A DNA stretch of 64,000 nt from Terrilactibacillus sp. S3-3 (GTDB lineage Bacteria > Bacillota > Bacilli > Bacillales > Sporolactobacillaceae): assembly GCA_030437565.1 (NCBI GenBank), contig CP129291.1, forward strand, positions 496,001 through 560,000, given 5' to 3'. Below are positions 1-64,000 of this stretch, one piece after another; position 1 is the stretch's first letter; each line of letters opens with the position of its first letter. The position numbers and the translations under genes are program-made. A model generated the notes under the pieces. It saw nothing but the letters and a program-made list of their open reading frames with translations, was not told the origin of the DNA and did no database searches.

Positions 1-824
1 GCATCCTTATTTGTGCGGAAAAACATTAGCGATGATTTTCGAAAAATCGTCGACGCGGACGAGGGTCTCTTTTGAGTGGGGATGTATCAGCTCGGCGGGT
101 CAGCCTTGTATCTCAGCAGCAGAGATATTCAAATTGGCCGCGGCGAAACGATTCCGGATACGGCGAAGGTGCTCTCGCGCTACGTTGACGGGATCATGAT
201 TCGGACATTCGCACATAAGACAGTTGAAGAATTGGCTGAAAATGCCGATGTGCCGGTAATTAATGGATTAACGGATGAGCATCATCCGACGCAAGTGCTG
301 GCCGATTTACTGACCATTTATGAGCACAAAGGCCGATTGAAAGGGCTGAATGCCTGCTTTATTGGTGACGGCCACAACAATATGGCCCATTCGCTTCTGG
401 AAGGAGCGGCCGCGGTCGGCATGAACATCGCGGTGGCAAGTCCTGAAGGTTTTGAACCGGATGCCCGGATTCTTGAACAGGCTGCGGAGAGAGCCAAGGC
501 AAACGGCAGCAAGGCTGTTTTCACCACCTCTCCTGAAGAAGCAGCGGAACGGGCGGATATCGTCATCACCGATGTGGGACAAGTATGGGGCAGGAAGAAG
601 AAGCACAGGCGCGACTGAAAAAGTTTCAGGGCTATCAAGTTAATGAAGCGCTTGTCAGCCATGCTAAATCCGATTATTTATTCCTGCATTGCCTTCCCGT
701 TCACCGCGGCGAGGAAGTGACGGCCGACATCATTGACGGACCGCATTCCGTTGCTTTTGATGAGGCAGAAAATCGCCTGCACGCCCACAAAGCGATTTTA
801 AAATGTCTGCTGGAAAGCAAATAA
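1..824 (+). CDS. argF: Ornithine carbamoyltransferase, 5' end outside window
   Basis: Transfers carbamoyl from carbamoyl phosphate to ornithine to give citrulline, in arginine synthesis in the cytoplasm. The carbamoyl-phosphate site SSTRT lies near position 50, HPTQ near 285 and the ornithine-site motif HCLPVHRG near 690. The first part of the protein lies before the window. The reading frame breaks near 77 (one G missing, so SFEVGMYQ reads SFEWGCI) and near 570 (VWASMGQ region). It is followed after 45 bp by argG and then argH, so this is the distal part of an arginine operon. The product call is secure; the two breaks look like base-calling errors. Confidence 0.93.
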
Positions 825-869
825 CCATTCATTTAAAACAATAAAGGCATATAAAGGAGGATCTTTTCA

Positions 870-2137
870 ATGGCAAAAGAAAAAATTGTTTTAGCGTATT
901 CCGGAGGACTTGACACATCGGTTTGTATTAAATGGCTCCAAGAAAAATACAACTATGATGTCATTGCGTTAAGTATCAATGTCGGCGAAGGCAAGGATTT
1001 GAAGATGGTCAAACAAAAAGCACTGGACGTCGGTGCGACCAAATCTTATATTGTTGACGCAGAAGATTTGCTTGCGGAAGGTTATCTGACCACGGCGTTG
1101 AAGGCGAACACGTTGTACGAAGGCGTCTATCCGTTGTCTTCCGCCTTGTCCCGGCCGCTGATTTCAAAGTTGCTCGTTGATGTGGCCGAAAAGGAAGGAG
1201 CCGTTGCGGTTGCTCATGGCTGTACGGGGAAAGGCAACGACCAAGTGCGGTTTGAAGTCTCGATTCAAGCGCTTGACCCGAGTTTGAAGGTCGTTGCACC
1301 GGTTCGCGAATGGGGCATGACGCGTGATGAAGAAATCGCCTATGCTGAAAAGAAAAACATTCCGATTCCGGTCGACCTGGATAATCCTTTTTCGATTGAT
1401 GCGAACATCTGGGGGGGCGTGCCTGCGAAGCCGGTGTTTTGGAAAATCCATGGAATGAAGCACCTGAAGCAGCATTTGAATTGACCAATCCAATTGAAAA
1501 TACACCGGATGAACCGGAATATATCGAAATTACATTCAAAAAAGGCGTACCGGTTGCCCTGAACGATGAAGAGCTGACTTTTACCGACATCATTAAAAAA
1601 TTGAATAAAATCGGCGGCCTGCATGGTGTTGGCCGGATTGATCACGTTGAAAACCGTCTTGTCGGTATCAAATCGCGCGAAGTGTACGAAAACCCGGCGG
1701 CATTGATCCTGATCAATGCTCACCAAGCCCTTGAAACCATTACACTGACCCGCGAAGTGACGAAATTCAAGCCGCTGGTAGAACAACAAATGGCGCAAAT
1801 TATTTATGACGGTCTATGGTATTCCCCGATTAAATCGGCCCTTGAAGCGTTCATCGATGAAACACAAAAAGTGGTTACCGGCAAAGTCCGCGTGAAACTC
1901 TTCAAAGGCAACCATGTGGTGGTTGGACGCACATCCGATCAAAGCTTGTACAATGAAAAATTGGCGACTTACACGAAGGGCGACGCTTTCGATCACAATG
2001 CTGCCGTCGGCTTCATCAAACTGTGGGGTCTGCCGACAAAAGTCAATGCGGAAGTTCACAAAAAAGATGAAGATGAAGGAACGGAGGCTCATCATGGCGA
2101 AACTGTGGGGCGGCCGGTTTACGAAATCAACAAATAA
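870..2137 (+). CDS. argG: Argininosuccinate synthase
   Basis: Joins citrulline and aspartate with ATP to make argininosuccinate. The start ATG sits behind AAAGGAGG (about 855-862) and the protein opens with the PP-loop [10 protein letters not shown]. The frame breaks at a run of seven G at 1411-1417; with five G the text reads [15 protein letters not shown] and continues in the frame that ends at 2137. About 410 residues, the usual length. The last residues look foreign to the family. If one A were added to the run near 2060 the protein would stop just after KVNAEVHKK, leaving a normal gap and ribosome site before argH instead of a 44-nt overlap, so the true stop may be near 2070. Confidence 0.93.
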
Positions 2138-3467
2138 GCTTGTTGATGAATATACCTCTTCCATATCATACGACAAAGAATTAGCAAAAGAAGATATCGA
2201 GGGCAGCCTGGCCCATGTTCAAATGCTGTCAGAATGCGGGGTTGTCGCACCTGACGAAGCGAAAACGATCCAATCAGGATTGAAAGCCATTCTTGATAAA
2301 GTGGAAAAAGGGGAGGCCGCTTTTTCCATCGATCAAGAGGATATTCACATGAATATTGAAAAGCTGCTGATCGATTCGGTCGGTCCCGTCGGCGGGAAAC
2401 TTCACACTGGACGGAGCCGGAATGATCAAGTGGCAACCGATATGCATTTATATATGCGGAACAAAAAAACAAAAGAGCTGATCGAGCTGCTGGAGCATGT
2501 GCAGTCTGCTCTGCTCTCTCAGGCAAAAGCTAATATTGACACGATATTGCCGGGATACACACATTTGCAAAGAGCGCAGCCGATTTTGCTCATCATCTTC
2601 TGGCTTATTTCTGGATGTTTGAACGCGACAAGGGACGTTTGAAAGACAGTTATAAAAGAATTAAATGTGCTGCCGCTTGGCGCCGGGGCGCTGGCCGGAA
2701 CGACATTCCCAATCAACCGCCGCCGCGTCGCCGAATTGCTTGACTTCAACGATATTTATCCGAACAGCCTGGATGCGGTCAGCGATCGTGATTTTATTGT
2801 CGAAAGTCTGGCCGACTGTTCCTTGATCATGGTCCATTTGTCACGGCTGTCCGAGGAACTCGTTTTGTGGAGCAGCCAGGAGTTCCAGTTCATTGAATTG
2901 GACGACGCTTTCTGTACCGGATCAAGCATTATGCCGCAAAAGAAAAATCCGGATGTTCCCGAATTGCTCAGAGGGAAGACGGGCCGGGTATTCGGCCATC
3001 TCGTCGGCCTGTTGACCGTTCTTAAAGGTCTGCCTTTGGCCTACAACAAGGACATGCAGGAAGATAAAGAAGGCATTTTTGATACGATCAAAACATTGGA
3101 AGGTGCTTTGTCACTGCTCGCCCCGATTCTGGAAACGATGACGGTGAAAAAGGACAGAATGCGCCACGCGGTCGAAAAAGATTATTCGAATGCCACCGAT
3201 ATTGCCGACTACTTGGCCAAAAAGGGCCTGCCCTTCAGAGAAGCGCATGCAGTCACCGGTAAGATGGTACTCTATGCGATTGAACAGGGAAAATATTTGC
3301 TTGATCTCAGTTTAGACGATTTCAAGCGGTTCAATCCGCTGTTTGAAGCGGACATTTTCGAAGCTTTGCAGCCGGAAAATGTCATGAAGGCGCGGAGAAG
3401 CGAAGGCGGCACGGCACCAGATCAAGTTAAGAAACAGATTCAGCTGGCGGAAGCCAAGTTGAGCTGA
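2094..3467 (+). CDS. argH: Argininosuccinate lyase
   Basis: Cleaves argininosuccinate to arginine and fumarate, the last step of arginine synthesis. The protein starts MAKLWGGRF behind GGAGG, carries the substrate-site text TGRSRNDQ near 2410 and the fumarase/lyase superfamily signature [12 protein letters not shown] near 2925. Two opposite breaks, a lost base near 2585 (before [16 protein letters not shown]) and an added A near 2663, restore the frame, so the ends are in phase. About 457 residues, as usual. A strong hairpin terminator follows, closing the arginine operon. Confidence 0.93.
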
Positions 3468-3500
3468 TTCGCCTATTGTTTTGTTTTTATATCCTTGGAT

Positions 3501-3544
3501 GACGGCCAAATGGATAAGACGGATTCCAGCATCGGCCGTCTTTT
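3501..3544 (+). terminator. Terminator after argH
   Basis: GACGGCC at 3501-3507 pairs with GGCCGTC at 3534-3540 and is followed by TTTT. It lies 34 bp after the argH stop. Confidence 0.7.
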
Positions 3545-3627
3545 AAAAATAGAAAAAGTTCAAGTATCCAAACGGGATATTTGGGCTTTTTTTTTTCTGT
3601 TAAGAAAAGACTTGTCTCCTTAATGCT

Positions 3628-4903
3628 GTGTTTTCTAAAAGAATGAGTTTGCTAGTGGGAGTGATCATTTTTTTGCAAGCATCTGCAAGTGAAAGAACGG
3701 CGGGCGCTCACCGCGGCCAAAGCAATGGGCAAAAGATTTGGTTTGTGATGATACTTGGCGCGCTCAGTGCTTTTGGCCCGCTGTCAATGGATATGTATTT
3801 GCCGTCTCTGCCGTCATTGACTGAAGATCTGCATGCCACGACATCGATGGCAGAGCTGAGTATCACGTCCTGTCTGATTGGCCTTGCTTTGGGCCAGATA
3901 TTTGCCGGCCCCTACAGCGACGCGATCGGCAGAAGGCGGCCGCTCTTAATCGGTTTATTGATTTTTGCGGTTACATCGTTTTTTGTGCGCGGCTTCGGCA
4001 TCCATTCAGATGCTGGTGGTTTTGCGTTTTTTGCAAGGATTGGCCGGAGCTGCCGGCATCGTGATTTCAAGAGCCATCCCCGCGACCTGTATTCCGGCGT
4101 TAAATTAACCAAGTTCATTTCGATGCTGGCTGCGGTCAACGGTATTTTTCCAATATTGTCCCCGGTTTTCGGCGGTTTTTTACTGCGGTTTACGTCTTGG
4201 AAAGGCGTTTTTGTCGTTTTGGGCATCATTGGCCTTTTTTTTTTTTCTCGGTACCTGTTTCGGGGTGCGTGAGACGCTGTCGGAATCGCGGCGTGAGAAA
4301 AGAGGGATCAGCGGAACCTTTTCCAATCTTGGCGGCCTGTTCCGCGATCGGATGTTTATGGGCTATGCGCTGTCGCAGGGATTAATCATGGCGGCGATGT
4401 TTTGCTACATTTCCGGATCGTCTTTTGTGCTGCAAAATATGTTCGGCCTGTCTTCACTAGGATTCAGTTTTGTGTTTGCGGTGAATGGCATGGGCATTAT
4501 CTTTGCTTCGCAACTGACGGGGCTATTATCCGGAAAAGTCGGCGAAAAAAAGCTGCTCGTTGTCGGTCTAGCTGTTGCGGCATGCGGCAGTATCGGGCTG
4601 TTCGGCAGTCTGTTCGTCCATCCGGCCCGTTTAATCATGGTGGTGATTCCGCTCTTTTTCATTGTCTCAATGGTCGGCGTCGTCAGCACGACGGCTTTTT
4701 CCTTGGCGATGCAGAATCAGGGAAGGGCAGCGGGAAGCGCCTCGGCTATTTTGGGAATGGGAATGAATGTGATTGGCGGAGCATTGGCACCGCTTGTTGG
4801 TCTCGGCGGCAGTCACACCTATTTTCCGATGAGTCTATTGATTTTGATCTGCGATGTCGGCGCGCTGCTGTCTTATTTGCTGATTTTGAAAAAAAGAGCC
4901 TGA
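3628..4903 (+). CDS. Bcr/CflA-family MFS drug exporter
   Basis: Twelve-helix proton-coupled exporter of the Bcr/CflA branch of the major facilitator superfamily. The text GPLSMDMYLPSLP in helix 1 and GPYSDAIGRRRPLL in the loop between helices 2 and 3 are typical of the branch. The frame breaks at T runs near 3975 and at a run of twelve T near 4236-4247. The start is unsure: GTG 3628, ATG 3643 or a later start close to the first helix (about 3748) are all possible because the N-terminal 40 residues do not resemble the family. It stands alone between two terminators. The substrate cannot be told from sequence. Confidence 0.82.
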
Positions 4904-4932
4904 CTCCTGAAAAGGGGCGGGCTCTTTGCTTT
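4894..4932 (+). terminator. Terminator overlapping end of MFS gene
   Basis: AAGAGCC at 4894-4900 pairs with GGCTCTT at 4919-4925, followed by a T-rich tail. The 5' arm lies in the last codons of the exporter. The 220 bp from here to 5150 hold no other gene that I can see. Confidence 0.65.
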
Positions 4933-5149
4933 TATTTTCAACCAGTTTCATCCTCCATCTACATATTGAATAAAAATTTCTGCTCGCTAGCCGCTCATTT
5001 TTTTCTCAAACATGATGAAAATTAAGGGAACTTTAAGATTGTTTGTCCATAATAGTTTCCAATAAATAAATTTAAGAAGTTCTGAATTCAAAAGGTAACA
5101 GAGACTTCCTGAACTTTCCCGTTTCACTGCATGTCAAGGAGGATGAAAA

Positions 5150-7331
5150 TTGAAGATTAAAGGCAAAGGAAAAGTAGACTATCTATTATTGGGCATTATT
5201 GTACTCTCTCTTTTTCTTAATTTCTATCTATTAAACCATGCAGGATCAAATGAGTACTACACGGTTGCGGTCAAAAGCATGATGAAGAATTTCCACAATT
5301 TCTTTTATGCCTCGTTTGATCCGGCCGGTTTTATCACGGTTGATAAACCGCCGGTTGCACTGTGGATTCAGACATTGAGCGCCTCCATATTGGGTTTAAG
5401 CAATTTCAGCGTGCTGCTGCCTGAAGCACTGGCCGGAGTCATCTCAGTTACGCTGCTGTATGTCATTGTCAAACCACAGTTTGGGCGGGCGGCGGCGCTC
5501 GTTTCGAGTTTGGCGCTGGCGTTAACCCCAATCTTTGTTGCCGTGGTACGGACGAATAATGTCGACAGTATTTTGATCCTTACCCTGCTCGTCGCAACAT
5601 GGGCGTTGATGAAGGCTGTCGACAAGAAAAAAGTCCGCTGGCTCATTGTGAGTGTCATCCTCGTCGGCATCGGCTTTAACGTCAAAATGCTGGAAGCTTT
5701 CATGGTCCTTCCAGCGATCTATCTTTTTTACTGGATAGCGATGAAAACAAGCTGGAAAAAGAAGATTATTCATTTGGCTGCGGCGACCGTTATTCTGGCT
5801 GCCGTATCACTGTCATGGGCAACCGCCGTCGATCTTGTTCCAAAAAGCGAGCGGCCGTACATCGGCAGCAGCCAGACCAACTCGGTGCTCGAACTGGCTT
5901 TCGGTTATAATGGCATTTCCCGGCTGACCGGGCAGCAGGGATCCGGCGGGACCGGGTTTGAAAAAGGGAAAATGCTGCAGGAAAACCAAAGTGCGGCTAG
6001 CAAGAGCCAATCGACCGGCCAAGGCATGCCGCAAATGAAAAGCGGTGAATCGTCAGCCAATACGGCGGCGCGGTGAATGGCCAGCCGCAAACCGGGGCGC
6101 CGGGTCAAAACGGCGGGCAGTGGATGCAGCGAAACGGCCGGGGCGGTCAAACCGGCGGCATGTTTGGAACGGGTCAGGCCGGCCCGCTGCGGTTGCTCTC
6201 TAAAGCTTTGTCCGGACAAGCCAGCTGGCTGCTGCCTTTCGTTCTCTTTGGCGTAATCGGTCTCGTCCTGACATTTATCCGCAACCGCAGACTGACGATG
6301 CAGCATAAATTTGCGATTTTCTGGCTGGCATGGCTCATTCCGTTAATGATCTTTTTCAGCATTGCCGGTTTCTTCCATCAATACTATCTGAGTTTAATGG
6401 GACCGCCCATTGCGGCATTAGTCGGTATCGGCGGCACCGTTTTATGGGATTTTTACAGGGAGAAAAATAGAGATTGGAGCGGCTGGCTGCTGCCGTCCGC
6501 CATTTTATCCACGCTATTATTTGCAGCGCTTATTTTGCACGAAAACAGCATCTCGCAGGCATGGGTTTATTTAGCAATCATCGCCGGTGTCGTGCTTTTT
6601 GCTGCCGGTCTCGTTTTTCGAACTGAAAACAAGCAGCGGTTCAAAGCTTACTTCGCGATTAGCGGTTTAGCTGCCATTCTCATTGCGCCTTTATGCTGGA
6701 CATTGCCGTCAACGTTCAATCAAACAAACAGCTCCATTCCGGTTGCCGGTCCAAAATCGGCGCAGTCGGGCATGATGGGCGGCGGTCAGCCGGGCGGCAG
6801 TCAAGGCCGCGGCATTCCATCAGGAGCCAGCCGGGCGGTGAACGGTCAATTTAATGGCGGCCAGCCTGGAACGGGGCAGTTCGAAGGCGGCCAGCTTCCC
6901 GGCACTAGCGAAATGAAATCCGGGCAAAAGAGCCGGACAGGCGGCATGATGGACGATCAAGTGAATAGCAAACTGCTTAAGTATTTGGAAAAACACTATC
7001 ATGGCGAAAAGTTCCTTCTTGCTGTCGAAAGAGCGCAGTCGGCTTACTCTATTATGCTTAAACGAATTATGCGGTCATGGCGATGGGCGGTTTTGGGGGC
7101 AGCGACCCTGCGCTGACCACGCAAAAACTCGCTAAAATGGCCAAGGCCGGCGAAGTAAAATATTTCTTAATTTCCGGCAGCCGAATGGGCAATCAGAGCC
7201 AAGGTGTGACGCAATGGATCGAAAAACACTGCAAAAAGGTGCCGACAAAGGACTGGTCAAATACGAGCAATGCGAGCGGAGGCGGCATGGGCGGCTTCGG
7301 CCAATCGACACTGTATGTCTATAAAGGATAA
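5150..7331 (+). CDS. GT39-type membrane glycosyltransferase (YkcB-like)
   Basis: Polytopic membrane protein of about 727 residues, close to B. subtilis YkcB. The first loop holds the GT39/PMT-type acidic motif (SNEYYTVAVKSM) and FDPAGFITVDKPPVALW, followed by many hydrophobic segments. Two outward-facing stretches are rich in Gly, Gln and Ser (about 5930-6170 and 6760-6960), the second with repeated GGQ and GQF units. The C-terminal soluble part ends GGFGQSTLYVYKG. The frame breaks near 6050 and 7068. In three-part glycosylation systems the GT39 enzyme moves a sugar from a lipid carrier to an envelope acceptor; the next two genes supply the carrier-loading enzyme and the flippase. The acceptor (teichoic acid, protein or other) is unknown. 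Confidence 0.8.
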
Positions 7332-7348
7332 CGAGTCTCAAAAGGCTG

Positions 7349-7377
7349 CCGCGGTTTTTTAAAACCGCGGTTTGCTT
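7349..7377 (+). terminator. Hairpin between GT39 and GT2 genes
   Basis: CCGCGGTTTT at 7349-7358 pairs perfectly with AAAACCGCGG at 7361-7370, followed by TTTGCTTT. It would reduce or end transcription before the GT2 gene. Confidence 0.65.
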
Positions 7378-7420
7378 TAATAATGTCCGGTTAGAATGAA
7401 ATTCAAAGGAGGACGCAAAA

Positions 7421-8390
7421 ATGAAATATTCAGTGATCGTTCCTGTATACAATGAAGAGGCAGTGATTGACGAATCTTATCAGCGATTGAAAAAATGTCA
7501 TGGATCAGACGAATGAACGTTATGAGCTGCTTTTTGTTAATGATGGCAGCCGCGATCGATCGATCGGCCGCGATTTTAAAAGCGATCAGCGAGCGGGATC
7601 AATCAGTGAAGGTGATCGATTTTTCCAGAAATTTTGGCCATCAAATCGCGATCACCGCCGGCATGGACTATGCTTTAGGAGAAGCTATTGTCGTGATTGA
7701 CGCCGATTTGCAGGATCCGCCTGAACTGATCTTGAAGATGATAGACAAGTGGAAAGACGGCTGCGCGACGTCGTCTATGCGAAGCGAACAAAGCGAAAAG
7801 GGGAAAGTTTTTTCAAGAAACAAACGGCCGCGCTGTTTTATCGGTTTTTGCGTATGTCAACGGATATCGATATTCCGCTCGACACCGGTGATTTTCGCCT
7901 GATTGACCGCCAGGTTTGTGATGAGATGAAGCGTTTGCCCGAGAAAAATCGTTTTGTCCGCGGACTGGTCAGCTGGACCGGCTTTCGGCAAACCGCGATC
8001 GAATATGTGCGCGAAGAACGCTTTGCCGGAGAAAGCAAATATCCGCTGAAAAAAATGCTGAATTTATCGATTGACGGATTGACTTCTTTTTCCTATAAAC
8101 CGTTGAAAATGGCCAGCTATCTTGGCGGACTGCTTTCGATCGCCGGTTTTGTTTACATGCTGATTGCCTTATATTTAAAATTGTTTACGAACAATACTGT
8201 GCCGGGCTGGACATCGCTCGTTGTTATTCAATTGTTTTTCAGCGGGTTTGTTCTGATTATTCTTGGTATAATGGGAGAGTATATTGGCCGTATTTATGAT
8301 GAGACGAAAGATCGGCCGCTGTACATTATTCGGGAATGTCACGGCATGCCGTCCCAGTCACAAAAAGTCAGGCAAATCGGGAGAAGGTGA
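7421..8390 (+). CDS. GT2 undecaprenyl-phosphate glycosyltransferase (YkcC-like)
   Basis: Loads a sugar from a nucleotide donor onto undecaprenyl phosphate at the inner face of the membrane. ATG 7421 follows AAAGGAGG at 7405-7412 and the protein starts [13 protein letters not shown]. Further text includes FVNDGS, the donor and metal site [12 protein letters not shown], and two C-terminal membrane segments near 8100-8300 ending [16 protein letters not shown], the normal layout of the DPM1/CsbB/YkcC group. The frame breaks three times, near 7490, 7560 and 7765. About 320 residues. The gtrA gene follows 3 bp downstream. The sugar used is not known. Confidence 0.87.
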
Positions 8391-8393
8391 AAC

Positions 8394-8792
8394 ATGGTTA
8401 AGAAATGGATGACATTGATCAAATTCGGATTGGTCGGCGTTTTAAATACAGCGATTGACTTTGCTGTCTTTACTCTGCTGACCTTTTTCGGATTACCCTA
8501 TTTGATTTCCCAGTGCATCTCTTATGGATGCGGTGTGCTGAACAGTTATATCATCAACCGTTCATGGACGTTTCATCAAGAGAACAAAGCAGATCGGCGG
8601 GAATTTGGAAAGTTTGTGTTTATAAATATTCTAACATTGGGGATAACATCGGCTCTTCTCGCCGCGTTTTACCAAGGTTTAGGGATGCCGCTTATTGTAA
8701 GCAAGCTGGCGGCAACCGTTATTGGTGTTCTTGTTAACTTTGCCGGCAGCCGGTTTTGGGTCTTTAAAAGTTACCAAAGAAAAGAAAACTAG
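8394..8792 (+). CDS. GtrA-family polyprenyl-sugar flippase
   Basis: A 132-residue protein with four membrane segments, intact, starting MVKKWMTLIKFGLVGV and carrying the family text NTAIDFAVF and VNFAGSRFWVF. GtrA/GtcA proteins are thought to move undecaprenyl-phosphate-linked sugars to the outer face of the membrane. It begins 3 bp after the GT2 gene, behind GGGAGAAGG, and together with the GT39 protein completes a three-part envelope glycosylation system. Confidence 0.88.
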   Translation: MVKKWMTLIKFGLVGVLNTAIDFAVFTLLTFFGLPYLISQCISYGCGVLNSYIINRSWTFHQENKADRREFGKFVFINILTLGITSALLAAFYQGLGMPLIVSKLAATVIGVLVNFAGSRFWVFKSYQRKEN

Positions 8793-8897
8793 AATTTATT
8801 CCGGCTGATCGGCCGGCAAGGGCAGATTTTATTAATGAGGACGGGAGCATTTCCCCGCTGATTGAAAGCCGGATCAGGCGCGGCCCGGCGTCAGGAC

Positions 8898-8977
8898 GGG
8901 AAGTTGTATAAAAACAGCGGAAAGTTGAACAAAAAAGGCCGAAAGTTGATTAAAAAGTAAGGAAAGTTGTTTAAATG
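8898..8977 (+). repeat. Array A: four 21-nt repeats
   Basis: AAGTTG recurs at 8901, 8922, 8943 and 8964, exactly 21 nt apart, in units such as GGAAAGTTGAACAAAAA. It lies between the converging gtrA and yceI genes. The 100 bp before it (8793-8897) hold nothing recognisable. Confidence 0.8.
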
Positions 8978-8991
8978 AGCCGCGGCCGGGC

Positions 8992-9591
8992 TCATTCTGG
9001 AATATAAAAAAATAAGACTGAAAGGAATGGACACTTCCTTTCAGTCTTGGCTGCCATCGGGATTTTCTGTGTTACTTGAGTGATTTCGGCTTCGATTGAG
9101 ATTTTAACTTTGTTGCCGACAACAAGGCTGCCGTTTGCCAAAGCTTGGCTCCAAGTCAAGTTAAAGTCTCTCCGGTCGATTGAAAATTCGACGCTGGCAC
9201 CGCTTCGTTTCAGACCGTATGGATCGTCGATCACACCGCCGAGTTCCGCTGTGAAAGAAATCGGTTTGGTGACTGCTTTGACGGTTAGATCGCCTTTTAC
9301 TGTATATTCACCTTCGCCGCTTTTTGAAACGGATGTCGATACAAAGTGAATTTTTGGGAATTTTTCCGCATCGAAAAAGTCAGCGCTTCTTAAGTGATTA
9401 TCACGATCGGCATTTCTTGTATCAATGCTGGCCGCATCAATCGAAGCGTCTATTGAAACAAGATGGTTGTTTTCATCCAATGTAACAGTGCCTTCAGTCG
9501 TTTGGAAATTTCCTTTCACGTTTGCAAGTCCCATGTGTCTGACAGAAAAAGCCGTTTCAGTGTGTGCAGTATCAAGTACCCAATTTGTCAT
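8992..9591 (-). CDS. YceI-family lipid-binding-like protein
   Basis: YceI proteins have a lipocalin-like barrel that binds a polyisoprenoid in characterised members; their role in Bacilli is unclear. The protein starts MTNWVLDTAHTETAFSVRHM, with ATG 9591 behind AGAGGAG, and contains the family texts SIDTRNADRDNHLRSADFFD and FTVKGDLT-like strands. There is no signal peptide. The last 20 codons run through the hairpin at 9012-9048, which suggests that the true stop is shifted and the protein ends soon after EITQVTQ. It is transcribed alone and converges with array A. Confidence 0.85.
   Translation of the reverse strand: MTNWVLDTAHTETAFSVRHMGLANVKGNFQTTEGTVTLDENNHLVSIDASIDAASIDTRNADRDNHLRSADFFDAEKFPKIHFVSTSVSKSGEGEYTVKGDLTVKAVTKPISFTAELGGVIDDPYGLKRSGASVEFSIDRRDFNLTWSQALANGSLVVGNKVKISIEAEITQVTQKIPMAAKTERKCPFLSVLFFYIPE
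9012..9048 (-). terminator. Terminator of yceI
   Basis: AAGACTGAAAGGAA at 9012-9025 pairs with TTCCTTTCAGTCTT at 9035-9048. On the minus strand the hairpin is followed by a T-rich tail (A run at 9005-9011). Confidence 0.7.
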
Positions 9592-9673
9592 TGTTATTCT
9601 CTCCTCTTTGTTAAACATTTTTTTTTTAATAGATTCAAACATTCGTTTGTCCCCCTGTTTTTAAAACTAAGTA

Positions 9674-10314
9674 TTATTCAGGTTCAGAAACAACGGTAAA
9701 CCGTTCATTTAAGTGCTTTGGATTGTCAATTTCATCGACTACGGCTGCCGCAAAATCTTCATAGCTCACATAGCTGTCGCCTCGTGAGTTGAACAGCAAG
9801 TTATCCTTGCCGTTTTTATAATGGCCGGTCCGCTTGCCAAGTGCGAAAAGGGCAGAAGGACTGACGAATGTCCAGGTTAAATCATGTGATGCTTTCAGTT
9901 CTTTCAAATTTTGCGCCTGATTTGATGCGGTCGGCAGCACTTCTTTAGGAAATTCAGGTGTATCGACCAGCAGCGTTGTTTTGGCTTCATCGACAAATAA
10001 ACTGCCGGCACCGCCGACGACAATCAGACGGGTGTGCTTGCTGCCGATGAGCGCATCGATCAGCACACGGGCCGGCTTCGACATGCAAATGTTCCTGGCC
10101 GAATGGTGCCCCAAAGGCATTGACCACAACATCGAAAGGTTCCAAATCTTCCTTTTTTCAAATCAAAGATGTCTTTTTTAATAACGGGAATATCCGGAAC
10201 ATCAAGTTTATTCGGCTGCCGGACAATGGCCGTAACATCGTGCCCGCGATTTAATGCCTCTTTCAAAATTCGCGAACCAGCTTTTCCAGTGGCGCCAATA
10301 ACGCCAATTTTCAT
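9674..10314 (-). CDS. NAD(P)-binding reductase, YwnB-like
   Basis: Atypical short-chain dehydrogenase (NmrA/YwnB type). It opens with the dinucleotide-binding loop GVIGATGKAGSRI and has HTRLIVVGGAGSLF in the middle. About 213 residues. ATG 10314 follows AGGAGGT. The frame breaks near 10130. Its neighbour upstream is an Rrf2 repressor, the same pairing as ywnA-ywnB of B. subtilis, and a dyad operator lies in the gap. Its substrate is unknown; members of the pair family respond to thiol, redox or electrophile stress, which would be an inference here. Confidence 0.82.
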
Positions 10315-10354
10315 AAATAAGACCTCCTCCTTATATTGATGTAACCTTAATGGT

Positions 10355-10373
10355 TATAACTAAAATAGTTACA
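10355..10373. promoter_or_regulatory. Candidate Rrf2 operator before ywnB-like gene
   Basis: TATAACTA at 10355-10362 and TAGTTACA at 10366-10373 form a dyad around AAA. It lies 41 bp upstream of the reductase start and matches in style the dyad before the regulator gene. Confidence 0.5.
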
Positions 10374-10400
10374 GGATGGCGGTGAAAAAAAAACATCTCT

Positions 10401-10818
10401 CTATGCAAAGAGATGATCCAAAATATCCTGGATAGATTGGCTGGCCAATTTTGCTTCCAGTGCGGCTTGCGCTCCATGAAAAGCTTCGTCCAGAACGGCT
10501 TGAATACCTTTGCCGATCGGGCAATGTTGATTAGGGTTCCCATGAATAGCGAATAATTCCTCATTTGGTTCCACTGCCTGCCTGATAAACGTCGAGCAAT
10601 GAGATGTCTGCCGGTTTTTTCGCCAGCGTTGTACCGGCAACACCGATATGTGTTTTTACTAATCCTGATTTTTTTTTCATCATGCTGATGATACGGCGAA
10701 TGACAACCGGATTGGTATTGACACTGCTTGCGATATAATCTGAAGTCAATTCATCGCTGGGACGCGAAGCAATCAATGATAAGACGTGAATGGCAACAGC
10801 GAGTCGAGTATTTATCAT
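10401..10818 (-). CDS. Rrf2-family repressor, YwnA-like
   Basis: Winged-helix regulator of about 138 residues. It starts MINTRLAVAIHVLSLIA (ATG 10818, behind AGGTGG; a GTG at 10830 is possible) and has the recognition region SVNTNPVVIRRIISMMKK. Only one cysteine (NQHCPIGKG) is visible, so it lacks the three-Cys iron-sulphur site of NsrR and IscR, in line with the YwnA/CymR branch. The frame breaks near 10590. It has its own dyad at 10831-10851, which predicts autoregulation, and it probably controls the reductase downstream. Confidence 0.82.
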
Positions 10819-10830
10819 TTGTCTCACCAC

Positions 10831-10851
10831 CTGTAACCATTATAATTACAG
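10831..10851. promoter_or_regulatory. Candidate Rrf2 operator before its own gene
   Basis: Imperfect palindrome with outer arms CTGTAA and TTACAG (10831-10851), 13 bp before the regulator start. The GTAAC/GTTAC half-sites resemble the dyad at 10355-10373. Confidence 0.5.
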
Positions 10852-11054
10852 CATGGGGTTTTGTCAACAACTTATAAAATTATTTCTGTTAAAAAGTTAT
10901 TAATAGGTTAAAGCTTTTTGATGTTAAAGAACATATGTTTTTGATAGAATAAAGGAATAATCATAGGTTATTAATAGTAGGAGAGAGACAAAGTAGAGTT
11001 TATCCATTGGGCATACTCGTCAGTCTTTCACTGTGGAAGGGAAGAAAAGGGGAG

Positions 11055-11664
11055 AGGTGTAACCTTGATTCGGTTGAGAGAACGTATCGAAAACGTATAA
11101 AGATGGTACCGTGGCGGTCGAGCATTTAAATTTGACGGTCAACAAAGGTGAGTTTTTTGTTTTTATAGGGCCGAGCGGATGCGGAAAAACGACAACGTTG
11201 AAAATGATCAACCGTTTAACCGACTTATCCGCCGGCTCTATTTTTATAGATGGGAAAAATGTATCGGATTACAACGTTCATGAACTGAGATGGAATATTG
11301 GCTATGTCCTGCAGCAAATCGCCCTTTTTCCCCACTTGACCGTGGCAGAAAACATCGCGATCGTCCCGGAAATGAAGAAGTGGGAAAAAGAAACCATTCG
11401 CAGAAGAATAGATGTTCTGCTGAAGATGGTTGGGCTTGATCCCAAAATTTATCGCGAGAAGAAGCCGGATGAACTGTCCGGTGGTCAGCAGCAGCGGGTA
11501 GGGGTTGTACGGGCGCTGGCCGCTGATCCCGATATCATTTTAATGGACGAGCCATTTAGTGCGCTGGATCCGTAAGCCGGGCAAAACTGCAGGATGATAT
11601 GCTTGAATTAAAAAAAGAAATCAAGAAAACGGTCATTTTTGTTACCCACGACATGGGTTTTTAG
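11055..11664 (+). pseudogene. Truncated OpuCA/OpuBA-type ABC ATPase
   Basis: Remnant of the ATP-binding subunit of a choline/betaine/carnitine (OpuB/OpuC) importer. Walker A GPSGCGKTTT, the Q-loop, the signature LSGGQQQRVGVVRALA and Walker B ILMDEPFSALDP are present. After SALDP a base is lost (TAA appears), the text resumes as QDDMLELKKEIKKTVIFVTHDM and then ends near 11664, so the regulatory CBS domains are missing. No permease or binding-protein gene follows. The early break may be a reading error, but loss of the C-terminal third looks like a real deletion. The 190 bp before it carry no other gene. Confidence 0.75.
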
Positions 11665-11709
11665 AAAATAAATTGTGGTGATGAGTTCAGAGATAAAGAA
11701 GGGTTGCAA

Positions 11710-12297
11710 ATGAAGAATGAGTTGCAAATGAAAAATGATTTGCTTAAGCTGAGTGCTGTTGCTTCCGTTGTTCTCGGAAAAGTCATGATTGCACTCGGAC
11801 TTACACCGTCAATCACAAAGTCCCAAAAAAAAAACAGGATATTCTTGTTTTCAACGGCAGCCTGCTTCAGCTAAACGGATTTACGATAGATGCAGAATTG
11901 TTTCATAAGGGAAATTATAAAGCTGGGACAGAACTGCAGGCGCTTGGATATGGGATTGAAGCGTTTTCTTTTATTATCTCCCAGGATCCTTCTCTAAGGT
12001 TGAAATATACCGAGTTCAATGCCTTAGATCAAGTTCTGGGAGGGGGAGTCGTTCTCGCCGATAAAAAGACTTGGAAGGAAAATCATCTGCTTATTGGAAA
12101 TATCATGGGGGTTATTGGAAATTTTATGATTGCTTTGGGGGAAAAACAACAGACTAAGGAAAAAGGCATCGTCCGTTGTTGATCCGCTTGAAACGAAAGG
12201 TGCATGGATAACAACTATCGGGATGGCCATTATACTGCTTGGCGAAATTGAAAAAAGAAGCAGGCCAAAAACAATAGCGATAGCATGGTCAATTTAA
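11710..12297 (+). CDS. Repetitive hydrophobic protein, possibly DUF6944 type
   Basis: After repair of two breaks (a run of ten A near 11824-11833 and one near 12165) about 195 residues can be read from MKNELQMKNDLLKLS to IAIAWSI. It repeats a short pattern of the type LQxxGxxIxA (LLQLNGFTIDAELF, LQALGYGIEAF, IGNIMGVIGNFMIALG, ITTIGMAIILLGEI). This resembles the repetitive proteins grouped as DUF6944 in Bacillus, but I make that link from memory and with low confidence. No signal peptide or catalytic motif is visible. It follows the ABC remnant by 45 bp. Confidence 0.55.
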
Positions 12298-12347
12298 GAA
12301 GCCATCGGATCGAGGCGCCGCCAATTTTTCTCGCAAACAAAATTTAA

Positions 12348-12400
12348 CCTCAAAAGCACGATTTCTTTGATGTTTAGGTTGTGAAATCGGACTTTTGAGG
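12348..12400. repeat. Long imperfect inverted repeat
   Basis: CCTCAAAAG at 12348-12356 pairs with CTTTTGAGG at 12392-12400, and CGATTTC with GAAATCG just inside. There is no T run, so it is not a classic terminator. It lies in the gap between the repetitive protein and the end of cypC. Confidence 0.6.
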
Positions 12401-12462
12401 TATTTGGCAACCGGTTTATTTAATTGGGGAAAATAGATTAATCACCTGAGCAGGCAGAAAGG

Positions 12463-13735
12463 TTATACTTTTCGCTTAACATTTTTGAGCACGATTTTAC
12501 TATGGGGGATACTTGGTATGCTGACCATGCTGAAACTTAAATCCTGGTCAGGAACTTCAAAACTCATTCGATACCAGATAATTCAGGCTGACTTTCATCA
12601 CTTCAATGGTTACCCATTCACCGGCACAGCGGTGTCCCATGAAGTAATCACCGCCGCCTTGAGGAATGAAGCTGAAAGGACTGTCTGCCCAATTGGCAAA
12701 GCGTTTGGGATTAAACACTTCGGGATTGTCCCAAATTTTTGGGTCATGATTTGTGCCGTAAAGATCTAATAAAGTGAATGTGCCTTCCTCAAATTGATAG
12801 CCCTTCCAGGTGAAATCTTTTTTTACCAGTGCAGCGACAAAAGGAAAGAATGGATAAAAACGGCGAACTTCTTGAATAAACATCAGGGCGTATTTTTCAT
12901 CTCCAGATTCAAGCTTTTTTCTCTCTTCCGGAAAATGGTACACGGCCAGGGCAGTGAAATTGATAAAGACGGCGATCGCTACAATGGGCCGCAAAATATT
13001 GATGACTTCCACGGCGGCGATCTCAGTATCTAAAAATTTCCCGTTCAGATCACGATGCCAGGCGAACGTGTGCAATGCCGTATTTTCCGGGGGATTCACT
13101 TTTCCATCACGAACTTGAACAATGAGATCACCGATCCACTTTTCTACCCGATTCCGGGCATTTCGTCCTAACCAGTGGGCCGGGCCGACTGAGGCTGCCG
13201 TCTCGAACATCGCTCCTAAATCATTTGTCCATTTCTTCACTTCATCTTCTTTTAACGGTACGCCGGCCCACTGGCAGGCTGTTCTGCACATGATCTCCTG
13301 TACTTCATCGTAGAGGACAACCTTATCCATTCGTTCCCACTTATCCACGGCCGTTTGCCACTGTTGTTTAGTCACATTGGTTAAGTTCTTTAATCCCTCA
13401 GGAGTCATGATCGACATAAACATGTCTTTGCGGTGTTTATGCGCCTCCCCATCGAGCGTTTGAATACCGTTTTGACCAAACAAGGTTTCCAGCGCTCTGT
13501 TTGGTGCCGCCTTTTTTCTCTTGAATTTCTCATTGTCATAAAAGATTTCAGCCGCTTCTTTTCCTCCGATGCAGATTGCTTTTTTCCCAAGTAATCGAGT
13601 TGCAAAGACATCGGAATGAAAACTGCGCCGCCTGTTCGAAATGTACATATATCCTTCTCTAAGCAGGCTTAAAGTATGGTCTATTCCTTCTTCTTGAGGT
13701 ATTTTGGTTAAATTCGGCATTTGATCCATCTCCAT
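12463..13735 (-). CDS. cypC: CYP152 fatty-acid peroxygenase (CypC)
   Basis: Cytochrome P450 that uses hydrogen peroxide to hydroxylate long-chain fatty acids at the alpha or beta carbon, needing no reductase. The Arg-Pro pair that binds the substrate carboxylate is present ([11 protein letters not shown]), as are the K-helix EVRR, the text [11 protein letters not shown] and the haem-thiolate motif GHRCAGEW. The frame breaks near 12570; after it the text continues [13 protein letters not shown] to KNVKRKV, ending at 12463, as in B. subtilis CypC. The start may be ATG 13735 or the internal ATG at 13720, which has GGAG at a better distance. It is a single-gene unit. Confidence 0.9.
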
Positions 13736-13846
13736 TTTTCATAAGTGATGGTCATATTCTTTGTCAACTCTTCACTGTTTACTCTCAACAATTTTTAGAT
13801 CAAGGATTTTTTAAAATGTGAGGAAGAGAGCGACCAAAACCAATAG

Positions 13847-13885
13847 CCAAGCTAACGGAGACTGCCTGTACTCTTTTTAGCTTGG
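13847..13885. repeat. Inverted repeat between cypC and tnpB element
   Basis: CCAAGCTAA at 13847-13855 pairs with TTAGCTTGG at 13877-13885. It may mark the outer edge of the tnpB element or be a remnant hairpin. Confidence 0.5.
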
Positions 13886-14023
13886 CTTCTATCGTAATTG
13901 GCAGAAGACTCCCGCTTCAAGTGTTGCTAAGCGGGAGATGAGTGCCATCTGCTAGTTGCAACTCCCGTTTCTGTCATGCTATAATATTCACGAACGTAAG
14001 TTCTGTGTATGGGGGGCGAACCT

Positions 14024-15202
14024 ATGCTGGTCAACAAAGCCTATAAGTTTCGCATCTTTCCAAACAAAAAACAGGTGGGACTCATCAACAAAACCATCGG
14101 CTGTTCCCGATTTGTGTTTAATTTCTTTCTGGGTAAGCAGAAAGAAAAAGATGCCTACTGGCAGATTGTCGAAGAAATGGTTCAAAACGGCCAGATTCCA
14201 GCTAACTCTTGGAAAGGTGAACGCCTCAACAAATATGAAACAGTCAAAGCCCTTCCTGAACTCAAGAGCCACTCTGCTTTTCTAAAAGAAGTGGACAGTA
14301 TCGCCTTGCAAAAATCTGTTGAAAACTTGGCGGATGCCTATCGCCGATACTACAAAAAACAAACCAAATACCCGCGTTTTTTTAAATCAAAGAAACATCC
14401 GATTCAGTCGTACACAACGAAGATGGTCAATCAGAATATTGCGGTCATTGGAAACCATATCAAACTGCCGAAACTTGGTCTGGTTCGTTTTGCCAAAAGC
14501 CGCGATGTCCAAGGCAGGATTATGAATGCCACAATCAGGCGGCATCCCTCCGGCAAATACTTTGTATCAATAGGCACCGAGGCAGAAGTTTCCGCATGGC
14601 CGAAAACCCATTCAGCTGTTGGCATTGATGTCGGACTCAAAAACTTTGCGATTCTCTCGGATGGGACAGTACACACCAACCTCAAGTTTTTCCGCACCTT
14701 GGAAGAAAAATTGGTCAAAGCCCAGCGGATCATGAGCAGGCGTTCTATGGGCGGGTCCAATTGGTACAAAGCCAAAATCAAAGTCGCCCGTATCCACGAA
14801 AAGATGGCCAATGCACGGCAAGATTACTTAGACAAAATCTCCACCGAAATTGTCAAAAACCACGATGTGATCGGGATGGAGAATTTGTCTGTATCCAACC
14901 TGTTACAAAATCATCATCTTGCAAAAGCGATCAGTGAAGTGTCTTGGTCACGATTCAAAACAATGATTGAATATAAAGCCAAGTGGTATGGCAAGTGCGT
15001 CGTTACGGTGGCGAAAAACTTTCCTTCCAGCCAGCTTTGTTCTTGTTGCGGCTACCAAAATAAAGACGTCAAGCAGCTCGGATTGCGTGAATGGGACTGC
15101 CCAAAATGCCATGCCCATCATGATCGAGATATGAACGCAAGTATCAATCTTAAAAATGAAGCGATAAGGCTTCTAACCGCAGGGACTGCGGGGATCGCCT
15201 AA
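14024..15202 (+). CDS. tnpB: TnpB RNA-guided nuclease
   Basis: IS200/IS605 OrfB protein, an ancestor-type relative of Cas12 that cuts DNA using an RNA from the element's right end. Intact, about 392 residues from [17 protein letters not shown]. The RuvC acidic residues are visible: Asp in GIDVGLKNF (about 14623), Glu in IGMENL (about 14878) and Asp in [12 protein letters not shown] (about 15120). A four-Cys zinc ribbon CSCCGYQ...CPKC sits between the last two. The upstream ATG at 14009 is less likely. Unlike most long genes in the window it has no frame break. Confidence 0.93.
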
Positions 15203-15285
15203 TCCATAACCTGCGGCTGCGCCGGTGTTCTTAGGAATCTCCCACTTCAAACAAGCCAAAGGTTGTTAAGTAGGGGTAGTTCAAC
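15060..15285 (+). ncRNA. Candidate omega RNA of TnpB
   Basis: In TnpB elements the guide RNA is made from the 3' part of tnpB and the right end, with the guide lying just outside the element. Here the structured end is a stem with CCCACTT and AAGTAGGGG arms plus an inner stem ACAAGCC/GGTTGT, ending in TAGTTCAAC at 15285. The guide would then be the flanking text beginning AGGGGTTATTATTTTC. The 5' boundary is a guess. Confidence 0.5.
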
Positions 15286-15340
15286 AGGGGTTATTATTTT
15301 CCTGTTTTCGTATTAATGTGAACGGTGTGCCATGATGAAA

Positions 15341-15585
15341 GTTGAGGCCGCCCCATTTAGTGCAGAAGTCGCCCCATTTAGTGCAGAAGTCGCTCCATTT
15401 AGGCAGAAGTCGCCCCATTTAGTGCAGAAGTCGCTCCATTTAGGCAGAAGTCGCGCCATTTTAGGCAGAAGCCGCCCCATTTAGTGCAGAAGTCGCTCCA
15501 TTTAGGCAGAAGTCGCGCCATTTTAGCAGAAGCCGCCCCATTTGAGCAGGAAGTCGCCCCATTTGTGCAGAAGCCGCTTAGCTAA
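15341..15585 (+). repeat. Array B: twelve 20/21-nt repeats
   Basis: Unit GCAGAAGTCGCCCCATTTAG. CCATTT occurs at 15353, 15374, 15395, 15415, 15436, 15456, 15477, 15498, 15518, 15538 and 15559, so spacing is 20 or 21, followed by one partial unit. It lies between the right end of the tnpB element and the trpE terminator. No open frame with a ribosome site spans it. Confidence 0.88.
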
Positions 15586-15626
15586 GCTAAGCTCTTCGTT
15601 TATCGAGCGGCTTTGAAAAATGAAAA

Positions 15627-15664
15627 AGCGCCGGGGGAAGATTCCCCGGCGCTCTCGTTTTTTT
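15627..15664. terminator. Terminator of trpE(G), possibly bidirectional
   Basis: AGCGCCGGGG at 15627-15636 pairs with CCCCGGCGCT at 15644-15653. T runs follow on both strands (15659-15667 on plus, A run 15623-15627 on minus). Confidence 0.75.
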
Positions 15665-17859
15665 TTATTTATTGAACATGTCGAGTACATTATCCAGCAT
15701 TTGCATGCCGTTGTTACCCTCCATTGTCATGATCGACTCCGGATGGAACTGGACGGCCGCGATCGGCAGACGGCGATGTTCGATGGCCATAATCACGCCG
15801 TCATCGGAACGGGCCGTGACGACTAAATCATCCGGCAGATGTTCAGCAAAGATGGAATGATAGCGTCCCGCTCTGAATGTTTCAGGAACATTTTTGAATA
15901 ATGCCGACCTGCCGTCGTGGATCACGGTTGATTTTTTTCCGTGGGTCGGGGCAGGAAGCAAGTTCAACTGACCGCCAAAGTATTCGACAATGCCCTGCAA
16001 GCCGAGGCAGATGCCGAATACAGGAATATGATGTTCAACGCAGAGCCGAATCGTTTCGTCCATCCGGAAGCGGCTGGCTCGCCCGGACCAGGCGACAGAA
16101 TCACAAGATCAACGTTTTCCGCTCCCTCTTTAATCAGCTGCCTGGCATACGGGCTGCGGCAGACAGAGACTTCGGCGCCGAGACTCTGAAAATAACTGGC
16201 CAAAGTATGGACAAAAGAGTCCTGGTGATCGATCAGGAGGACGCGGCGGACAGCTTTTGGCTTTTTGCCGGCAGCAGTTGGCATCGCTGCCGTTTCTTCA
16301 GCCGGCCGATAAGGTTTGAGCGCCTCCATCAAAGCCCCCGCTTTTGTCAGCGTTTCCTGTTCCTCATTTTCCGGCACCGAGTCATAGAGCAGCGTGGCGC
16401 CGACGCGAATCTCAGCGGTGCCTTTATGAATCCGCATCGTTCTGAGCGTCAAACCGGTGTTCAGGTTGCCGTTAAAGCCGAACCAGCCGACGGCGCCGCC
16501 ATACCAGCGGCGCGGCGTTTTTTTTTCATGCTTTTCGATCCATGTCATCGCCTCGAGTTTCGGCGCGCCGGTGACGGTTACCGCCCACATATGCGTCATA
16601 AAGGCATCGAAAGCGTCAAAGCCTTCTTTCAGGTCTCCTTTAATGTGATCAACCGTGTGAAACAGGTGGGAATAGGTTTCGATCTGCCGGCGTCCGATGA
16701 CTTTTACCGATCCCGGTACGCAGACACGCGATTTGTCATTACGGTCCACGTCGGTGCACATCGTGAGTTCCGATTCTTCCTTGTCGGAGCTGAGCAGTGT
16801 CTTAATTTGCTCGGCATCTTCAATAACAGAACCGCGCCGTTTGATTGTGCCGGAAATCGGGCATGTTTCCACAACGCCGTTTTCCACTCTCACGTACATT
16901 TCCGGCGAGCAGCCGACGAGAAATTCGCGATCATTCAGATGAATCAGAAAACCGTACGGACTTGGATTTATGCGGCGCAAGTTTTGAAAAACTTCGGAAG
17001 GCGGAATGGTGCATGGCTGCGATAAGATTCGGCTTGGCACGACTTCAAAGAGATCGCCCTTTTTGAAAGCTTTTTTGCTTCGCGGACAATATCGGCATAC
17101 TCGCCTTTGCGGCTGGCAAAGGATTCGGGTGATTCTTCTCCTTGGCCGGATGAAGAACGATAGGGGACGACGGCACCGTCCCGGGGCAGCCCTTCCGTTA
17201 CCTTATCGCCGACAGCAAATTCATAAGACAACCGATAAGCTTGTTTCTTTTGCTGGTCGACAATAAAAAGTTCATCAGGCAGATACAGCTGCAAATCGGT
17301 ATGGTTCTTGTCTCTTTTTTTATATAGAGGCAGCTGCTCAAACTGGTGAATCAAGTCGAAGCCGAATGCGCCGTAGAGACCGAGAAAAGCGTCATCCGTG
17401 CGGAAAAGCCGCTGAATTTGCCTCAGCAATGTGAATATCGACGGCTGTTTGGTCCGATCTTCTTCTTTCAATACCGTATAATCTTCCGACTGAATCGTTC
17501 CTTCCAGGCAATCGGGGGCAGCTGAATGAAAAAAAACAAATGCGCGATCGTCCAGATGTTCTGCAAGATAATATCAGTACGTTTCCGCGGGCATTTAAAG
17601 CTTTGATGCGGAATGTTCGTCTTGACGCAGTCATTTCAATCGGCGGGTTGAAAAAACCGATGTCCCATCTGGAATATCTCCCGGGAAATTCATAAGTGCT
17701 GGAAAACAGCGCGCCTTTGTGATCATCTAATTTGTTCAAGAGAAAAGGAACGGGAAAATCCATAGATAATGGGGTTTGAGTACGGGAAATACGCAGTCCC
17801 ATGCTCGTGGCATAAGAAACGGTGTCGGTCGTGGCATCCACGTTGGATAATAGGCTCAT
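15665..17859 (-). CDS. trpE: Anthranilate synthase, TrpE-TrpG fusion
   Basis: One protein of about 730 residues carrying chorismate-binding TrpE and glutamine amidotransferase TrpG; makes anthranilate for tryptophan synthesis. ATG 17859 follows GGGAGGA. The TrpE part has [41 protein letters not shown] and GAPKLEAM. The TrpG part starts near [15 protein letters not shown] and has the catalytic Cys in GICLGLQG and His-Glu in FHPES. The frame breaks near 17570, 17045 and 16065. The fused form with this TrpE type is best known from alpha-proteobacteria (TIGR01815-like, from memory) and is unusual in Bacilli. A TRAP-type leader precedes it; no other trp gene is next to it. A role in phenazine- or PABA-type chemistry is less likely given the leader. 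Confidence 0.88.
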
Positions 17860-17975
17860 GTGAAATTCCTCCCTGTATAAATTGGTTATACAGAAGAGAG
17901 CAAGAAATCATTTGGAAATGGCAACAAGAAAAGACACGGATAAATAGACCGTCTTTCGTAATGTTTTTTTTTTTC

Positions 17976-18019
17976 CTCTGCTCAGCTAAAATTGCTCTCA
18001 ACTCTGCTCTACTCGTCTC
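17976..18019 (-). promoter_or_regulatory. TRAP-binding site in trpE(G) leader
   Basis: The minus-strand RNA carries eight NAG triplets: GAG at 18019-18017, 18014-18012, 18009-18007, 18004-18002 and 17999-17997, then an 8-nt spacer, UAG at 17988-17986, GAG at 17983-17981 and 17978-17976. All other spacers are 2 nt. This is the known target pattern of the trp RNA-binding attenuation protein. A weak hairpin with a U-rich tail follows at 17956-17931 and could be the attenuator. The mtrB gene for TRAP is not in the window. Confidence 0.8.
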
Positions 18020-18025
18020 TTTTCC

Positions 18026-18054
18026 ATATTACAAGAAAGTGTCGGAAATTTCAA
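18026..18054 (-). promoter_or_regulatory. Sigma-A promoter of trpE(G)
   Basis: On the minus strand TTGAAA (18054-18049) and TAATAT (18031-18026) are spaced by 17 nt. Transcription would begin about 7 nt before the first GAG triplet of the TRAP site. Confidence 0.65.
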
Positions 18055-18266
18055 TAATAAATGTTTCAGATAAGGTATTGACGCGTTTTCATCTCTGTCA
18101 TAACATAGATCTTGCATTATCAAAGAAATGATGGTTTCTTTGAGGTACTAAAGCGGCCGGTACACAGATAAAGGCAGTCTGAATGTTCTGCAGTTTGCCG
18201 GATGTTCTCGCTGATCGGCGTTTTTTTTTTGACTAAGGGATGTCTGTAAGCGGGGGGGAAGATGGA

Positions 18267-19198
18267 ATGGCAACAAAATCACTGAGCTTGCCAAAAATGA
18301 GGTTTGGGAGAAAAGGAACAGGGATTACGCTCGTCTTGACGGGAGCGATTCTATGGGGAGTTTCCGGAACGGTGGCTCAATATTTATTTCAGGAAAAAGG
18401 GTTTCATGCCGGATGGCTGGTGGCGGTCCGGATGCTTATTTCCGGGCTGGTACTTCTCACGATCTCTTCAATGAAAGAAAAACAATCGATTTGGAAAGTC
18501 TGGCAGGAAAAAAAGTCCCGCCGGCAATTGCTTGTTTTCGGCATTTTCGGCATGATCGGCGTGCAGTATACATACTTTGCGGCGGCAGTGGAAGCGGGCA
18601 ATGCGGCGACATCCACCCTCCTGCAGTATTTAGGGCCGGTGCTGATCATGGCGTACCTGGCTGTGAAATTTAGAAAGATGCCGACCGCGGCCGAATTTTT
18701 TGCTGCCTTTTTAGCCCTGCTCGGCATTTTTTTGCTTGTCACCAAAGGAAGAATGGATACGATCGCTATCAACCCGCTTGAACTTTTTTGGGGGCTGCTT
18801 TCAGCCGGCGGCGCGGCGGTCTATTCGGTGCAGCCGGTTCGACTCCTGAAACAATGGGGATCGGCCATTGTTGTCGGCTGGGGGATGCTGATTGGCGGCG
18901 TTGTGATGAGCATCATCTGTCCGCCTTGGACGTTCTCAGGTGACATTTCTTTTATCTCCATGGCTGCCGTTGCTTTTGTTATTTTATTTGGCACGCTGGC
19001 CGCTTTTTATTTATACATGGAAAGTTTGAAATATTTGAAAGCCACTGAATCCAGTCTGCTTGGCTGTGCGGAACCTCAGCCGCTATATTGAGCGTTGTCT
19101 GGATGGGTGTTCCTTTCACAATCATTGACTGGCTGGGAGCGGGCTGCATTTTAGCGACCATTATTATTCTTTCCAAGTCACAAAGTCCACAGGTTTAG
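18267..19198 (+). CDS. EamA/DMT-family exporter
   Basis: Ten-helix drug/metabolite transporter with two EamA halves, about 310 residues. It starts near TGITLVLTGAILWGVSGT and contains AGNAATSTLLQYLGPVLIM in the first half. The frame breaks near 19075, after LGCAEP; the text then continues as SVVWMGVPFTIIDWLGAGC and ends at 19198. ATG 18267 follows GGGGGGAAG at a good distance; ATG 18240 has a poor one. It diverges from the trpE(G) promoter. The substrate (an amino acid or other metabolite) cannot be told. Confidence 0.85.
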
Positions 19199-19480
19199 GG
19201 GAGCTCAGCGAACGTTTATGACTTTTGAATCGGCAGGCTTTGAATGAAGCAAAAAAATAAATTTTTCTATTGGACGGTCTAAATATGGCCGCCCACTTTT
19301 TTGCGATATTCATTTAATAAAAGCGCTGTCTTTTTGATGGTAAAAAGGGTTGCGGGCGTGATGAATTATGATACAATCGGATTGCGAGCGATGGCGAAAT
19401 GGGAGGGAATAGCGGAGGTTCAAAGTGCGATTCAAACATACATAATGAGTTTCAAGAAGAGGAACATCGTCTGACATTTA
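19199..19480 (+). other. Gap with one doubtful 37-residue ORF
   Basis: Only a doubtful frame from ATG 19361 to 19474 (starts MNYDTIGLRAMAKWEG) is seen, without a convincing ribosome site, plus a weak GGACGG/CCGCCC hairpin near 19273-19293 that may end the EamA gene. I see no known riboswitch. Confidence 0.25.
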
Positions 19481-19484
19481 TTTA

Positions 19485-19514
19485 TTGATTGTCGGATACA
19501 CTATACCATTATAA
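19485..19514 (+). promoter_or_regulatory. Possible kimA promoter
   Basis: TTGATT at 19485-19490 and TTATAA at 19509-19514 are spaced by 18 nt. The 150-nt leader that follows contains a GC-rich stem (near 19570-19590). Confidence 0.35.
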
Positions 19515-19666
19515 AAATGAATCGCAAACGGACTGTCCGAACGATGGTTCACTGCCAGCTTGAGTGAGCGGCCGCGTGTAAAGCGGCAAGTTAAAAACAA
19601 AATGAAGTTTTTTTAAAAATTAATTTTTTTTTATTTATTATCATTTTGAACTGTGAAGGTGTCTGT

Positions 19667-21499
19667 ATGTTATCTAAAATTAAAAGGGTTTTGATTGGGC
19701 GTCCGCTCAAATCCAATGAGCTGCACAGCCAAAAATTAAATAAGTTTAAAAGCGCTGGCGATCTTGTCTTCCGATGCGTTATCATCAGTGGCTTATGGTC
19801 CGGAACAAATTTTGATTGTTTTAGCGACAATCAGCGCCGCCGCACTATGGTATTCGCTGCCGATTGCTTTGGGCGTCTTAATTTTACTTGTGGCTCTCAT
19901 TTTATCTTATCGTCAGATTATCTTTGCCTATCCCCAAGGCGGCGGAGCCTACATGGTGGCAAAGGAAAACCTAGGGATGAATTTCGGCCTTGTTGCCGGC
20001 GGTTCGCTGCTGGTCGATTATATTCTGACCGTAGCCGTCAGCGTCTCTTCGGGTACCGATGCGATTACATCGGCATTCCGGCTCTTCATCATCCTTATTC
20101 TGTGTTATTAGGCGTTCTGATTGTCGCCATTATTACCGTTTTAAATTTACGCGGATTGACTGAATCAGCAACGATATTATCCTATCCCGTTTACTTTTTT
20201 GTCTTTGCGATTCTGGGACTGATAGGTGTCGGTATCTACCAGGCGCTGACAGGCCATGAGCCCATTCAAGCACATGCTTCAGTCGGCACGCCTGTTATGG
20301 GGGTCAGCCTGTTTCTGCTTCTTAGAGCTTTTTCATCCGGCTGTTCAGCGTTGACGGGTATTGAAGCGATCTCCAATGCCATTCCAAACTTTAAAGATCC
20401 GGCTCCGAAAAATGCAGCGAAGACGCTGCTCATGATGGGAGCGATTTTAGCCACGCTCTTTTCAGGGATTGTGTTCCTGGCTTACTGGTACGGGATTACA
20501 CCAATGAGCGACCAGACGGTGTTGTCGCAGCTCGGATCGAACCTCTTTGGCCGCCACATCTTTTATTACTTTATCCAAGCTACGACTGCTCTCATTTTGA
20601 TTTTGGCGGCAAATACGGGTTATTCCGCTTTTCCGCAATTAGCTTTTAACTTGGCAAACGACAAATATATGCCGCGTCCGTTCAAAATTAGAGGCGATCG
20701 ATTAGGGTATTCGAACGGGATTATCACGCTTGGCGTGCTGTCGATCGTTTTGATCATCATTTTTGAAGGCAATACCGAAAGTTTGATTCCTTTGTACGCT
20801 GTCGGGGTATTTATCCCCTTTTCGCTTTCGCAAACAGGGATGATTTTCAGATGGATTCGGACAAAGCCGAAGGGATGGGTGCCGAAACTCGTGACCAACT
20901 TGGTCGGTGCCTTGATCTGCTATCTGATTTTGATAATCTTTTTCATCACTAAGTTTGAGAAGATTTGGATTGTGCTGATCTTTATCCCATGCGTCATGTT
21001 TGTGTTTCACAAAGTTCACCAGCACTATATGGATGTGGCTGAGCAGCTGAGAATCGATTTTACGGTTCCGCTTCGTTCGATTAATACGACCGATAATGTT
21101 GTTGTTGTTCCGATAGCCGGGATCACGAAAGTGGTTGAGCAATCGCTGATATACGCCAAATCGCTTTCGGATAATGTGATTGCGGTCTACGTCGGCGACA
21201 GCCCGCAGGCAATTGCGAAGATGGAAAGGGAATGGAATCAGTGGAAAACAGGCATTCGGCTTGTGACGCTGCACTCGCTTTATCGCAGCATCGTGACGCC
21301 GCTGAATAAGTTTATCGATACGGTCAAATGGAAGGCGGATCAGACAGGCGCGACCGTTACCGTTGTCATTCCGCAATTTTATACGAAAAAACGGTGGCAA
21401 AGCCTGCTGCACAATCAATCCGGCGCGCTGATTAAAGCGAGCCTGGTGAGACATGCGGATGTGGTGATTGCGACGGTTCCGTATCGATTCAAAAAGTAG
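19667..21499 (+). CDS. kimA: KimA-type potassium transporter
   Basis: APC-superfamily high-affinity potassium/proton symporter (B. subtilis YdaO, now KimA), about 610 residues. The N-terminal text MLSKIKRVLIGRPLKSNEL and SSDALSSVAYGPEQILI is typical of KimA; twelve membrane segments follow, and the cytoplasmic C-terminal domain (from about 21050, NVVVVPIAGITKVVEQ) is a USP-like fold known to bind c-di-AMP in this family. The frame breaks near 19760 and 20085. ATG 19667 follows GAAGGTG. In B. subtilis the gene is under a c-di-AMP riboswitch, but I could not match that motif here. Confidence 0.9.
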   Translation: MLSKIKRVLIGRPLKSNELHSQKLNKFKSAGDLVFRCVIISGLWSGTNFDCFSDNQRRRTMVFAADCFGRLNFTCGSHFILSSDYLCLSPRRRSLHGGKGKPRDEFRPCCRRFAAGRLYSDRSRQRLFGYRCDYIGIPALHHPYSVLLGVLIVAIITVLNLRGLTESATILSYPVYFFVFAILGLIGVGIYQALTGHEPIQAHASVGTPVMGVSLFLLLRAFSSGCSALTGIEAISNAIPNFKDPAPKNAAKTLLMMGAILATLFSGIVFLAYWYGITPMSDQTVLSQLGSNLFGRHIFYYFIQATTALILILAANTGYSAFPQLAFNLANDKYMPRPFKIRGDRLGYSNGIITLGVLSIVLIIIFEGNTESLIPLYAVGVFIPFSLSQTGMIFRWIRTKPKGWVPKLVTNLVGALICYLILIIFFITKFEKIWIVLIFIPCVMFVFHKVHQHYMDVAEQLRIDFTVPLRSINTTDNVVVVPIAGITKVVEQSLIYAKSLSDNVIAVYVGDSPQAIAKMEREWNQWKTGIRLVTLHSLYRSIVTPLNKFIDTVKWKADQTGATVTVVIPQFYTKKRWQSLLHNQSGALIKASLVRHADVVIATVPYRFKK

Positions 21500-21626
21500 C
21501 CGGTCAAAAATCATCGATTCAACTGATGAGGCCTTGAGTTCGGCAAGTTAAGGAGGACAGGACTTAAGGCTGAATTTGGGCCGGACGTCAGTTTTGGAAG
21601 ACAGCATAAAAGTTTACATCTTAATA

Positions 21627-21668
21627 AAAAAGCCGCTCCGTTCTTAAAAATACAACGAAGCGGCTTTT
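21627..21668. terminator. Bidirectional terminator, kimA and GNAT
   Basis: AAGCCGCT at 21630-21637 pairs with AGCGGCTT at 21659-21666, with A and T runs on the two sides. It serves the converging kimA and acetyltransferase genes. Confidence 0.75.
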
Positions 21669-21691
21669 ACTTTAAACCAGAAACGCGGTTA

Positions 21692-22190
21692 TTAGAGAAA
21701 ATAATGTAAAAGATGATTGGGACCGCTCCGGCCCATGTGCATTTCACCATGATCTTCGAATCCTGTTTTTAAATAGGCAGAGATCGCCGGTGTATTTTTT
21801 GTATTGACTGAAAGCACAATCTCATTTTTATCGGGGAAATGTTTTTTTGACAAATCCGGGAAGCTGCTGTAAAGCGGCTTTGGCATAGCCCTTTCTCTGC
21901 TGAGAATAATTGATGGAAAAAGCTCTTAGCAAAACAGCTTTCGGATTGCTGGTGTAATCGCAAATGCCCTCGCCAATGTGCAGAACGAAAAAACCAACGG
22001 GGAGATCCTTTTTCAGAATTGTGACAGGAAATCGCTCATCTCGCTCATTTAAAGCTGTACGAAGCGCTGCTTTGGGAAGCAAGGTGAAGGGCAGCTGGGA
22101 TTCGGAAAGTTCAAAATGATTAAGCGCTTCAAGATGGAGCGAAGTGTAAAACGCGAGATGCACTTTTTTTTGTTTGTTCAGCCATGTCAT
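21692..22190 (-). CDS. GNAT-family N-acetyltransferase
   Basis: About 165 residues from MTWLNKQKKVHLAFYTS. The acetyl-CoA site is the text QQRKGYAKAALQQL, followed by EIVLSVNTKNTPAISAYLKTGF, the normal order of GNAT motifs A and B. The frame breaks at a T run near 21845. Single gene; substrate unknown. Confidence 0.82.
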
Positions 22191-22497
22191 GGATCATCAC
22201 CTTTCATTCATCAAGGTCATATTCTTGCGATTATTATAACAGAATATAGGACATATTGATAAAATCAGCATATTTTTAGAATCATAAAAGGACAAAATAA
22301 AAACCGGTTTCGAAAAAAAAAAATAAAAACTATCAGCTTTGAATCGGCGAAAAAAAAAAATTTAATAGTCCATATCATTGTGTAAATAAGAAAAGAGCCA
22401 TGTGAGAAATAAACCTGGTTCAGCCACTCAGGCTCGCTGACCTGCCGAACCTGGGGGCTCCACACAAAATAATTTATATTTCCGGCTTGGGGGATTC
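22191..22497. other. AT-rich gap before array C
   Basis: A and T runs fill 22265-22400 and no gene is seen. ACCTG motifs at 22413, 22440 and 22449 may be worn-out units of array C. Confidence 0.4.
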
Positions 22498-22675
22498 ACC
22501 TGCCGGATCGAAGTGCTAACCTGCCGGATCGAAGTGCTAACCTGTGGGATTGAGGAGCTAACCTGCCGGATCGAAGTGCTGCTAACCTGTGGGATTAAGG
22601 AGCTAACCTGTAGGATCGAAAGGCTTAACTTGCTAAACTTCGGGTCTACCTGAGACTTAACCTGTCAAAATCAAG
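22498..22675 (+). repeat. Array C: about eight 21-nt repeats
   Basis: Unit CCTGCCGGATCGAAGTGCTA. ACCTG occurs at 22498, 22519, 22540, 22561, 22585, 22606, 22628 (ACTTG), 22648 and 22660. The first steps are exactly 21 nt; one step of 24 comes from a duplicated GCT. It lies between a minus-strand GNAT gene and plus-strand sodA, ahead of the sodA promoter region. Confidence 0.85.
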
Positions 22676-22921
22676 AGGCATTCATCCGGCCTCATCCCAT
22701 AGAAAAGCGAAAATCATTGTAACCAACTTTTTATAATTTGGATTTGACGAAAGGTTTCACATTATAAACTCATTAGTTTGTTAAGTAGAGAAGGAAGATG
22801 ATGATCATAAAAATTTTTCAATCAATTATTTGAGCAATATAATTGCGTTTATTTACCAGGGCTGATTTAATAATAGGGTAATTAATAAACAATAAAGTTT
22901 AAAAAATAGGAGGCCATGAAA

Positions 22922-23543
22922 ATGAGTACATTTACTTTGCCTGAACTGAAATTTGAACGGGATGCCCTGGAACCGTATATTGATGAAGAAACGATGACGA
23001 TTCATCACGACAAGCATCACCAAACATATGTCAACAATCTGAATGCCGCTTTGGAAGGCCATTCTGAACTGCAAAGCAAATCGCTGGAGGCATTGCTGAC
23101 GGATCTGAATGCCATTCCTGAAGACATTCGCACGGCAGTACGAAACAACGGCGGCGGTCATTATAATCACAGCTTATTCTGGGAAATTTTGACTCCAGGC
23201 GGTTCAACACAGCCTGTCGGCGATTTGAAACAGGCAATTGACAATGAGCTCAATGGATTTGATGCCTTTAAACAACAATTTTCGAGCGCCGCTGCCGGCC
23301 AATTTGGTTCCGGATCCCTGGCCTGGCGTGGCCGTCGACAGCCAAAATAAATTAAAGGTAGTGAGCACGCCTAATCAAGATAATCCGCTGCTGGCCGGCG
23401 ACACGCCAATTCTTGGCATAGATGTTTGGGAACACGCTTATTACTTAAAATATCAAAACAGACGGCCGGAATACATTAAGAATTTCTTCAATGTAATCAA
23501 TTGGGATGTCGTCTCGACCAATTACGACAAAGCTAAAAAATAA
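22922..23543 (+). CDS. sodA: Manganese superoxide dismutase
   Basis: Converts superoxide to oxygen and peroxide in the cytoplasm. Metal ligands are visible: His in [11 protein letters not shown], His in [10 protein letters not shown], and Asp/His in [11 protein letters not shown]. About 205 residues. AGGAGG at 22908-22913 is only 2 nt from ATG 22916 but 8 nt from ATG 22922, so [11 protein letters not shown] is the better start. The frame breaks near 23315, in the GSGWAWL segment. Single gene with a strong terminator. Confidence 0.94.
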
Positions 23544-23607
23544 AGATATAACTCTTATTGAATCTGAAAAGTAGTATTTATAGATTTTGGTGCATGGCAA
23601 AAATAAT

Positions 23608-23646
23608 AAGAAAGGCTGGACATTGACGGATGGCCAGCCTTTCTTA
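23608..23646. terminator. Bidirectional terminator after sodA
   Basis: AAGAAAGGCTGG at 23608-23619 pairs with CCAGCCTTTCTT at 23634-23645. It also ends the converging regulator gene. Confidence 0.8.
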
Positions 23647-24317
23647 TCCCTGCAAATCTTCTTTTTTGAATTTAATCATAAACCGGCAATGCGCCTCTCC
23701 ATCCGCCCGGCACATGATCCGTTCCACGCTTGCCGCTCCCAGGACGCTTTTGATCAAAGACGTTTCCCGCTCACAGGCTAGTTTAAATTGATTGGCGACC
23801 GCTAAAATCGGACAATTGTATTCCATGAGTTCGTAAGTTGAATCGTTTATTTTGTTTAATTGGCTCATGTAGCCTTTTTCATCCTGCAGCTTTGCAAAGG
23901 TCTTGATTTTTTCCTGATTGCTTTGTTTATCTGCCATGGACGATTTGTAGGATTGGAAAAGCCGCTCTTTTCTTCGATCGAATAATTGGTTGATGGATTC
24001 CTGGCCGTATAAATCCTTGATATCATTCAAAAAATTCACAGTCATGCGTTCATAATTCTTTGGAAACAGGATTCGGCTTTATCTGTCAGCGAGAAAAGCT
24101 GAACAGGTCTTCCGATCGGTTGCCGGCTCTCCTCCACTTGAACGAATCCATCTTTTTCCAAAACATCGAGATGTTTTCTTACGCCCATTTCCGTGATGTG
24201 AAGCTGCCTGGAAAGCTCATTTACAGACAGTTTCTGCTGTTTTTTCAGGAGATCTAAAATTTTATCTTTAGTTCCGCTTTTTTTAGCACCCATAAATAAG
24301 CTGTCGGCTCCTTCCAT
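23644..24317 (-). CDS. SufR-like winged-helix Fe-S regulator
   Basis: About 222 residues. The N-terminal winged helix has LSVNELSRQLHITEMGVRKHL and GRPVQLFSLT, as in the DeoR/SufR group. Near the C-terminus four cysteines occur as YNCPILA, KLACERE, IMCRADG and EAHCRF, the pattern that holds an iron-sulphur cluster in SufR. The frame breaks near 24045. The start may be ATG 24317 or ATG 24293 (MGAKKSG). It stands alone; an AT-rich promoter region is upstream (24318-24360). The target genes are not in the window. Confidence 0.78.
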
Positions 24318-24573
24318 CCTAAAATAGGTTCTTTAACATAATATAATATAGCAAGTGGCCGGCTGAAAGGAAAGCAATAAATTCGACTGGCTCCGGTTTA
24401 GATAAGGCTTTGGATATTTTTGATTGGGTTGAACAGTCCGGCTCGTTCATGAGAGTTTGCTTCTAATTATAAATTATACGCAAAAAGCCGTTTTTAAGCA
24501 GTGGTGATCTCAGAAACAGACTACCATCTTCAGCACTTCTTTGCTATTTTTTAATATAAAAGAAGATGAGTCT

Positions 24574-24981
24574 GTGCACTTTCGTGAATTCAGATTAGAT
24601 GATTTTGATGCGGTCATTCATTTGTGGACAAAGGCTGGCTTACTTCTCTCTCGCTCGGATACGATGGCGGGAATAATGAACAAACTGAAGAGAGATCCTG
24701 AATTGTTCTTCGTGCTGGAGAAAACGAATCAAATTATCGGCGTTGTGATGGGCAGCTATGATGGAAGGAGGGGCTGGGTCAATCATTTAGCTGTAGACCC
24801 CGATTATCAGGGGCAAAGGCTTGGGCAGAAGATCATGAACGAACTGGAATCTCGTTTCAAACAAGCGGGCTGCGAAAAGGTTAATCTTTTAATCGAGCAG
24901 AACAATGAAAAAGTCCAGGGCTTTTATGAAAAACAAGGCTTTAAAAGAGACGAATTAATTTATATGGAAAAATGGATTTGA
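24574..24981 (+). CDS. GNAT acetyltransferase, YpeA-like
   Basis: About 135 residues starting VHFREFRLDDFDAVIHLW. Motif A reads HLAVDPDYQGQRLGQKIM, followed by KVNLLIEQNNEKVQGFYEKQGF. I chose GTG 24574 because the protein family starts there and a purine-rich site precedes it; TTG 24541 would add 11 residues. No frame break. Resembles YpeA/RimI-type acetyltransferases; target unknown. Confidence 0.82.
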   Translation: MHFREFRLDDFDAVIHLWTKAGLLLSRSDTMAGIMNKLKRDPELFFVLEKTNQIIGVVMGSYDGRRGWVNHLAVDPDYQGQRLGQKIMNELESRFKQAGCEKVNLLIEQNNEKVQGFYEKQGFKRDELIYMEKWI

Positions 24982-25046
24982 TTCAGGCATCGGGTAGCGG
25001 GTACAGCAAATGAAGATATAGACTCAGGGAACGGGGGGATCCCATT

Positions 25047-26032
25047 ATGCAGCTGCCTTTGACTATTCGAGATATTTTTAAGACGCCCTTACTTTAAAGA
25101 TGCGACCATCCATGCCAGTGAAAAAGCGCTTAATCGAGTTGTTAAATGGGCCCATGTTCTGGAAGTTGACGATGTCGGTCATTTGTTGAATGGCGATGAG
25201 TTGATTTTGACGACCGGATTGACGTGGGAAAACAGTGAGGGGAAAGGGCTGGATTTTCTAAGGCAGATTATCGAACGGCGAGCAGCCGGCCTTGTTGTCG
25301 ACATGGGGCGTGTGATTGAAAGCATGCCTGAAAGAAAGTATGATTCATTTAGCAAAACGGCATGATTTTCCGCTTATACTCGTTGAACATGATATTCGGT
25401 ATATCGATGTAACACATGACATCCATACCTGCTTGATTAATCGCCAGCAAAAAATGATGGAAGATTTGGATAAGTTATCCGACCGTTTCAACACTTGCCT
25501 ACTTAGAGGCGAGGGGATACGACCGTTGCTCACTCTTTTTTTTGAAGTCGTTGGTAAACCGATTGCTGCTTATATTGCGGAAGAAGGAGAGTCTTTTTTT
25601 GTTCCGTCTGGTGCCGAACATAGGCTCCGGAAAAAGAAGGTTCATTCGGCTGACGCCTGCTCCATATACACGGGGCATCCTATTGTCGTGATGGGAAAGA
25701 AGTTTGGAAAGCTTGTGATTTTGTCTACGGAAGGGCTTGATCACTTTTCATCAATTGCACTTGATCGATGTGCGACAGCCGTTGCGCAGGACTTAATGCG
25801 GACAACTTATTGGGAGGAAAGACGATACTATCAGGATAATCAATGGATTGCCCAATGGCTTCAGGGCGAATTAGACGAAAAAGAGATTACAGAAAGGTTA
25901 TCCATGCTGGCGCCTAATCTTTGTTTTGGCCGGCAAACGGCCGTTGTTTTTGAAATTGTTAGAAAAAAAAACGTTTCCGTCGATATGGACATGATGATCC
26001 GTAAAAGTGTGCAGGCCCGATCGCTATTTAGC
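25047..26032 (+). pseudogene. PucR-family regulator, 5' part, cut by an IS
   Basis: N-terminal and central part of a PucR-type activator of purine or pyrimidine use. ATG 25047 lies behind GGGGGGA; the text MQLPLTIRDI continues (one extra T near 25080) as YFKDATIHASEKALNRVVKW and GDELILTTGLTWEN, typical of the PucR N-terminal domain, then a GGDEF-like middle. The frame also breaks near 25335. The gene stops at the insertion of the IS element after the codons for RSLFS. The C-terminal part resumes at 27738. It faces codB-codA, which it probably controlled. Confidence 0.85.
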
Positions 26033-26120
26033 GAGGCCACTGAAAAAGTCATAAAATTTATGGGGCACCATTTCTCACATAAAGTGAAGGAACGGTGCCT
26101 TTTTCGTATATAATTGAAGG

Positions 26121-27594
26121 ATGACAATGAAGCAGGTGAATCCAATGATTCCTCAGCAATGCTCGATGATCTTAAGTCCCTATAGCGAACTTTATGACAT
26201 GCTTATACCCAAGGATAATCTTTTGCGAAAAATTAATGAACTCGTTGATTTCTCGTTTGTGGTCAACGAACTTAAAGATAAATACTGCCTGGATAATGGA
26301 CGTCAAGCGATTCATCCCATCCGCATGTTTAAAAATATTTGTTGTTGAAAACCATTTATGATCTATCTGATGTCGATGTTGTTGAACGTTCGAAATACGA
26401 TTTATCTTTTAAATATTTTTTGGAGATGGCACCCGAAGACCCCGTGATCGAATCAAGCTCACTGACCAAATTTCGAAAGTTACGTTTAAAAGATGTGACC
26501 CTTCTTGATCTGCTCATTAACCAAACGGTATCGATTGCCATCGAAAAAGGGATCATCAAAAGCCGATCCATTATGTGGATGATGCACACTCATACCCAAG
26601 CGCGGTATAATCAAAAGTCTCCATTGGAAATCCTTGCCGATCGGTCACGAAAGCTTCGAAAAGCCGTCTATAAAGTTGATGAAACGATGAAAGAAAAATT
26701 CCCGGCAAAAACCTCTTCAGAAGCCATCGAAGATCAAGTCGATTATTGTCAGCAGTTAATCCAAGTGATTGAAAAAGATCCCGTGTGTTCGGAAATCCCA
26801 AAAGTAAAAGAATCCCTTAATCGTTTAAAAGAAACCGTAGCCGCCGATGATTTGGAACAGCTACAGGCGTCCACAGATCCCGATGCCAAAGTGGGGCATA
26901 AAACGGCAGACTCTTCCTTTTTTGGCTATAAGACACATCTAGCAATGAGCGAAGAACGAATGATGACCGCGGCCACGATTACAACTGGAGAAAAGAACGA
27001 TGGCAAGCAATTAGAAACGTTGATTCATAAAAGTATTCAAGCGGGGATAGACGTAAAAACAATTATTGGGGACACCGCCTATTCTGAAAAGAGAAATATT
27101 GAATACAAAAAAAAAAAAATGAGATGGAATTAATCGCTAAGTTAAATCCTTCTGTCACCCAGGGAAAGCGAAAGAAAGAAGATGCATTCGAATTTAATAA
27201 AGATGCGGGGATGTACGTGTGCAAGGCAGGGCATATGGCGATTCAAAAAACAAGGCAAACCAGAAGAAAAGAAGGAGCAAAAAATCCAAGAGATATTTAT
27301 TATTTCGACGTTAACAAATGCCGATGTTGTCCCTTCCGCGAAGGATGTTATAAAGAGGGAGCGAAGTACAAGACCTATAGCGTCACTATCAAGAGCAATG
27401 CCCATGATAAACAGGCGAAATTCCAGAAAACCGACTATTTTAGGGAAAAAGCGAAAGAACGCTACAAAATAGAGGCTAAAAATAGTGAATTAAAACACAG
27501 ACACGGGTATGATGTAGCGGAATCCTCGGGTCTGGTTGGCATGGAGATACAAGGAGCCATGGCGATATTCGCCGTGAATTTAAAAGAATTGTGA
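26121..27594 (+). CDS. IS1182-family transposase
   Basis: DDE transposase of about 490 residues, starting MTMKQVNPMIPQQ (ATG 26121 or 26127). It has the N-terminal helical domain (FSFVVNELKDKYCLDNGRQA), a central DGK segment (KNDGKQLETLIHKS and TIIGDTAYSEKRN) and the C-terminal KNSELKHRHGYDVAES text that carries the last acidic residue. A Cys-rich spot CRCCPFREGC is typical of the family. The frame breaks near 26340 and at a run of ten A near 27108-27117; around 26570 a local shift hides the first catalytic Asp (expected VDATHTQARY). It is probably functional if these are reading errors. Confidence 0.88.
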
Positions 27595-27645
27595 AACTGA
27601 TGGGATAAAAAAAGGAGGAGACCCCCCTCCCATTCAAGAAAAAAG

Positions 27646-27690
27646 ACGACTCAGAAATTCAAAATGAATTTGAGTCGTTTTTTTTTTTAG
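27646..27690 (+). terminator. Terminator of the IS transposase
   Basis: ACGACTCA at 27646-27653 pairs with TGAGTCGT at 27671-27678, with an inner AAATTC/GAATTT stem, followed by a long T run. Confidence 0.85.
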
Positions 27691-27737
27691 AATGTTGTTC
27701 AGTTCTTCTGAAAAAATACAAGTTTTTCAGTGGCCTC

Positions 27738-28355
27738 CTATTTAGCAAAAAGGGTTTTTTTTTTTACGATTCCATCTTATGTCAATCAGTATATCGTTTA
27801 TATCTTACTTGATTTATGTAATCGACCCAATACCAGTTTGCAATCAGCAATCGAAAGTGTACTGCCCGCCCTCACAAAATCAAATCACTCAAAAGAAGAA
27901 ATGTCCTGCCATTTAAGCGGTGTTGGACGTTTTGTACAAGCAAAAAAGCTCTTAAAGACCAGTTTCTCGGATGCCCTGGAAGTCATTGCGGTGCAAAAAA
28001 AGGTTGGCCTGCTCACCCATCCCTTTTATGATGAATTACACGTGTATCATGTTTTGTATACATTGGATAAAGCGGGCGGGCTTAGTCATTCGTAGAACAC
28101 TATTTGGGAGAATTGATTCGTTATGACAGCCAAAAAGAGCGGGAACTTTTACATACTTTAAAGGTTTACTTGGATTTAAACGGTGTGAAGAAAGAAACGG
28201 CCGAAACCTTGTATGTGTCAAGACAAGCACTCTATAATCGTCTAGATAAAATCAGACGGCTGCTCGGCGAGGATTTTATGTCACCGAAGAAAAGAATTGC
28301 GATCGAAATTGCCATTCAAGGGTATGAGTATTTAGCAACCGTTCCGCAATATTGA
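27738..28355 (+). pseudogene. PucR-family regulator, 3' part
   Basis: Continuation of the split regulator from the second copy of CTATTTAGC. The text reads TIPSYVNQYIVYILLDLC and ends with the PucR helix-turn-helix: YLDLNGVKKETAETLYVSRQ and ALYNRLDKIRRLLG. The frame is disturbed by a run of twelve T near 27757-27768 and near 28095. Without the IS the two parts make one protein of about 530 residues, normal for the family. Confidence 0.85.
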
Positions 28356-28386
28356 TTGATTTTCACGCTCCCGATAAGAGAAAAAG

Positions 28387-28413
28387 GGACAAGATCGGCT
28401 TATGATCTTGTCC
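28387..28413. terminator. Hairpin between pucR and codA ends
   Basis: GGACAAGATC at 28387-28396 pairs with GATCTTGTCC at 28404-28413. The flanking T and A runs are short, so strength is unsure; it would serve both converging genes. Confidence 0.6.
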
Positions 28414-28421
28414 TCTCCACA

Positions 28422-29683
28422 CTATTCAAAATTGATTTCCTTTTCCACACCCTCTCTGTAAAGCAGCGATTGGCTTGGCTTCGTTTCTGCAATAACTTTG
28501 CCACGTCGGATAGAGTATCGGACCGGCACTTGTTTACGGATCGCTGAAAAACTGTCTTTTACAGGAAGAATGATCAAGTTTGTTTTTCCGGTTCAATACC
28601 GTATTGATCTTCAATATGCAAGGCTTTGGCACTATTTGTTGTGACCAGGTCGATAGCTGACCGTATCTGTTCGTAGCCCGTAAGCTGGCAGACGTGGATA
28701 CCCATGAACAGCACTTGCAGCATATTTCCAGTTCCAAGCGGATACCATGGATCCATCATATCATCGTGACCGAAGCAAACGTTGATCCCCGCTTCCAGAA
28801 GCTCTTTGACACGCGTAACACCTCTCCGTTTCGGATAATCATCAAATCTTCCTTGCAAGTGTGTATTCACGAGTGGATTAGCAATAAAATGGATGCCGGA
28901 TAATTTAAGCAGACGAAAGAGCTTAGCAGTATAGGCGCCGTTATAGGAATGCATGGCGGTTGTGTGGCTTGCCGTCACTTTGTCGCCGATGCCGCGTCGG
29001 TATGCTTCCGCGGCAACCACCTCGACAAAACGCGACTGCTCGTCATCAATCTCATCACAATGAATATCAACCAGCTTATATTTTTTTCCGCCAGAAAAAA
29101 AACGATTTTTAACGATTGAATGCCGTCTTCTCTTGTCAGTTCATAATGGGGGATGCCCCCCCCCGGCCGCGTCCGCGCCGAGCCGGAGAGCTTTTTCTAA
29201 AAGTTGTTCGCCATTTGGATAAGCTAAAACACTTTCCTGAGGAAAGGCGACAATTTGTATATCAACAAGATCGGCCATTTCTTGTTTGACTTCCAGCATC
29301 GCTTTTAACGCGGTCAAATTAGGGTCGTCGATGTCAATATGTGTCCGAACATGCTGGATGCCTTGGGCAATCTGCCATTCAAGCGCCTTTTTCGCCCGGT
29401 GCTTCACATCTGCAAGGGTTAGCTGCTTTTTTCGCAGTGCCCAAGTTTCGATACCCTCAAATAATGTGCCGCTGCCATTCCATTTTGGTTCCCCTGCTGT
29501 CAAGATAGTATCCAAATGAATATGGGGTTCAATGAAAGGCGGGAGAACAAGCCCCCCTTCCGCGTCCAGTCCGTCACTGTCTAATATAGCTGACATCCTC
29601 GAAATCTGCTTAATAAAGCCGTTTTCAAGGGTGATCCGCCACAGGCCTCCCTGATGATTGAGTCGTGCGTTATAAATATCCAT
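28422..29683 (-). CDS. codA: Cytosine deaminase
   Basis: Zinc- or iron-dependent amidohydrolase converting cytosine to uracil. Metal and substrate motifs appear in order: [29 protein letters not shown] and [16 protein letters not shown] 29683 follows AGAGGA. The frame breaks near 29100-29160 (runs of T, A and nine C) and near 28580; after the last break the text reads NLIILPVKD and [12 protein letters not shown], ending at 28422, about 420 residues as in E. coli CodA. It is 11 bp after codB, in the same operon. Confidence 0.92.
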
Positions 29684-29694
29684 AGTCCTCTTAG

Positions 29695-31109
29695 TCAGCT
29701 CGCTTTTTTTTGAAATTGAGAAAGAATACAATAGAGTATGAAAGAAACAATGAGCACCGGATACGTTGCGCCAATTGTATGGGTGAATGCCGGCAGATTG
29801 TGAATCATGAGGAAGAGCACGACGCCGATCACCCAAGTGACGATGGCGGCAAAATTAAATCCGCCGGTAAACCAGTATCTTCCGCCGCTTTTTTCCATTT
29901 CTGCTACATTGTATACGCGCTTTTTTACGATGAAAAAATCCGCGATCATGATTCCAAGCAGCGGGCCGAGCACCATCCCGATATAATCGAGAAAAGCAAT
30001 AAAGGAATCTAGAAAGCTGTTCAGTAAAAGCGGGATAAAAGTCAGCAGGACGGCAATGACAGTGACGATCCAAAGCGCGGTCATCGGCCTGATTTTTTTT
30101 TTTTAGTGAGATTGGTGAGCGAGATGCCGCCGGCCATAAGGTTAACCGCATTCGCCGTCGTGCTTGTCAGGATGATGACGATCATTGCCAGCCAGCCAAG
30201 GCCGAGTTTGCTGGCAATTGTGCTAGGATCCGAATTGTTCGGATCATAGGTGCCGGTTGTAATCGCCGTGGCAATCGTGGCGATGATGCCGACAAATGCA
30301 AACCAAAAGAGTCCGATGTTCGCGCCAAGCATCGGCGCAATCGTGGCGGTTGACCGCTTTTTGCCGTATCGGGTAAATTCAGCGATAGCGGTAACCCAGG
30401 CTAAACTGAATGCTGCCATCGTGTCCATTGCTGAGCCAAAAGGCATCGCCATTTTGGCAGGTGGCTGCCAATGGATGATTTTTTCGAACGAAACGTTTTG
30501 GAACACAACGATTGTTTCCCACAGACCGAGCGCGATAACCAGGATCATTCCGATTCGCTCGATCATTTTGACGGAGCGGTGTCAAGCAAGCGCTATTGAA
30601 ATAAAGTGCAGGACGCTCATGAGCAAGATGCCGACGATCATCGATTTGTAGCCGCCTTTTTCGCTAAAAGCGGCCCAGCCAAATGCCGATTTTAGTAAGA
30701 AGCTGACGGATATCGCCGCGATGAACGTATTCACGGCTGTCCAGCCAATGAACTGTGTCAGATTGACTAACGTCGGCAGATAGCTGCCGCGAATCCCAAA
30801 TGACGGACGGGTAAGCGCCATTGTTGACGTTCCGGCTTTATATCCCATGTAGCCGACAAGCGCCATGATAAAATAAGCGATCGGATTAGCGATCAAAGTC
30901 ACAATGATCGAGCCCGTTAACGCGCAGCCGGCGACAACACCGCCGATATACCACGTACCGTTATTAGCGTTGGCGCCGATCCAGGTTGCGAACATGTCCC
31001 AAAAGCTTAGGTTACGAGCTTTCGCCGGTACCGATTCTGTTGCACCGTATTCTTTTGAACGAGTGTCATCGGCATCGACTGCCGGCAGTTCAGGCACACT
31101 ATTGGCCAT
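29695..31109 (-). CDS. codB: Cytosine permease, NCS1 family
   Basis: Twelve-helix NCS1 importer, about 470 residues. ATG 31109 follows GGGGGGT. It starts [21 protein letters not shown], with [16 protein letters not shown] in helix 1 and [13 protein letters not shown] after helix 2. The frame breaks near 30580 and at a run of twelve T near 30095-30106. With codA it forms a cytosine salvage operon that probably answered to the PucR regulator opposite, now cut by an IS. Confidence 0.9.
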
Positions 31110-31225
31110 AAGAGACCCCCCTAATTATCTTAATGTAATTTTAAAAATAACACCATTTGTTCTAACATATAACATATGAGTGAAAGAAGGAATAGACAAG
31201 ATGTTTTGATGAAGTTAAATAGAGG

Positions 31226-31240
31226 TTGACAGTTTGTCAA
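31226..31240. promoter_or_regulatory. Perfect dyad upstream of codBA
   Basis: TTGACA and TGTCAA flank GTT, 117 bp before the codB start in the gap shared with the AbrB-type gene. It could be an operator; TTGACA could also be a -35 box. Nothing else recognisable is in 31110-31449. Confidence 0.4.
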
Positions 31241-31449
31241 GCAGGGGAAATTAAGATGTAAAAAGAATCTTATTTGTGAAGGACGCTGATTGGGGCGATC
31301 CGGAAGTGCTTCGGAAATCCGGCCCGAATGCCGACACAGTTTTTTTTTTCGATAAGGGCTATTTATTCGGTTTTGAGTTATTGACATTGATGCGGGCACA
31401 ATAGAAAGCCTGTGAGCCGTTGATTACTTTTTTGGAAAGAAGGCTGTGC

Positions 31450-32561
31450 ATGAATCTTTTGATCAATAAACTGAAACTTGGCAATCTGCTATTTATTCTT
31501 ATCAGTGGGATCGGTGGACTCCTCTTATCTTTTGCTGGTTTTGCGATCGGCTGGATGGTCGGAACGCTTGTGTTGGCGGGAGCTTTATTGTGGAGGCCGC
31601 GATGGGTCGGTCGTTTGCAAAGCGAAAAAGGCCTTGCCCGCGTCTGGCTTCACGCCGGGCAATGGCTTCTTGGCATACAGCTCGGCCAGCAGATCAACCT
31701 GTCCGTTGTTCATATTTTTGAACAGAGCTGGCTGACCATTGTCTTTATGCTTCTATTGTCGATTATTCTGTCACTCTTAAGCGGGTTCATGCTGTTTGGA
31801 TTAAGTCAAAATGATTTAATCACAGCTTATACGGGACGACCCCCGGGGGATTTTCGTCAATGGCCGGGATCGCCGCCGATGTCGGAGTCAACACGGCTGT
31901 TGTCAGCATCATTCAAAGCATGCGGGTTTTTCTAGTTGTGGGCACTATTCCACTACTCGCCTCTTCATGGCACGGGGCTGCCGGGATAAATCGAGCGGCT
32001 TCCAGCCACGCTGTACTGAACAGTGAAACAATCCTGTGGACGGCAGTTATCGTTGCGATATCTTTCATTGGCGGCCGCCTTAGTAAAAGGGTGTCATCTG
32101 CCGGCACCTTGGCTTCTAGGCAGTATGATCGGCGTTGCCGGAGCACAAACGATCGGCAGTGTTCTGGCCGGTCATAACTTGGTCATTTGGTGGCCGCACG
32201 GATTGATGATTATTGCCCAGCTGCTCATCGGATCAAGTGTCGGTGCCAGTCTCCGCCGTACAATGTTTGCCGGGCTGGTCAGAACGCTTTTTGTTGGGCT
32301 CTTAAGTTCAATCGGACTGATCCTGTCAATGTTTCTTTGCGCATTGCTTGTGGCCAAAACCACCGGCCTCGATCTGATGACAGCGGTTCTTGCCTTCTCA
32401 CCGGGAGGGATCGCGGAAATGGCAACAACATCGGTCGTCCTTGGAGCGGAGTCGACATTTGTTGTTGAGTTCAAGTGCTCCGGGTCATCTCCATCTGCTT
32501 GATCCTGCCGCCGCTCTTCGCCTTGCTGAATCAAAAACTGCCCCATAGTCATATTGGTTAA
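31450..32561 (+). CDS. AbrB-family membrane protein (PF05145 type)
   Basis: About 365 residues with ten membrane segments in two similar halves (GFAIGWMVGTLVLAGAL; LPAPWLLGSMIGVAGAQ), the AbrB duplication of membrane proteins often named putative ammonia monooxygenase. It ends with the typical AFSPGGIAEMATTSVVLGA. ATG 31450 follows AAGAAGG. The frame breaks near 31845, 32110 and 32470; the last 30 residues (QVLRVISICLILPP) are in another frame and end at 32561. Some relatives regulate or transport aromatic or short-chain compounds; the role here is unknown. Confidence 0.8.
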
Positions 32562-32915
32562 TACCGAGGCCGATGGCTTGATACGCCTCTCAGAACAAAG
32601 GTTTTCTTTTGCTTTTAGGCGCATTTGTCGTCCGGGTGTTCCCCAGTCGGCAAGGCCCGCCCTCTCTAACGGGTAAAGTCCCGATTCCGGCCGGAAAAAC
32701 TGCAAACCAACGAAGTCACCCGCCGGCTGGATAAAAACAGTGGCGGTACTAGTCCCCCTGTAATTCGCCCCTCCGGACGAGCCCCGACTTTTGTCCGTAA
32801 ACGAATCCCCCAAAAATCAAAATATCCACTTTCCCGTTAAGCCAATTTTAATAAATCTGCACTAAACTTTAATGAGGACAAGATGATATTTGAATTGGCG
32901 GGGGGAGAAGGCAGG
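32562..32915. other. Gap without a recognisable gene
   Basis: About 350 bp, GC-rich in the first 200 bp. I see no frame with a ribosome site and no known RNA motif. It should contain the promoter of the exporter operon that follows. Confidence 0.4.
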
Positions 32916-33919
32916 ATGAAGAAATGGTGGGTCATTGGGATCGTCATCGTCGTGATTATAGGCGGCGGTGCCGCATGGTTTTTCTTGAAAAGCAAGCCGA
33001 AGCAATCGCAAGTGATCATTCCGACGGCCGTCGTACAGAAAGGGACGATTGAGTCGAAAGTGAACGGCTCGGGCAAACTAGTACCGGAACGGATGAAAAT
33101 TTGACGGAGTCGGAATCGAAAGTTGTTGACAGTGTGTCAGTGGCTAATGACGATGTCGTAAACATGGGCGACACCCTTGTCACCTTTACGGATGGGACGA
33201 AACTGACCGCTCCTTCCGACGGGACCATTTCCAGCCTAAAAGTAGTTGCCGGAAGCCGGGTACAGGCCGAGCAGGCGATCCTGCACATCACGGATTACAA
33301 GCATTTCAATACGGTGATTTCAGTTGATGAACTTGATATTCCAAAAGTCAAGAAAGATCAAAAGGTGAACATCACGGTCAACGCCTACCGTTATAAAACT
33401 TATACCGGTACGGTCAGCAAAATTGCTGATGAAGGGACAGTGACCAATGGGGTGTCGAGTTTTGACGTTACCGTTCATTTGACAAAATCGCCGAGCAGTC
33501 TGAAAGCCGGGATGACGACAACGGCAGATATTATTACTAATAAAAAGTCGAATGTTCTTTATGTGCCGGTCGATGCCATTCACAAAGCGGGTAAGCAAAA
33601 TTTTGTTTATCTTGCGAACCCCGGTTCGGCGAATAGCAGCTCTGCGCAAGGAGGGACGATGCGCGGTCAAAGCGTCATCGTAAAAACCGGGATCAATAAT
33701 GACAGCAATATCGAAATCGTCTCCGGCCTGAAGGCGGGGCAAACGGTGCAATTGACGCCGATCACGAGAAGCAGTGCTAGCTCCGGCAGCAGCAATACCG
33801 GCGGCGGTTATGGTACATTCAGAGTCGGCAGCGGATTTGGTCAAGGGATGAGAAACGGCGGAAACGGGGGATCTTTTGGGGGCGTGAGCGGTCAACGCAT
33901 GAGTGGAGGGAATCGCTGA
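32916..33919 (+). CDS. MacA/YknX-type membrane fusion protein
   Basis: Adaptor subunit of an ABC exporter, about 334 residues. One N-terminal membrane anchor ([20 protein letters not shown]) is followed by a split biotinyl-lipoyl-like domain ([20 protein letters not shown]) and beta-barrel domains. The tail is rich in Gly, Ser and Asn. The frame breaks near 33090 (one G missing before DENLTESES). Its stop overlaps the ATG of the ATPase gene (TGATG). Together with the next two genes it resembles yknXYZ of B. subtilis or macAB. Confidence 0.87.
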
Positions 33920-34609
33920 TGGCTGAAGAGATCATTACGATGAACAATGTTGAAAAGTCATATCACATGGGTCAGAATATTGTTCACGCTTTAGCAAATG
34001 TCTCATTATCCGTTCATCAAGGCGATTTTCTCGCGATTGTCGGCCCCTCCGGTTCGGGCAAGTCGACACTGATGAACATTATCGGCTGCCCTTGATCATC
34101 CTGACAGCGGCGAATACGTGCTTGAGGGGCATTACGTTAACAAACTGAAAGATCGCGAGCTGGCGGTCATTCGCAATAAAGAGATCGGTTTTATCTTTCA
34201 AAATTTCAATTTGCTAGGCAAACTGACGGCGCTGGAAAACGTCGAGCTGCCTCTGATCTATCGCGGTTTTAAGGCAAAAAAAAGAAGAGCAATCGCGCTG
34301 GAGTGTCTGGAGCAGGTCGGGATTGCCGAGCGTGCCGGCCACCGGCCCAATCAGTTGTCCAGCGGCCAGCAGCAAAGGGTGGCGATTGCCAGAGCATTGG
34401 CCGGTTCTCCGCCGATATTGCTCGCAGACGAGCCGACGGGGGCTTTGGACAGCAAGACAAGTCGGGAAATCATGGACAATCTGATCCGGCTCAATAAAGA
34501 CGGGCATACGATCATCTTAATTACCCATGATTTAAATGTGGCTTCAAGGGCAAAAAGGAGAATTAGCATTCAAGACGGCAGATTATATGAAGGCGAGGAT
34601 GTGGGATGA
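33919..34609 (+). CDS. MacB/YknY-type ABC ATPase
   Basis: Cytoplasmic ATPase of the exporter, about 230 residues. Walker [13 protein letters not shown]-loop FIFQNFNL, signature [17 protein letters not shown] and Walker [13 protein letters not shown] are all intact. The frame breaks near 34089 (one extra C in IIGCLDHPD). The stop overlaps the permease ATG (ATGA). Confidence 0.9.
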
Positions 34610-35790
34610 ATTTCTTAACATCGATTCAGATGGCAATAAGAAACATTCTTGGCAATAAACTGCGGGCCTTTTTGACGATGCTGGGGATCATCATTGGTGT
34701 GTCTTCCGTCATTGTTCTCGCCTCGATTGGCCAGGGTTCAAGCAAATCAGTGGCCGAAAGTGTGAACAGCCTGGGAACCAATCTGCTGACCGTTAATATC
34801 ACCAACACGGAGACCCCGTTCACGATGGATAATATTAACACCGTCAAAAAGCTCAATCACGCAAAAGCTGTCGCGCCGGTCTTGTCTGGAAATGTCACCG
34901 TGATGAATGGTAAAAATTCGGATACGGCGGTGGTGGCCGGATCAACAGCTACCTATCAGAAAATAAAAGATCTGTCACTGGCTAAAGGACGATTTATTTC
35001 CGATATTGATACCGATTACCGGCAAAAAGTAGTCGTACTTGGCAGCGATGTGGCGACAGAGTTGTTTGAAAACCAATCACGCTGAATCAAAAAGTGCTGA
35101 TCAACGGCGAATCCTATAAAGTTATTGGAGTTTTAAACGCAAAAGGCGGTTCGATGGGGCAAAATAGTGACAGTATGATTATGATCCCGTTTTCAACCGC
35201 TCAGCGTCTGCTGAAAACGACACATATTCAACAGTTTTACGTTCAAGCGGATAACAAGGATAACATTAACTTAACGATGAATTTGTTGAATGCCTATCTC
35301 AACCGTGTCTTCGGCCAAACTGCTCAAAGTGCATCAAGCAGCACGACAAATTTCACCGTTGTCAATCAGCAGGATGTGCTGGATACGATGAGTTCGGTCA
35401 GCAAGACGATGACGATGCTGCTCGGCGGAATTGCCAGTATTTCGCTGCTTGTTGGCGGGATCGGGATCATGAACATCATGTTTGTTTCCGTCACCGAAAG
35501 AACGAAGGAAATCGGTATTCGCAAAGCGATCGGAGCGAAACGACGGGATATTCTCGCTCAATTTCTTATTGAATCGCGTGATCAGCATGATCAGCGGACT
35601 GATTGGCGTTGCCTTAGGCTGCCTGGCGACTCAGGCTTATGCTGCAGTTACCGGCGGGGCGGTCGCCTATTCTTTCGGAGTCATGGTGTTTGCCTTTCTC
35701 TTCTCGGCGGTCGTCGGCATTGTATTTGGCGTCTTTCCGGCAAATAAGGCATCGAAATTACAGCCGATTCAAGCCTTGCGTTTCGAATAA
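34606..35790 (+). CDS. MacB/YknZ-type ABC permease
   Basis: About 395 residues: N-terminal helix (NKLRAFLTMLGIIIGVSSVI), a large outer MacB-core domain and three C-terminal helices with the family text RTKEIGIRKAIGAKRRDIL and FPANKASKLQPIQALRFE. The frame breaks near 35080 and 35575. With the adaptor and ATPase it should export or extract a hydrophobic compound or peptide at the membrane; a two-component pair 155 bp downstream may control it. Confidence 0.88.
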
Positions 35791-35944
35791 AAAAGAGGGG
35801 GGCACTCACCCGCTTCTGGCGAGGGAGTTTCCCTGTTTTCTATACGAAGTCGACTATTCGTTCGAAATTCGGTAAAATGTCGATAATGATAGAAAAAGCG
35901 GTGCATCATTGAAGGTGCTTTTTTAAATAAAAGAAGGTGCGATC

Positions 35945-36615
35945 ATGAGAGTTCTGGTAGTTGAGGATAATGTTCTGTTGTTGGAATCAATTGTTGCCCT
36001 GCTGTCGGACGAGTATGATGTCGATTCGGCTACAAACGGCGATGATGCGCTTTATATGGCGGAACAGGATATCTACGATGTTTTAATTCTTGACGTGATG
36101 CTGCCGGGGATGGACGGATTCGAAGTTATTCAAAAACTGCGTGAAAAAAAAGTGGACACTCCCGTTGTTTTTCTCACCGCGCGCGATGCTGTAGAAGACC
36201 GGGTTAAAGGGCTGAACCTTGGCGGTGACGATTACATTGTCAAGCCGTTTCAAAATCAAGAGTTGAAGGCGAGGCTGGCGGCTATCTTGAGGCGCAGTTC
36301 GCCACTGACACTTGATCAATCGCTGCGTTATAAAGGAATAAAAATTGATACGAAGCGCAAGCAAGTGACCGTCAACGGCGAGTTGCTCGCTTTTACCATC
36401 AAGCAGTACGAACTTCTGGAATATTTCATTCAGAACAATGATCAAATTTTAACTCGCGAGCAAATTTTTGACAGGATTTGGGGATTTGATTCAGAAACGA
36501 CGATCGGCATCGTCGAGGTGTATGTCCATCAGCTCCGCAAAAAATTGCAAAAGTATCATTATGACAAGGATATCCACGGTTCGCGGGATTGGGTATATGT
36601 TGTCCGATAAGTGAG
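35945..36615 (+). CDS. OmpR/PhoB-type response regulator
   Basis: About 222 residues. Receiver domain with the acidic pair VVEDN, phospho-acceptor Asp50 in LILDVMLPG, Thr in FLTARDA and Lys in IVKPF; winged-helix DNA-binding domain with VEVYVHQLRKKL. In the printed frame the end reads GSRDWVYVVR and stops at 36610, but adding two bases near 36582 gives the canonical TVRGIGYMLSDK ending at 36615. ATG 35945 has a GAAGG site. The kinase gene follows 9 bp later. Confidence 0.92.
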
Positions 36616-36624
36616 GCACAAGCA

Positions 36625-37872
36625 ATGTTCAAAAAGACGCTGATCAAATTGACCGTTCTCAATTCGGCCATCCTGATCCTGCTGATCGGCCTCTTGGGCG
36701 GAGCGATTTATTCTTATGAAAGAGCGGTTACTTTTCGCAGTGTCAATGGGAACTTGAAAGCCGCTACGGGTACGCTGCCTTTAGATCAGCGCAATGAAGC
36801 CGGTCCGATTGGTCCGGGCATGCATGACAGATTGATTGTCGCTGTTCTTAATTCAGGAAATAAAGTCATCCGGGCTAACAGGGACGAACTAACCAGCAAA
36901 ACGATCAAACCTTTTTTAACAAAGAAAACGGATGCCGTCATTGAAAAAAATGTCGAAGGTTCCTATTACCATCTTATTGCCACAAAAATAAAAACCGTAC
37001 AAGGCACTTTTACTGTCTACTACATCGCCAATGTCGACCCGGAAAAGAACTTGCTCAACACATTGCTTTCGATTATTCTTTACGGCACCGGCATCGGGAC
37101 CATTCTGTCGATTGTTATCGGCTATTTTCTTGCCAGGCGGGCGCTCCGCCCCATTGAAGTGTCATGGGAGAAACAGCGTCAGTTTGTCGCCGATGCTTCG
37201 CATGAATTGCGGACGCCGCTTTCCATCATTCAGTTGAAAATGGAAGGGTTATTGAAAAAACCGCATGGTCGCATTCAGGATGCTGGTTCGGAAATCTCTG
37301 TCGTGCTGGGAGAAACGCGGCGGCTGTCCAAGTTAGTCGCCAATTTGCTGACGCTCGCCCGCTCCGATGCTAATCGCTTGGAGATCAATCGCGATATGAT
37401 TTCAGTTAGCGATTTATTGAAACAAGTGGTTGAACCGTTTCAAGAAATGGCCGGCTACCATGAAAAAACTTTGGTGGCAAATATTGAAAATAAGCCGATG
37501 ACCATCATCGGCGACAAAGGCCGGATTCACCAGCTGTTCGTCATTTTGCTTGATAACGCGATGAAATTCACCGATAAAGGCGGGCGGATCACTATCGCTT
37601 GCGGAATTGAGAATCATATGGTTAGAATAACGGTATCCGATAATGGTATCGGCATTAAAGAAAAAGACTTGCCGCATATCTTTGACCGTTTCTATCAAAC
37701 CGATACGTCAAGGACGGATCGGGAAGGCACCGGACTTGGACTCGCAATTGGAAAGTGGATCGTCGAACAGCATAAAGGCAAGATCATCGTGCAAAGCAAA
37801 GTGAATGAAGGCACTTGTTTCACGATTCTCTTGCCTCTGGCCAAGCCGAAATCGGGGCAGGAGGATAAGTGA
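36625..37872 (+). CDS. Sensor histidine kinase
   Basis: Intact, 415 residues from MFKKTLIKLTVLNS (behind GTGAGG). Two membrane segments (near 36640-36710 and 37050-37135) enclose an outer sensor region of about 115 residues. There is no clear HAMP domain. The dimerisation domain has the phospho-His in DASHELRTPLS, and the ATPase domain has LDNAMKFT, DNGIGI and GTGLGLAI. It pairs with the regulator just upstream. The ABC exporter before them is the most likely target, by position. Confidence 0.93.
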   Translation: MFKKTLIKLTVLNSAILILLIGLLGGAIYSYERAVTFRSVNGNLKAATGTLPLDQRNEAGPIGPGMHDRLIVAVLNSGNKVIRANRDELTSKTIKPFLTKKTDAVIEKNVEGSYYHLIATKIKTVQGTFTVYYIANVDPEKNLLNTLLSIILYGTGIGTILSIVIGYFLARRALRPIEVSWEKQRQFVADASHELRTPLSIIQLKMEGLLKKPHGRIQDAGSEISVVLGETRRLSKLVANLLTLARSDANRLEINRDMISVSDLLKQVVEPFQEMAGYHEKTLVANIENKPMTIIGDKGRIHQLFVILLDNAMKFTDKGGRITIACGIENHMVRITVSDNGIGIKEKDLPHIFDRFYQTDTSRTDREGTGLGLAIGKWIVEQHKGKIIVQSKVNEGTCFTILLPLAKPKSGQEDK

Positions 37873-37897
37873 TTAAAAACAAAGAGGAGCTAAGAGG

Positions 37898-38434
37898 ATG
37901 GGCAAAAGAAAAAATTGGAAACCGCCACGTTTGCGGGCGGTTGTTTTTGGTGCATGGTCAAACCATTCGATACACTGCCGGGGATAGAGAGAGTGGTGTC
38001 CGGCTATTCAGGCGGCCATGCTGAGAACCCGTCATATGAAGAAGTTAAATCAGGGACAACAGGCCATATGGAAGCCGTTCAGATTACGTTTGATCCGGTA
38101 GTCTTTCCTTATGAAAAATTACTTGGACTTTACTGGGCTCAGATCGATCCGACCGATGACGGCGGCCAGTTCATTGACAGAGGTTCCAACTACCGGACGG
38201 CCATTTTTTATCATAATGACAATCAAAAGCGGCTTGCCGAACAGTCGAAAGCCGATCTTGAGAAAAGCGGCCGTTTCAAAAAAACCGATCGTGACGCGTA
38301 TTTTAGCTGCCGTTCCCTTTTATCCCGCCGAGGAAGAACACCAGATGTTCTACAAAAAGCAGCCTGAACGCTATCAAGAAGAACGACGCGAGTCAGGGCG
38401 CGAACGGTTTATCAAAGAGAGCTGGAAGGTATGA
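37898..38434 (+). CDS. msrA: Peptide methionine-S-sulfoxide reductase
   Basis: Repairs oxidised methionine in proteins. The catalytic Cys is in GGCFWC, followed by [29 protein letters not shown] and [11 protein letters not shown]. The start is ATG 37898 behind GAGGAG; small insertions near 37901-37912 hide the expected MAKEKLETATF. Another break lies at an A run near 38281. It is 26 bp after the kinase gene and may be in its transcript. No msrB is fused or adjacent. Confidence 0.92.
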
Positions 38435-38468
38435 AAAAGAGAAGCCGGAGGCTTCTCTTTTTCATACC
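38428..38468. terminator. Bidirectional terminator, msrA and NlpC gene
   Basis: A perfect 19-bp inverted repeat: GGTATGAAAAAGAGAAGCC at 38428-38446 with its complement at 38450-38468, loop GGA. It starts inside the last codons of msrA. Confidence 0.88.
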
Positions 38469-38476
38469 GCTTATGT

Positions 38477-38937
38477 TTATTTTAGAATCCGGCGTGCTTT
38501 CATATACCGCGGTTTCCAATAACGGGAGGAAGGACCGGTAAACACGCCTGTTTTATGTACGCCATAACGTTTTCCGCATCGACCATTTTCCCTTTTCCCG
38601 CATAGATACCGACGTGGGAAACAACGCCTCGTCTCCCGGTGTAGAAGAAAAGCAAATCCCCAGCCTTTAAATGGCTTTTTGAAACGGCTTTTCCCACTTT
38701 AGCCTGGGCCTGCGATGTCCGCGGCAAGGAAATGCCAGCTTTCTTGTAAACCTTTTGCGTCAGTGCGGAACAGTCTGTTTTTCCATAAACATAAGGTTCA
38801 TGGTGTTTTAAAGCTTCCTTAACTATGTATTGCCCGTTAACAGAGACAGCACCGGCACGGCTCTGAAAGACGGGGACGAACAAAAACAGCACCGTCATGC
38901 TAAGCAAAAAAACAGGTATCGCCATCTTTTTCTTCAC
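38477..38937 (-). CDS. Secreted NlpC/P60 cell-wall peptidase
   Basis: Cysteine peptidase cutting muropeptide stems, about 153 residues. GTG 38937 follows GGGAGGA. A signal peptide (KKKMAIPVFLLSMTVLFLF) leads directly to a single catalytic domain: Cys in YGKTDCSALTQKVY, His in SHVGIYAG. The frame breaks near 38550; the true end reads SSRYWKPRYMKARRILK, stopping at 38477, as expected for the family. No binding repeats (LysM or SH3) are present, so the enzyme is minimal. Confidence 0.87.
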
Positions 38938-39109
38938 TCAAAGTCCTCCCAATCCCTAAATTGAATCTATGTATCTATTTAAAAATCTTATTATTTATTT
39001 CTGGAACTATCTTACTAGTAACAATGTTACCATTTTTAATAGCTTTTGATTTTACAGATTATTTACTTTTGTTTTTATTAATGTTACAATTTGTGTAATA
39101 TTGTCGCTG

Positions 39110-39365
39110 ATGCGGGATATTTGTCGTCGTTTTTAAAGTGTCGATAACCGCCAGCAATTCGGGCATTGGGAAATCTACGCATATCCCTTTTCTTTATGGA
39201 AACGAGCGACCAACGAGCGACATAATGAAACGATCCGGAGATTCATTCACAAGGGTTAAGCCATCTAGATTATTCCCAAACCTTATCCGGCAAGTGGTCC
39301 GAGCGATCAATCATCTACCAAGAAAGAAAGGATCACTTTATCGGGTGGCTAACTTATTCTTGTAA
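39110..39365 (+). pseudogene. Remnant of an IS30-family transposase
   Basis: In two alternating frames the text matches the C-terminal end of IS30 transposases: IYAYPFSLWKRATNERHNET and IRRFIHKG (about 39165-39260), then IRQVVRAINHLPRK (about 39285-39325). Only the last third is left, and it is shifted and mutated. It borders the AT-rich island that follows. Confidence 0.6.
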
Positions 39366-39424
39366 CTTAGGAAAAAATTTCATAAAATATGTTTATAAGA
39401 AATTAAAAAAGGAGGGATTTTTTC

Positions 39425-40336
39425 GAAAAAATTTTTGAATATTGTAATAATTATACTTCTGTGCTTTGGAGGTAGTTTATTTCTTAATAATGACAAAATA
39501 AAGGCGGAATCAATTTCAAAAAATGATAATCCACAAAGTACAGAAACAACAGCCGATGCTCCAAAAAGATAATATACATTTGAGCAAAAATGAAAAACAG
39601 GAACAAAATAAACTCGAAATGGAGCTAACGAAAAAATTAAAAAAAACGGATGAAAGTGATTACAATGAGGTTATTAATAAATACCTAGATAGCGATAAAA
39701 ATATTATTCAGGAAAAAATGAATGACAAGGGAATTAACGAAACAGCTGATATAACTACTAATAATAATAAAGAAATAGATTCACAATATAAAATTAATAA
39801 TGATAACACAATCTCCTTTACAAGTGATGGTGTTATAATTGATCAAACAGATGAAAGTAAAGAAAGTCCTGCAACTGAAGAAGAGGAAAAAACTTTACTT
39901 GATGACGATACTCAAGATAGTCTAGTATCAAAGCTTGGACATGTCGTGGAAAATGTTTTATTTGGTGAAAAGGCATATGCATCTTCTTCTAGAACTAAGT
40001 CAGCAAGTCACTCAAGAACTGCCTATTCTTGGTATGGATCGAGATTATTCACAGCCAAAGGCTGCGGAGTTTACATATAATGGTTCTAGGGTAACTGCGC
40101 GAACAACGGAGCATTACGTAAAAAGACACTTTGATGGCGGTATTTGGAGTGTTTATGATAAACATAATGGGGTTCAAAAACCTAGTAAGTCAAAACGAAC
40201 CGTTTACCAGGAAGCTACTGCAAGTTGGGGATTAAGTGTTAAGGGAGTGGGCCTTGTTTTTCAGGAATCATATATTAGAGTTAACCTTGGTTGCGATAAA
40301 AATGGCAAGATTTCAAAATCAAGCATTTTGGATTAG
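39425..40336 (+). CDS. Secreted protein of unknown function
   Basis: I do not recognise it. After two breaks (near 39565 and 40055) about 300 residues can be read. A strong AAGGAGGGA site (39409-39417) precedes a hydrophobic signal segment (NIVIIILLCFGGSLF); the start codon is unclear, possibly a TTG lost in the T or A runs near 39420-39436. A long polar, Lys/Glu/Asp/Asn-rich middle follows, then after KAYASSSRTK a compact domain with SWYGSRLF, YNGSRVTARTTEHYVKR and GLVFQESYIRVNLGC. The design (signal, acidic linker, small basic C-terminal domain) suggests a secreted precursor or surface protein. Base composition is much more AT-rich than its neighbours. Confidence 0.6.
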
Positions 40337-40392
40337 TTAAACAAAGATCGATGCTTAAAAAAAAAATGAAATATAGTAAGGAGATGACATAC

Positions 40393-40479
40393 ATGGGTAC
40401 TTCGTTGTTTTTATTAATTCTTGCGGTAATTATTATTGCTATTATTTCTATACTCGTAAAGTTATTTAAACGAAAATAG
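40393..40479 (+). CDS. 28-residue single-pass membrane peptide
   Basis: MGTSLFLLILAVIIIAII continues to a basic end KLFKRK. AAGGAG at 40378-40383 lies 9 nt before the ATG, so translation is likely. It follows the secreted protein by 56 bp with no terminator between, so both may be on one transcript. The short hydrophobic helix with a positive tail is like type-I toxins, small regulators of membrane proteins or holin-like peptides; I cannot choose between them. Confidence 0.6.
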   Translation: MGTSLFLLILAVIIIAIISILVKLFKRK

Positions 40480-41174
40480 GGTTTAAATTGAATACTTAGT
40501 TAAGGTACTAGTTTTTATAAACTAAATATGTCTGATAGGAACAGCCAGGAATACTGGAGGGACGACATGAAAATGCCGCACTCTCTTATTCATTGGCGGC
40601 TTTTTCCAGTGCGGTAGTGTTGCTTTGCTTGGCGTTCTAATTACCAGTTGACTGGCAGAGGTGCGTTTTTCTTTGGAAAAACCGATGACGAACGGAAGCA
40701 TGTATTTAAACAGAAAACGATTGTGCAAAGCAGGATCACAGTTCTGATTTGTGTTATTCCCAATTTTGTAGACGATGTCTTTCGTTTAATTAGAAGATAG
40801 GATGATTGATTCATTCGGATAGCCTGAGCTGTAGTTTTTTGTAATAGCAATGGTTAGCTGAATTTTTTTTTATTTTATTAACCGTAAAAAAAAAAATGAG
40901 CCATTAAGGATTGTCGTGTCTTCACTCTTTTCGAAATCGATTGCCATATCACGCGGGTACCTGGTCAAAATCAAAGGTTGTTTTAATACGGGGTCCAACC
41001 CAATATCCAAATCTTTGGCTGGGGAATTCCGTTACTTCTGGGCCGTTTCACATGAGAGACGGCTTTGAACAAGGGAAAACCGCTGTTTTTTAATGTCATA
41101 AAAATATTTCTGCTCAGAGTCTTGAAAAAAATGAAAAAGTATTGTAGGCTATTTAACAATTAAACATTTAATTT
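40480..41174. other. Gap with inverted repeat and possible gene remnant
   Basis: CCGCACT at 40576-40582 pairs with AGTGCGG at 40608-40614. On the plus strand, near 40650-40800, a frame reads FFGKTDDERKHVFKQ and later VIPNFVDDVFRLIRR, without a clear start; it may be a decayed gene. The rest is AT-rich. Confidence 0.35.
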
Positions 41175-41315
41175 CTTATCTAGAGAGGTTGAGGGACTGG
41201 CCCGATGACACCTCAGCAACCGCCGCTTGTTACCTGCGGCAAGGTGCTAATTCCAGCAAGCAAAACCTGCTTGAGGGATAAGAAGGAACCTGGTCGTTCG
41301 GTCTTCTTCTTATTG
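41175..41315 (+). promoter_or_regulatory. SAM-I (S-box) riboswitch of met operon
   Basis: The aptamer runs from CTTATCTAGAGAGG (41175) through GAGGGACTGGCCCGATGA and CCTCAGCAACC, GGTGCTAATTCCAGC and GAGGGATAAG (41282), all hallmarks of the S-box. A hairpin AGAAG...CTTCT with a T-rich tail follows to about 41315 as the terminator. SAM binding should stop transcription of metI-metC-yitJ. Confidence 0.95.
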
Positions 41316-41407
41316 AGGAAGGCCTTTTCTTATTGGCTCTGAAAGAGAGGTTACTTTTGGCTTGTTATTTAGAGCAATATATGAGATGGAAAGGAGAGGT
41401 TTTAACA

Positions 41408-42538
41408 ATGTCATCACACAGGACGGAAACATGTTTGGCGCAAATCGGCAATGGATTTGATTCACTGGGGGCGGTCAACGCGCCTGTCTATCTATCAACC
41501 GCCTATCGCCACGAAGGCATCGGGGTATCGAAGGGATATGACTATATACGAACGGGCAACCCGACGCGCTCTATTTTGGAAAAAAAAAGCGATTGCCGAC
41601 ATCGAAAACGGAGAGGAGGGATTCGCCTGTAGTTCCGGGATGAGCGCGATTCAATTAGTCTTGTCATTGTTTCGATCGGGCGATCATCTGATTGCTTCCC
41701 GTGATTTGTACGGCGGCACTTATCGTCTGTTCGAATTTCTTGCCAGTCAGTATAATATCTCTTACACCTACTGGGACGGCAGCGATTATGACGAACTGGC
41801 AGCTACTGTCAGGCCGGACACGAAAGCGATTTTTATCGAAACCCCGACCAACCCGCTGATGAAAGAAACGGACATTTCTGAAATAGCGGCCATTGCCAGG
41901 CAGCATGACCTGCTGCTGATTGTCGACAATACCTTTTACACGCCTGTGATTCAAAAACCGCTTGACGAAGGCGCGGATATTGTCCTGCATAGTGCAACAA
42001 AATATCTTGGCGGACATAATGATGTGCTGGCCGGTCTTGTTGTCTCAAAATCAAGTAAAGTGACGAAAAAAAATTGCGGCTGTATCATAATGCAAGCGGC
42101 ATCGTCTTATCTCCCTTCGATTCCTGGCTATTATTAATCAGGGGCATGAAGACGCTGGCGCTGCGGATGAGGCAGCATGAAGCGAATGCCAAGCGGATTC
42201 AAGCCTATCTAGAAGGTGAACCGCTTGTGACGAAAGTGTTCTATCCAGGAAGAGGGGGTATGCTGAGCTTTGAAGTGAGTGATGAAACGCTTGTCTCCCC
42301 TTTTCTAAAGTCTTTGAAACTTTTTACGTTTGCCGAAAGCCTGGGCGGTGTGGAAAGTTTGATCACTTATCCTGCAACGCAGACTCACGCGGATGTACCT
42401 GAAGCGCTTCGCCTGAAATACGGTTTGTCAAATGCCCTTTTGCGTCTCTCCGTCGGTATCGAGCATCCGGATGATTTGATCGCCGACCTGGATCAAGCGT
42501 TTAAGTCTCTTCAAAAGGGGGCGCTGATTCATGAGTGA
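41408..42538 (+). CDS. metI: Cystathionine gamma-synthase / O-acyl-homoserine thiol-lyase
   Basis: PLP enzyme joining an O-acylhomoserine with cysteine (or sulfide) in methionine synthesis. ATG 41408 follows GGAAAGGAGAGG. Text: [37 protein letters not shown], and the PLP lysine in [12 protein letters not shown]. The frame breaks at an A run near 41581-41590 and near 42065. About 375 residues. It overlaps metC by 8 nt, the same order as B. subtilis metIC. Confidence 0.92.
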
Positions 42539-43718
42539 GTCTTTCAATTTTTCAACGAAATTAATCAAAGAAGCCGGACCTATCGATCCTCATACGGGGG
42601 CAGCCAATGTCCCGATTTATCTATCATCGACGTTTCATCAATTCGATTTTGATCAATATGGAAAGTATGATTATACCCGTTCGGGCAATCCGACGCGGGA
42701 AGCTCTGGAACAGGCAATCAGCGCGCTGGAAGGCGGCGTTCAGGGGTTTGCCTTTGCCTCGGGGATGGCGGCGATTTCCACCGCCTTCTTATTGCTGTCG
42801 GAAGGCGATCATGTCGTCATTTCCGAGGATGTTTACGGAGGGACATTTCGGGTCGTGACACAAGTTCTGGGCCGGCTTGGCATCAGCCACACATTCGTCG
42901 ATACGACTGATTTGGAGCGAGTAAAGGCGGCGATTCAACCGAACACAAGAGTGATTTATATTGAAACACCTTCCAATCCGACTTTGAAGGTCACGGATAT
43001 CGGTGCGATTGCAGCGATCGCCAAATCTCACGGCTGCCTGACTTTTGTCGATAACACATTCATGACGCGCTGCAGCGCGGCCGCTTGAACAGGGGGGGCT
43101 GACCTGGTGCTGCACAGCGCGACAAAGTTCATTTCCGGCCACAGTGATGTGGTTGCCGGTCTTGCCGTAGCGGGATCAAAAGAGATCGGCGATAAAATAG
43201 GGTTTTTGCAAAATGCGCTTGGCACAATACTAAGTGTTCAGGATTCGTGGCTTTTACTAAGAGGTTTAAAAACGCTGAACGTCAGAATGAAAGCATCATC
43301 GGCATCAGCACTTAGGATTGCCAAATATTTGGAAAAAGAGAACCGTGTCAAACAAGTCTATTATCCCGGCCTGCCCCGGCATGTCGGCACGGCAATTCAC
43401 GCTTCTCAAGCAGTAAGCGGCGGTGCGGTATTATCGTTCGCTTTGGAGGATGAAGATGCCGTTCGCCAATTTGTCGGCTCCGTGACGATCCCCGTCTTTG
43501 CGGTCAGCTTAGGTGCTGTTGAATCGATTTTGTCGTATCCGGCGAAGATGTCCCATGCCGCCATGTCGAAAGACGACGAACGGGACAGCCGCGGGATTAC
43601 GGACGGCCTGCTGAGATTGTCGGTCGGTTTGGAAGACGCGGATGATCTAATTGCTGATTTTTCGAAGGCCTTTGCGAAGCTTGAAAATCGCAAAAATTTG
43701 GCGAGCGGGAGTCGTTGA
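42531..43718 (+). CDS. metC: Cystathionine beta-lyase
   Basis: PLP enzyme releasing homocysteine from cystathionine. Text: [41 protein letters not shown] and the PLP lysine in [16 protein letters not shown]. The frame breaks near 43075. About 395 residues. Its stop is 2 bp before the start of yitJ, so the three genes form one operon under the S-box. Confidence 0.92.
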
Positions 43719-43720
43719 TC

Positions 43721-45595
43721 ATGACAACAATTATCGATGAACTGAAAAAAAGGATTCTCATCGCCGACGGAGCGATGGGCACGCTGCTGTATTCTTATGG
43801 CATTGATCGATGTTTTGAGGAACTGAATCTCTCCCATAGCGAGCAGATGAAGCACGTCCATGAAGCCTATATCGCGGCCGGCGCGGATGTGATCCAGACG
43901 AATACATACGGCGCCAACTATATTAAGCTGTCGCGGTATGGCCTTCAGGATGATGTGAAGAAAATCAACGCGGCGGCGGTGAAGATTGCCAGAAGCGCGG
44001 CGCGGCCGGAGACATTTGTTCTTGGCACGATCGGCGGTGTCCGCGGTTTTCAAAAACAGTCGGTGACTCGACGAGATCAAGCGGAGTTTCCGCGAACAGC
44101 TTTACTGCTTGCTGCTGGAAAAAGTAGACGCGCTGCTGCTCGAAACTTATTATGACTTTGAAGAAATGTCAACCGTCCTGACAATTGCCAGAAAAGAGAC
44201 GGATTTGCCGATCATTGCCCATGTCTCCATGCATGAACCCGGTATTTTGCAAAACGGGAAACCGCTTCCAGAAGCGCTGAAAGAGCTTGTCGAGCTTGGT
44301 GCAAATGTGGTGGGCACGAACTGCCGGCTCGGCCCTTTTCATATGATACAGGCGCTGCACGATGTTCCGCTTCCGGAGAAGGCTTTTCTTTCCGCCTACC
44401 CAAATGGCAGTCTGCCGGAGTACCAGGATGGCAAACTCATCTATGAAACAGAGCCGTCGTATTTTAAAAAATATGCCGCCGATTTCCGCAATGAAGGTGT
44501 CCGTCTGCTTGGGGGATGCTGCGGCACGACGCCTGCTCAAATCAAGGCCTTTAAGGAAGGTATTGCTGCTAACCTTGATCCGCTTAAAAAAAAAATTGTA
44601 AAAAAACAGTCGGGGACACTCGTCATCGCTGAACGGCAAAAAAATCCGGAAACGCCGTTATTTGCCAAAGCCAGAAAGGAAAGGTCGGTTTTTGTTGAAT
44701 TTGACACGCCCAGGCACTTGGATACAAGCCGTTTTTTTTTGAAGGAGTCAAAGCATTAAAAGAAGCGGGAGCGGACGCGATTACGATGGCCGATAACTCG
44801 CTTGCTTCCCCAAGAATCAGCAACACGGCGATAGCCACTCTACTCAAAGAAAAATATGCCGTGAATCCGCTCGTTCACTTGACTTGCCGCGATCGCAATC
44901 TCATTGGCCTGCAATCCCATCTGATGGGCCTGGATGTTCTCGGGCTTCATGATATATTGGTGGTGACGGGTGATCCGACAAAAATTGGGGATTTTCCAGG
45001 CGCAACGTCGGTTTATGATCTGTCTTCCATGCAGCTGATCGAGCTGATTAAGAAATTTAACAGAGGCATTTCTTATTCGGGAAAAAGTTTGAAACGCCCA
45101 ACGCGGTTCAACGTTGCCGCCGCATTCAATCCAAATGTTCGCAATCTTGATCGCGCCGTTCAGCGAATGAAGCGGAAAATTGAGAGCGGGGCAGACTACT
45201 TTATATCCCAGCCGATCTTTGATGCTGAACGGATTTTGGAAGTCAGCGAAGCCACCAAAGGGATTGACGTGCCAATTTATATCGGCATTATGCCGCTGAC
45301 TTCATCCCGAAATGCCGAATTTCTTCATAATGAAGTGCCCGGCATCCGCTTGACCGATGATGTACGGCAAAGGATGGCAGATGTGGCGAACGACAAGGAG
45401 CAATCAGCGAGGGAAGGAATTGCCATTGCTAAAGATCTGATTGATGTCGCCATGGCCCATTTTAAAGGGATTTACCTGATTACGCCAATGAGCCGCTATC
45501 AAATGACCGTCGAACTGACAAAATATATTAAAGAAAAAGAACAGAAATTAACGGCAAGCAGCATAGCAGCAAAAGCAAACGGTTTGATTTGGTGA
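43721..45595 (+). CDS. yitJ: Homocysteine methyltransferase / methylene-THF reductase
   Basis: Two-domain protein of about 625 residues. The N-terminal Hcy-methyltransferase domain starts [15 protein letters not shown] and has the zinc cysteines in GTNCRLGP and LGGCCGTTP; the C-terminal MetF-like FAD domain has [17 protein letters not shown] and [14 protein letters not shown]. It supplies the methyl group for methionine from folate. The frame breaks near 44065 and at a run of nine T near 44733-44741. ATG 43721 follows GGGAG. It completes the S-box operon, as yitJ does in B. subtilis where it is a separate S-box gene. Confidence 0.92.
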
Positions 45596-45613
45596 CAGAT
45601 AATGAAGACCATA

Positions 45614-45661
45614 ATAACACGGGCGATTAACATCATTTGCGATGTTGATCGCCCGTGTTAT
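45614..45661. terminator. Strong hairpin after yitJ
   Basis: ATAACACGGGCGAT at 45614-45627 pairs with ATCGCCCGTGTTAT at 45648-45661, and an inner AACATC/GATGTT stem extends it. No long T run follows, but its size and place suggest the end of the met operon. Confidence 0.75.
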
Positions 45662-45733
45662 GCCAGCCGGCAAATCAGCCGGTCAAGTTTCGTTCCGGAA
45701 TTGGGCCATCTCTTCGCCCGCAGCGGGTCCAAA

Positions 45734-46414
45734 CTAAATCGATTCCACTTTCGCTTTTTTAATGTGGCTGTCCGCCTGCATTTGAATATAGATATCCTCG
45801 ATATCGACGGTGTGCGCAGCCGTACAGGAAAGATGGACCTCGTGGCCGTCTTTCAGCTCTTTAAGATTGATGTTGTTAATTTGGATCTCCAAGCCGTGAA
45901 TTTCTTTGGTGATTTTTTCGATATCGGCGATCTGCTTAACGATCACGCTGATTGTAAAATCTTTTTTTAGTTTTCTTTTGAACCCGATTTTATTGCGAAC
46001 GTACGGAATGATTTCAACACTTATCATGATCAGAGCAAGACCAAAAAATGAAGAAAAAAAATATAGCCGCGCCAATGCAATGCATATTCCCAAGCTGGCA
46101 GCCGCCCAAACGATCGCTGCCGTCGTCAGGCCGGTGATAATTTCGTCCCCCCTTCGGAAAATCACCCCCGCTCCAAGAAATCCGATCCCGCTGACGATTT
46201 GCGCGGCGAGCCGCATCGGATCGGCGCGCATGATCGTATTGCCCTTATTCACGGCCGCTGCCGATTCAATGGAGACAACCGTGAGCAGGCAGCTTGTCAT
46301 GGAAATGATTAAACAAGTTTTCAGTCCGAGCGGTTTTTGTTTGGCTTCCCGTTCTAAACCTAGAACAATGCCAACGGCTGCAGATAAAAGTAATTTAATT
46401 AAAGTACTTTCCAA
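45734..46414 (-). CDS. MgtC/SapB-family membrane protein
   Basis: Intact, 226 residues. The start is TTG 46414, set by GGAAGGAG 8 nt upstream. Five membrane segments with LLLSAAVGIVLGLEREAKQ, ADPMRLAAQIVSGIGFLGAG and TTAAIVWAAASLGI are typical of MgtC; a cytoplasmic ACT-like domain of about 75 residues follows. In other bacteria MgtC proteins affect magnesium homeostasis and the F1F0 ATPase. I found no magnesium riboswitch upstream. Confidence 0.88.
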   Translation of the reverse strand: MESTLIKLLLSAAVGIVLGLEREAKQKPLGLKTCLIISMTSCLLTVVSIESAAAVNKGNTIMRADPMRLAAQIVSGIGFLGAGVIFRRGDEIITGLTTAAIVWAAASLGICIALARLYFFSSFFGLALIMISVEIIPYVRNKIGFKRKLKKDFTISVIVKQIADIEKITKEIHGLEIQINNINLKELKDGHEVHLSCTAAHTVDIEDIYIQMQADSHIKKAKVESI

Positions 46415-47018
46415 AGATATTCTCCTTCCTCTAAAAGTGGTGATGAACGGGGCATCACTGCTTCCAAATTTTAAGAAAAAGCGGTCCGCATTTGAACTCT
46501 ATTGAAAACGCCGGAAGTCAAAATGAGACAACGGCCTGAGAAGTTCCGAATTTTCTTGTTTGCCCACGAGTAGGAAAGAAGCCATGGGGGTTCCTAAAGC
46601 AACTTATTTCGTAAACCGTCGTTTATCATCGATAAGTACAGACAGTTGGCAGAAAAAAGAAAAGGAACCTGAGGATTTGCCCGTACTTAAAGGTTCCGCT
46701 TCGCCAAATTTTTTTTTAAAATCAATCTGTCCGGGAAAAAAGTGAATCGCTTTTTCTCTATATATATTAATGGATAGTTTCAAACATACGTTGCAGTTAA
46801 AAGGACAACAATCTAACTGCATGATGAATGTTTCGATGAAAAGGAACGAAAATCCTGCATTCTGCCCAACCAGAGAAAGATAAAAAAAAAAACAATTACA
46901 GAATTAATAAAGGGTGGTTAAATATTCAGAGAAAGTCTAAAGCGGCCGCTATTGCCGATCACTAATGGCGGCCTTCGATACATGAGTATTTGCTCCCCGT
47001 TATACGGGGCTATTTGCG
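46415..47018. other. Gap without a recognisable gene
   Basis: About 600 bp. A frame near 46581-46744 (starts MGVPKATYFVNRRLS) has no good ribosome site and I do not believe it. CCCCGT/ACGGGG at 46995-47009 is a small hairpin just before array D. Confidence 0.35.
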
Positions 47019-47130
47019 AATGCAAAAGGCGTGTTCACAAGACGGAATGGAGCGTTCAGGCTCCGAAATGGCGTGGCGTGTTCGGCATCGAAAATGGAGC
47101 GTTTACGAGCCCAAAATGTCCGTCCGGGAA
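47019..47130. repeat. Array D: four to five 21-nt repeats
   Basis: Units such as GAATGGAGCGTTCAGGCTC. The A-rich core (AAAGG or AATGG) sits at 47025, 47046, 47067, 47093 and about 47115. One step of 26 is explained by a duplicated GGCGT. On the minus strand the core GAACGCTCCATT resembles the unit of array B. Confidence 0.75.
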
Positions 47131-47250
47131 AGGGATCAAAGAGTCTAGCCTCATCATGGATAGAAGCTGCCTTCACCAAGTTTTTTTTTTTTAATGTTAT
47201 GATAAATAATGTGATTGTTATGACACTATTTTGGAGAAAGAGGGATTAGC

Positions 47251-47560
47251 TTGATCGAACATATTGTTTTGTTTAAATTTGAAAAAAAAAACGACGAAAG
47301 AACAAAAAGACGAAGGGGCAAAACGGCTTCGTCACTTGATTCATGAGCTGCCAGGTATTCTCGACATTCAATCGGGACTTAATTATTCAAGTCGCAGCAA
47401 GGGTTACTCAATGGGGTTGACAGTTCGTTTTGAATCAAAGGCAGCTCACGAACACTATACGCCTTCACCTGAGCATCAAGCCGTGGTTTCTTATCTCAAA
47501 GAAGTCGGTCTTGTTGATACGCTGGCCGTTGATTTTGAGATTGGACCAAAAGAAAAATAA
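47251..47560 (+). CDS. Stress-responsive Dabb-barrel protein
   Basis: About 102 residues of the dimeric alpha-beta barrel (Dabb) family, starting IEHIVLFKFE with PGILDIQSGLNYS and a C-terminal HQAVVSYLKEVG. TTG 47251 is the likely start, behind AGAGGG. The frame breaks at a run of ten A at 47281-47290. Family members are small heme-, polyketide- or stress-related proteins; no finer role can be given. Single gene. Confidence 0.8.
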
Positions 47561-47776
47561 AATGTTAGTAATTTAACACATTGGCCAAAGGAGGGAGAGC
47601 TGGTTCTCCCTCGGCCGTGTGCAAAAGGTACGGATGGTGAACCGTGACGGAAGAAAATGCCCGGGTTCGGAGCGGAAACGGCTTAGCCCTCCCAACTGGA
47701 ATAAAAAAGGGGGGCGAGGCGCTGCTTTTATGATCTGCGTGGGTTTAAAAAAATCATCCACAACATTGGCAACCCT

Positions 47777-49369
47777 TTAGTTCACTCGTTTCTCTCCATC
47801 CCAATACATTTTCCGTAGCCGGAATTTCTGCAATTTCCCAGTTGCGGTTTTAGGAAGCGCTTTAACAAACTCCACTCTTTTTGGGGCTTTAAAGTGAGCC
47901 ATGTTATCCCGACAGTACGTAATAATATCCGCTTCACTGACTGTGGCATCAGGCTTTAGCACAATAATTGCCATTGGTACCTCTCCCCATTTATCATCTG
48001 CAACGGCGATGACAGCTGTTTCCAGAATATCCGGATGTTTGTATAGCACGCCTTCCACTTCTGTGAGGATATATTTTCACCTCCGGATATAATCATATCC
48101 TTGGCTCGATCGCGAATCTCAATATAGCCATCCGGATAGGTTACAGCTAAGTCTCCTGTATGGAACCACCCGTCCCGCATCGCTTCAGCAGTACGTTTTT
48201 CATCTTTATAATAACCTTTCATAACAACGTTGCCGCGAGTAACGATTTCCCCTAGCTCTTCTCCATTCCACGCGACCTCTTGACCATTTGGACGAACGAC
48301 TTTTGTTTCTCCATTAAAAGCAAGTTCAATTCCCTGCCTCGCTTTAATGGCAGCTTGCTCATCAGCAGATTTTTCATCGAATTCATTTTTCCATTCATTA
48401 TATAAAATAAATGGAGATGTTTCCGTGAGTCCGTACACATGCATGATATTTAAGCCAAGAATTTCCTCCGCCCGTTCAATCAGCGCTGCCGCAGGCGGGG
48501 AACCTGCCGTACCCATTCGCGGCTTGGTTGTAATGTGTGTCTCCAATGCCTTAGGCTCATTTACCAGCATATTAATAATAACAGTTGGTGCTCCGCATAA
48601 GAGCGAAATATGGTGCTGCTCAAATAAATTTAAAATGACTGGCGGATCCACCTTGCGAAGACAAACATGGATTCCGCCAACGGCGGTAATGGCCCAAACG
48701 CCGCCCCATCCATTTGCATGAAACATAGGAAGGGTATGGAGATAGACATCATCATGTTTTACACCCAGATGAAACATGAAATTAGCTGCATTCAGATAAT
48801 TTGCCCGATGCGTTAGCATAACGCCCTTTGGATTAGAAGTGGTTCCGCTCGTATAATTGAGTGTCAATAGCTGATTCTCATCAATTTCCACTGGTGAAAA
48901 AAAATCAGATGAAGAGGCATGCTCTAGAAAACGCTCATAATCAATACCCTTCAATTCCGACTTTTGTCCTGGAACAGAGACAATAATGATTTCTTCCAGG
49001 GAAAGGTTCGCTTCAATTTCCTGAATCGGCGCTGCAAATTCCGCATCAACGATTAACATTTTTGCATCTATGATTAATAATGTATTCCATATCTGATGCC
49101 TGTATTCGGTAATTTAATGGAACCATGACTGCCCCTGTCTGACAAATTCCATAGAAACATTCCAGCATATAATGTGTATTTGGCAGCATGACTGCAATAT
49201 GATCACCAGGTTTAGCACCAGCCTCCGAAAGTGCTGCCGATAGCCGATCCGCCCTTTCGCCAAACTGCTGATAAGTAAAATGCTTTTCTCCATCAATGAC
49301 GGCCGTTTTGTTTGGATAATATTTTACCGCTCTTCGTTTCCAATCAATGGGTGTCAGTGGATAATTCAT
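47777..49369 (-). CDS. Fatty acyl-CoA synthetase (AMP-binding)
   Basis: Activates a fatty or other carboxylic acid to its CoA ester with ATP, about 530 residues. Text: MNYPLTPIDWKRRAVKYYP, P-loop TLNYTSGTTSNPKGVM, YGLTETSP, the hinge TGDLAVTYPDGYIEIRDRAKD and the catalytic Lys region PKTATGKLQKF. The frame breaks near 49060 and 48070. It is 45 bp after the nitronate monooxygenase gene and likely in one operon. Chain-length preference is unknown; it resembles the FadD3/AlkK group by eye. Confidence 0.87.
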
Positions 49370-49414
49370 GCAATCAGCCCCTTCGCAAAGTGAGTTTTTT
49401 CATCAATTTACTTG

Positions 49415-50400
49415 TCATGACGTTTTCAAGCTGACAATGTTCTCCGCTGCTTTTGTATAGGAATGCTCCAATTCGGAAACAATTTCCTCGATAGATTGAA
49501 CCTTATCAATAGCTCCAAGCCCCTGTCCGGCACTCCAAATATCTTTCCATGCCTTGACCTCTTGATTAATTTATTGAAGTTGATTTCCTGTTTTTTTTCT
49601 CCAAATTATTCGGATTAAGCCCAGAATTCACAATACTAGGGATGAGAAAATTGGCTTTTACCCCGCTAAACGCATCGGTATAAATAATATCCTCAATGCT
49701 TGAATTCACAATCATCTGCTTATAGTCATCAGTCGCAGCGCTTTCTTCAGCAGGAATAAACCGAGTACCCATACAAACAAAATTGGCACCAATAACTTCG
49801 GATGCCAGAATATCTTCTCCTTTAGACATCCCGCCTGCTAATACGAGAGGTCCGTCAAAGAAGGAGCGTACCTCATGGATAAACGAAATGGGATTCAATA
49901 CCCCGGCATGTCCGCCGGCACCACTAGCTACCAGTACTAGGCCATCTGAGCCTTTTTCAATCGCTTTTTTAGCAAACTTCACATTAATCACATCCGAAAA
50001 AAAAACAATGCCGCCGTATTGATGCGCAATCCGGGCAACAGGACTTGGATCTCCTAAAGATGTAATCATATTGGCGGTTGGTTGGTATTTTTCAATTAAC
50101 TTCAGATCTTCTGTGTACCGTTTATTCGAATGATGAGTAATAAAATTAATTCCCCAGGGTGCAATTTTTTTTTTTTTTTGTTGGGTGTTCTTCTTTGAGC
50201 TTATCCAGTTCTGAATCAATTTGTTCCATCCAATCTTCTAGAATATGACCTGTACGTGCATTCAATGCTGGAAACGTTCCCACAATACCGGACGCACATG
50301 CGGAAACGACCATTTTTGGATTGGAAATGAGAAACATAGGTGCCATGATTACTGGCAGTCTCATCGATTCTTTCATTCTTTTAATTATTTCGTTAGACAC
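49415..50400 (-). CDS. Nitronate monooxygenase-type FMN enzyme
   Basis: NMO/2-nitropropane-dioxygenase TIM barrel, about 325 residues. GTG 50400 is set by GAGGAG 8 nt upstream. Text: RLPVIMAPMFLISNPKMV, GASGAGGHAG-like VASGAGGHAGVLN, FFDGPLVLAGGMSKGEDI and FVCMGTRFIPAEES, typical of the FMN site. The frame breaks at a run of 13 T near 50167-50179 and near 49590; the last part reads IWSAGQGLGAIDKVQS, ending at 49415. Members oxidise propionate-3-nitronate; pairing with an acyl-CoA synthetase may mean a detox or enoyl-reductase-like role. Confidence 0.82.
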
Positions 50401-50468
50401 TTTGAAAAATCTCCTCTTCCGATCAATTTATTATCTGTAGTGTTCTCCATTTTTACTTCCCTGCTCCT

Positions 50469-50699
50469 TTACATTCTGGCCCCGATAGCTTGCAGCGCTT
50501 GAGAACTGTCCTTTTTTGATTGGTGTTCTCGCTGCTGACAGCCTGGTTTGAGGATGTATCTGGCTTTACCTCACTTTTTTGCTCTAGCCCAGCTGCCGGG
50601 TGTCTTTGTTCTGATTATCTTCTGACGCGGCATTTTGCCTACAGCCAGCAATGAGAAGGACTAAACAAAGGGATGCTTAATTGAAGTGATCTTTTTCAA
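50469..50699 (-). CDS. Small lipoprotein, frame disturbed
   Basis: TTG 50699 behind GGGGGAGGGA starts KKITSIK; after one shift the text gives a lipobox (LLIAGC) followed by a polar, Asn/Gln/Ser/Lys-rich tail. Two or three frames alternate and the stop is unsure (50469 or 50431). It would be anchored outside the membrane. It lies 31 to 69 bp upstream of the nitronate monooxygenase gene on the same strand. No known family. Confidence 0.45.
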
Positions 50700-50740
50700 G
50701 TCTTTTCCCTCCCCCTCTATAAAATAAACATTTTCTTTTT

Positions 50741-50758
50741 ATTAGGAGTATTCCTAAT
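50741..50758. promoter_or_regulatory. Dyad upstream of lipoprotein operon
   Basis: ATTAGGA at 50741-50747 and TCCTAAT at 50752-50758, spaced by GTAT. It lies about 42 bp before the lipoprotein start and may be an operator for the lipoprotein, nitronate monooxygenase and acyl-CoA synthetase genes. Confidence 0.45.
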
Positions 50759-50789
50759 AGAGGGTATTCGAGAAGTCCGGGAAAAATCA

Positions 50790-51236
50790 CCGGTAAATAT
50801 CTGCGTCAAAAGGTTTCATGAAAAGCCTGTAAACGCATGCAAAGATGACCTTAGATAAAATTTCAACCAAGATTGTCAAAAACCGCGATGAGATCGATAT
50901 TGAAATTTGCAAGTCTCCAATCTGTTAAAGAACTATCATTTAGCGAAAACCATTAGTGAAGTGAGTTGGTCGCTATTTCGTACGAGGCTTGAATACAATG
51001 CAAACTGGCACGGTAAAAAAAGTCGTTGCCGCCTGCAAAAACCTTTCCTTCCAGTCGCGTTGTTCGTGCCTGTGGACACATACGATGAGGTATTAACGCA
51101 AGTATGAATCTTAAAAATGAGGCGATAAGACTTCTAACCGTTGGAATGACGGGGTTAGCCTATGGTGTCCCTAGGAATCTTCCGCTTCAAATGATCCGTA
51201 GAAGTGTTAAGCAGTGAGTCGTTCAAGTATCCCCAT
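50790..51236 (+). pseudogene. Decayed tnpB copy with right end
   Basis: The text follows the second half of TnpB at 14024-15202: KRFHEKPVNAC for [10 protein letters not shown], then KISTKIVKNRDEIDI, LLKNYHLAKTISEVSWS and [16 protein letters not shown]. The zinc ribbon and last catalytic region are partly deleted. The right end (CTTCCGCTTCAAA...GTTAAGC...GTTCAAG) is still visible. It is a relative of the intact element, not a recent copy, since the bases differ throughout. Confidence 0.8.
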
Positions 51237-51434
51237 TTTCTATCACATATGACAAATTTTCGACTGGTTTTTCTATTTTTATCGATCAATATGATACACA
51301 ACATCACATGATTTTTGGACAATCAGGTCAAATCTAGATTAATTGCTATAATGTGATATACAAACTGGTTAAATGTGTTACGTTATTTTTTGTCGAACCC
51401 CTTTTCTTTTTGTCGAATTCGTCATAAAATAAGT

Positions 51435-51471
51435 GTAAGCGTTGACAGTCAAATAATAGACACATTTTAAA
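51435..51471 (+). promoter_or_regulatory. cre site overlapping the dctA promoter
   Basis: TGTAAGCGTTGACA at 51435-51448 fits the CcpA operator consensus at every fixed base. Its last six bases TTGACA could be the -35 box, with TTTTAA 17 nt on (51466-51471). Binding there would repress the transporter when sugar is plentiful. Confidence 0.75.
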
Positions 51472-51486
51472 AAGGGAGAGAATTTC

Positions 51487-52787
51487 GTGAGGGTTTTAAA
51501 GAATTTAACTTTTCAAGTGATTGTCGCCATTATTGCCGGTGTTCTTGTCGGCTTTTTCTGGCCGGGCGTCGGTCAGCACCTTGAAGTTCTGGGAAATACA
51601 TTCATCAATGCGGTAAAAATGGTGATTGCACCGATCATTTTCCTGACGATTGTCGTTGGTATTTCCAGAATGGGAGATATGAAAAAAGTTGGGAAAGTCG
51701 GGGGAAAAGCGCTAATTTATTTTGAAGTTGTGTCAACGATAGCGCTGATCGTCGGCCTGATTGTTGTGCACATTCTGCAGCCGGGCGCCGGGCTTGATCC
51801 AAGCAAGATGCCGAAAGGCGATGTTTCTCAGTTTGTATCAAAAGGAAACGGCCAAATCAATTGGGTCGACTTTTTTGCTAATATCGTTCCGCAAAATGTT
51901 GTGAATGCTTTTGCACAAGGCGATATTTTGCAAGTTCTGTTCTTCTCTGTATTGTTTGGTCTTGGTCTATCCGCACTCGGCCAAAAAGGGAAGCCGCTTG
52001 TCGACTTCTTTGACGGGGTTTCACAAGTATTCTTTAAAATTATTAAATATATCATGTACTTTGCGCCGGTCGGTGTGCTTTTGGAGCGATGGCTTTTACA
52101 ATCAGTGCGTTCGGGCTCCAAACGATCGCGCCGCTGATCAAACTGATGCTGTCCGTCTATGCAACCATGGCATTGTTTATTTTCATTGTACTCTATTTAA
52201 TTTGTAAAATTGCAGGTTTCAGCTTATTCACTTATTTAAGATATATTAAAGATGAAATTCTAATTGTCTTTGGGACAAGTTCATCGGAAGTAGCGCTGCC
52301 GAGAATGATGGACAAGATGGAGAAACTAGGATGCGAAAAATCGGTTCGGTTGTTGGGCTGGTTATTCCTACCGGTTACTCCTTCAACCTTGATGGAACGG
52401 CCATTTATTTGACAATGGCGGTCATCTTTCTTGCTCAAGTCTTCCATGTACCGCTAAGTTTAGGTCAACAAATTGCCATCATCCTTATTTTGATGCTGAC
52501 TTCTAAAGGTGCGGCAGCGGTCACGGGCGGCGGATTTATTGTTTTGGCTTCGACGCTGACCGCGATGATGCATGTGAATTCCGATCGCCGGCTTGGGACT
52601 GCTCCTTGGCGTCGACCGTTTCATGAGCGAAGCGCGGGCTATCACGAACCTGATTGGCAACGGGATTGCAACAATCGTCATTGCAAAAAGCGAGAAAGCC
52701 TATGATAAGGAGAAAGAAAAACAGGCGCTATACAACATGCGCCATCCTAAGAGCACAGCGGTTGCTGAAGTTTCGCAAAGCAACTGA
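51487..52787 (+). CDS. dctA: C4-dicarboxylate transporter DctA family
   Basis: Sodium/proton-dicarboxylate symporter (DAACS family), about 430 residues. GTG 51487 follows AAAGGGAGAG. Text: [20 protein letters not shown], the hairpin motif [20 protein letters not shown] and [19 protein letters not shown], which is closer to DctA than to glutamate carriers. The frame breaks near 52080, 52345 and 52585. No DctS/DctR-like sensor pair is adjacent; control is likely by CcpA through the cre site. Confidence 0.87.
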
Positions 52788-52841
52788 AAAAATGGCTTGA
52801 CTTATGTCCTTCCCGACTTTATATTTTAATCGTATTGAAAG

Positions 52842-52858
52842 CCCCCCAGACCTGGGGG
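52842..52858 (+). terminator. Short GC hairpin after dctA
   Basis: CCCCC and GGGGG around AGACCT at 52843-52858. There is no T run, so it is a weak candidate. Confidence 0.35.
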
Positions 52859-52886
52859 AGCAAACAATGTTGGAAAGGAACATGAT

Positions 52887-53793
52887 ATGCTAAAAAAAAA
52901 TCTGTTTTGCTAATTTTTGCGTTGATCGTCGGGCTGGGCTGTTTAGGGCCAATGAGGGCATTTGCCGATGCTACTCCGGGAGATGTCGTGGTGACCTTGG
53001 GAGCCGATTTAACGTCGTCCCAAAAAGACGCCATACTGAAAGAAATGGACGTCGACCAAAGCACAACGCAAATTGTCTATGTAACGAACAGTGAAGAACA
53101 TAAATATTTGGATAACTACCTGCCAAGCGCCCAAATTGGGACGCGGGCGATCAGTTCCTCAAAGATCACAATGGGAGAAAAAGGTTCAGGCCTTTCGGTA
53201 AGCACAAATAACATTACTTATGTGACGAATGATATGTATATGAACGCGCTGGCGACAGCCGGAGTCAAAGACGCGCAAATTTATGTGACGGCGCCGTTTC
53301 CGGTTTCCGGGACGGCGGCATTGACCGGCTTGATTAAAGCGTATGAAAAATCGACGGGCGATGTGATTCCGGAAAAGCAAAAACAAGTGGCGAACCAGGA
53401 AATGGTCACGACCGCCAACTTGGCAAAACAAGACGGGGTTGGCAAGCAAAAGGCCACAGAACTCATCACGACGATTAAGGAAAAGATGGCCAAGGAACAT
53501 CCAACTTCCGATCAAGACATTGAAAAAATTGTACGTGATTCGGCTGATCAAACGGGAGTCAAGCTGAGCGATGCCGATATTCAAAAGCTGGTTGATTTAT
53601 TTGATAAGATGAAAAATCTCCATATTAATTGGAATGAAATGGGCGATCAACTGCAAAAAAAAAATAAAAGATAAAATCAGCCATTTGTCATCTGATTCGG
53701 GGGAAGCACAGGGGTTTCTGGCAAAAGATATTTTCTGCAATCGGCGATTTCTTTTACGCGATCTTCCACGCTATTTCCTCGCTTTTTAGTTAA
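52887..53793 (+). CDS. YpuA-like secreted DUF1002 protein
   Basis: About 300 residues of the DUF1002 family. ATG 52887 follows GGAAAGGAA. After a shift in the A run near 52892 the signal peptide reads KSVLLIFALIVGLGCLGP, cut near AFADAT. The domain starts GDVVVTLGADLTSSQKDAIL and has ITYVTNDMYMNALATAGVKD. A further break at a run of ten A (53657-53666) hides the true end, which reads IFSAIGDFFYAIFHAISSLF and stops at 53793; this short amphipathic tail is usual in the family. Exported; function unknown. Confidence 0.82.
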
Positions 53794-53806
53794 TAAATAA
53801 TAATAG

Positions 53807-53838
53807 CAAGGGGTGTTTCTTTTGCCCCTTGTTTTTTT
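53807..53838 (+). terminator. Terminator of ypuA-like gene
   Basis: CAAGGGG at 53807-53813 pairs with CCCCTTG at 53825-53831, followed by seven T. Confidence 0.85.
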
Positions 53839-54050
53839 ATATTTAAAAAAAAAAGGACGGAGTTTAATCGTATATGTCGAATAGTTACTATTAAAAAAAT
53901 TGTCTCTCATGCGGTTAAGGGGTTGATTCCTGCTGAGAGAATTTTAATATGAGATTTAATCATTGGGGTTATAAGAAGTCTACCAAATAGGGAATCCTTT
54001 ATAATAGAGGCATGCTTTTGTAAAAACCGCAAAGGTGGAGGAGTCGGCGG

Positions 54051-55396
54051 ATGCACAGTTTGGTTCAACTTTTGAATATTATGGCTATGTGATTTTATTT
54101 CTTTCCCTGATGCTGGAGATGCTGGCCTTTCCGCTTCCAAATGAATTGTTAATGAGCTATGTCGGATATCTTGTCTTTAAAGGGGAGATGAACTGGCTGG
54201 CGGCGATGACGGCGGGCATTGCCGGGTGTATTTCGGGGATAACGATCACTTATTGGATTGGAAGAAAACTAGGCGCTTTTTTTTTTTTTTTATAAGTATG
54301 GTTACCGGTTTCATCTTGGACCTGAGCGTCTGGACAATATTTCCAGATCGTTTAATTTATATGGGAAAAGGCTGCTGCTTTTTTCATTATTTATTCCGGG
54401 TGTGCGCCATATAACGGGTTACTCTGCGGGCATTACCAAGGTTCCTTTCCGCTCCTATACTTTTTTTTTCTCTTATATCGGGGCCGTCATCTGGGTCGGC
54501 ACATTTGTGACTTTAGGAAAAATTCTGGGACCGAAATACAAGCTGATTGAAACGGCTGCTAAAGAATACGTGCTGGTTGATTGATTGTTGCGATCGCCGT
54601 GATTGTTGTATTTTACTATATTGTGAAATACAATTTGGCCGCAATCGAAAAGGCCGTGATTGTGATTTTTAAAAGTTTGTTTACTAACTTCCGTTCGCGG
54701 GCCAGGCTGAAGCTGTTAATTGTCGGCTCGGCGATTGCTTTCAGTATTTTCAACTCGTTGATGTTTATTTTGCTTGATGAATATTTCCATCAAAAATCGA
54801 TAGCGTTTAACAAAAATGTTCTGGTGATTTTTGACGCGATGTTCCCGGCTGACTGGGATCATATCATGGCCGCCAGCCTGGCTCTGTCAACGCCGACAGC
54901 GATTGTTGTCGGCGGCTGTCTTACATTTATGTGGATTTGGCTGAAAGGCAAAAACAGGGAACTTGAGATGCAGATGCTGTTCGTGATGTCCCTCGGCGGT
55001 TTGATTTTCGTGACGTATTTGCCGCTCTTGATTGAGCATTTTATGTCGCATGCAGGCATTTTGTTTTTAAGCAGCGGCAGCCAGCTGGAACCGGACAGCA
55101 GGCTGATCATGTCGTTCATCATGTACGGCTACATAAGCTTTCTCGTTTCGCGTCATGTTCATAAATACCGTCTGAAAATCATAATCAATATTTTAGGCTT
55201 TTGTCTATTGATTTTAACAGGCATCGGTTATCTCTATTTCCGCTATCAGATGCCGAGTGATCTTCTGACTGACTACATTCTGTCAGGAATATGGCTCAGC
55301 TTCATCATTATGTGCCTGGAAACTTGGCGCTTGATTATTGTTTCAAATCTATCATCCAGAGCCCGCTCCAGACGCGAAAAAACTCATCGCTATTGA
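54051..55396 (+). CDS. DedA domain fused to degenerate PAP2 domain
   Basis: ATG 54051 is set by GGTGGAGGAG. The first 200 residues are a DedA/VTT membrane domain (FPLPNELLMSYVGYLVFKG, FIPGVRHITGYSAGITKVPF). The C-terminal 240 residues have the fold pattern of PAP2 phosphatases, ending GIGYLYFRYQMPSDLLTDYI, but the PSGH motif is missing and the last catalytic His (normally in xHWPSD) is Gln. So the PAP2 part is probably inactive or changed in role. The frame breaks near 54075, 54280-54292 (13 T) and 54575. DedA proteins move undecaprenyl phosphate or phospholipids across the membrane. Confidence 0.8.
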
Positions 55397-55408
55397 TGAG
55401 CTTTTTTG
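55380..55408 (+). terminator. Terminator of DedA-PAP2 gene
   Basis: CTCATC at 55383-55388 pairs with GATGAG at 55395-55400, followed by CTTTTTT. It includes the stop codon region. Confidence 0.75.
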
Positions 55409-55480
55409 TACCTGTCAAATTTTTAAGGGATAAATGCAGCTATTGTCTTTTTAGGTTCCCGGTTTAAGGATGAAGATGAA

Positions 55481-56650
55481 TCAGGCAAACCGGATAAAAT
55501 CAGGAAAGGACACTAACACTTGCTGCACAGCATCTACCGCATCCCGGGCGGAGTGCTTCTGTTCGGCGCATGGTCTGCATCTGCATATTGGCCCGCATCA
55601 GATCCAGTATGCTTTCATTTGCAAGAAGGTGATTTAATTGATCGATCAACTCCGAACGATTATCGGCGGCAATGGCGATGCCGGAAGACAGCAGGAAATG
55701 CGTGTTATCCGCTTCTTGCCCGCCAAGCGGCTTGAAAATAATCATTGGCAGTTCAGAAGCAATGGCTTCAGAAATTGTTAATCCGCCGGGCTTCGTAATC
55801 ATCACATCTGCAATTGCCATCCATTCGTTAATATTATTGACGAAGGCTTCAACTTGAATGTCATGTTTTGACGAGCGGCTGATTTCCATAAAATGATGGT
55901 ATAATTTTTGATTATGTCCGCAGATAATGACGATTTTGAGCTTCCAGGGCATATTATCCAGCTGTTTTAAAACAGGCTGAAAATGTTTAAAAATGCCCAC
56001 GCCTCCGCCCATAATGAGCAGCACTTTTTGGTCTTGGCCGATATGGTATTTGTTTCTTAGGCGAGACCGATTTTGTTCAATGGAGAATTTTGGATGAATC
56101 GGAATGCCGGTGACTTTTACCTTGTCAGATTCAACGCCCATTTCAAGCAGACCCATTTTTACCGCATCCGACCCCACAAGGTAGAGATCGGTTTGGGGAT
56201 GAATCCAGGCACTGTGAACGGAATGATCGGTAATCACCGTAATGAGCGGCACGGATCGCAGCCAACCCGCTTCTTTAATTAAGGACATCATGCCGGCGGC
56301 AATCGGAAATGTACTGATAATGACATCGGGTTTTGATCTCAACAAGGTTGGAATCAAATGATAGATGCCGAATCGGTTAATTTTTTTAAACATGGCGGAG
56401 GCCATGTTTTCTTTTTGCGTTTTTTTTTTTTATAGAGAAAATGGTAGAGGGTTGGAAAGTGTGTCACACCAGAAATAAAGGCACGTTTTCCAATCGTATC
56501 CAACAATGGATGGACATAAGTTGTCACATCCAGTACCTTAGTCTTCAATTGGGACGTTTTCAGGTGAAAGGCTTTTTCGCAAGCAAGCGCTGCTTGTCTA
56601 TGTCCATCACCGTATGAGCCTGTCAGTATAAGCACTCTCCCCAAATCCAT
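55481..56650 (-). CDS. UgtP-like diacylglycerol glucosyltransferase
   Basis: GT28-family enzyme making glycolipid anchors for lipoteichoic acid. ATG 56650 follows GAGGTG. Text: LILTGSYGDGHRQAA (MGDG-synthase motif), DVIISTFPIAAGMMSL, TVITDHSVHSAWIHPQTDLY, LLIMGGGVGIFKHFQP and the nucleotide-sugar site ITKPGGLTISEAIAS. The frame breaks near 56415-56428 (T run) and near 55545; the true end reads ARDAVDAVQQVLVS and stops at 55481. About 385 residues. A second member lies at 61170. Confidence 0.87.
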
Positions 56651-57038
56651 GTTTTCACACCTCATAAACCGAAAGTTGTTTTTTTCCTTTTTTCTTATTA
56701 AAAGACGCCTCTGTATATAAAAAGGTTCATTTTTTTTGGGAAAAAAGAAAACTTGTCGGGTGACATGCTTTAGCATATGGAAAATCGGTGCGGTTTATAC
56801 TGATCTTTTCAAGGGTTAAAGTTCGATCAGCGTGGATGATATTGGCTGAAAGATTGGGGTTTTGCTGCTCTTAAAAATGGGATTTTCTTTATCGGAGGTG
56901 AGGGCTTTAAACCTGTTAATTTGTCAAAACATGTCTTGTTGTAAGAAGTTTTGTCAAAACAATTGCAAAATCTATTAATCCTTTGCATAATAGTTTTGTG
57001 TTGGGAATAAATAAAACAAGATTAGAGGGAAAAGCAAA

Positions 57039-57232
57039 ATGATCGATGTTGAAGATGTATCGGAAAGTGCATTGCTGAGTCTATTTCTAAAAAACGCAAA
57101 GAAATGATTGAAGTTGCTTCCGTTTGGGGAATCACGGACGGCAAAACAGTCAAGCACAGCATGGAACTGGATGTATTGATTAATCTTTATCAACAGTTCA
57201 TGATGAAGAGAAAAAAAGTAATGAGCCGCTGA
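57039..57232 (+). CDS. Spo0E-like aspartyl-phosphate phosphatase
   Basis: About 64 residues. ATG 57039 follows AGAGGG; one shift near 57070 leads into the body KKRKEMIEVASVWGITDG and KHSMELDVLINLYQQF. The SxELDxLI text is the Spo0E signature that holds the catalytic residues. Spo0E proteins dephosphorylate Spo0A and delay sporulation. It indicates a spore former. Single gene; the 250 bp before it (56777-57038) show only an AT-rich promoter region. Confidence 0.75.
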
Positions 57233-57553
57233 CAAAAGGATATACATATCTTTCATTTGTCCAAGCTTATTGATAAAGAGTAGATGAGTTCTAGACCCGC
57301 TTGCGTGCAAAACATTGCTGCTGAGCCAGGCGCAAATGCCGGCCATTCAGGCACAGCGCCGCGCATGATTCTTTGCCAAAAGTTGCAGGCTGCCGCCTGG
57401 AAGACTAGTCCGTCACTGCTATAGCAATATCTATTATACCCATCCCTTCAGTAATTTAACCTTTTTTCGAAATTTTTGTCCTGGACTTTGTTGCATGATT
57501 TGATCGCGAAAACATTTGTGAAATTTTGTACATACACTTTATGAGCTGAAGAA
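57233..57553. other. Gap before double terminator
   Basis: About 320 bp with no convincing reading frame. Two plus-strand terminators follow at once (57554-57645), so an untranslated RNA made from here is possible, but I recognise no known RNA family. Confidence 0.3.
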
Positions 57554-57589
57554 AAGAGAGACCTCGCCTCTCCGTGTCTCTTCTTTTTA
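57554..57589 (+). terminator. First of two tandem hairpins
   Basis: AAGAGAGAC pairs with GTCTCTTCTT (about 57554-57584), followed by TTTTT. Confidence 0.6.
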
Positions 57590-57602
57590 AAAAAACTTTG
57601 GG

Positions 57603-57645
57603 AAGCCCCGAGTCCGAGTTTCTTGGCGCTCGGGGTTTGTTTTTC
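57603..57645 (+). terminator. Second of two tandem hairpins
   Basis: CCCCGAG at 57606-57612 pairs with CTCGGGG at 57629-57635, followed by TTTGTTTTTC. Confidence 0.7.
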
Positions 57646-57695
57646 TTGAAACAAGGCTAAGTGCAGGTAAGCCCTGTTTGTCAATTAGCAAGCGG

Positions 57696-57869
57696 TTAAA
57701 GAGCGGAATGTTCTATAATCTTCCATTCATTTTCCAAATCGTTTAAACTTAGGCTGTATAGATGACGTCCTCCTTTTTTATATACCCCGTGTTTAATCAG
57801 CCTATCGATCAATTCATTTTTTCGTTTCTCAATCGCTTGATAAGACTTGGTTTCCAAATTTGTCACCAT
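57696..57869 (-). CDS. FbpA-like small basic protein
   Basis: 57 residues from MVTNLETKSYQAIEKRKNE to the end ENEWKIIEHSAL, with LIDRLIKHGVYKKGGRHLY and SLNDLENEW. This is the pattern of the Fur-regulated basic protein A family (PF13076 type), small proteins linked to the iron-sparing response in B. subtilis. The start may also be GTG 57866 or TTG 57857. An S-box and its terminator lie upstream on the same strand. I see no Fur box. An open frame extends back to 57947 but looks untranslated. Confidence 0.65.
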   Translation of the reverse strand: MVTNLETKSYQAIEKRKNELIDRLIKHGVYKKGGRHLYSLSLNDLENEWKIIEHSAL

Positions 57870-57975
57870 CCTTAATACAAAAAAATAAAGGATTAAGAGA
57901 CGCGGTGAATCAGCGGATTCGAGGACAGCTTTTTTTCCTAAAGACAATAAGAAGTTTTAAACCGGCTGATTTTCT

Positions 57976-58010
57976 AAAAAAAAAAAAAAAACTCTTCTAA
58001 GCAAGAAGAG
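57976..58010 (-). terminator. Terminator of minus-strand S-box
   Basis: On the minus strand CTCTTCT (58010-58004) and AGAAGAG (57998-57992) form a stem followed by a run of about 16 T. The 5' arm can also pair with the 3' side of the aptamer. Confidence 0.8.
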
Positions 58011-58031
58011 GCGCTTCAAGTATGAAAACCT

Positions 58032-58151
58032 CTTCTCATTTTTCGGCCGGATGCTGCCGCAGGAATTGGCACGGTTTTTTTGTTTCTAAGAAAGAACAAC
58101 CCGCTGCCGAGGCTTCATAGGGCCAGTCCCTCCACCTCTCTTAATAAGAAG
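58032..58151 (-). promoter_or_regulatory. SAM-I (S-box) riboswitch, minus strand
   Basis: Read on the minus strand: CTTCTTATTAAGAGAGG, TGGAGGGACTGGCCCTATGA, CGGCAGCGGG, GTGCCAATTCCTGC and closing AATGAGAAG. All S-box hallmarks are present and P1 closes. No methionine gene lies downstream in the window; the next reading frame is the FbpA-like protein. Confidence 0.9.
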
Positions 58152-58284
58152 AAATATAAGTATTTTACTAGGATTTATTGTAATTCCTTTTTCCAGTTTT
58201 GTCAAATATCATGGTGTATGATTTTAGCCCATTCAGAAAAACTATAGATGTTTTCCATCTTGCTTTTAAAAGGAGAAAAAGAAA

Positions 58285-58446
58285 ATGGCTAAAGATGTTT
58301 TATGCGAAGTGGAAAATTGCATATTTTGGGATAACGGAAATAAATGCAGTGCTGATGCCATTTATGTTGTTAGTCATGTCGGTAATGAGGCTGAGGACAC
58401 CAAGGAAACGGATTGCGATACCTTTCGTCCGAGCAATACTCAATAA
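58285..58446 (+). CDS. DUF1540 Cys-rich small protein
   Basis: 53 residues, intact: MAKDVLCEVENCIFWDNGNK then CSADAIYVVS and DCDTFRPSNTQ. The four cysteines in the spacing C-x5-C...C...C mark a DUF1540 domain, probably a small zinc or metal knuckle. AAAGGAG is at about 58268-58274, about 10 nt before the ATG. It has its own terminator. Function unknown; common in spore formers and Clostridia. Confidence 0.85.
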   Translation: MAKDVLCEVENCIFWDNGNKCSADAIYVVSHVGNEAEDTKETDCDTFRPSNTQ

Positions 58447-58479
58447 AAAAAGGAGATCCTTTCCAGGATCTCCTTTTTA
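58447..58479. terminator. Bidirectional terminator, DUF1540 and ltaS
   Basis: AGGAGATCC at 58451-58459 pairs with GGATCTCCT at 58466-58474, with A run before and T run after. Confidence 0.85.
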
Positions 58480-58486
58480 GGAAAAG

Positions 58487-60347
58487 TTAATGCGTGTCGG
58501 GCATATAAGGCAGCGATTGGACGTAAGCATCGGATAAGTTTTCCAGTTCAATCACTTGGTCATAATCGGATTATATTGTTCAAATCCAGTTTGCTTTCCT
58601 GTCTTTTCACCAATTGCCGTTCCGTCATTGAAGTCGGAATCAGGTGAATAGACCACACGTTGATTAATGAACGATCCTTGCGGCATATGGTAGCGCATGC
58701 CAATGACGTTTCGTCTGGTATTCAGTAAATCCTGGCCAAAATAGACAATCTTGTTATTGATCGGCACTCCGAGGACATTGGTTAATGTCGGCAGAAAATC
58801 AAGCTGGCCGCCCGTTAAGTTGACGACGCTTCCGTGTGTTTTACCGGGGATGGTCATGATGAACGGTATATTGAATCGATCGGCATTGGTATATGGATGA
58901 CCGATCACATCTTTCAACAATTGTTGATCATTGCTGTTCATCATTTCATCGGATAATCCGAAATGATCCCCATAAAATAACAGTACACTGTTTTTCCAAA
59001 GGTGATTTTTCTTTAACTTATCAATAAATCTGCCGATGGATGCATCGGTATAATGCTGAGCTTGAAGATACACCGACAATGGACGACTGATAGGCAGCCG
59101 GCAGAGTCAGCCCTTTTTTGTCATCAGGAATCTTGAAGGGGTGATGGCTCGACAAGGAAACAAACATCGCGTAAAAAGGTTTTTTGCTTTTTTTCAAAGT
59201 ACTGATTCCCTTGGAATACAGGACGTCATCGGAAGGGCCAAGCCCTACAATATCCTTGTTTCCATAAAGCGGCTGCTCATAAAAATGCTTGAACCCGAGA
59301 GCGGGGTACAATTGATCGCGATTCCAGAATTTCAATTGATCCGCGTGAAATGTCATCGTATTGTATCCCTTGCTGTTCAGCAGTTTCGGCAGGCTTCGAT
59401 AATTTCGGTTGCCTTCTGAAAGCGATGTCGGGCTATAGGCTTGCGGAAACAGCGATGTATTGGTCATGAATTCGGCATCGGCGGTCATGCCTGGACCCAC
59501 CTGCTGGAAAACATGCGGAAAATAAGTACTTTGTTTTAATAAACGGTTGAGGTTGGGCGTGATTTCCTGGCCGTCTACTTTTGCATTGATCAGAAAATTT
59601 TCAAACGATTCCATTTGAATAATGATCACATTTCGGCCTTTGGCAATGCCAAAATCCTTCTTATCATATGATTCATCCTGTCCTTTAATTTGACGGATGG
59701 TTTCATTTATTTGATCCGTTGTCAGCTTTTTGCTCAATGGTTTGATATCGGCATTGGGATTTTTGTAGAGATTCAGCATTTCATAATTGATGATGCCTTT
59801 ACTGTCGGCAGCAAGTACCGGATTGGCAATATAAATCCCTTTATAATAAACAAAAATGATGCCGGCAACAATGATTGACGGAATGATCGTCAGCCCCAGT
59901 AAGCGGCGATTGATCATCGCGTGGGGAAACGGTAATTTTTTGGACAGGACAGCCGGAAAAAAAACAGAATAATGATATCCACATAAAGAAGCAAATAAAG
60001 CGGATTAAAAAGTGAGAAAACACTGTCGTCGATTGCCGATAATTGGCCTAATTCAAATAAAGCAGAATAGTAGTAGGAACGGTGTTGAAGTAAGAGGTAT
60101 AGACGATGATTGCGGCAAACGCGCTTGTCATGGCAGTGTCGATGATAAGATAAGTCCAGCTTTTCATTTTTTGCGGGAGCAATTCAACGAACCCAAGCAG
60201 GATAAAAATGTAGCAGCCTTCCCAAATAAAGGCTTTGAAGATATCAAAATCATGAAAGAGAATAGCGTGGACGCAAATCGCTTTTATTGTCAGAAGTGCC
60301 GAAAAGATCATATATTGACTCGTTAAGAATCGCTTGAAATTCTTCAA
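58487..60347 (-). CDS. Lipoteichoic acid synthase family protein
   Basis: LtaS-type enzyme adding glycerol phosphate from phosphatidylglycerol to the lipoteichoic acid chain outside the cell, about 620 residues. TTG 60347 is set by GAGGTG 8 nt upstream. Five N-terminal helices lead to a sulfatase-like domain: NVIIIQMESFENFLI (metal Glu), the catalytic Thr in GPGMTADAEFM, FVSLSSHHPF and LLFYGDHFG. The frame breaks near 60050, 59930, 59070 and 58570; the last residues read ENLSDAYVQSLPYMP, ending at 58487. It may be the main LtaS or a YqgS/YfnI-type paralogue. Confidence 0.88.
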
Positions 60348-61169
60348 TGACTTTCACCTCATTTTCTAACAAACGGACTTCCGATTGGAAACGTGTCTGC
60401 TTCTTTCAATTTTAGTGGCTTTTTTGGAAAACGACAAGGAAAAAAGGAATTTAATCGTTAATGGAGAACATAATTAACATGATATGAAGCGAGCGGCATA
60501 GAATAACTTTAACCCCCTGTCCAACAAAACTAGGGGTCTGCTTGCCCGGCGTTGCTTGCTAACCTCAGAACGAGGGCAAGGCGGTGTCCGGGAACAAAGC
60601 CATGTTTTCCGGCACTCGAGGACGCAGGGCTTGCGCAGAACATGAATAAAACTTGACTTATTCCACAAAAATGTTATGTAATTGATGGTTGACGTGGTAT
60701 GATATGATAAGAAAATGTGCGGACATTCCGTTACTTGTTATCCCATCTCAGAATCACAAGCTTTTTGAGTTTGAGGGTTGCCGTCCTCTTTTCCTTATCA
60801 AAGATAAAGTAGACCCTATTTTATCTTTGATAAACGAATCTTCTTAAGAGCCGGAAATAATGGGACGGTTGGTAAAGATTTGGCTTCTTATTATATGGAC
60901 AGATGCTGCCGACAAAGCACGGCCGGGATAAGAAAAGGATATGAAAACCGTGCCGGCGTCCGTCCGTACCGCTGCCGCTTTTCTTGCGATTTCAGTGAAC
61001 GGCTTATTTTACACTTTAGAAAAGCAGTTGTTTCAGCAGGTTAAAGATCGCGCAATCAGGGATCACTCTCTGCCCATCTTCCTGAACGCAAGTTTTCTTT
61101 AAAGTATGTCAGTATACAAGCACATGATCTTATTCATTTTGCACAATGAATAAAAAGGAGTTTATCCTA
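60348..61169. other. Long gap with an AT-rich inverted repeat
   Basis: About 820 bp without a credible gene. A GC-rich stretch is at 60510-60645 and a possible promoter (TTGACG near 60689) follows. TTATCAAAGATAAA at 60795-60808 pairs perfectly with TTTATCTTTGATAA at 60820-60833 around an 11-nt loop. GCACGGC/GCCGTGC-like arms also occur near 60919-60955. Confidence 0.5.
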
Positions 61170-62387
61170 ATGAAAATTTTGTTTTTGCCATTATTTAGAA
61201 TGCCTTCCGGACATCATAGAGTGGCAGACGCGCTGATGGATACGATCCAGCGGAGAACGAAAAAAAAAAAAATCGAGTGCAAAAAAGTCGATTTACTCAG
61301 CTATAGTAATAAAAATTTTGAAAAAAAAATGATTTCCCGTTTGTATTTAACCTGGATATACCATACACCGCAAACTTATGATTGGGCCTACAAACATTTT
61401 GCCTATACGCGCTCTCATAAGCATTGCTCATTTCAGGGATTTGAACATTATTTTCTTCATTATCTAAAAAAAATTGCTTCATGAAGAAAAACCGGATTTG
61501 GTTGTCTGCACCCACGGATTTCCATCTTTGCTGATGAGCCGGCTGAAGCGAAAGGGGATTGTTCATATTCGTGATCAATGCCTATACGGACTTTTTCATG
61601 AATGACATCTGGGGCAGAGAGGGCATTGATTATCATTTTGTTCCGAATCAGCAAGTCAAGGAGCAGATGGTGAAGCACTACGGCATCGACGAAAGAAAAA
61701 TCATGGTGACCGGCATTCCCGTCCATGAAACATTTCTTAAGCCTGACAAGGTAAAAGAAAAAGGCAGAAAGAAAAAAGTGCTGATCGCCGGAGGAAGCAG
61801 CGGGCTCGGAAATATTGTCGGTTTTATAAAGCATACAAAGCATTCAGGTCTGTTCGAATATGTGATTCTGTGCGGAAAAAAAAATCACCACTTGTATGAG
61901 ACGATTGGGCAGATGCATCTGCCGCATGTCAAGGCGCTTCCTTATATATCTTCGCGCGAGGAGATGAATAATCTGTATAATAGCGTTGACGCCATTGTGA
62001 CGAAGCCTGGCGGTGTGACAGTCAGCGAAGCACTGAAAAAAGGACTGCCTATTTTTATCCATTTCTTTTCCCGGCCAGGAGTATATTAACTTGCAGTGTT
62101 TGAAAGCGCATCACCTGGTTTATGAAGTGCAGATGAATGACCGACTGGAGGAGCAGATTTCGCGTGTGCTGAGCAGCGATATTGAAAAAGCGAGATGGGA
62201 AAGGGCCAGGAAAGCTTATTTTGCGGAGCAAGATATGGCTTCGACCAATTTAATGTACAATTTTCTGTCGGCTGTTGCCCAAGAGGGAGCCTATATTAAT
62301 AAATCTCATGATATGTCGTGGCCGCCGGGTTTTATCGGCAAGTTAAAAAAATATGCGAAGAAATTACCGATCAGCGGCAATATATAA
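61170..62387 (+). CDS. Second UgtP/MGDG-synthase-like glycosyltransferase
   Basis: GT28-family enzyme of about 400 residues, starting MKILFLPLFRMPSGHHRVAD, with PDLVVCTHGFPSLLMSRL, VINAYTDFFMNDIWGREGID, VLIAGGSSGLGNIVGF and the sugar-nucleotide site IVTKPGGVTVSEALKKG. ATG 61170 follows AAAAGGAG. The frame breaks near 61480, 61575 and 62065. It is clearly a paralogue of the 55481-56650 gene but not a recent copy. One of the two may make the LTA anchor and the other a different glycolipid. Confidence 0.85.
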
Positions 62388-62496
62388 GAAGTTATTTTAC
62401 GCGGATGGCCCACATAAAGATAAGCTTGGAAAATCCGGGAGCGGGATTGTATATTGATCACTCTCAGGGCAGGGGATGGCAATGTCTTTAAGGTTG

Positions 62497-63162
62497 TCAG
62501 TCTTTTCTCCGCGTTCCTAAATCAAAAGGCGGGCCGAAAAACGGTTCGCCTTTTAGTGTGATTTTTTTATCCCGCCTGAATTGATAGGCGGTGATAAGAA
62601 TGAAAATGAGAAATAAAACGCCGCCGAGGATGACGACATGAATAGGACCAAAAGTCAAAAATTCGTGGACTTTACTGCCCAAAAAATAACCGAGCAACAT
62701 CGAGAAGGAAGACCAAAGGGAAGAGCCAATGATAGACGCGATGATATAAGAGACAAGCCGGTAATGGCTGAGTCCGGCCATGTACGGATTGATTTGTCTG
62801 ATTCCGGGAATGAAGAAACCGGCTACGATCGTCCAAAAAGCATGTTTTTCAAACCGCCTTTTGGTCTTGACCCATCTTTTCGGAGTCAGGCCAATATATT
62901 TGCCGTATTTGGCAATGAACGGTTTGCCGATATAGTAGCCTATAAGGTAGGATGTGATCATCCCTGATACGGAACCGAATGAGCAAAAAAAAAAAATGCA
63001 GAGCGGAAGGCTGAGTGATTCCTTCGCCTGAGAAAGGGTGACGCCGACGAAGATCATAAATGATGATTCTTCCGGCGATGGGATGCCGACAATTCCGCAA
63101 TAGATAAAAAGAAAAACGGCAAGATAACCGTAAGCAAAAAAATAAGACTGAAAGTGCTCCAT
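62497..63162 (-). CDS. DedA-family membrane protein
   Basis: 221 residues in one frame from MEHFQSYFFAYGYLAVFLFI, behind GTGAGGAC. Text: GIPSPEESSFMIFVGVTL, GYYIGKPFIAKYGKYIG and FFIPGIRQINPYMAGLSHYR, the conserved DedA/VTT segments. A run of 12 A (62986-62997) codes the FFF in this frame and may be a miscount that happens to keep the phase. DedA proteins include undecaprenyl-phosphate flippases, which fits the envelope genes around it. Confidence 0.88.
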   Translation of the reverse strand: MEHFQSYFFAYGYLAVFLFIYCGIVGIPSPEESSFMIFVGVTLSQAKESLSLPLCIFFFCSFGSVSGMITSYLIGYYIGKPFIAKYGKYIGLTPKRWVKTKRRFEKHAFWTIVAGFFIPGIRQINPYMAGLSHYRLVSYIIASIIGSSLWSSFSMLLGYFLGSKVHEFLTFGPIHVVILGGVLFLIFILITAYQFRRDKKITLKGEPFFGPPFDLGTRRKD

Positions 63163-63235
63163 AATTTGTCCTCACTGATTAATTTTAGCTAAAATGAATA
63201 TGTATACTCTACCAGAAAAAAAGAGGCGGAAGTAA

Positions 63236-63962
63236 CTTGAGTAGTTTTTAATAATAATATTGACAGTAATTCTAATATTTATAGTATACAGCATCATTCC
63301 GACAATTGCGATGCGCTCATTTGCGTTCGGAATCTTTAAAACTTCCCATCTCAAAGGAAAGGCTGCCTTGACGTTTGACGACGGTCCGGACGCCAAATAT
63401 ACGCCGGAATTGCTGGACCTCTTGAAAAAATATAATGTGAAAGCGACTTTTTTTTTTTGTTGTCGGCGAGCATGCTGAAAAGAACCCCGAACTACTAAAA
63501 AGAATGCGGCGTGAAGGACATACTATCGGCATTCACCATTATAAACATGTCAGCAACTGGTTTCTCACGCCTTGGGGATCCAGAAATCAGTGCAGGAAAG
63601 CGGCGGATGCCGTGGAACGGATAACCGGCGAGCGTCCCGTCTATTATCGGCCGCCTTGGGGCCATTTAAATTTGTTTCTCCCGATTAGCGCCCGCCCGTT
63701 TCGAGTTGTTTTATGGTCGGCTATTTTGGGAGACTGGAAACTCTCTCTCGGCAAGGAGCGCCTGAAGCAGCGATTACGCGATCATATCCGCGACGGCGCG
63801 ATTATTTGCCTTCATGATAATGGTGAAAACCCGGGGGCGGATGACGATGCACCAGCCAATACAATCGCGGCGCTGAACGAATTTTTGCCCGAGGTTCAAG
63901 GAAAATATGATTTTGTGCCGATCGGCGTCCTTTATGAAGCGGAACATCCGCAGGAAAATTAA
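63236..63962 (+). CDS. Polysaccharide deacetylase (NodB domain)
   Basis: Membrane-anchored deacetylase of about 240 residues. The start is probably TTG 63236 behind GAGGCGGAAG, with a shift near 63250; TTG 63260 is the first start in the printed frame. One N-terminal helix ([15 protein letters not shown]) leads to the NodB domain: [17 protein letters not shown] (catalytic Asp pair), metal His-x3-His in IGIHHYKH, and YYRPPWGH. The C-terminal part has [11 protein letters not shown]. The frame breaks at a run of T near 63452-63460. It probably acts on peptidoglycan or another wall glycan; resembles YbaN/PdaA-like enzymes by eye. Confidence 0.84.
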
Positions 63963-64000
63963 CGGTTCCGTTTTGGACAGGTCTCGAAACCGGATGTTAT

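Follow-up and report, generated by a model that had tools for sequence, protein, structure and literature searches.

The fused anthranilate synthase gene trpE(G) in the window (the whole stretch of DNA analysed, 64,000 nucleotides from Terrilactibacillus sp. S3-3) stands alone from the other trp genes and, as judged from its sequence, is preceded by a genuine TRAP-type leader that most likely acts on translation. In its full form, the proposal is that the trpE(G) leader constitutes an RNA switch that is read by tryptophan-activated TRAP and controls translation through a hairpin formed with the Shine-Dalgarno (SD) sequence, a reading that was considered probable and to which good confidence can be attached.

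The Predicted TRAP Binding Site and Its Promoter

The predicted TRAP binding site is found on the minus strand at 17976-18019 (GAGacGAGtaGAGcaGAGttGAGagcaatttTAGctGAGcaGAG), in the leader of the tryptophan gene trpE(G) and 3' of a promoter. It is composed of eight (G/U)AG triplets arranged as five triplets, an 8-nt gap and three triplets, so that six of the seven spacers measure 2 nt and the single long one follows triplet 5. Since 9-11 repeats are typical of TRAP sites (PMC4347634), eight triplets represent a slightly low count. The sigma-A-like promoter combines a -35 hexamer TTGAAA (18054-18049) with a -10 hexamer TAATAT (18031-18026) across a 17-nt spacer, with 9 of 12 consensus matches, and promoter matches in this region show no excess over shuffled sequence; a TTGAAT-like -35 and a TATGAT-like -10 occupy the same position in most Sporolactobacillus relatives. 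On the minus strand, the array begins about 6-7 nt after the -10 hexamer, and the RNA is therefore expected to start at, or adjoining, the first GAG. An earlier sequence-only reading of this DNA had described the eight triplets, the 2-nt spacers, the 8-nt gap after the fifth triplet and a promoter some 7 nt ahead, and all of these were confirmed. Upstream of the leader and outside the switch, a divergent EamA-family transporter gene was assigned by Pfam (18240-19091, plus strand). The Rfam search returned no match for the leader; elsewhere in the window, two SAM (S-box) riboswitches scored above the Rfam gathering score, at 41173-41284 (plus strand) and 58033-58150 (minus strand).

A single scoring scheme for NAG runs was applied to the window, to simulated DNA and to related loci. 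The array scored 6.6, while the next best run in the whole window, on both strands, remained below 3.5. The top score was about 3.5 in 2 Mb of simulated Markov-2 DNA and 3.8 in a real control of 1.70 Mb, for which the related loci were taken with their trpE(G) leaders excluded. Additionally, an exact pattern of five KAG triplets with 2-nt spacers matched only three times genome-wide, against about 0.2 matches expected per genome by simple arithmetic with even base composition, and all three matches precede trp genes, namely in the trpE(G) leader, in the trpDCFBA leader and at the trpP start. Exact matches alone were counted because, when one mismatch was allowed, the reversed control pattern outnumbered the forward one (15 versus 6 matches).

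Distribution of the Leader Among Bacillales

When the central part of TrpE(G) was used as the query for relatives, 80 loci were recovered, 41 of them from Bacillales. An array precedes trpE(G) in 39 of these 41 loci, and in none of the non-Bacillales trpE(G) loci, which are mostly from Legionella. The sequence-only reading had regarded TRAP control of a fused anthranilate synthase that is not inside a trpEDCFBA operon as an unusual pairing, a view not supported by these counts: on the sequences compared, a putative TRAP leader in front of a detached trpE(G) is the rule among the Bacillales carrying the fusion, and not an oddity. No trpD or trpC match was found in the fetched flanks across the Bacillales trpE(G) loci, so that trpE(G) is separated from the remaining trp genes throughout this set. 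The two array-less Bacillales loci are L015, on a truncated contig, and L063 from Paenibacillus curdlanolyticus (about 3900-4300), whose genome carries mtrB. In L052 (Cohnella), the reading frame is broken and the TRAP site was found on a wider scan; the array of L076 reaches into the region of the gene's start, and occlusion may operate there instead of sequestration.

The TRAP gene, mtrB, was detected in 32 of 32 Bacillales genomes and in 0 of 15 others among the 47 searchable genomes of trpE(G) loci, a co-occurrence that is confounded with ancestry, and in all 26 Sporolactobacillaceae genomes searched. It could be argued that the triplets arose by chance in purine-rich DNA, or that they serve another RNA-binding protein, given that binding cannot be shown by computation alone. 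However, the array score lies well above the control maxima of 3.5-3.8, the array recurs in 39 Bacillales loci and mtrB follows the distribution just described, which makes this explanation extremely improbable. The claim that a TRAP-type leader precedes a detached TrpE-TrpG fusion gene is borne out, at the level of sequence, by the array, the gene profiles and mtrB. A search of the open-access literature turned up no account of a fused trpE(G) under TRAP control.

The Predicted TRAP Network of the Genome

The sequence-only reading had made its claim depend on mtrB being present in the genome, and the claim survived, since the gene follows folE at 1.715 Mb. It is split by a frameshift, and the MtrB profile NF009724 matches one of the two pieces. 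The predicted TRAP protein (L001 1436-1659) ends in ...GTITSE and is shorter than B. subtilis TRAP. It has been reported that C-terminal truncation can convert TRAP 11-mers to 12-mers (PMC3184956). On the 3' side of mtrB, aro genes are followed by trpDCFBA without trpE (names from translations; TrpD and TrpC by profile). The trpD leader holds nine triplets, an SD hairpin and a strong terminator, CCATGGGC-TGCTTC-GCCCATGG with the tail TTTTTATT (-14.6 kcal/mol). In trpP (PF17099), which lies beside genes for a HIT-family protein and an ABC transporter (both assigned by eye), five triplets span the SD sequence and the start codon, and triplets also lie across these elements in relatives.

The genome also encodes an anti-TRAP protein, recognized as an RtpA equivalog with 75.1 bits against a cut-off of 65, with a T-box upstream (G000:C1:3425903-3426052, L121). 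The gene adjoining it resembles, by eye, a metallo-beta-lactamase-type ribonuclease. The sequence thus predicts a TRAP network much like that of B. subtilis, which includes trpDCFBA, trpP and an anti-TRAP/T-box branch.

The trpE(G) Reading Frame and the Quality of the Assembly

The trpE(G) gene, which is predicted to join TrpE to the TrpG glutaminase, occupies 15665-17859 on the minus strand, with an ATG at 17859 preceded by the SD sequence GGGAGG, and its frame is broken in the assembly by several frameshifts. The NCBIfam models TIGR01815 and NF010081 match successive pieces of it, with most of the profile covered, and the Pfam domains Anth_synt_I_N, Chorismate_bind and GATase follow one another in order. 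The frameshifts that cut the gene could mean that trpE(G) is a pseudogene and its leader a relic, but this was judged very unlikely: the genome's mtrB and trpD genes are likewise split, the completeness of the assembly is put at 76% and its contamination at 9%, and long homopolymers, which look inflated in the assembly, are common where frames break. Moreover, no second anthranilate synthase was found in the genome; of its two further chorismate-binding enzymes, one is an isochorismate synthase and one a PabB encoded beside PabA, which leaves TrpE(G) as the sole anthranilate synthase found. Therefore, given the splitting of mtrB and trpD and the assembly rating, the frameshifts in trpE(G), mtrB and trpD are apparently assembly errors, many of them at homopolymers. 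For the genome as a whole, the homopolymers and the frameshifts in these conserved genes suggest uncorrected sequencing errors, and the inflated homopolymers imply that the leader itself may contain an indel. Just past the 3' end of trpE(G), a 397-aa ORF at 14009-15202 (plus strand) resembles, by eye, a TnpB/OrfB-type transposon protein, and a cytochrome P450 gene (PF00067) is located at 12557-13735 of the window (minus strand).

The Predicted SD Hairpin and the Proposed Competing Helix

Upstream of the start codon, an SD-sequestering hairpin is predicted at 17868-17899 on the minus strand, with the structure UCUCU-U-CUGUAUAA / loop / UUAUACAG-GGAGG and the SD sequence at 17873-17868 (-11.8 kcal/mol, z -3.7). 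A comparable hairpin was present in every Sporolactobacillaceae leader folded. The anti-SD strand UUGCUCUC (17896-17903, minus strand) overlaps the 5' arm of this hairpin and can either join it or pair with the TRAP site. Its partner would be the proposed antisequestrator strand GAGAGCAA (17992-17999, minus strand), formed by triplet 5 and the five bases that open the gap, which is a perfect 8-bp complement of 17903-17896; this pairing excludes the SD hairpin and vice versa. The sequence-only reading had taken the 8-nt gap as merely splitting the site, but the complementarity of the gap start and triplet 5 to the anti-SD strand makes it more likely that the gap is part of the switch. Relatives show corresponding pairings between site and anti-SD strand, as does the trpD leader.

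The elements established by sequence are a predicted TRAP site, mtrB, an anti-TRAP gene with its T-box, the hairpin and the mutual complementarity, from which we infer TRAP binding, refolding and an effect on translation. At low tryptophan, the triplets would be free of TRAP, and GAGAGCAA (17999-17992) would pair with UUGCUCUC (17903-17896), which would engage the hairpin's 5' arm and leave the ribosome-binding site accessible. At high tryptophan, wrapping of the triplets around the TRAP ring would release the 5' arm, which would allow the hairpin UCUCU-U-CUGUAUAA/UUAUACAGGGAGG to form and bury the SD sequence, and TrpE(G) translation would fall. In the presence of uncharged tRNA-Trp, anti-TRAP, made behind the T-box, would oppose the repression exerted by TRAP.

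When the TRAP site was blocked in the computation, the accessibility of the SD sequence fell from 0.30 to 0.12 in the window leader (about 2.5-fold), and in relatives from 0.65 to 0.06, 0.61 to 0.09, 0.55 to 0.03 and 0.77 to 0.004; no computed effect on SD accessibility was obtained in L003, L012 and L007. The energy models used leave out co-transcriptional folding. Shuffled versions of the window leader's site gave pairing with the anti-SD strand at least as strong as the native one in 26 of 30 cases. As TRAP sites are alike in composition, sites taken from other leader groups provide a fair control. Such foreign sites equalled or beat the native one in 18 of 480 trials for trpD, 57 of 396 for Sporolactobacillus trpE(G), 66 of 312 for Saccharibacillus and 114 of 342 for Paenibacillus, while Terrilactibacillus showed no preference for the native site over foreign ones; for the window's trpE(G) leader, 11 of 36 foreign sites matched the native pairing. 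The result for this leader being no more than suggestive, the mechanism here rests partly on the relatives and on the trpD leader of the same genome. In trpD, the helix is mostly GAAUGAGC/GCUCAUUC, and two species have AGUGAGUGA/UCACUCACU in its place, where each strand differs but pairing remains complete; in Paenibacillus, the helix GAGAACAGG/CCUGUUCUC was found in four loci. On this comparative evidence, a competing-helix switch appears strongly supported for the relatives and for the trpD leader of this genome, and moderately supported for the window leader.

A wider proposal can be made, although only tentatively, its chances being put slightly below even. In the fused, detached trpE(G) of Bacillales, the irregular spacers of the TRAP site and the triplets next to them might form an antisequestrator, so that the protein site would itself be a helix strand, with different sequences in different groups: AGAAGAGCA/UGCUCUUCU in Sporolactobacillaceae and the pairs given above for Paenibacillus and for trpD.

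Transcription attenuation at 17931-17956, as put forward in the sequence-only reading, was not upheld for this leader. In such a scheme, TRAP binding would disrupt an antiterminator and a hairpin at 17929-17957 (minus strand) would terminate transcription before trpE(G). A precedent exists within the genome, in the clear terminator of the trpD leader described above, and the Sporolactobacillus leaders L004, L005 and L006 contain hairpins with energies between -8 and -11 kcal/mol and a T-rich tail behind them, so that some termination is possible there. However, the window hairpin is weak (-5.6 kcal/mol, z -0.7 versus shuffles), no intrinsic terminator was found 3' of the TRAP site in the trpE(G) leader, and none was found in most Paenibacillus and Saccharibacillus trpE(G) leaders, which renders attenuation at this locus rather unlikely. 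Whole-leader MFE folding (z -0.26) was uninformative. Direct occlusion, in which leader-bound TRAP would block the ribosome sterically, has its model in trpP, whose triplets cross the SD sequence and start codon in this genome and in relatives; in the trpE(G) leader, however, the last triplet is located about 117 nt 5' of the start codon, too far for direct blocking, and such a mode is scarcely credible here. Sequestration of the SD sequence by the hairpin, governed by TRAP at a distance, therefore remains the preferred reading.

Comparison With Known TRAP-Regulated Systems

If these predictions hold, the TRAP/anti-TRAP network is not limited to B. subtilis but also covers Bacillales with a fused, separate anthranilate synthase gene, and the antisequestrator reading offers a testable reason for the uneven spacing of the TRAP array. 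Among the closest known systems is the B. subtilis trpEDCFBA leader, which likewise holds a (G/U)AG array read by TRAP and, 3' of the site, an SD hairpin formed on TRAP binding (PMC11255114, PMC4347634). In contrast to that operon, trpE is here fused to trpG and lies apart from trpDCFBA, the array counts eight triplets, interrupted by an 8-nt gap, against 11 in B. subtilis, it starts at the predicted 5' end of the transcript, no convincing terminator accompanies it, and the complement of the anti-SD strand is part of the TRAP site itself.

The same regulator acts on B. subtilis trpG (pabA), trpP and ycbK, where TRAP blocks ribosome binding; the trpP plan is kept in this genome, whereas trpE(G) uses a distant TRAP site. 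Additionally, the B. subtilis trpG transcript carries a TRAP site (PMC11255114), whereas the region of the separate pabA found here holds no TRAP array scoring at least 3.0, which fits a glutaminase that is no longer shared with tryptophan synthesis. The suggested logic is that fusion of trpG to trpE relieves pabA, the gene of the folate glutaminase, of the need for TRAP control. Finally, the RtpA equivalog with its upstream T-box resembles the anti-TRAP/T-box branch of B. subtilis, but this branch is patchy in Sporolactobacillaceae, as anti-TRAP exceeded the Pfam cut-off in 2 of 26 genomes, the second of which (G006) also places it behind a T-box.
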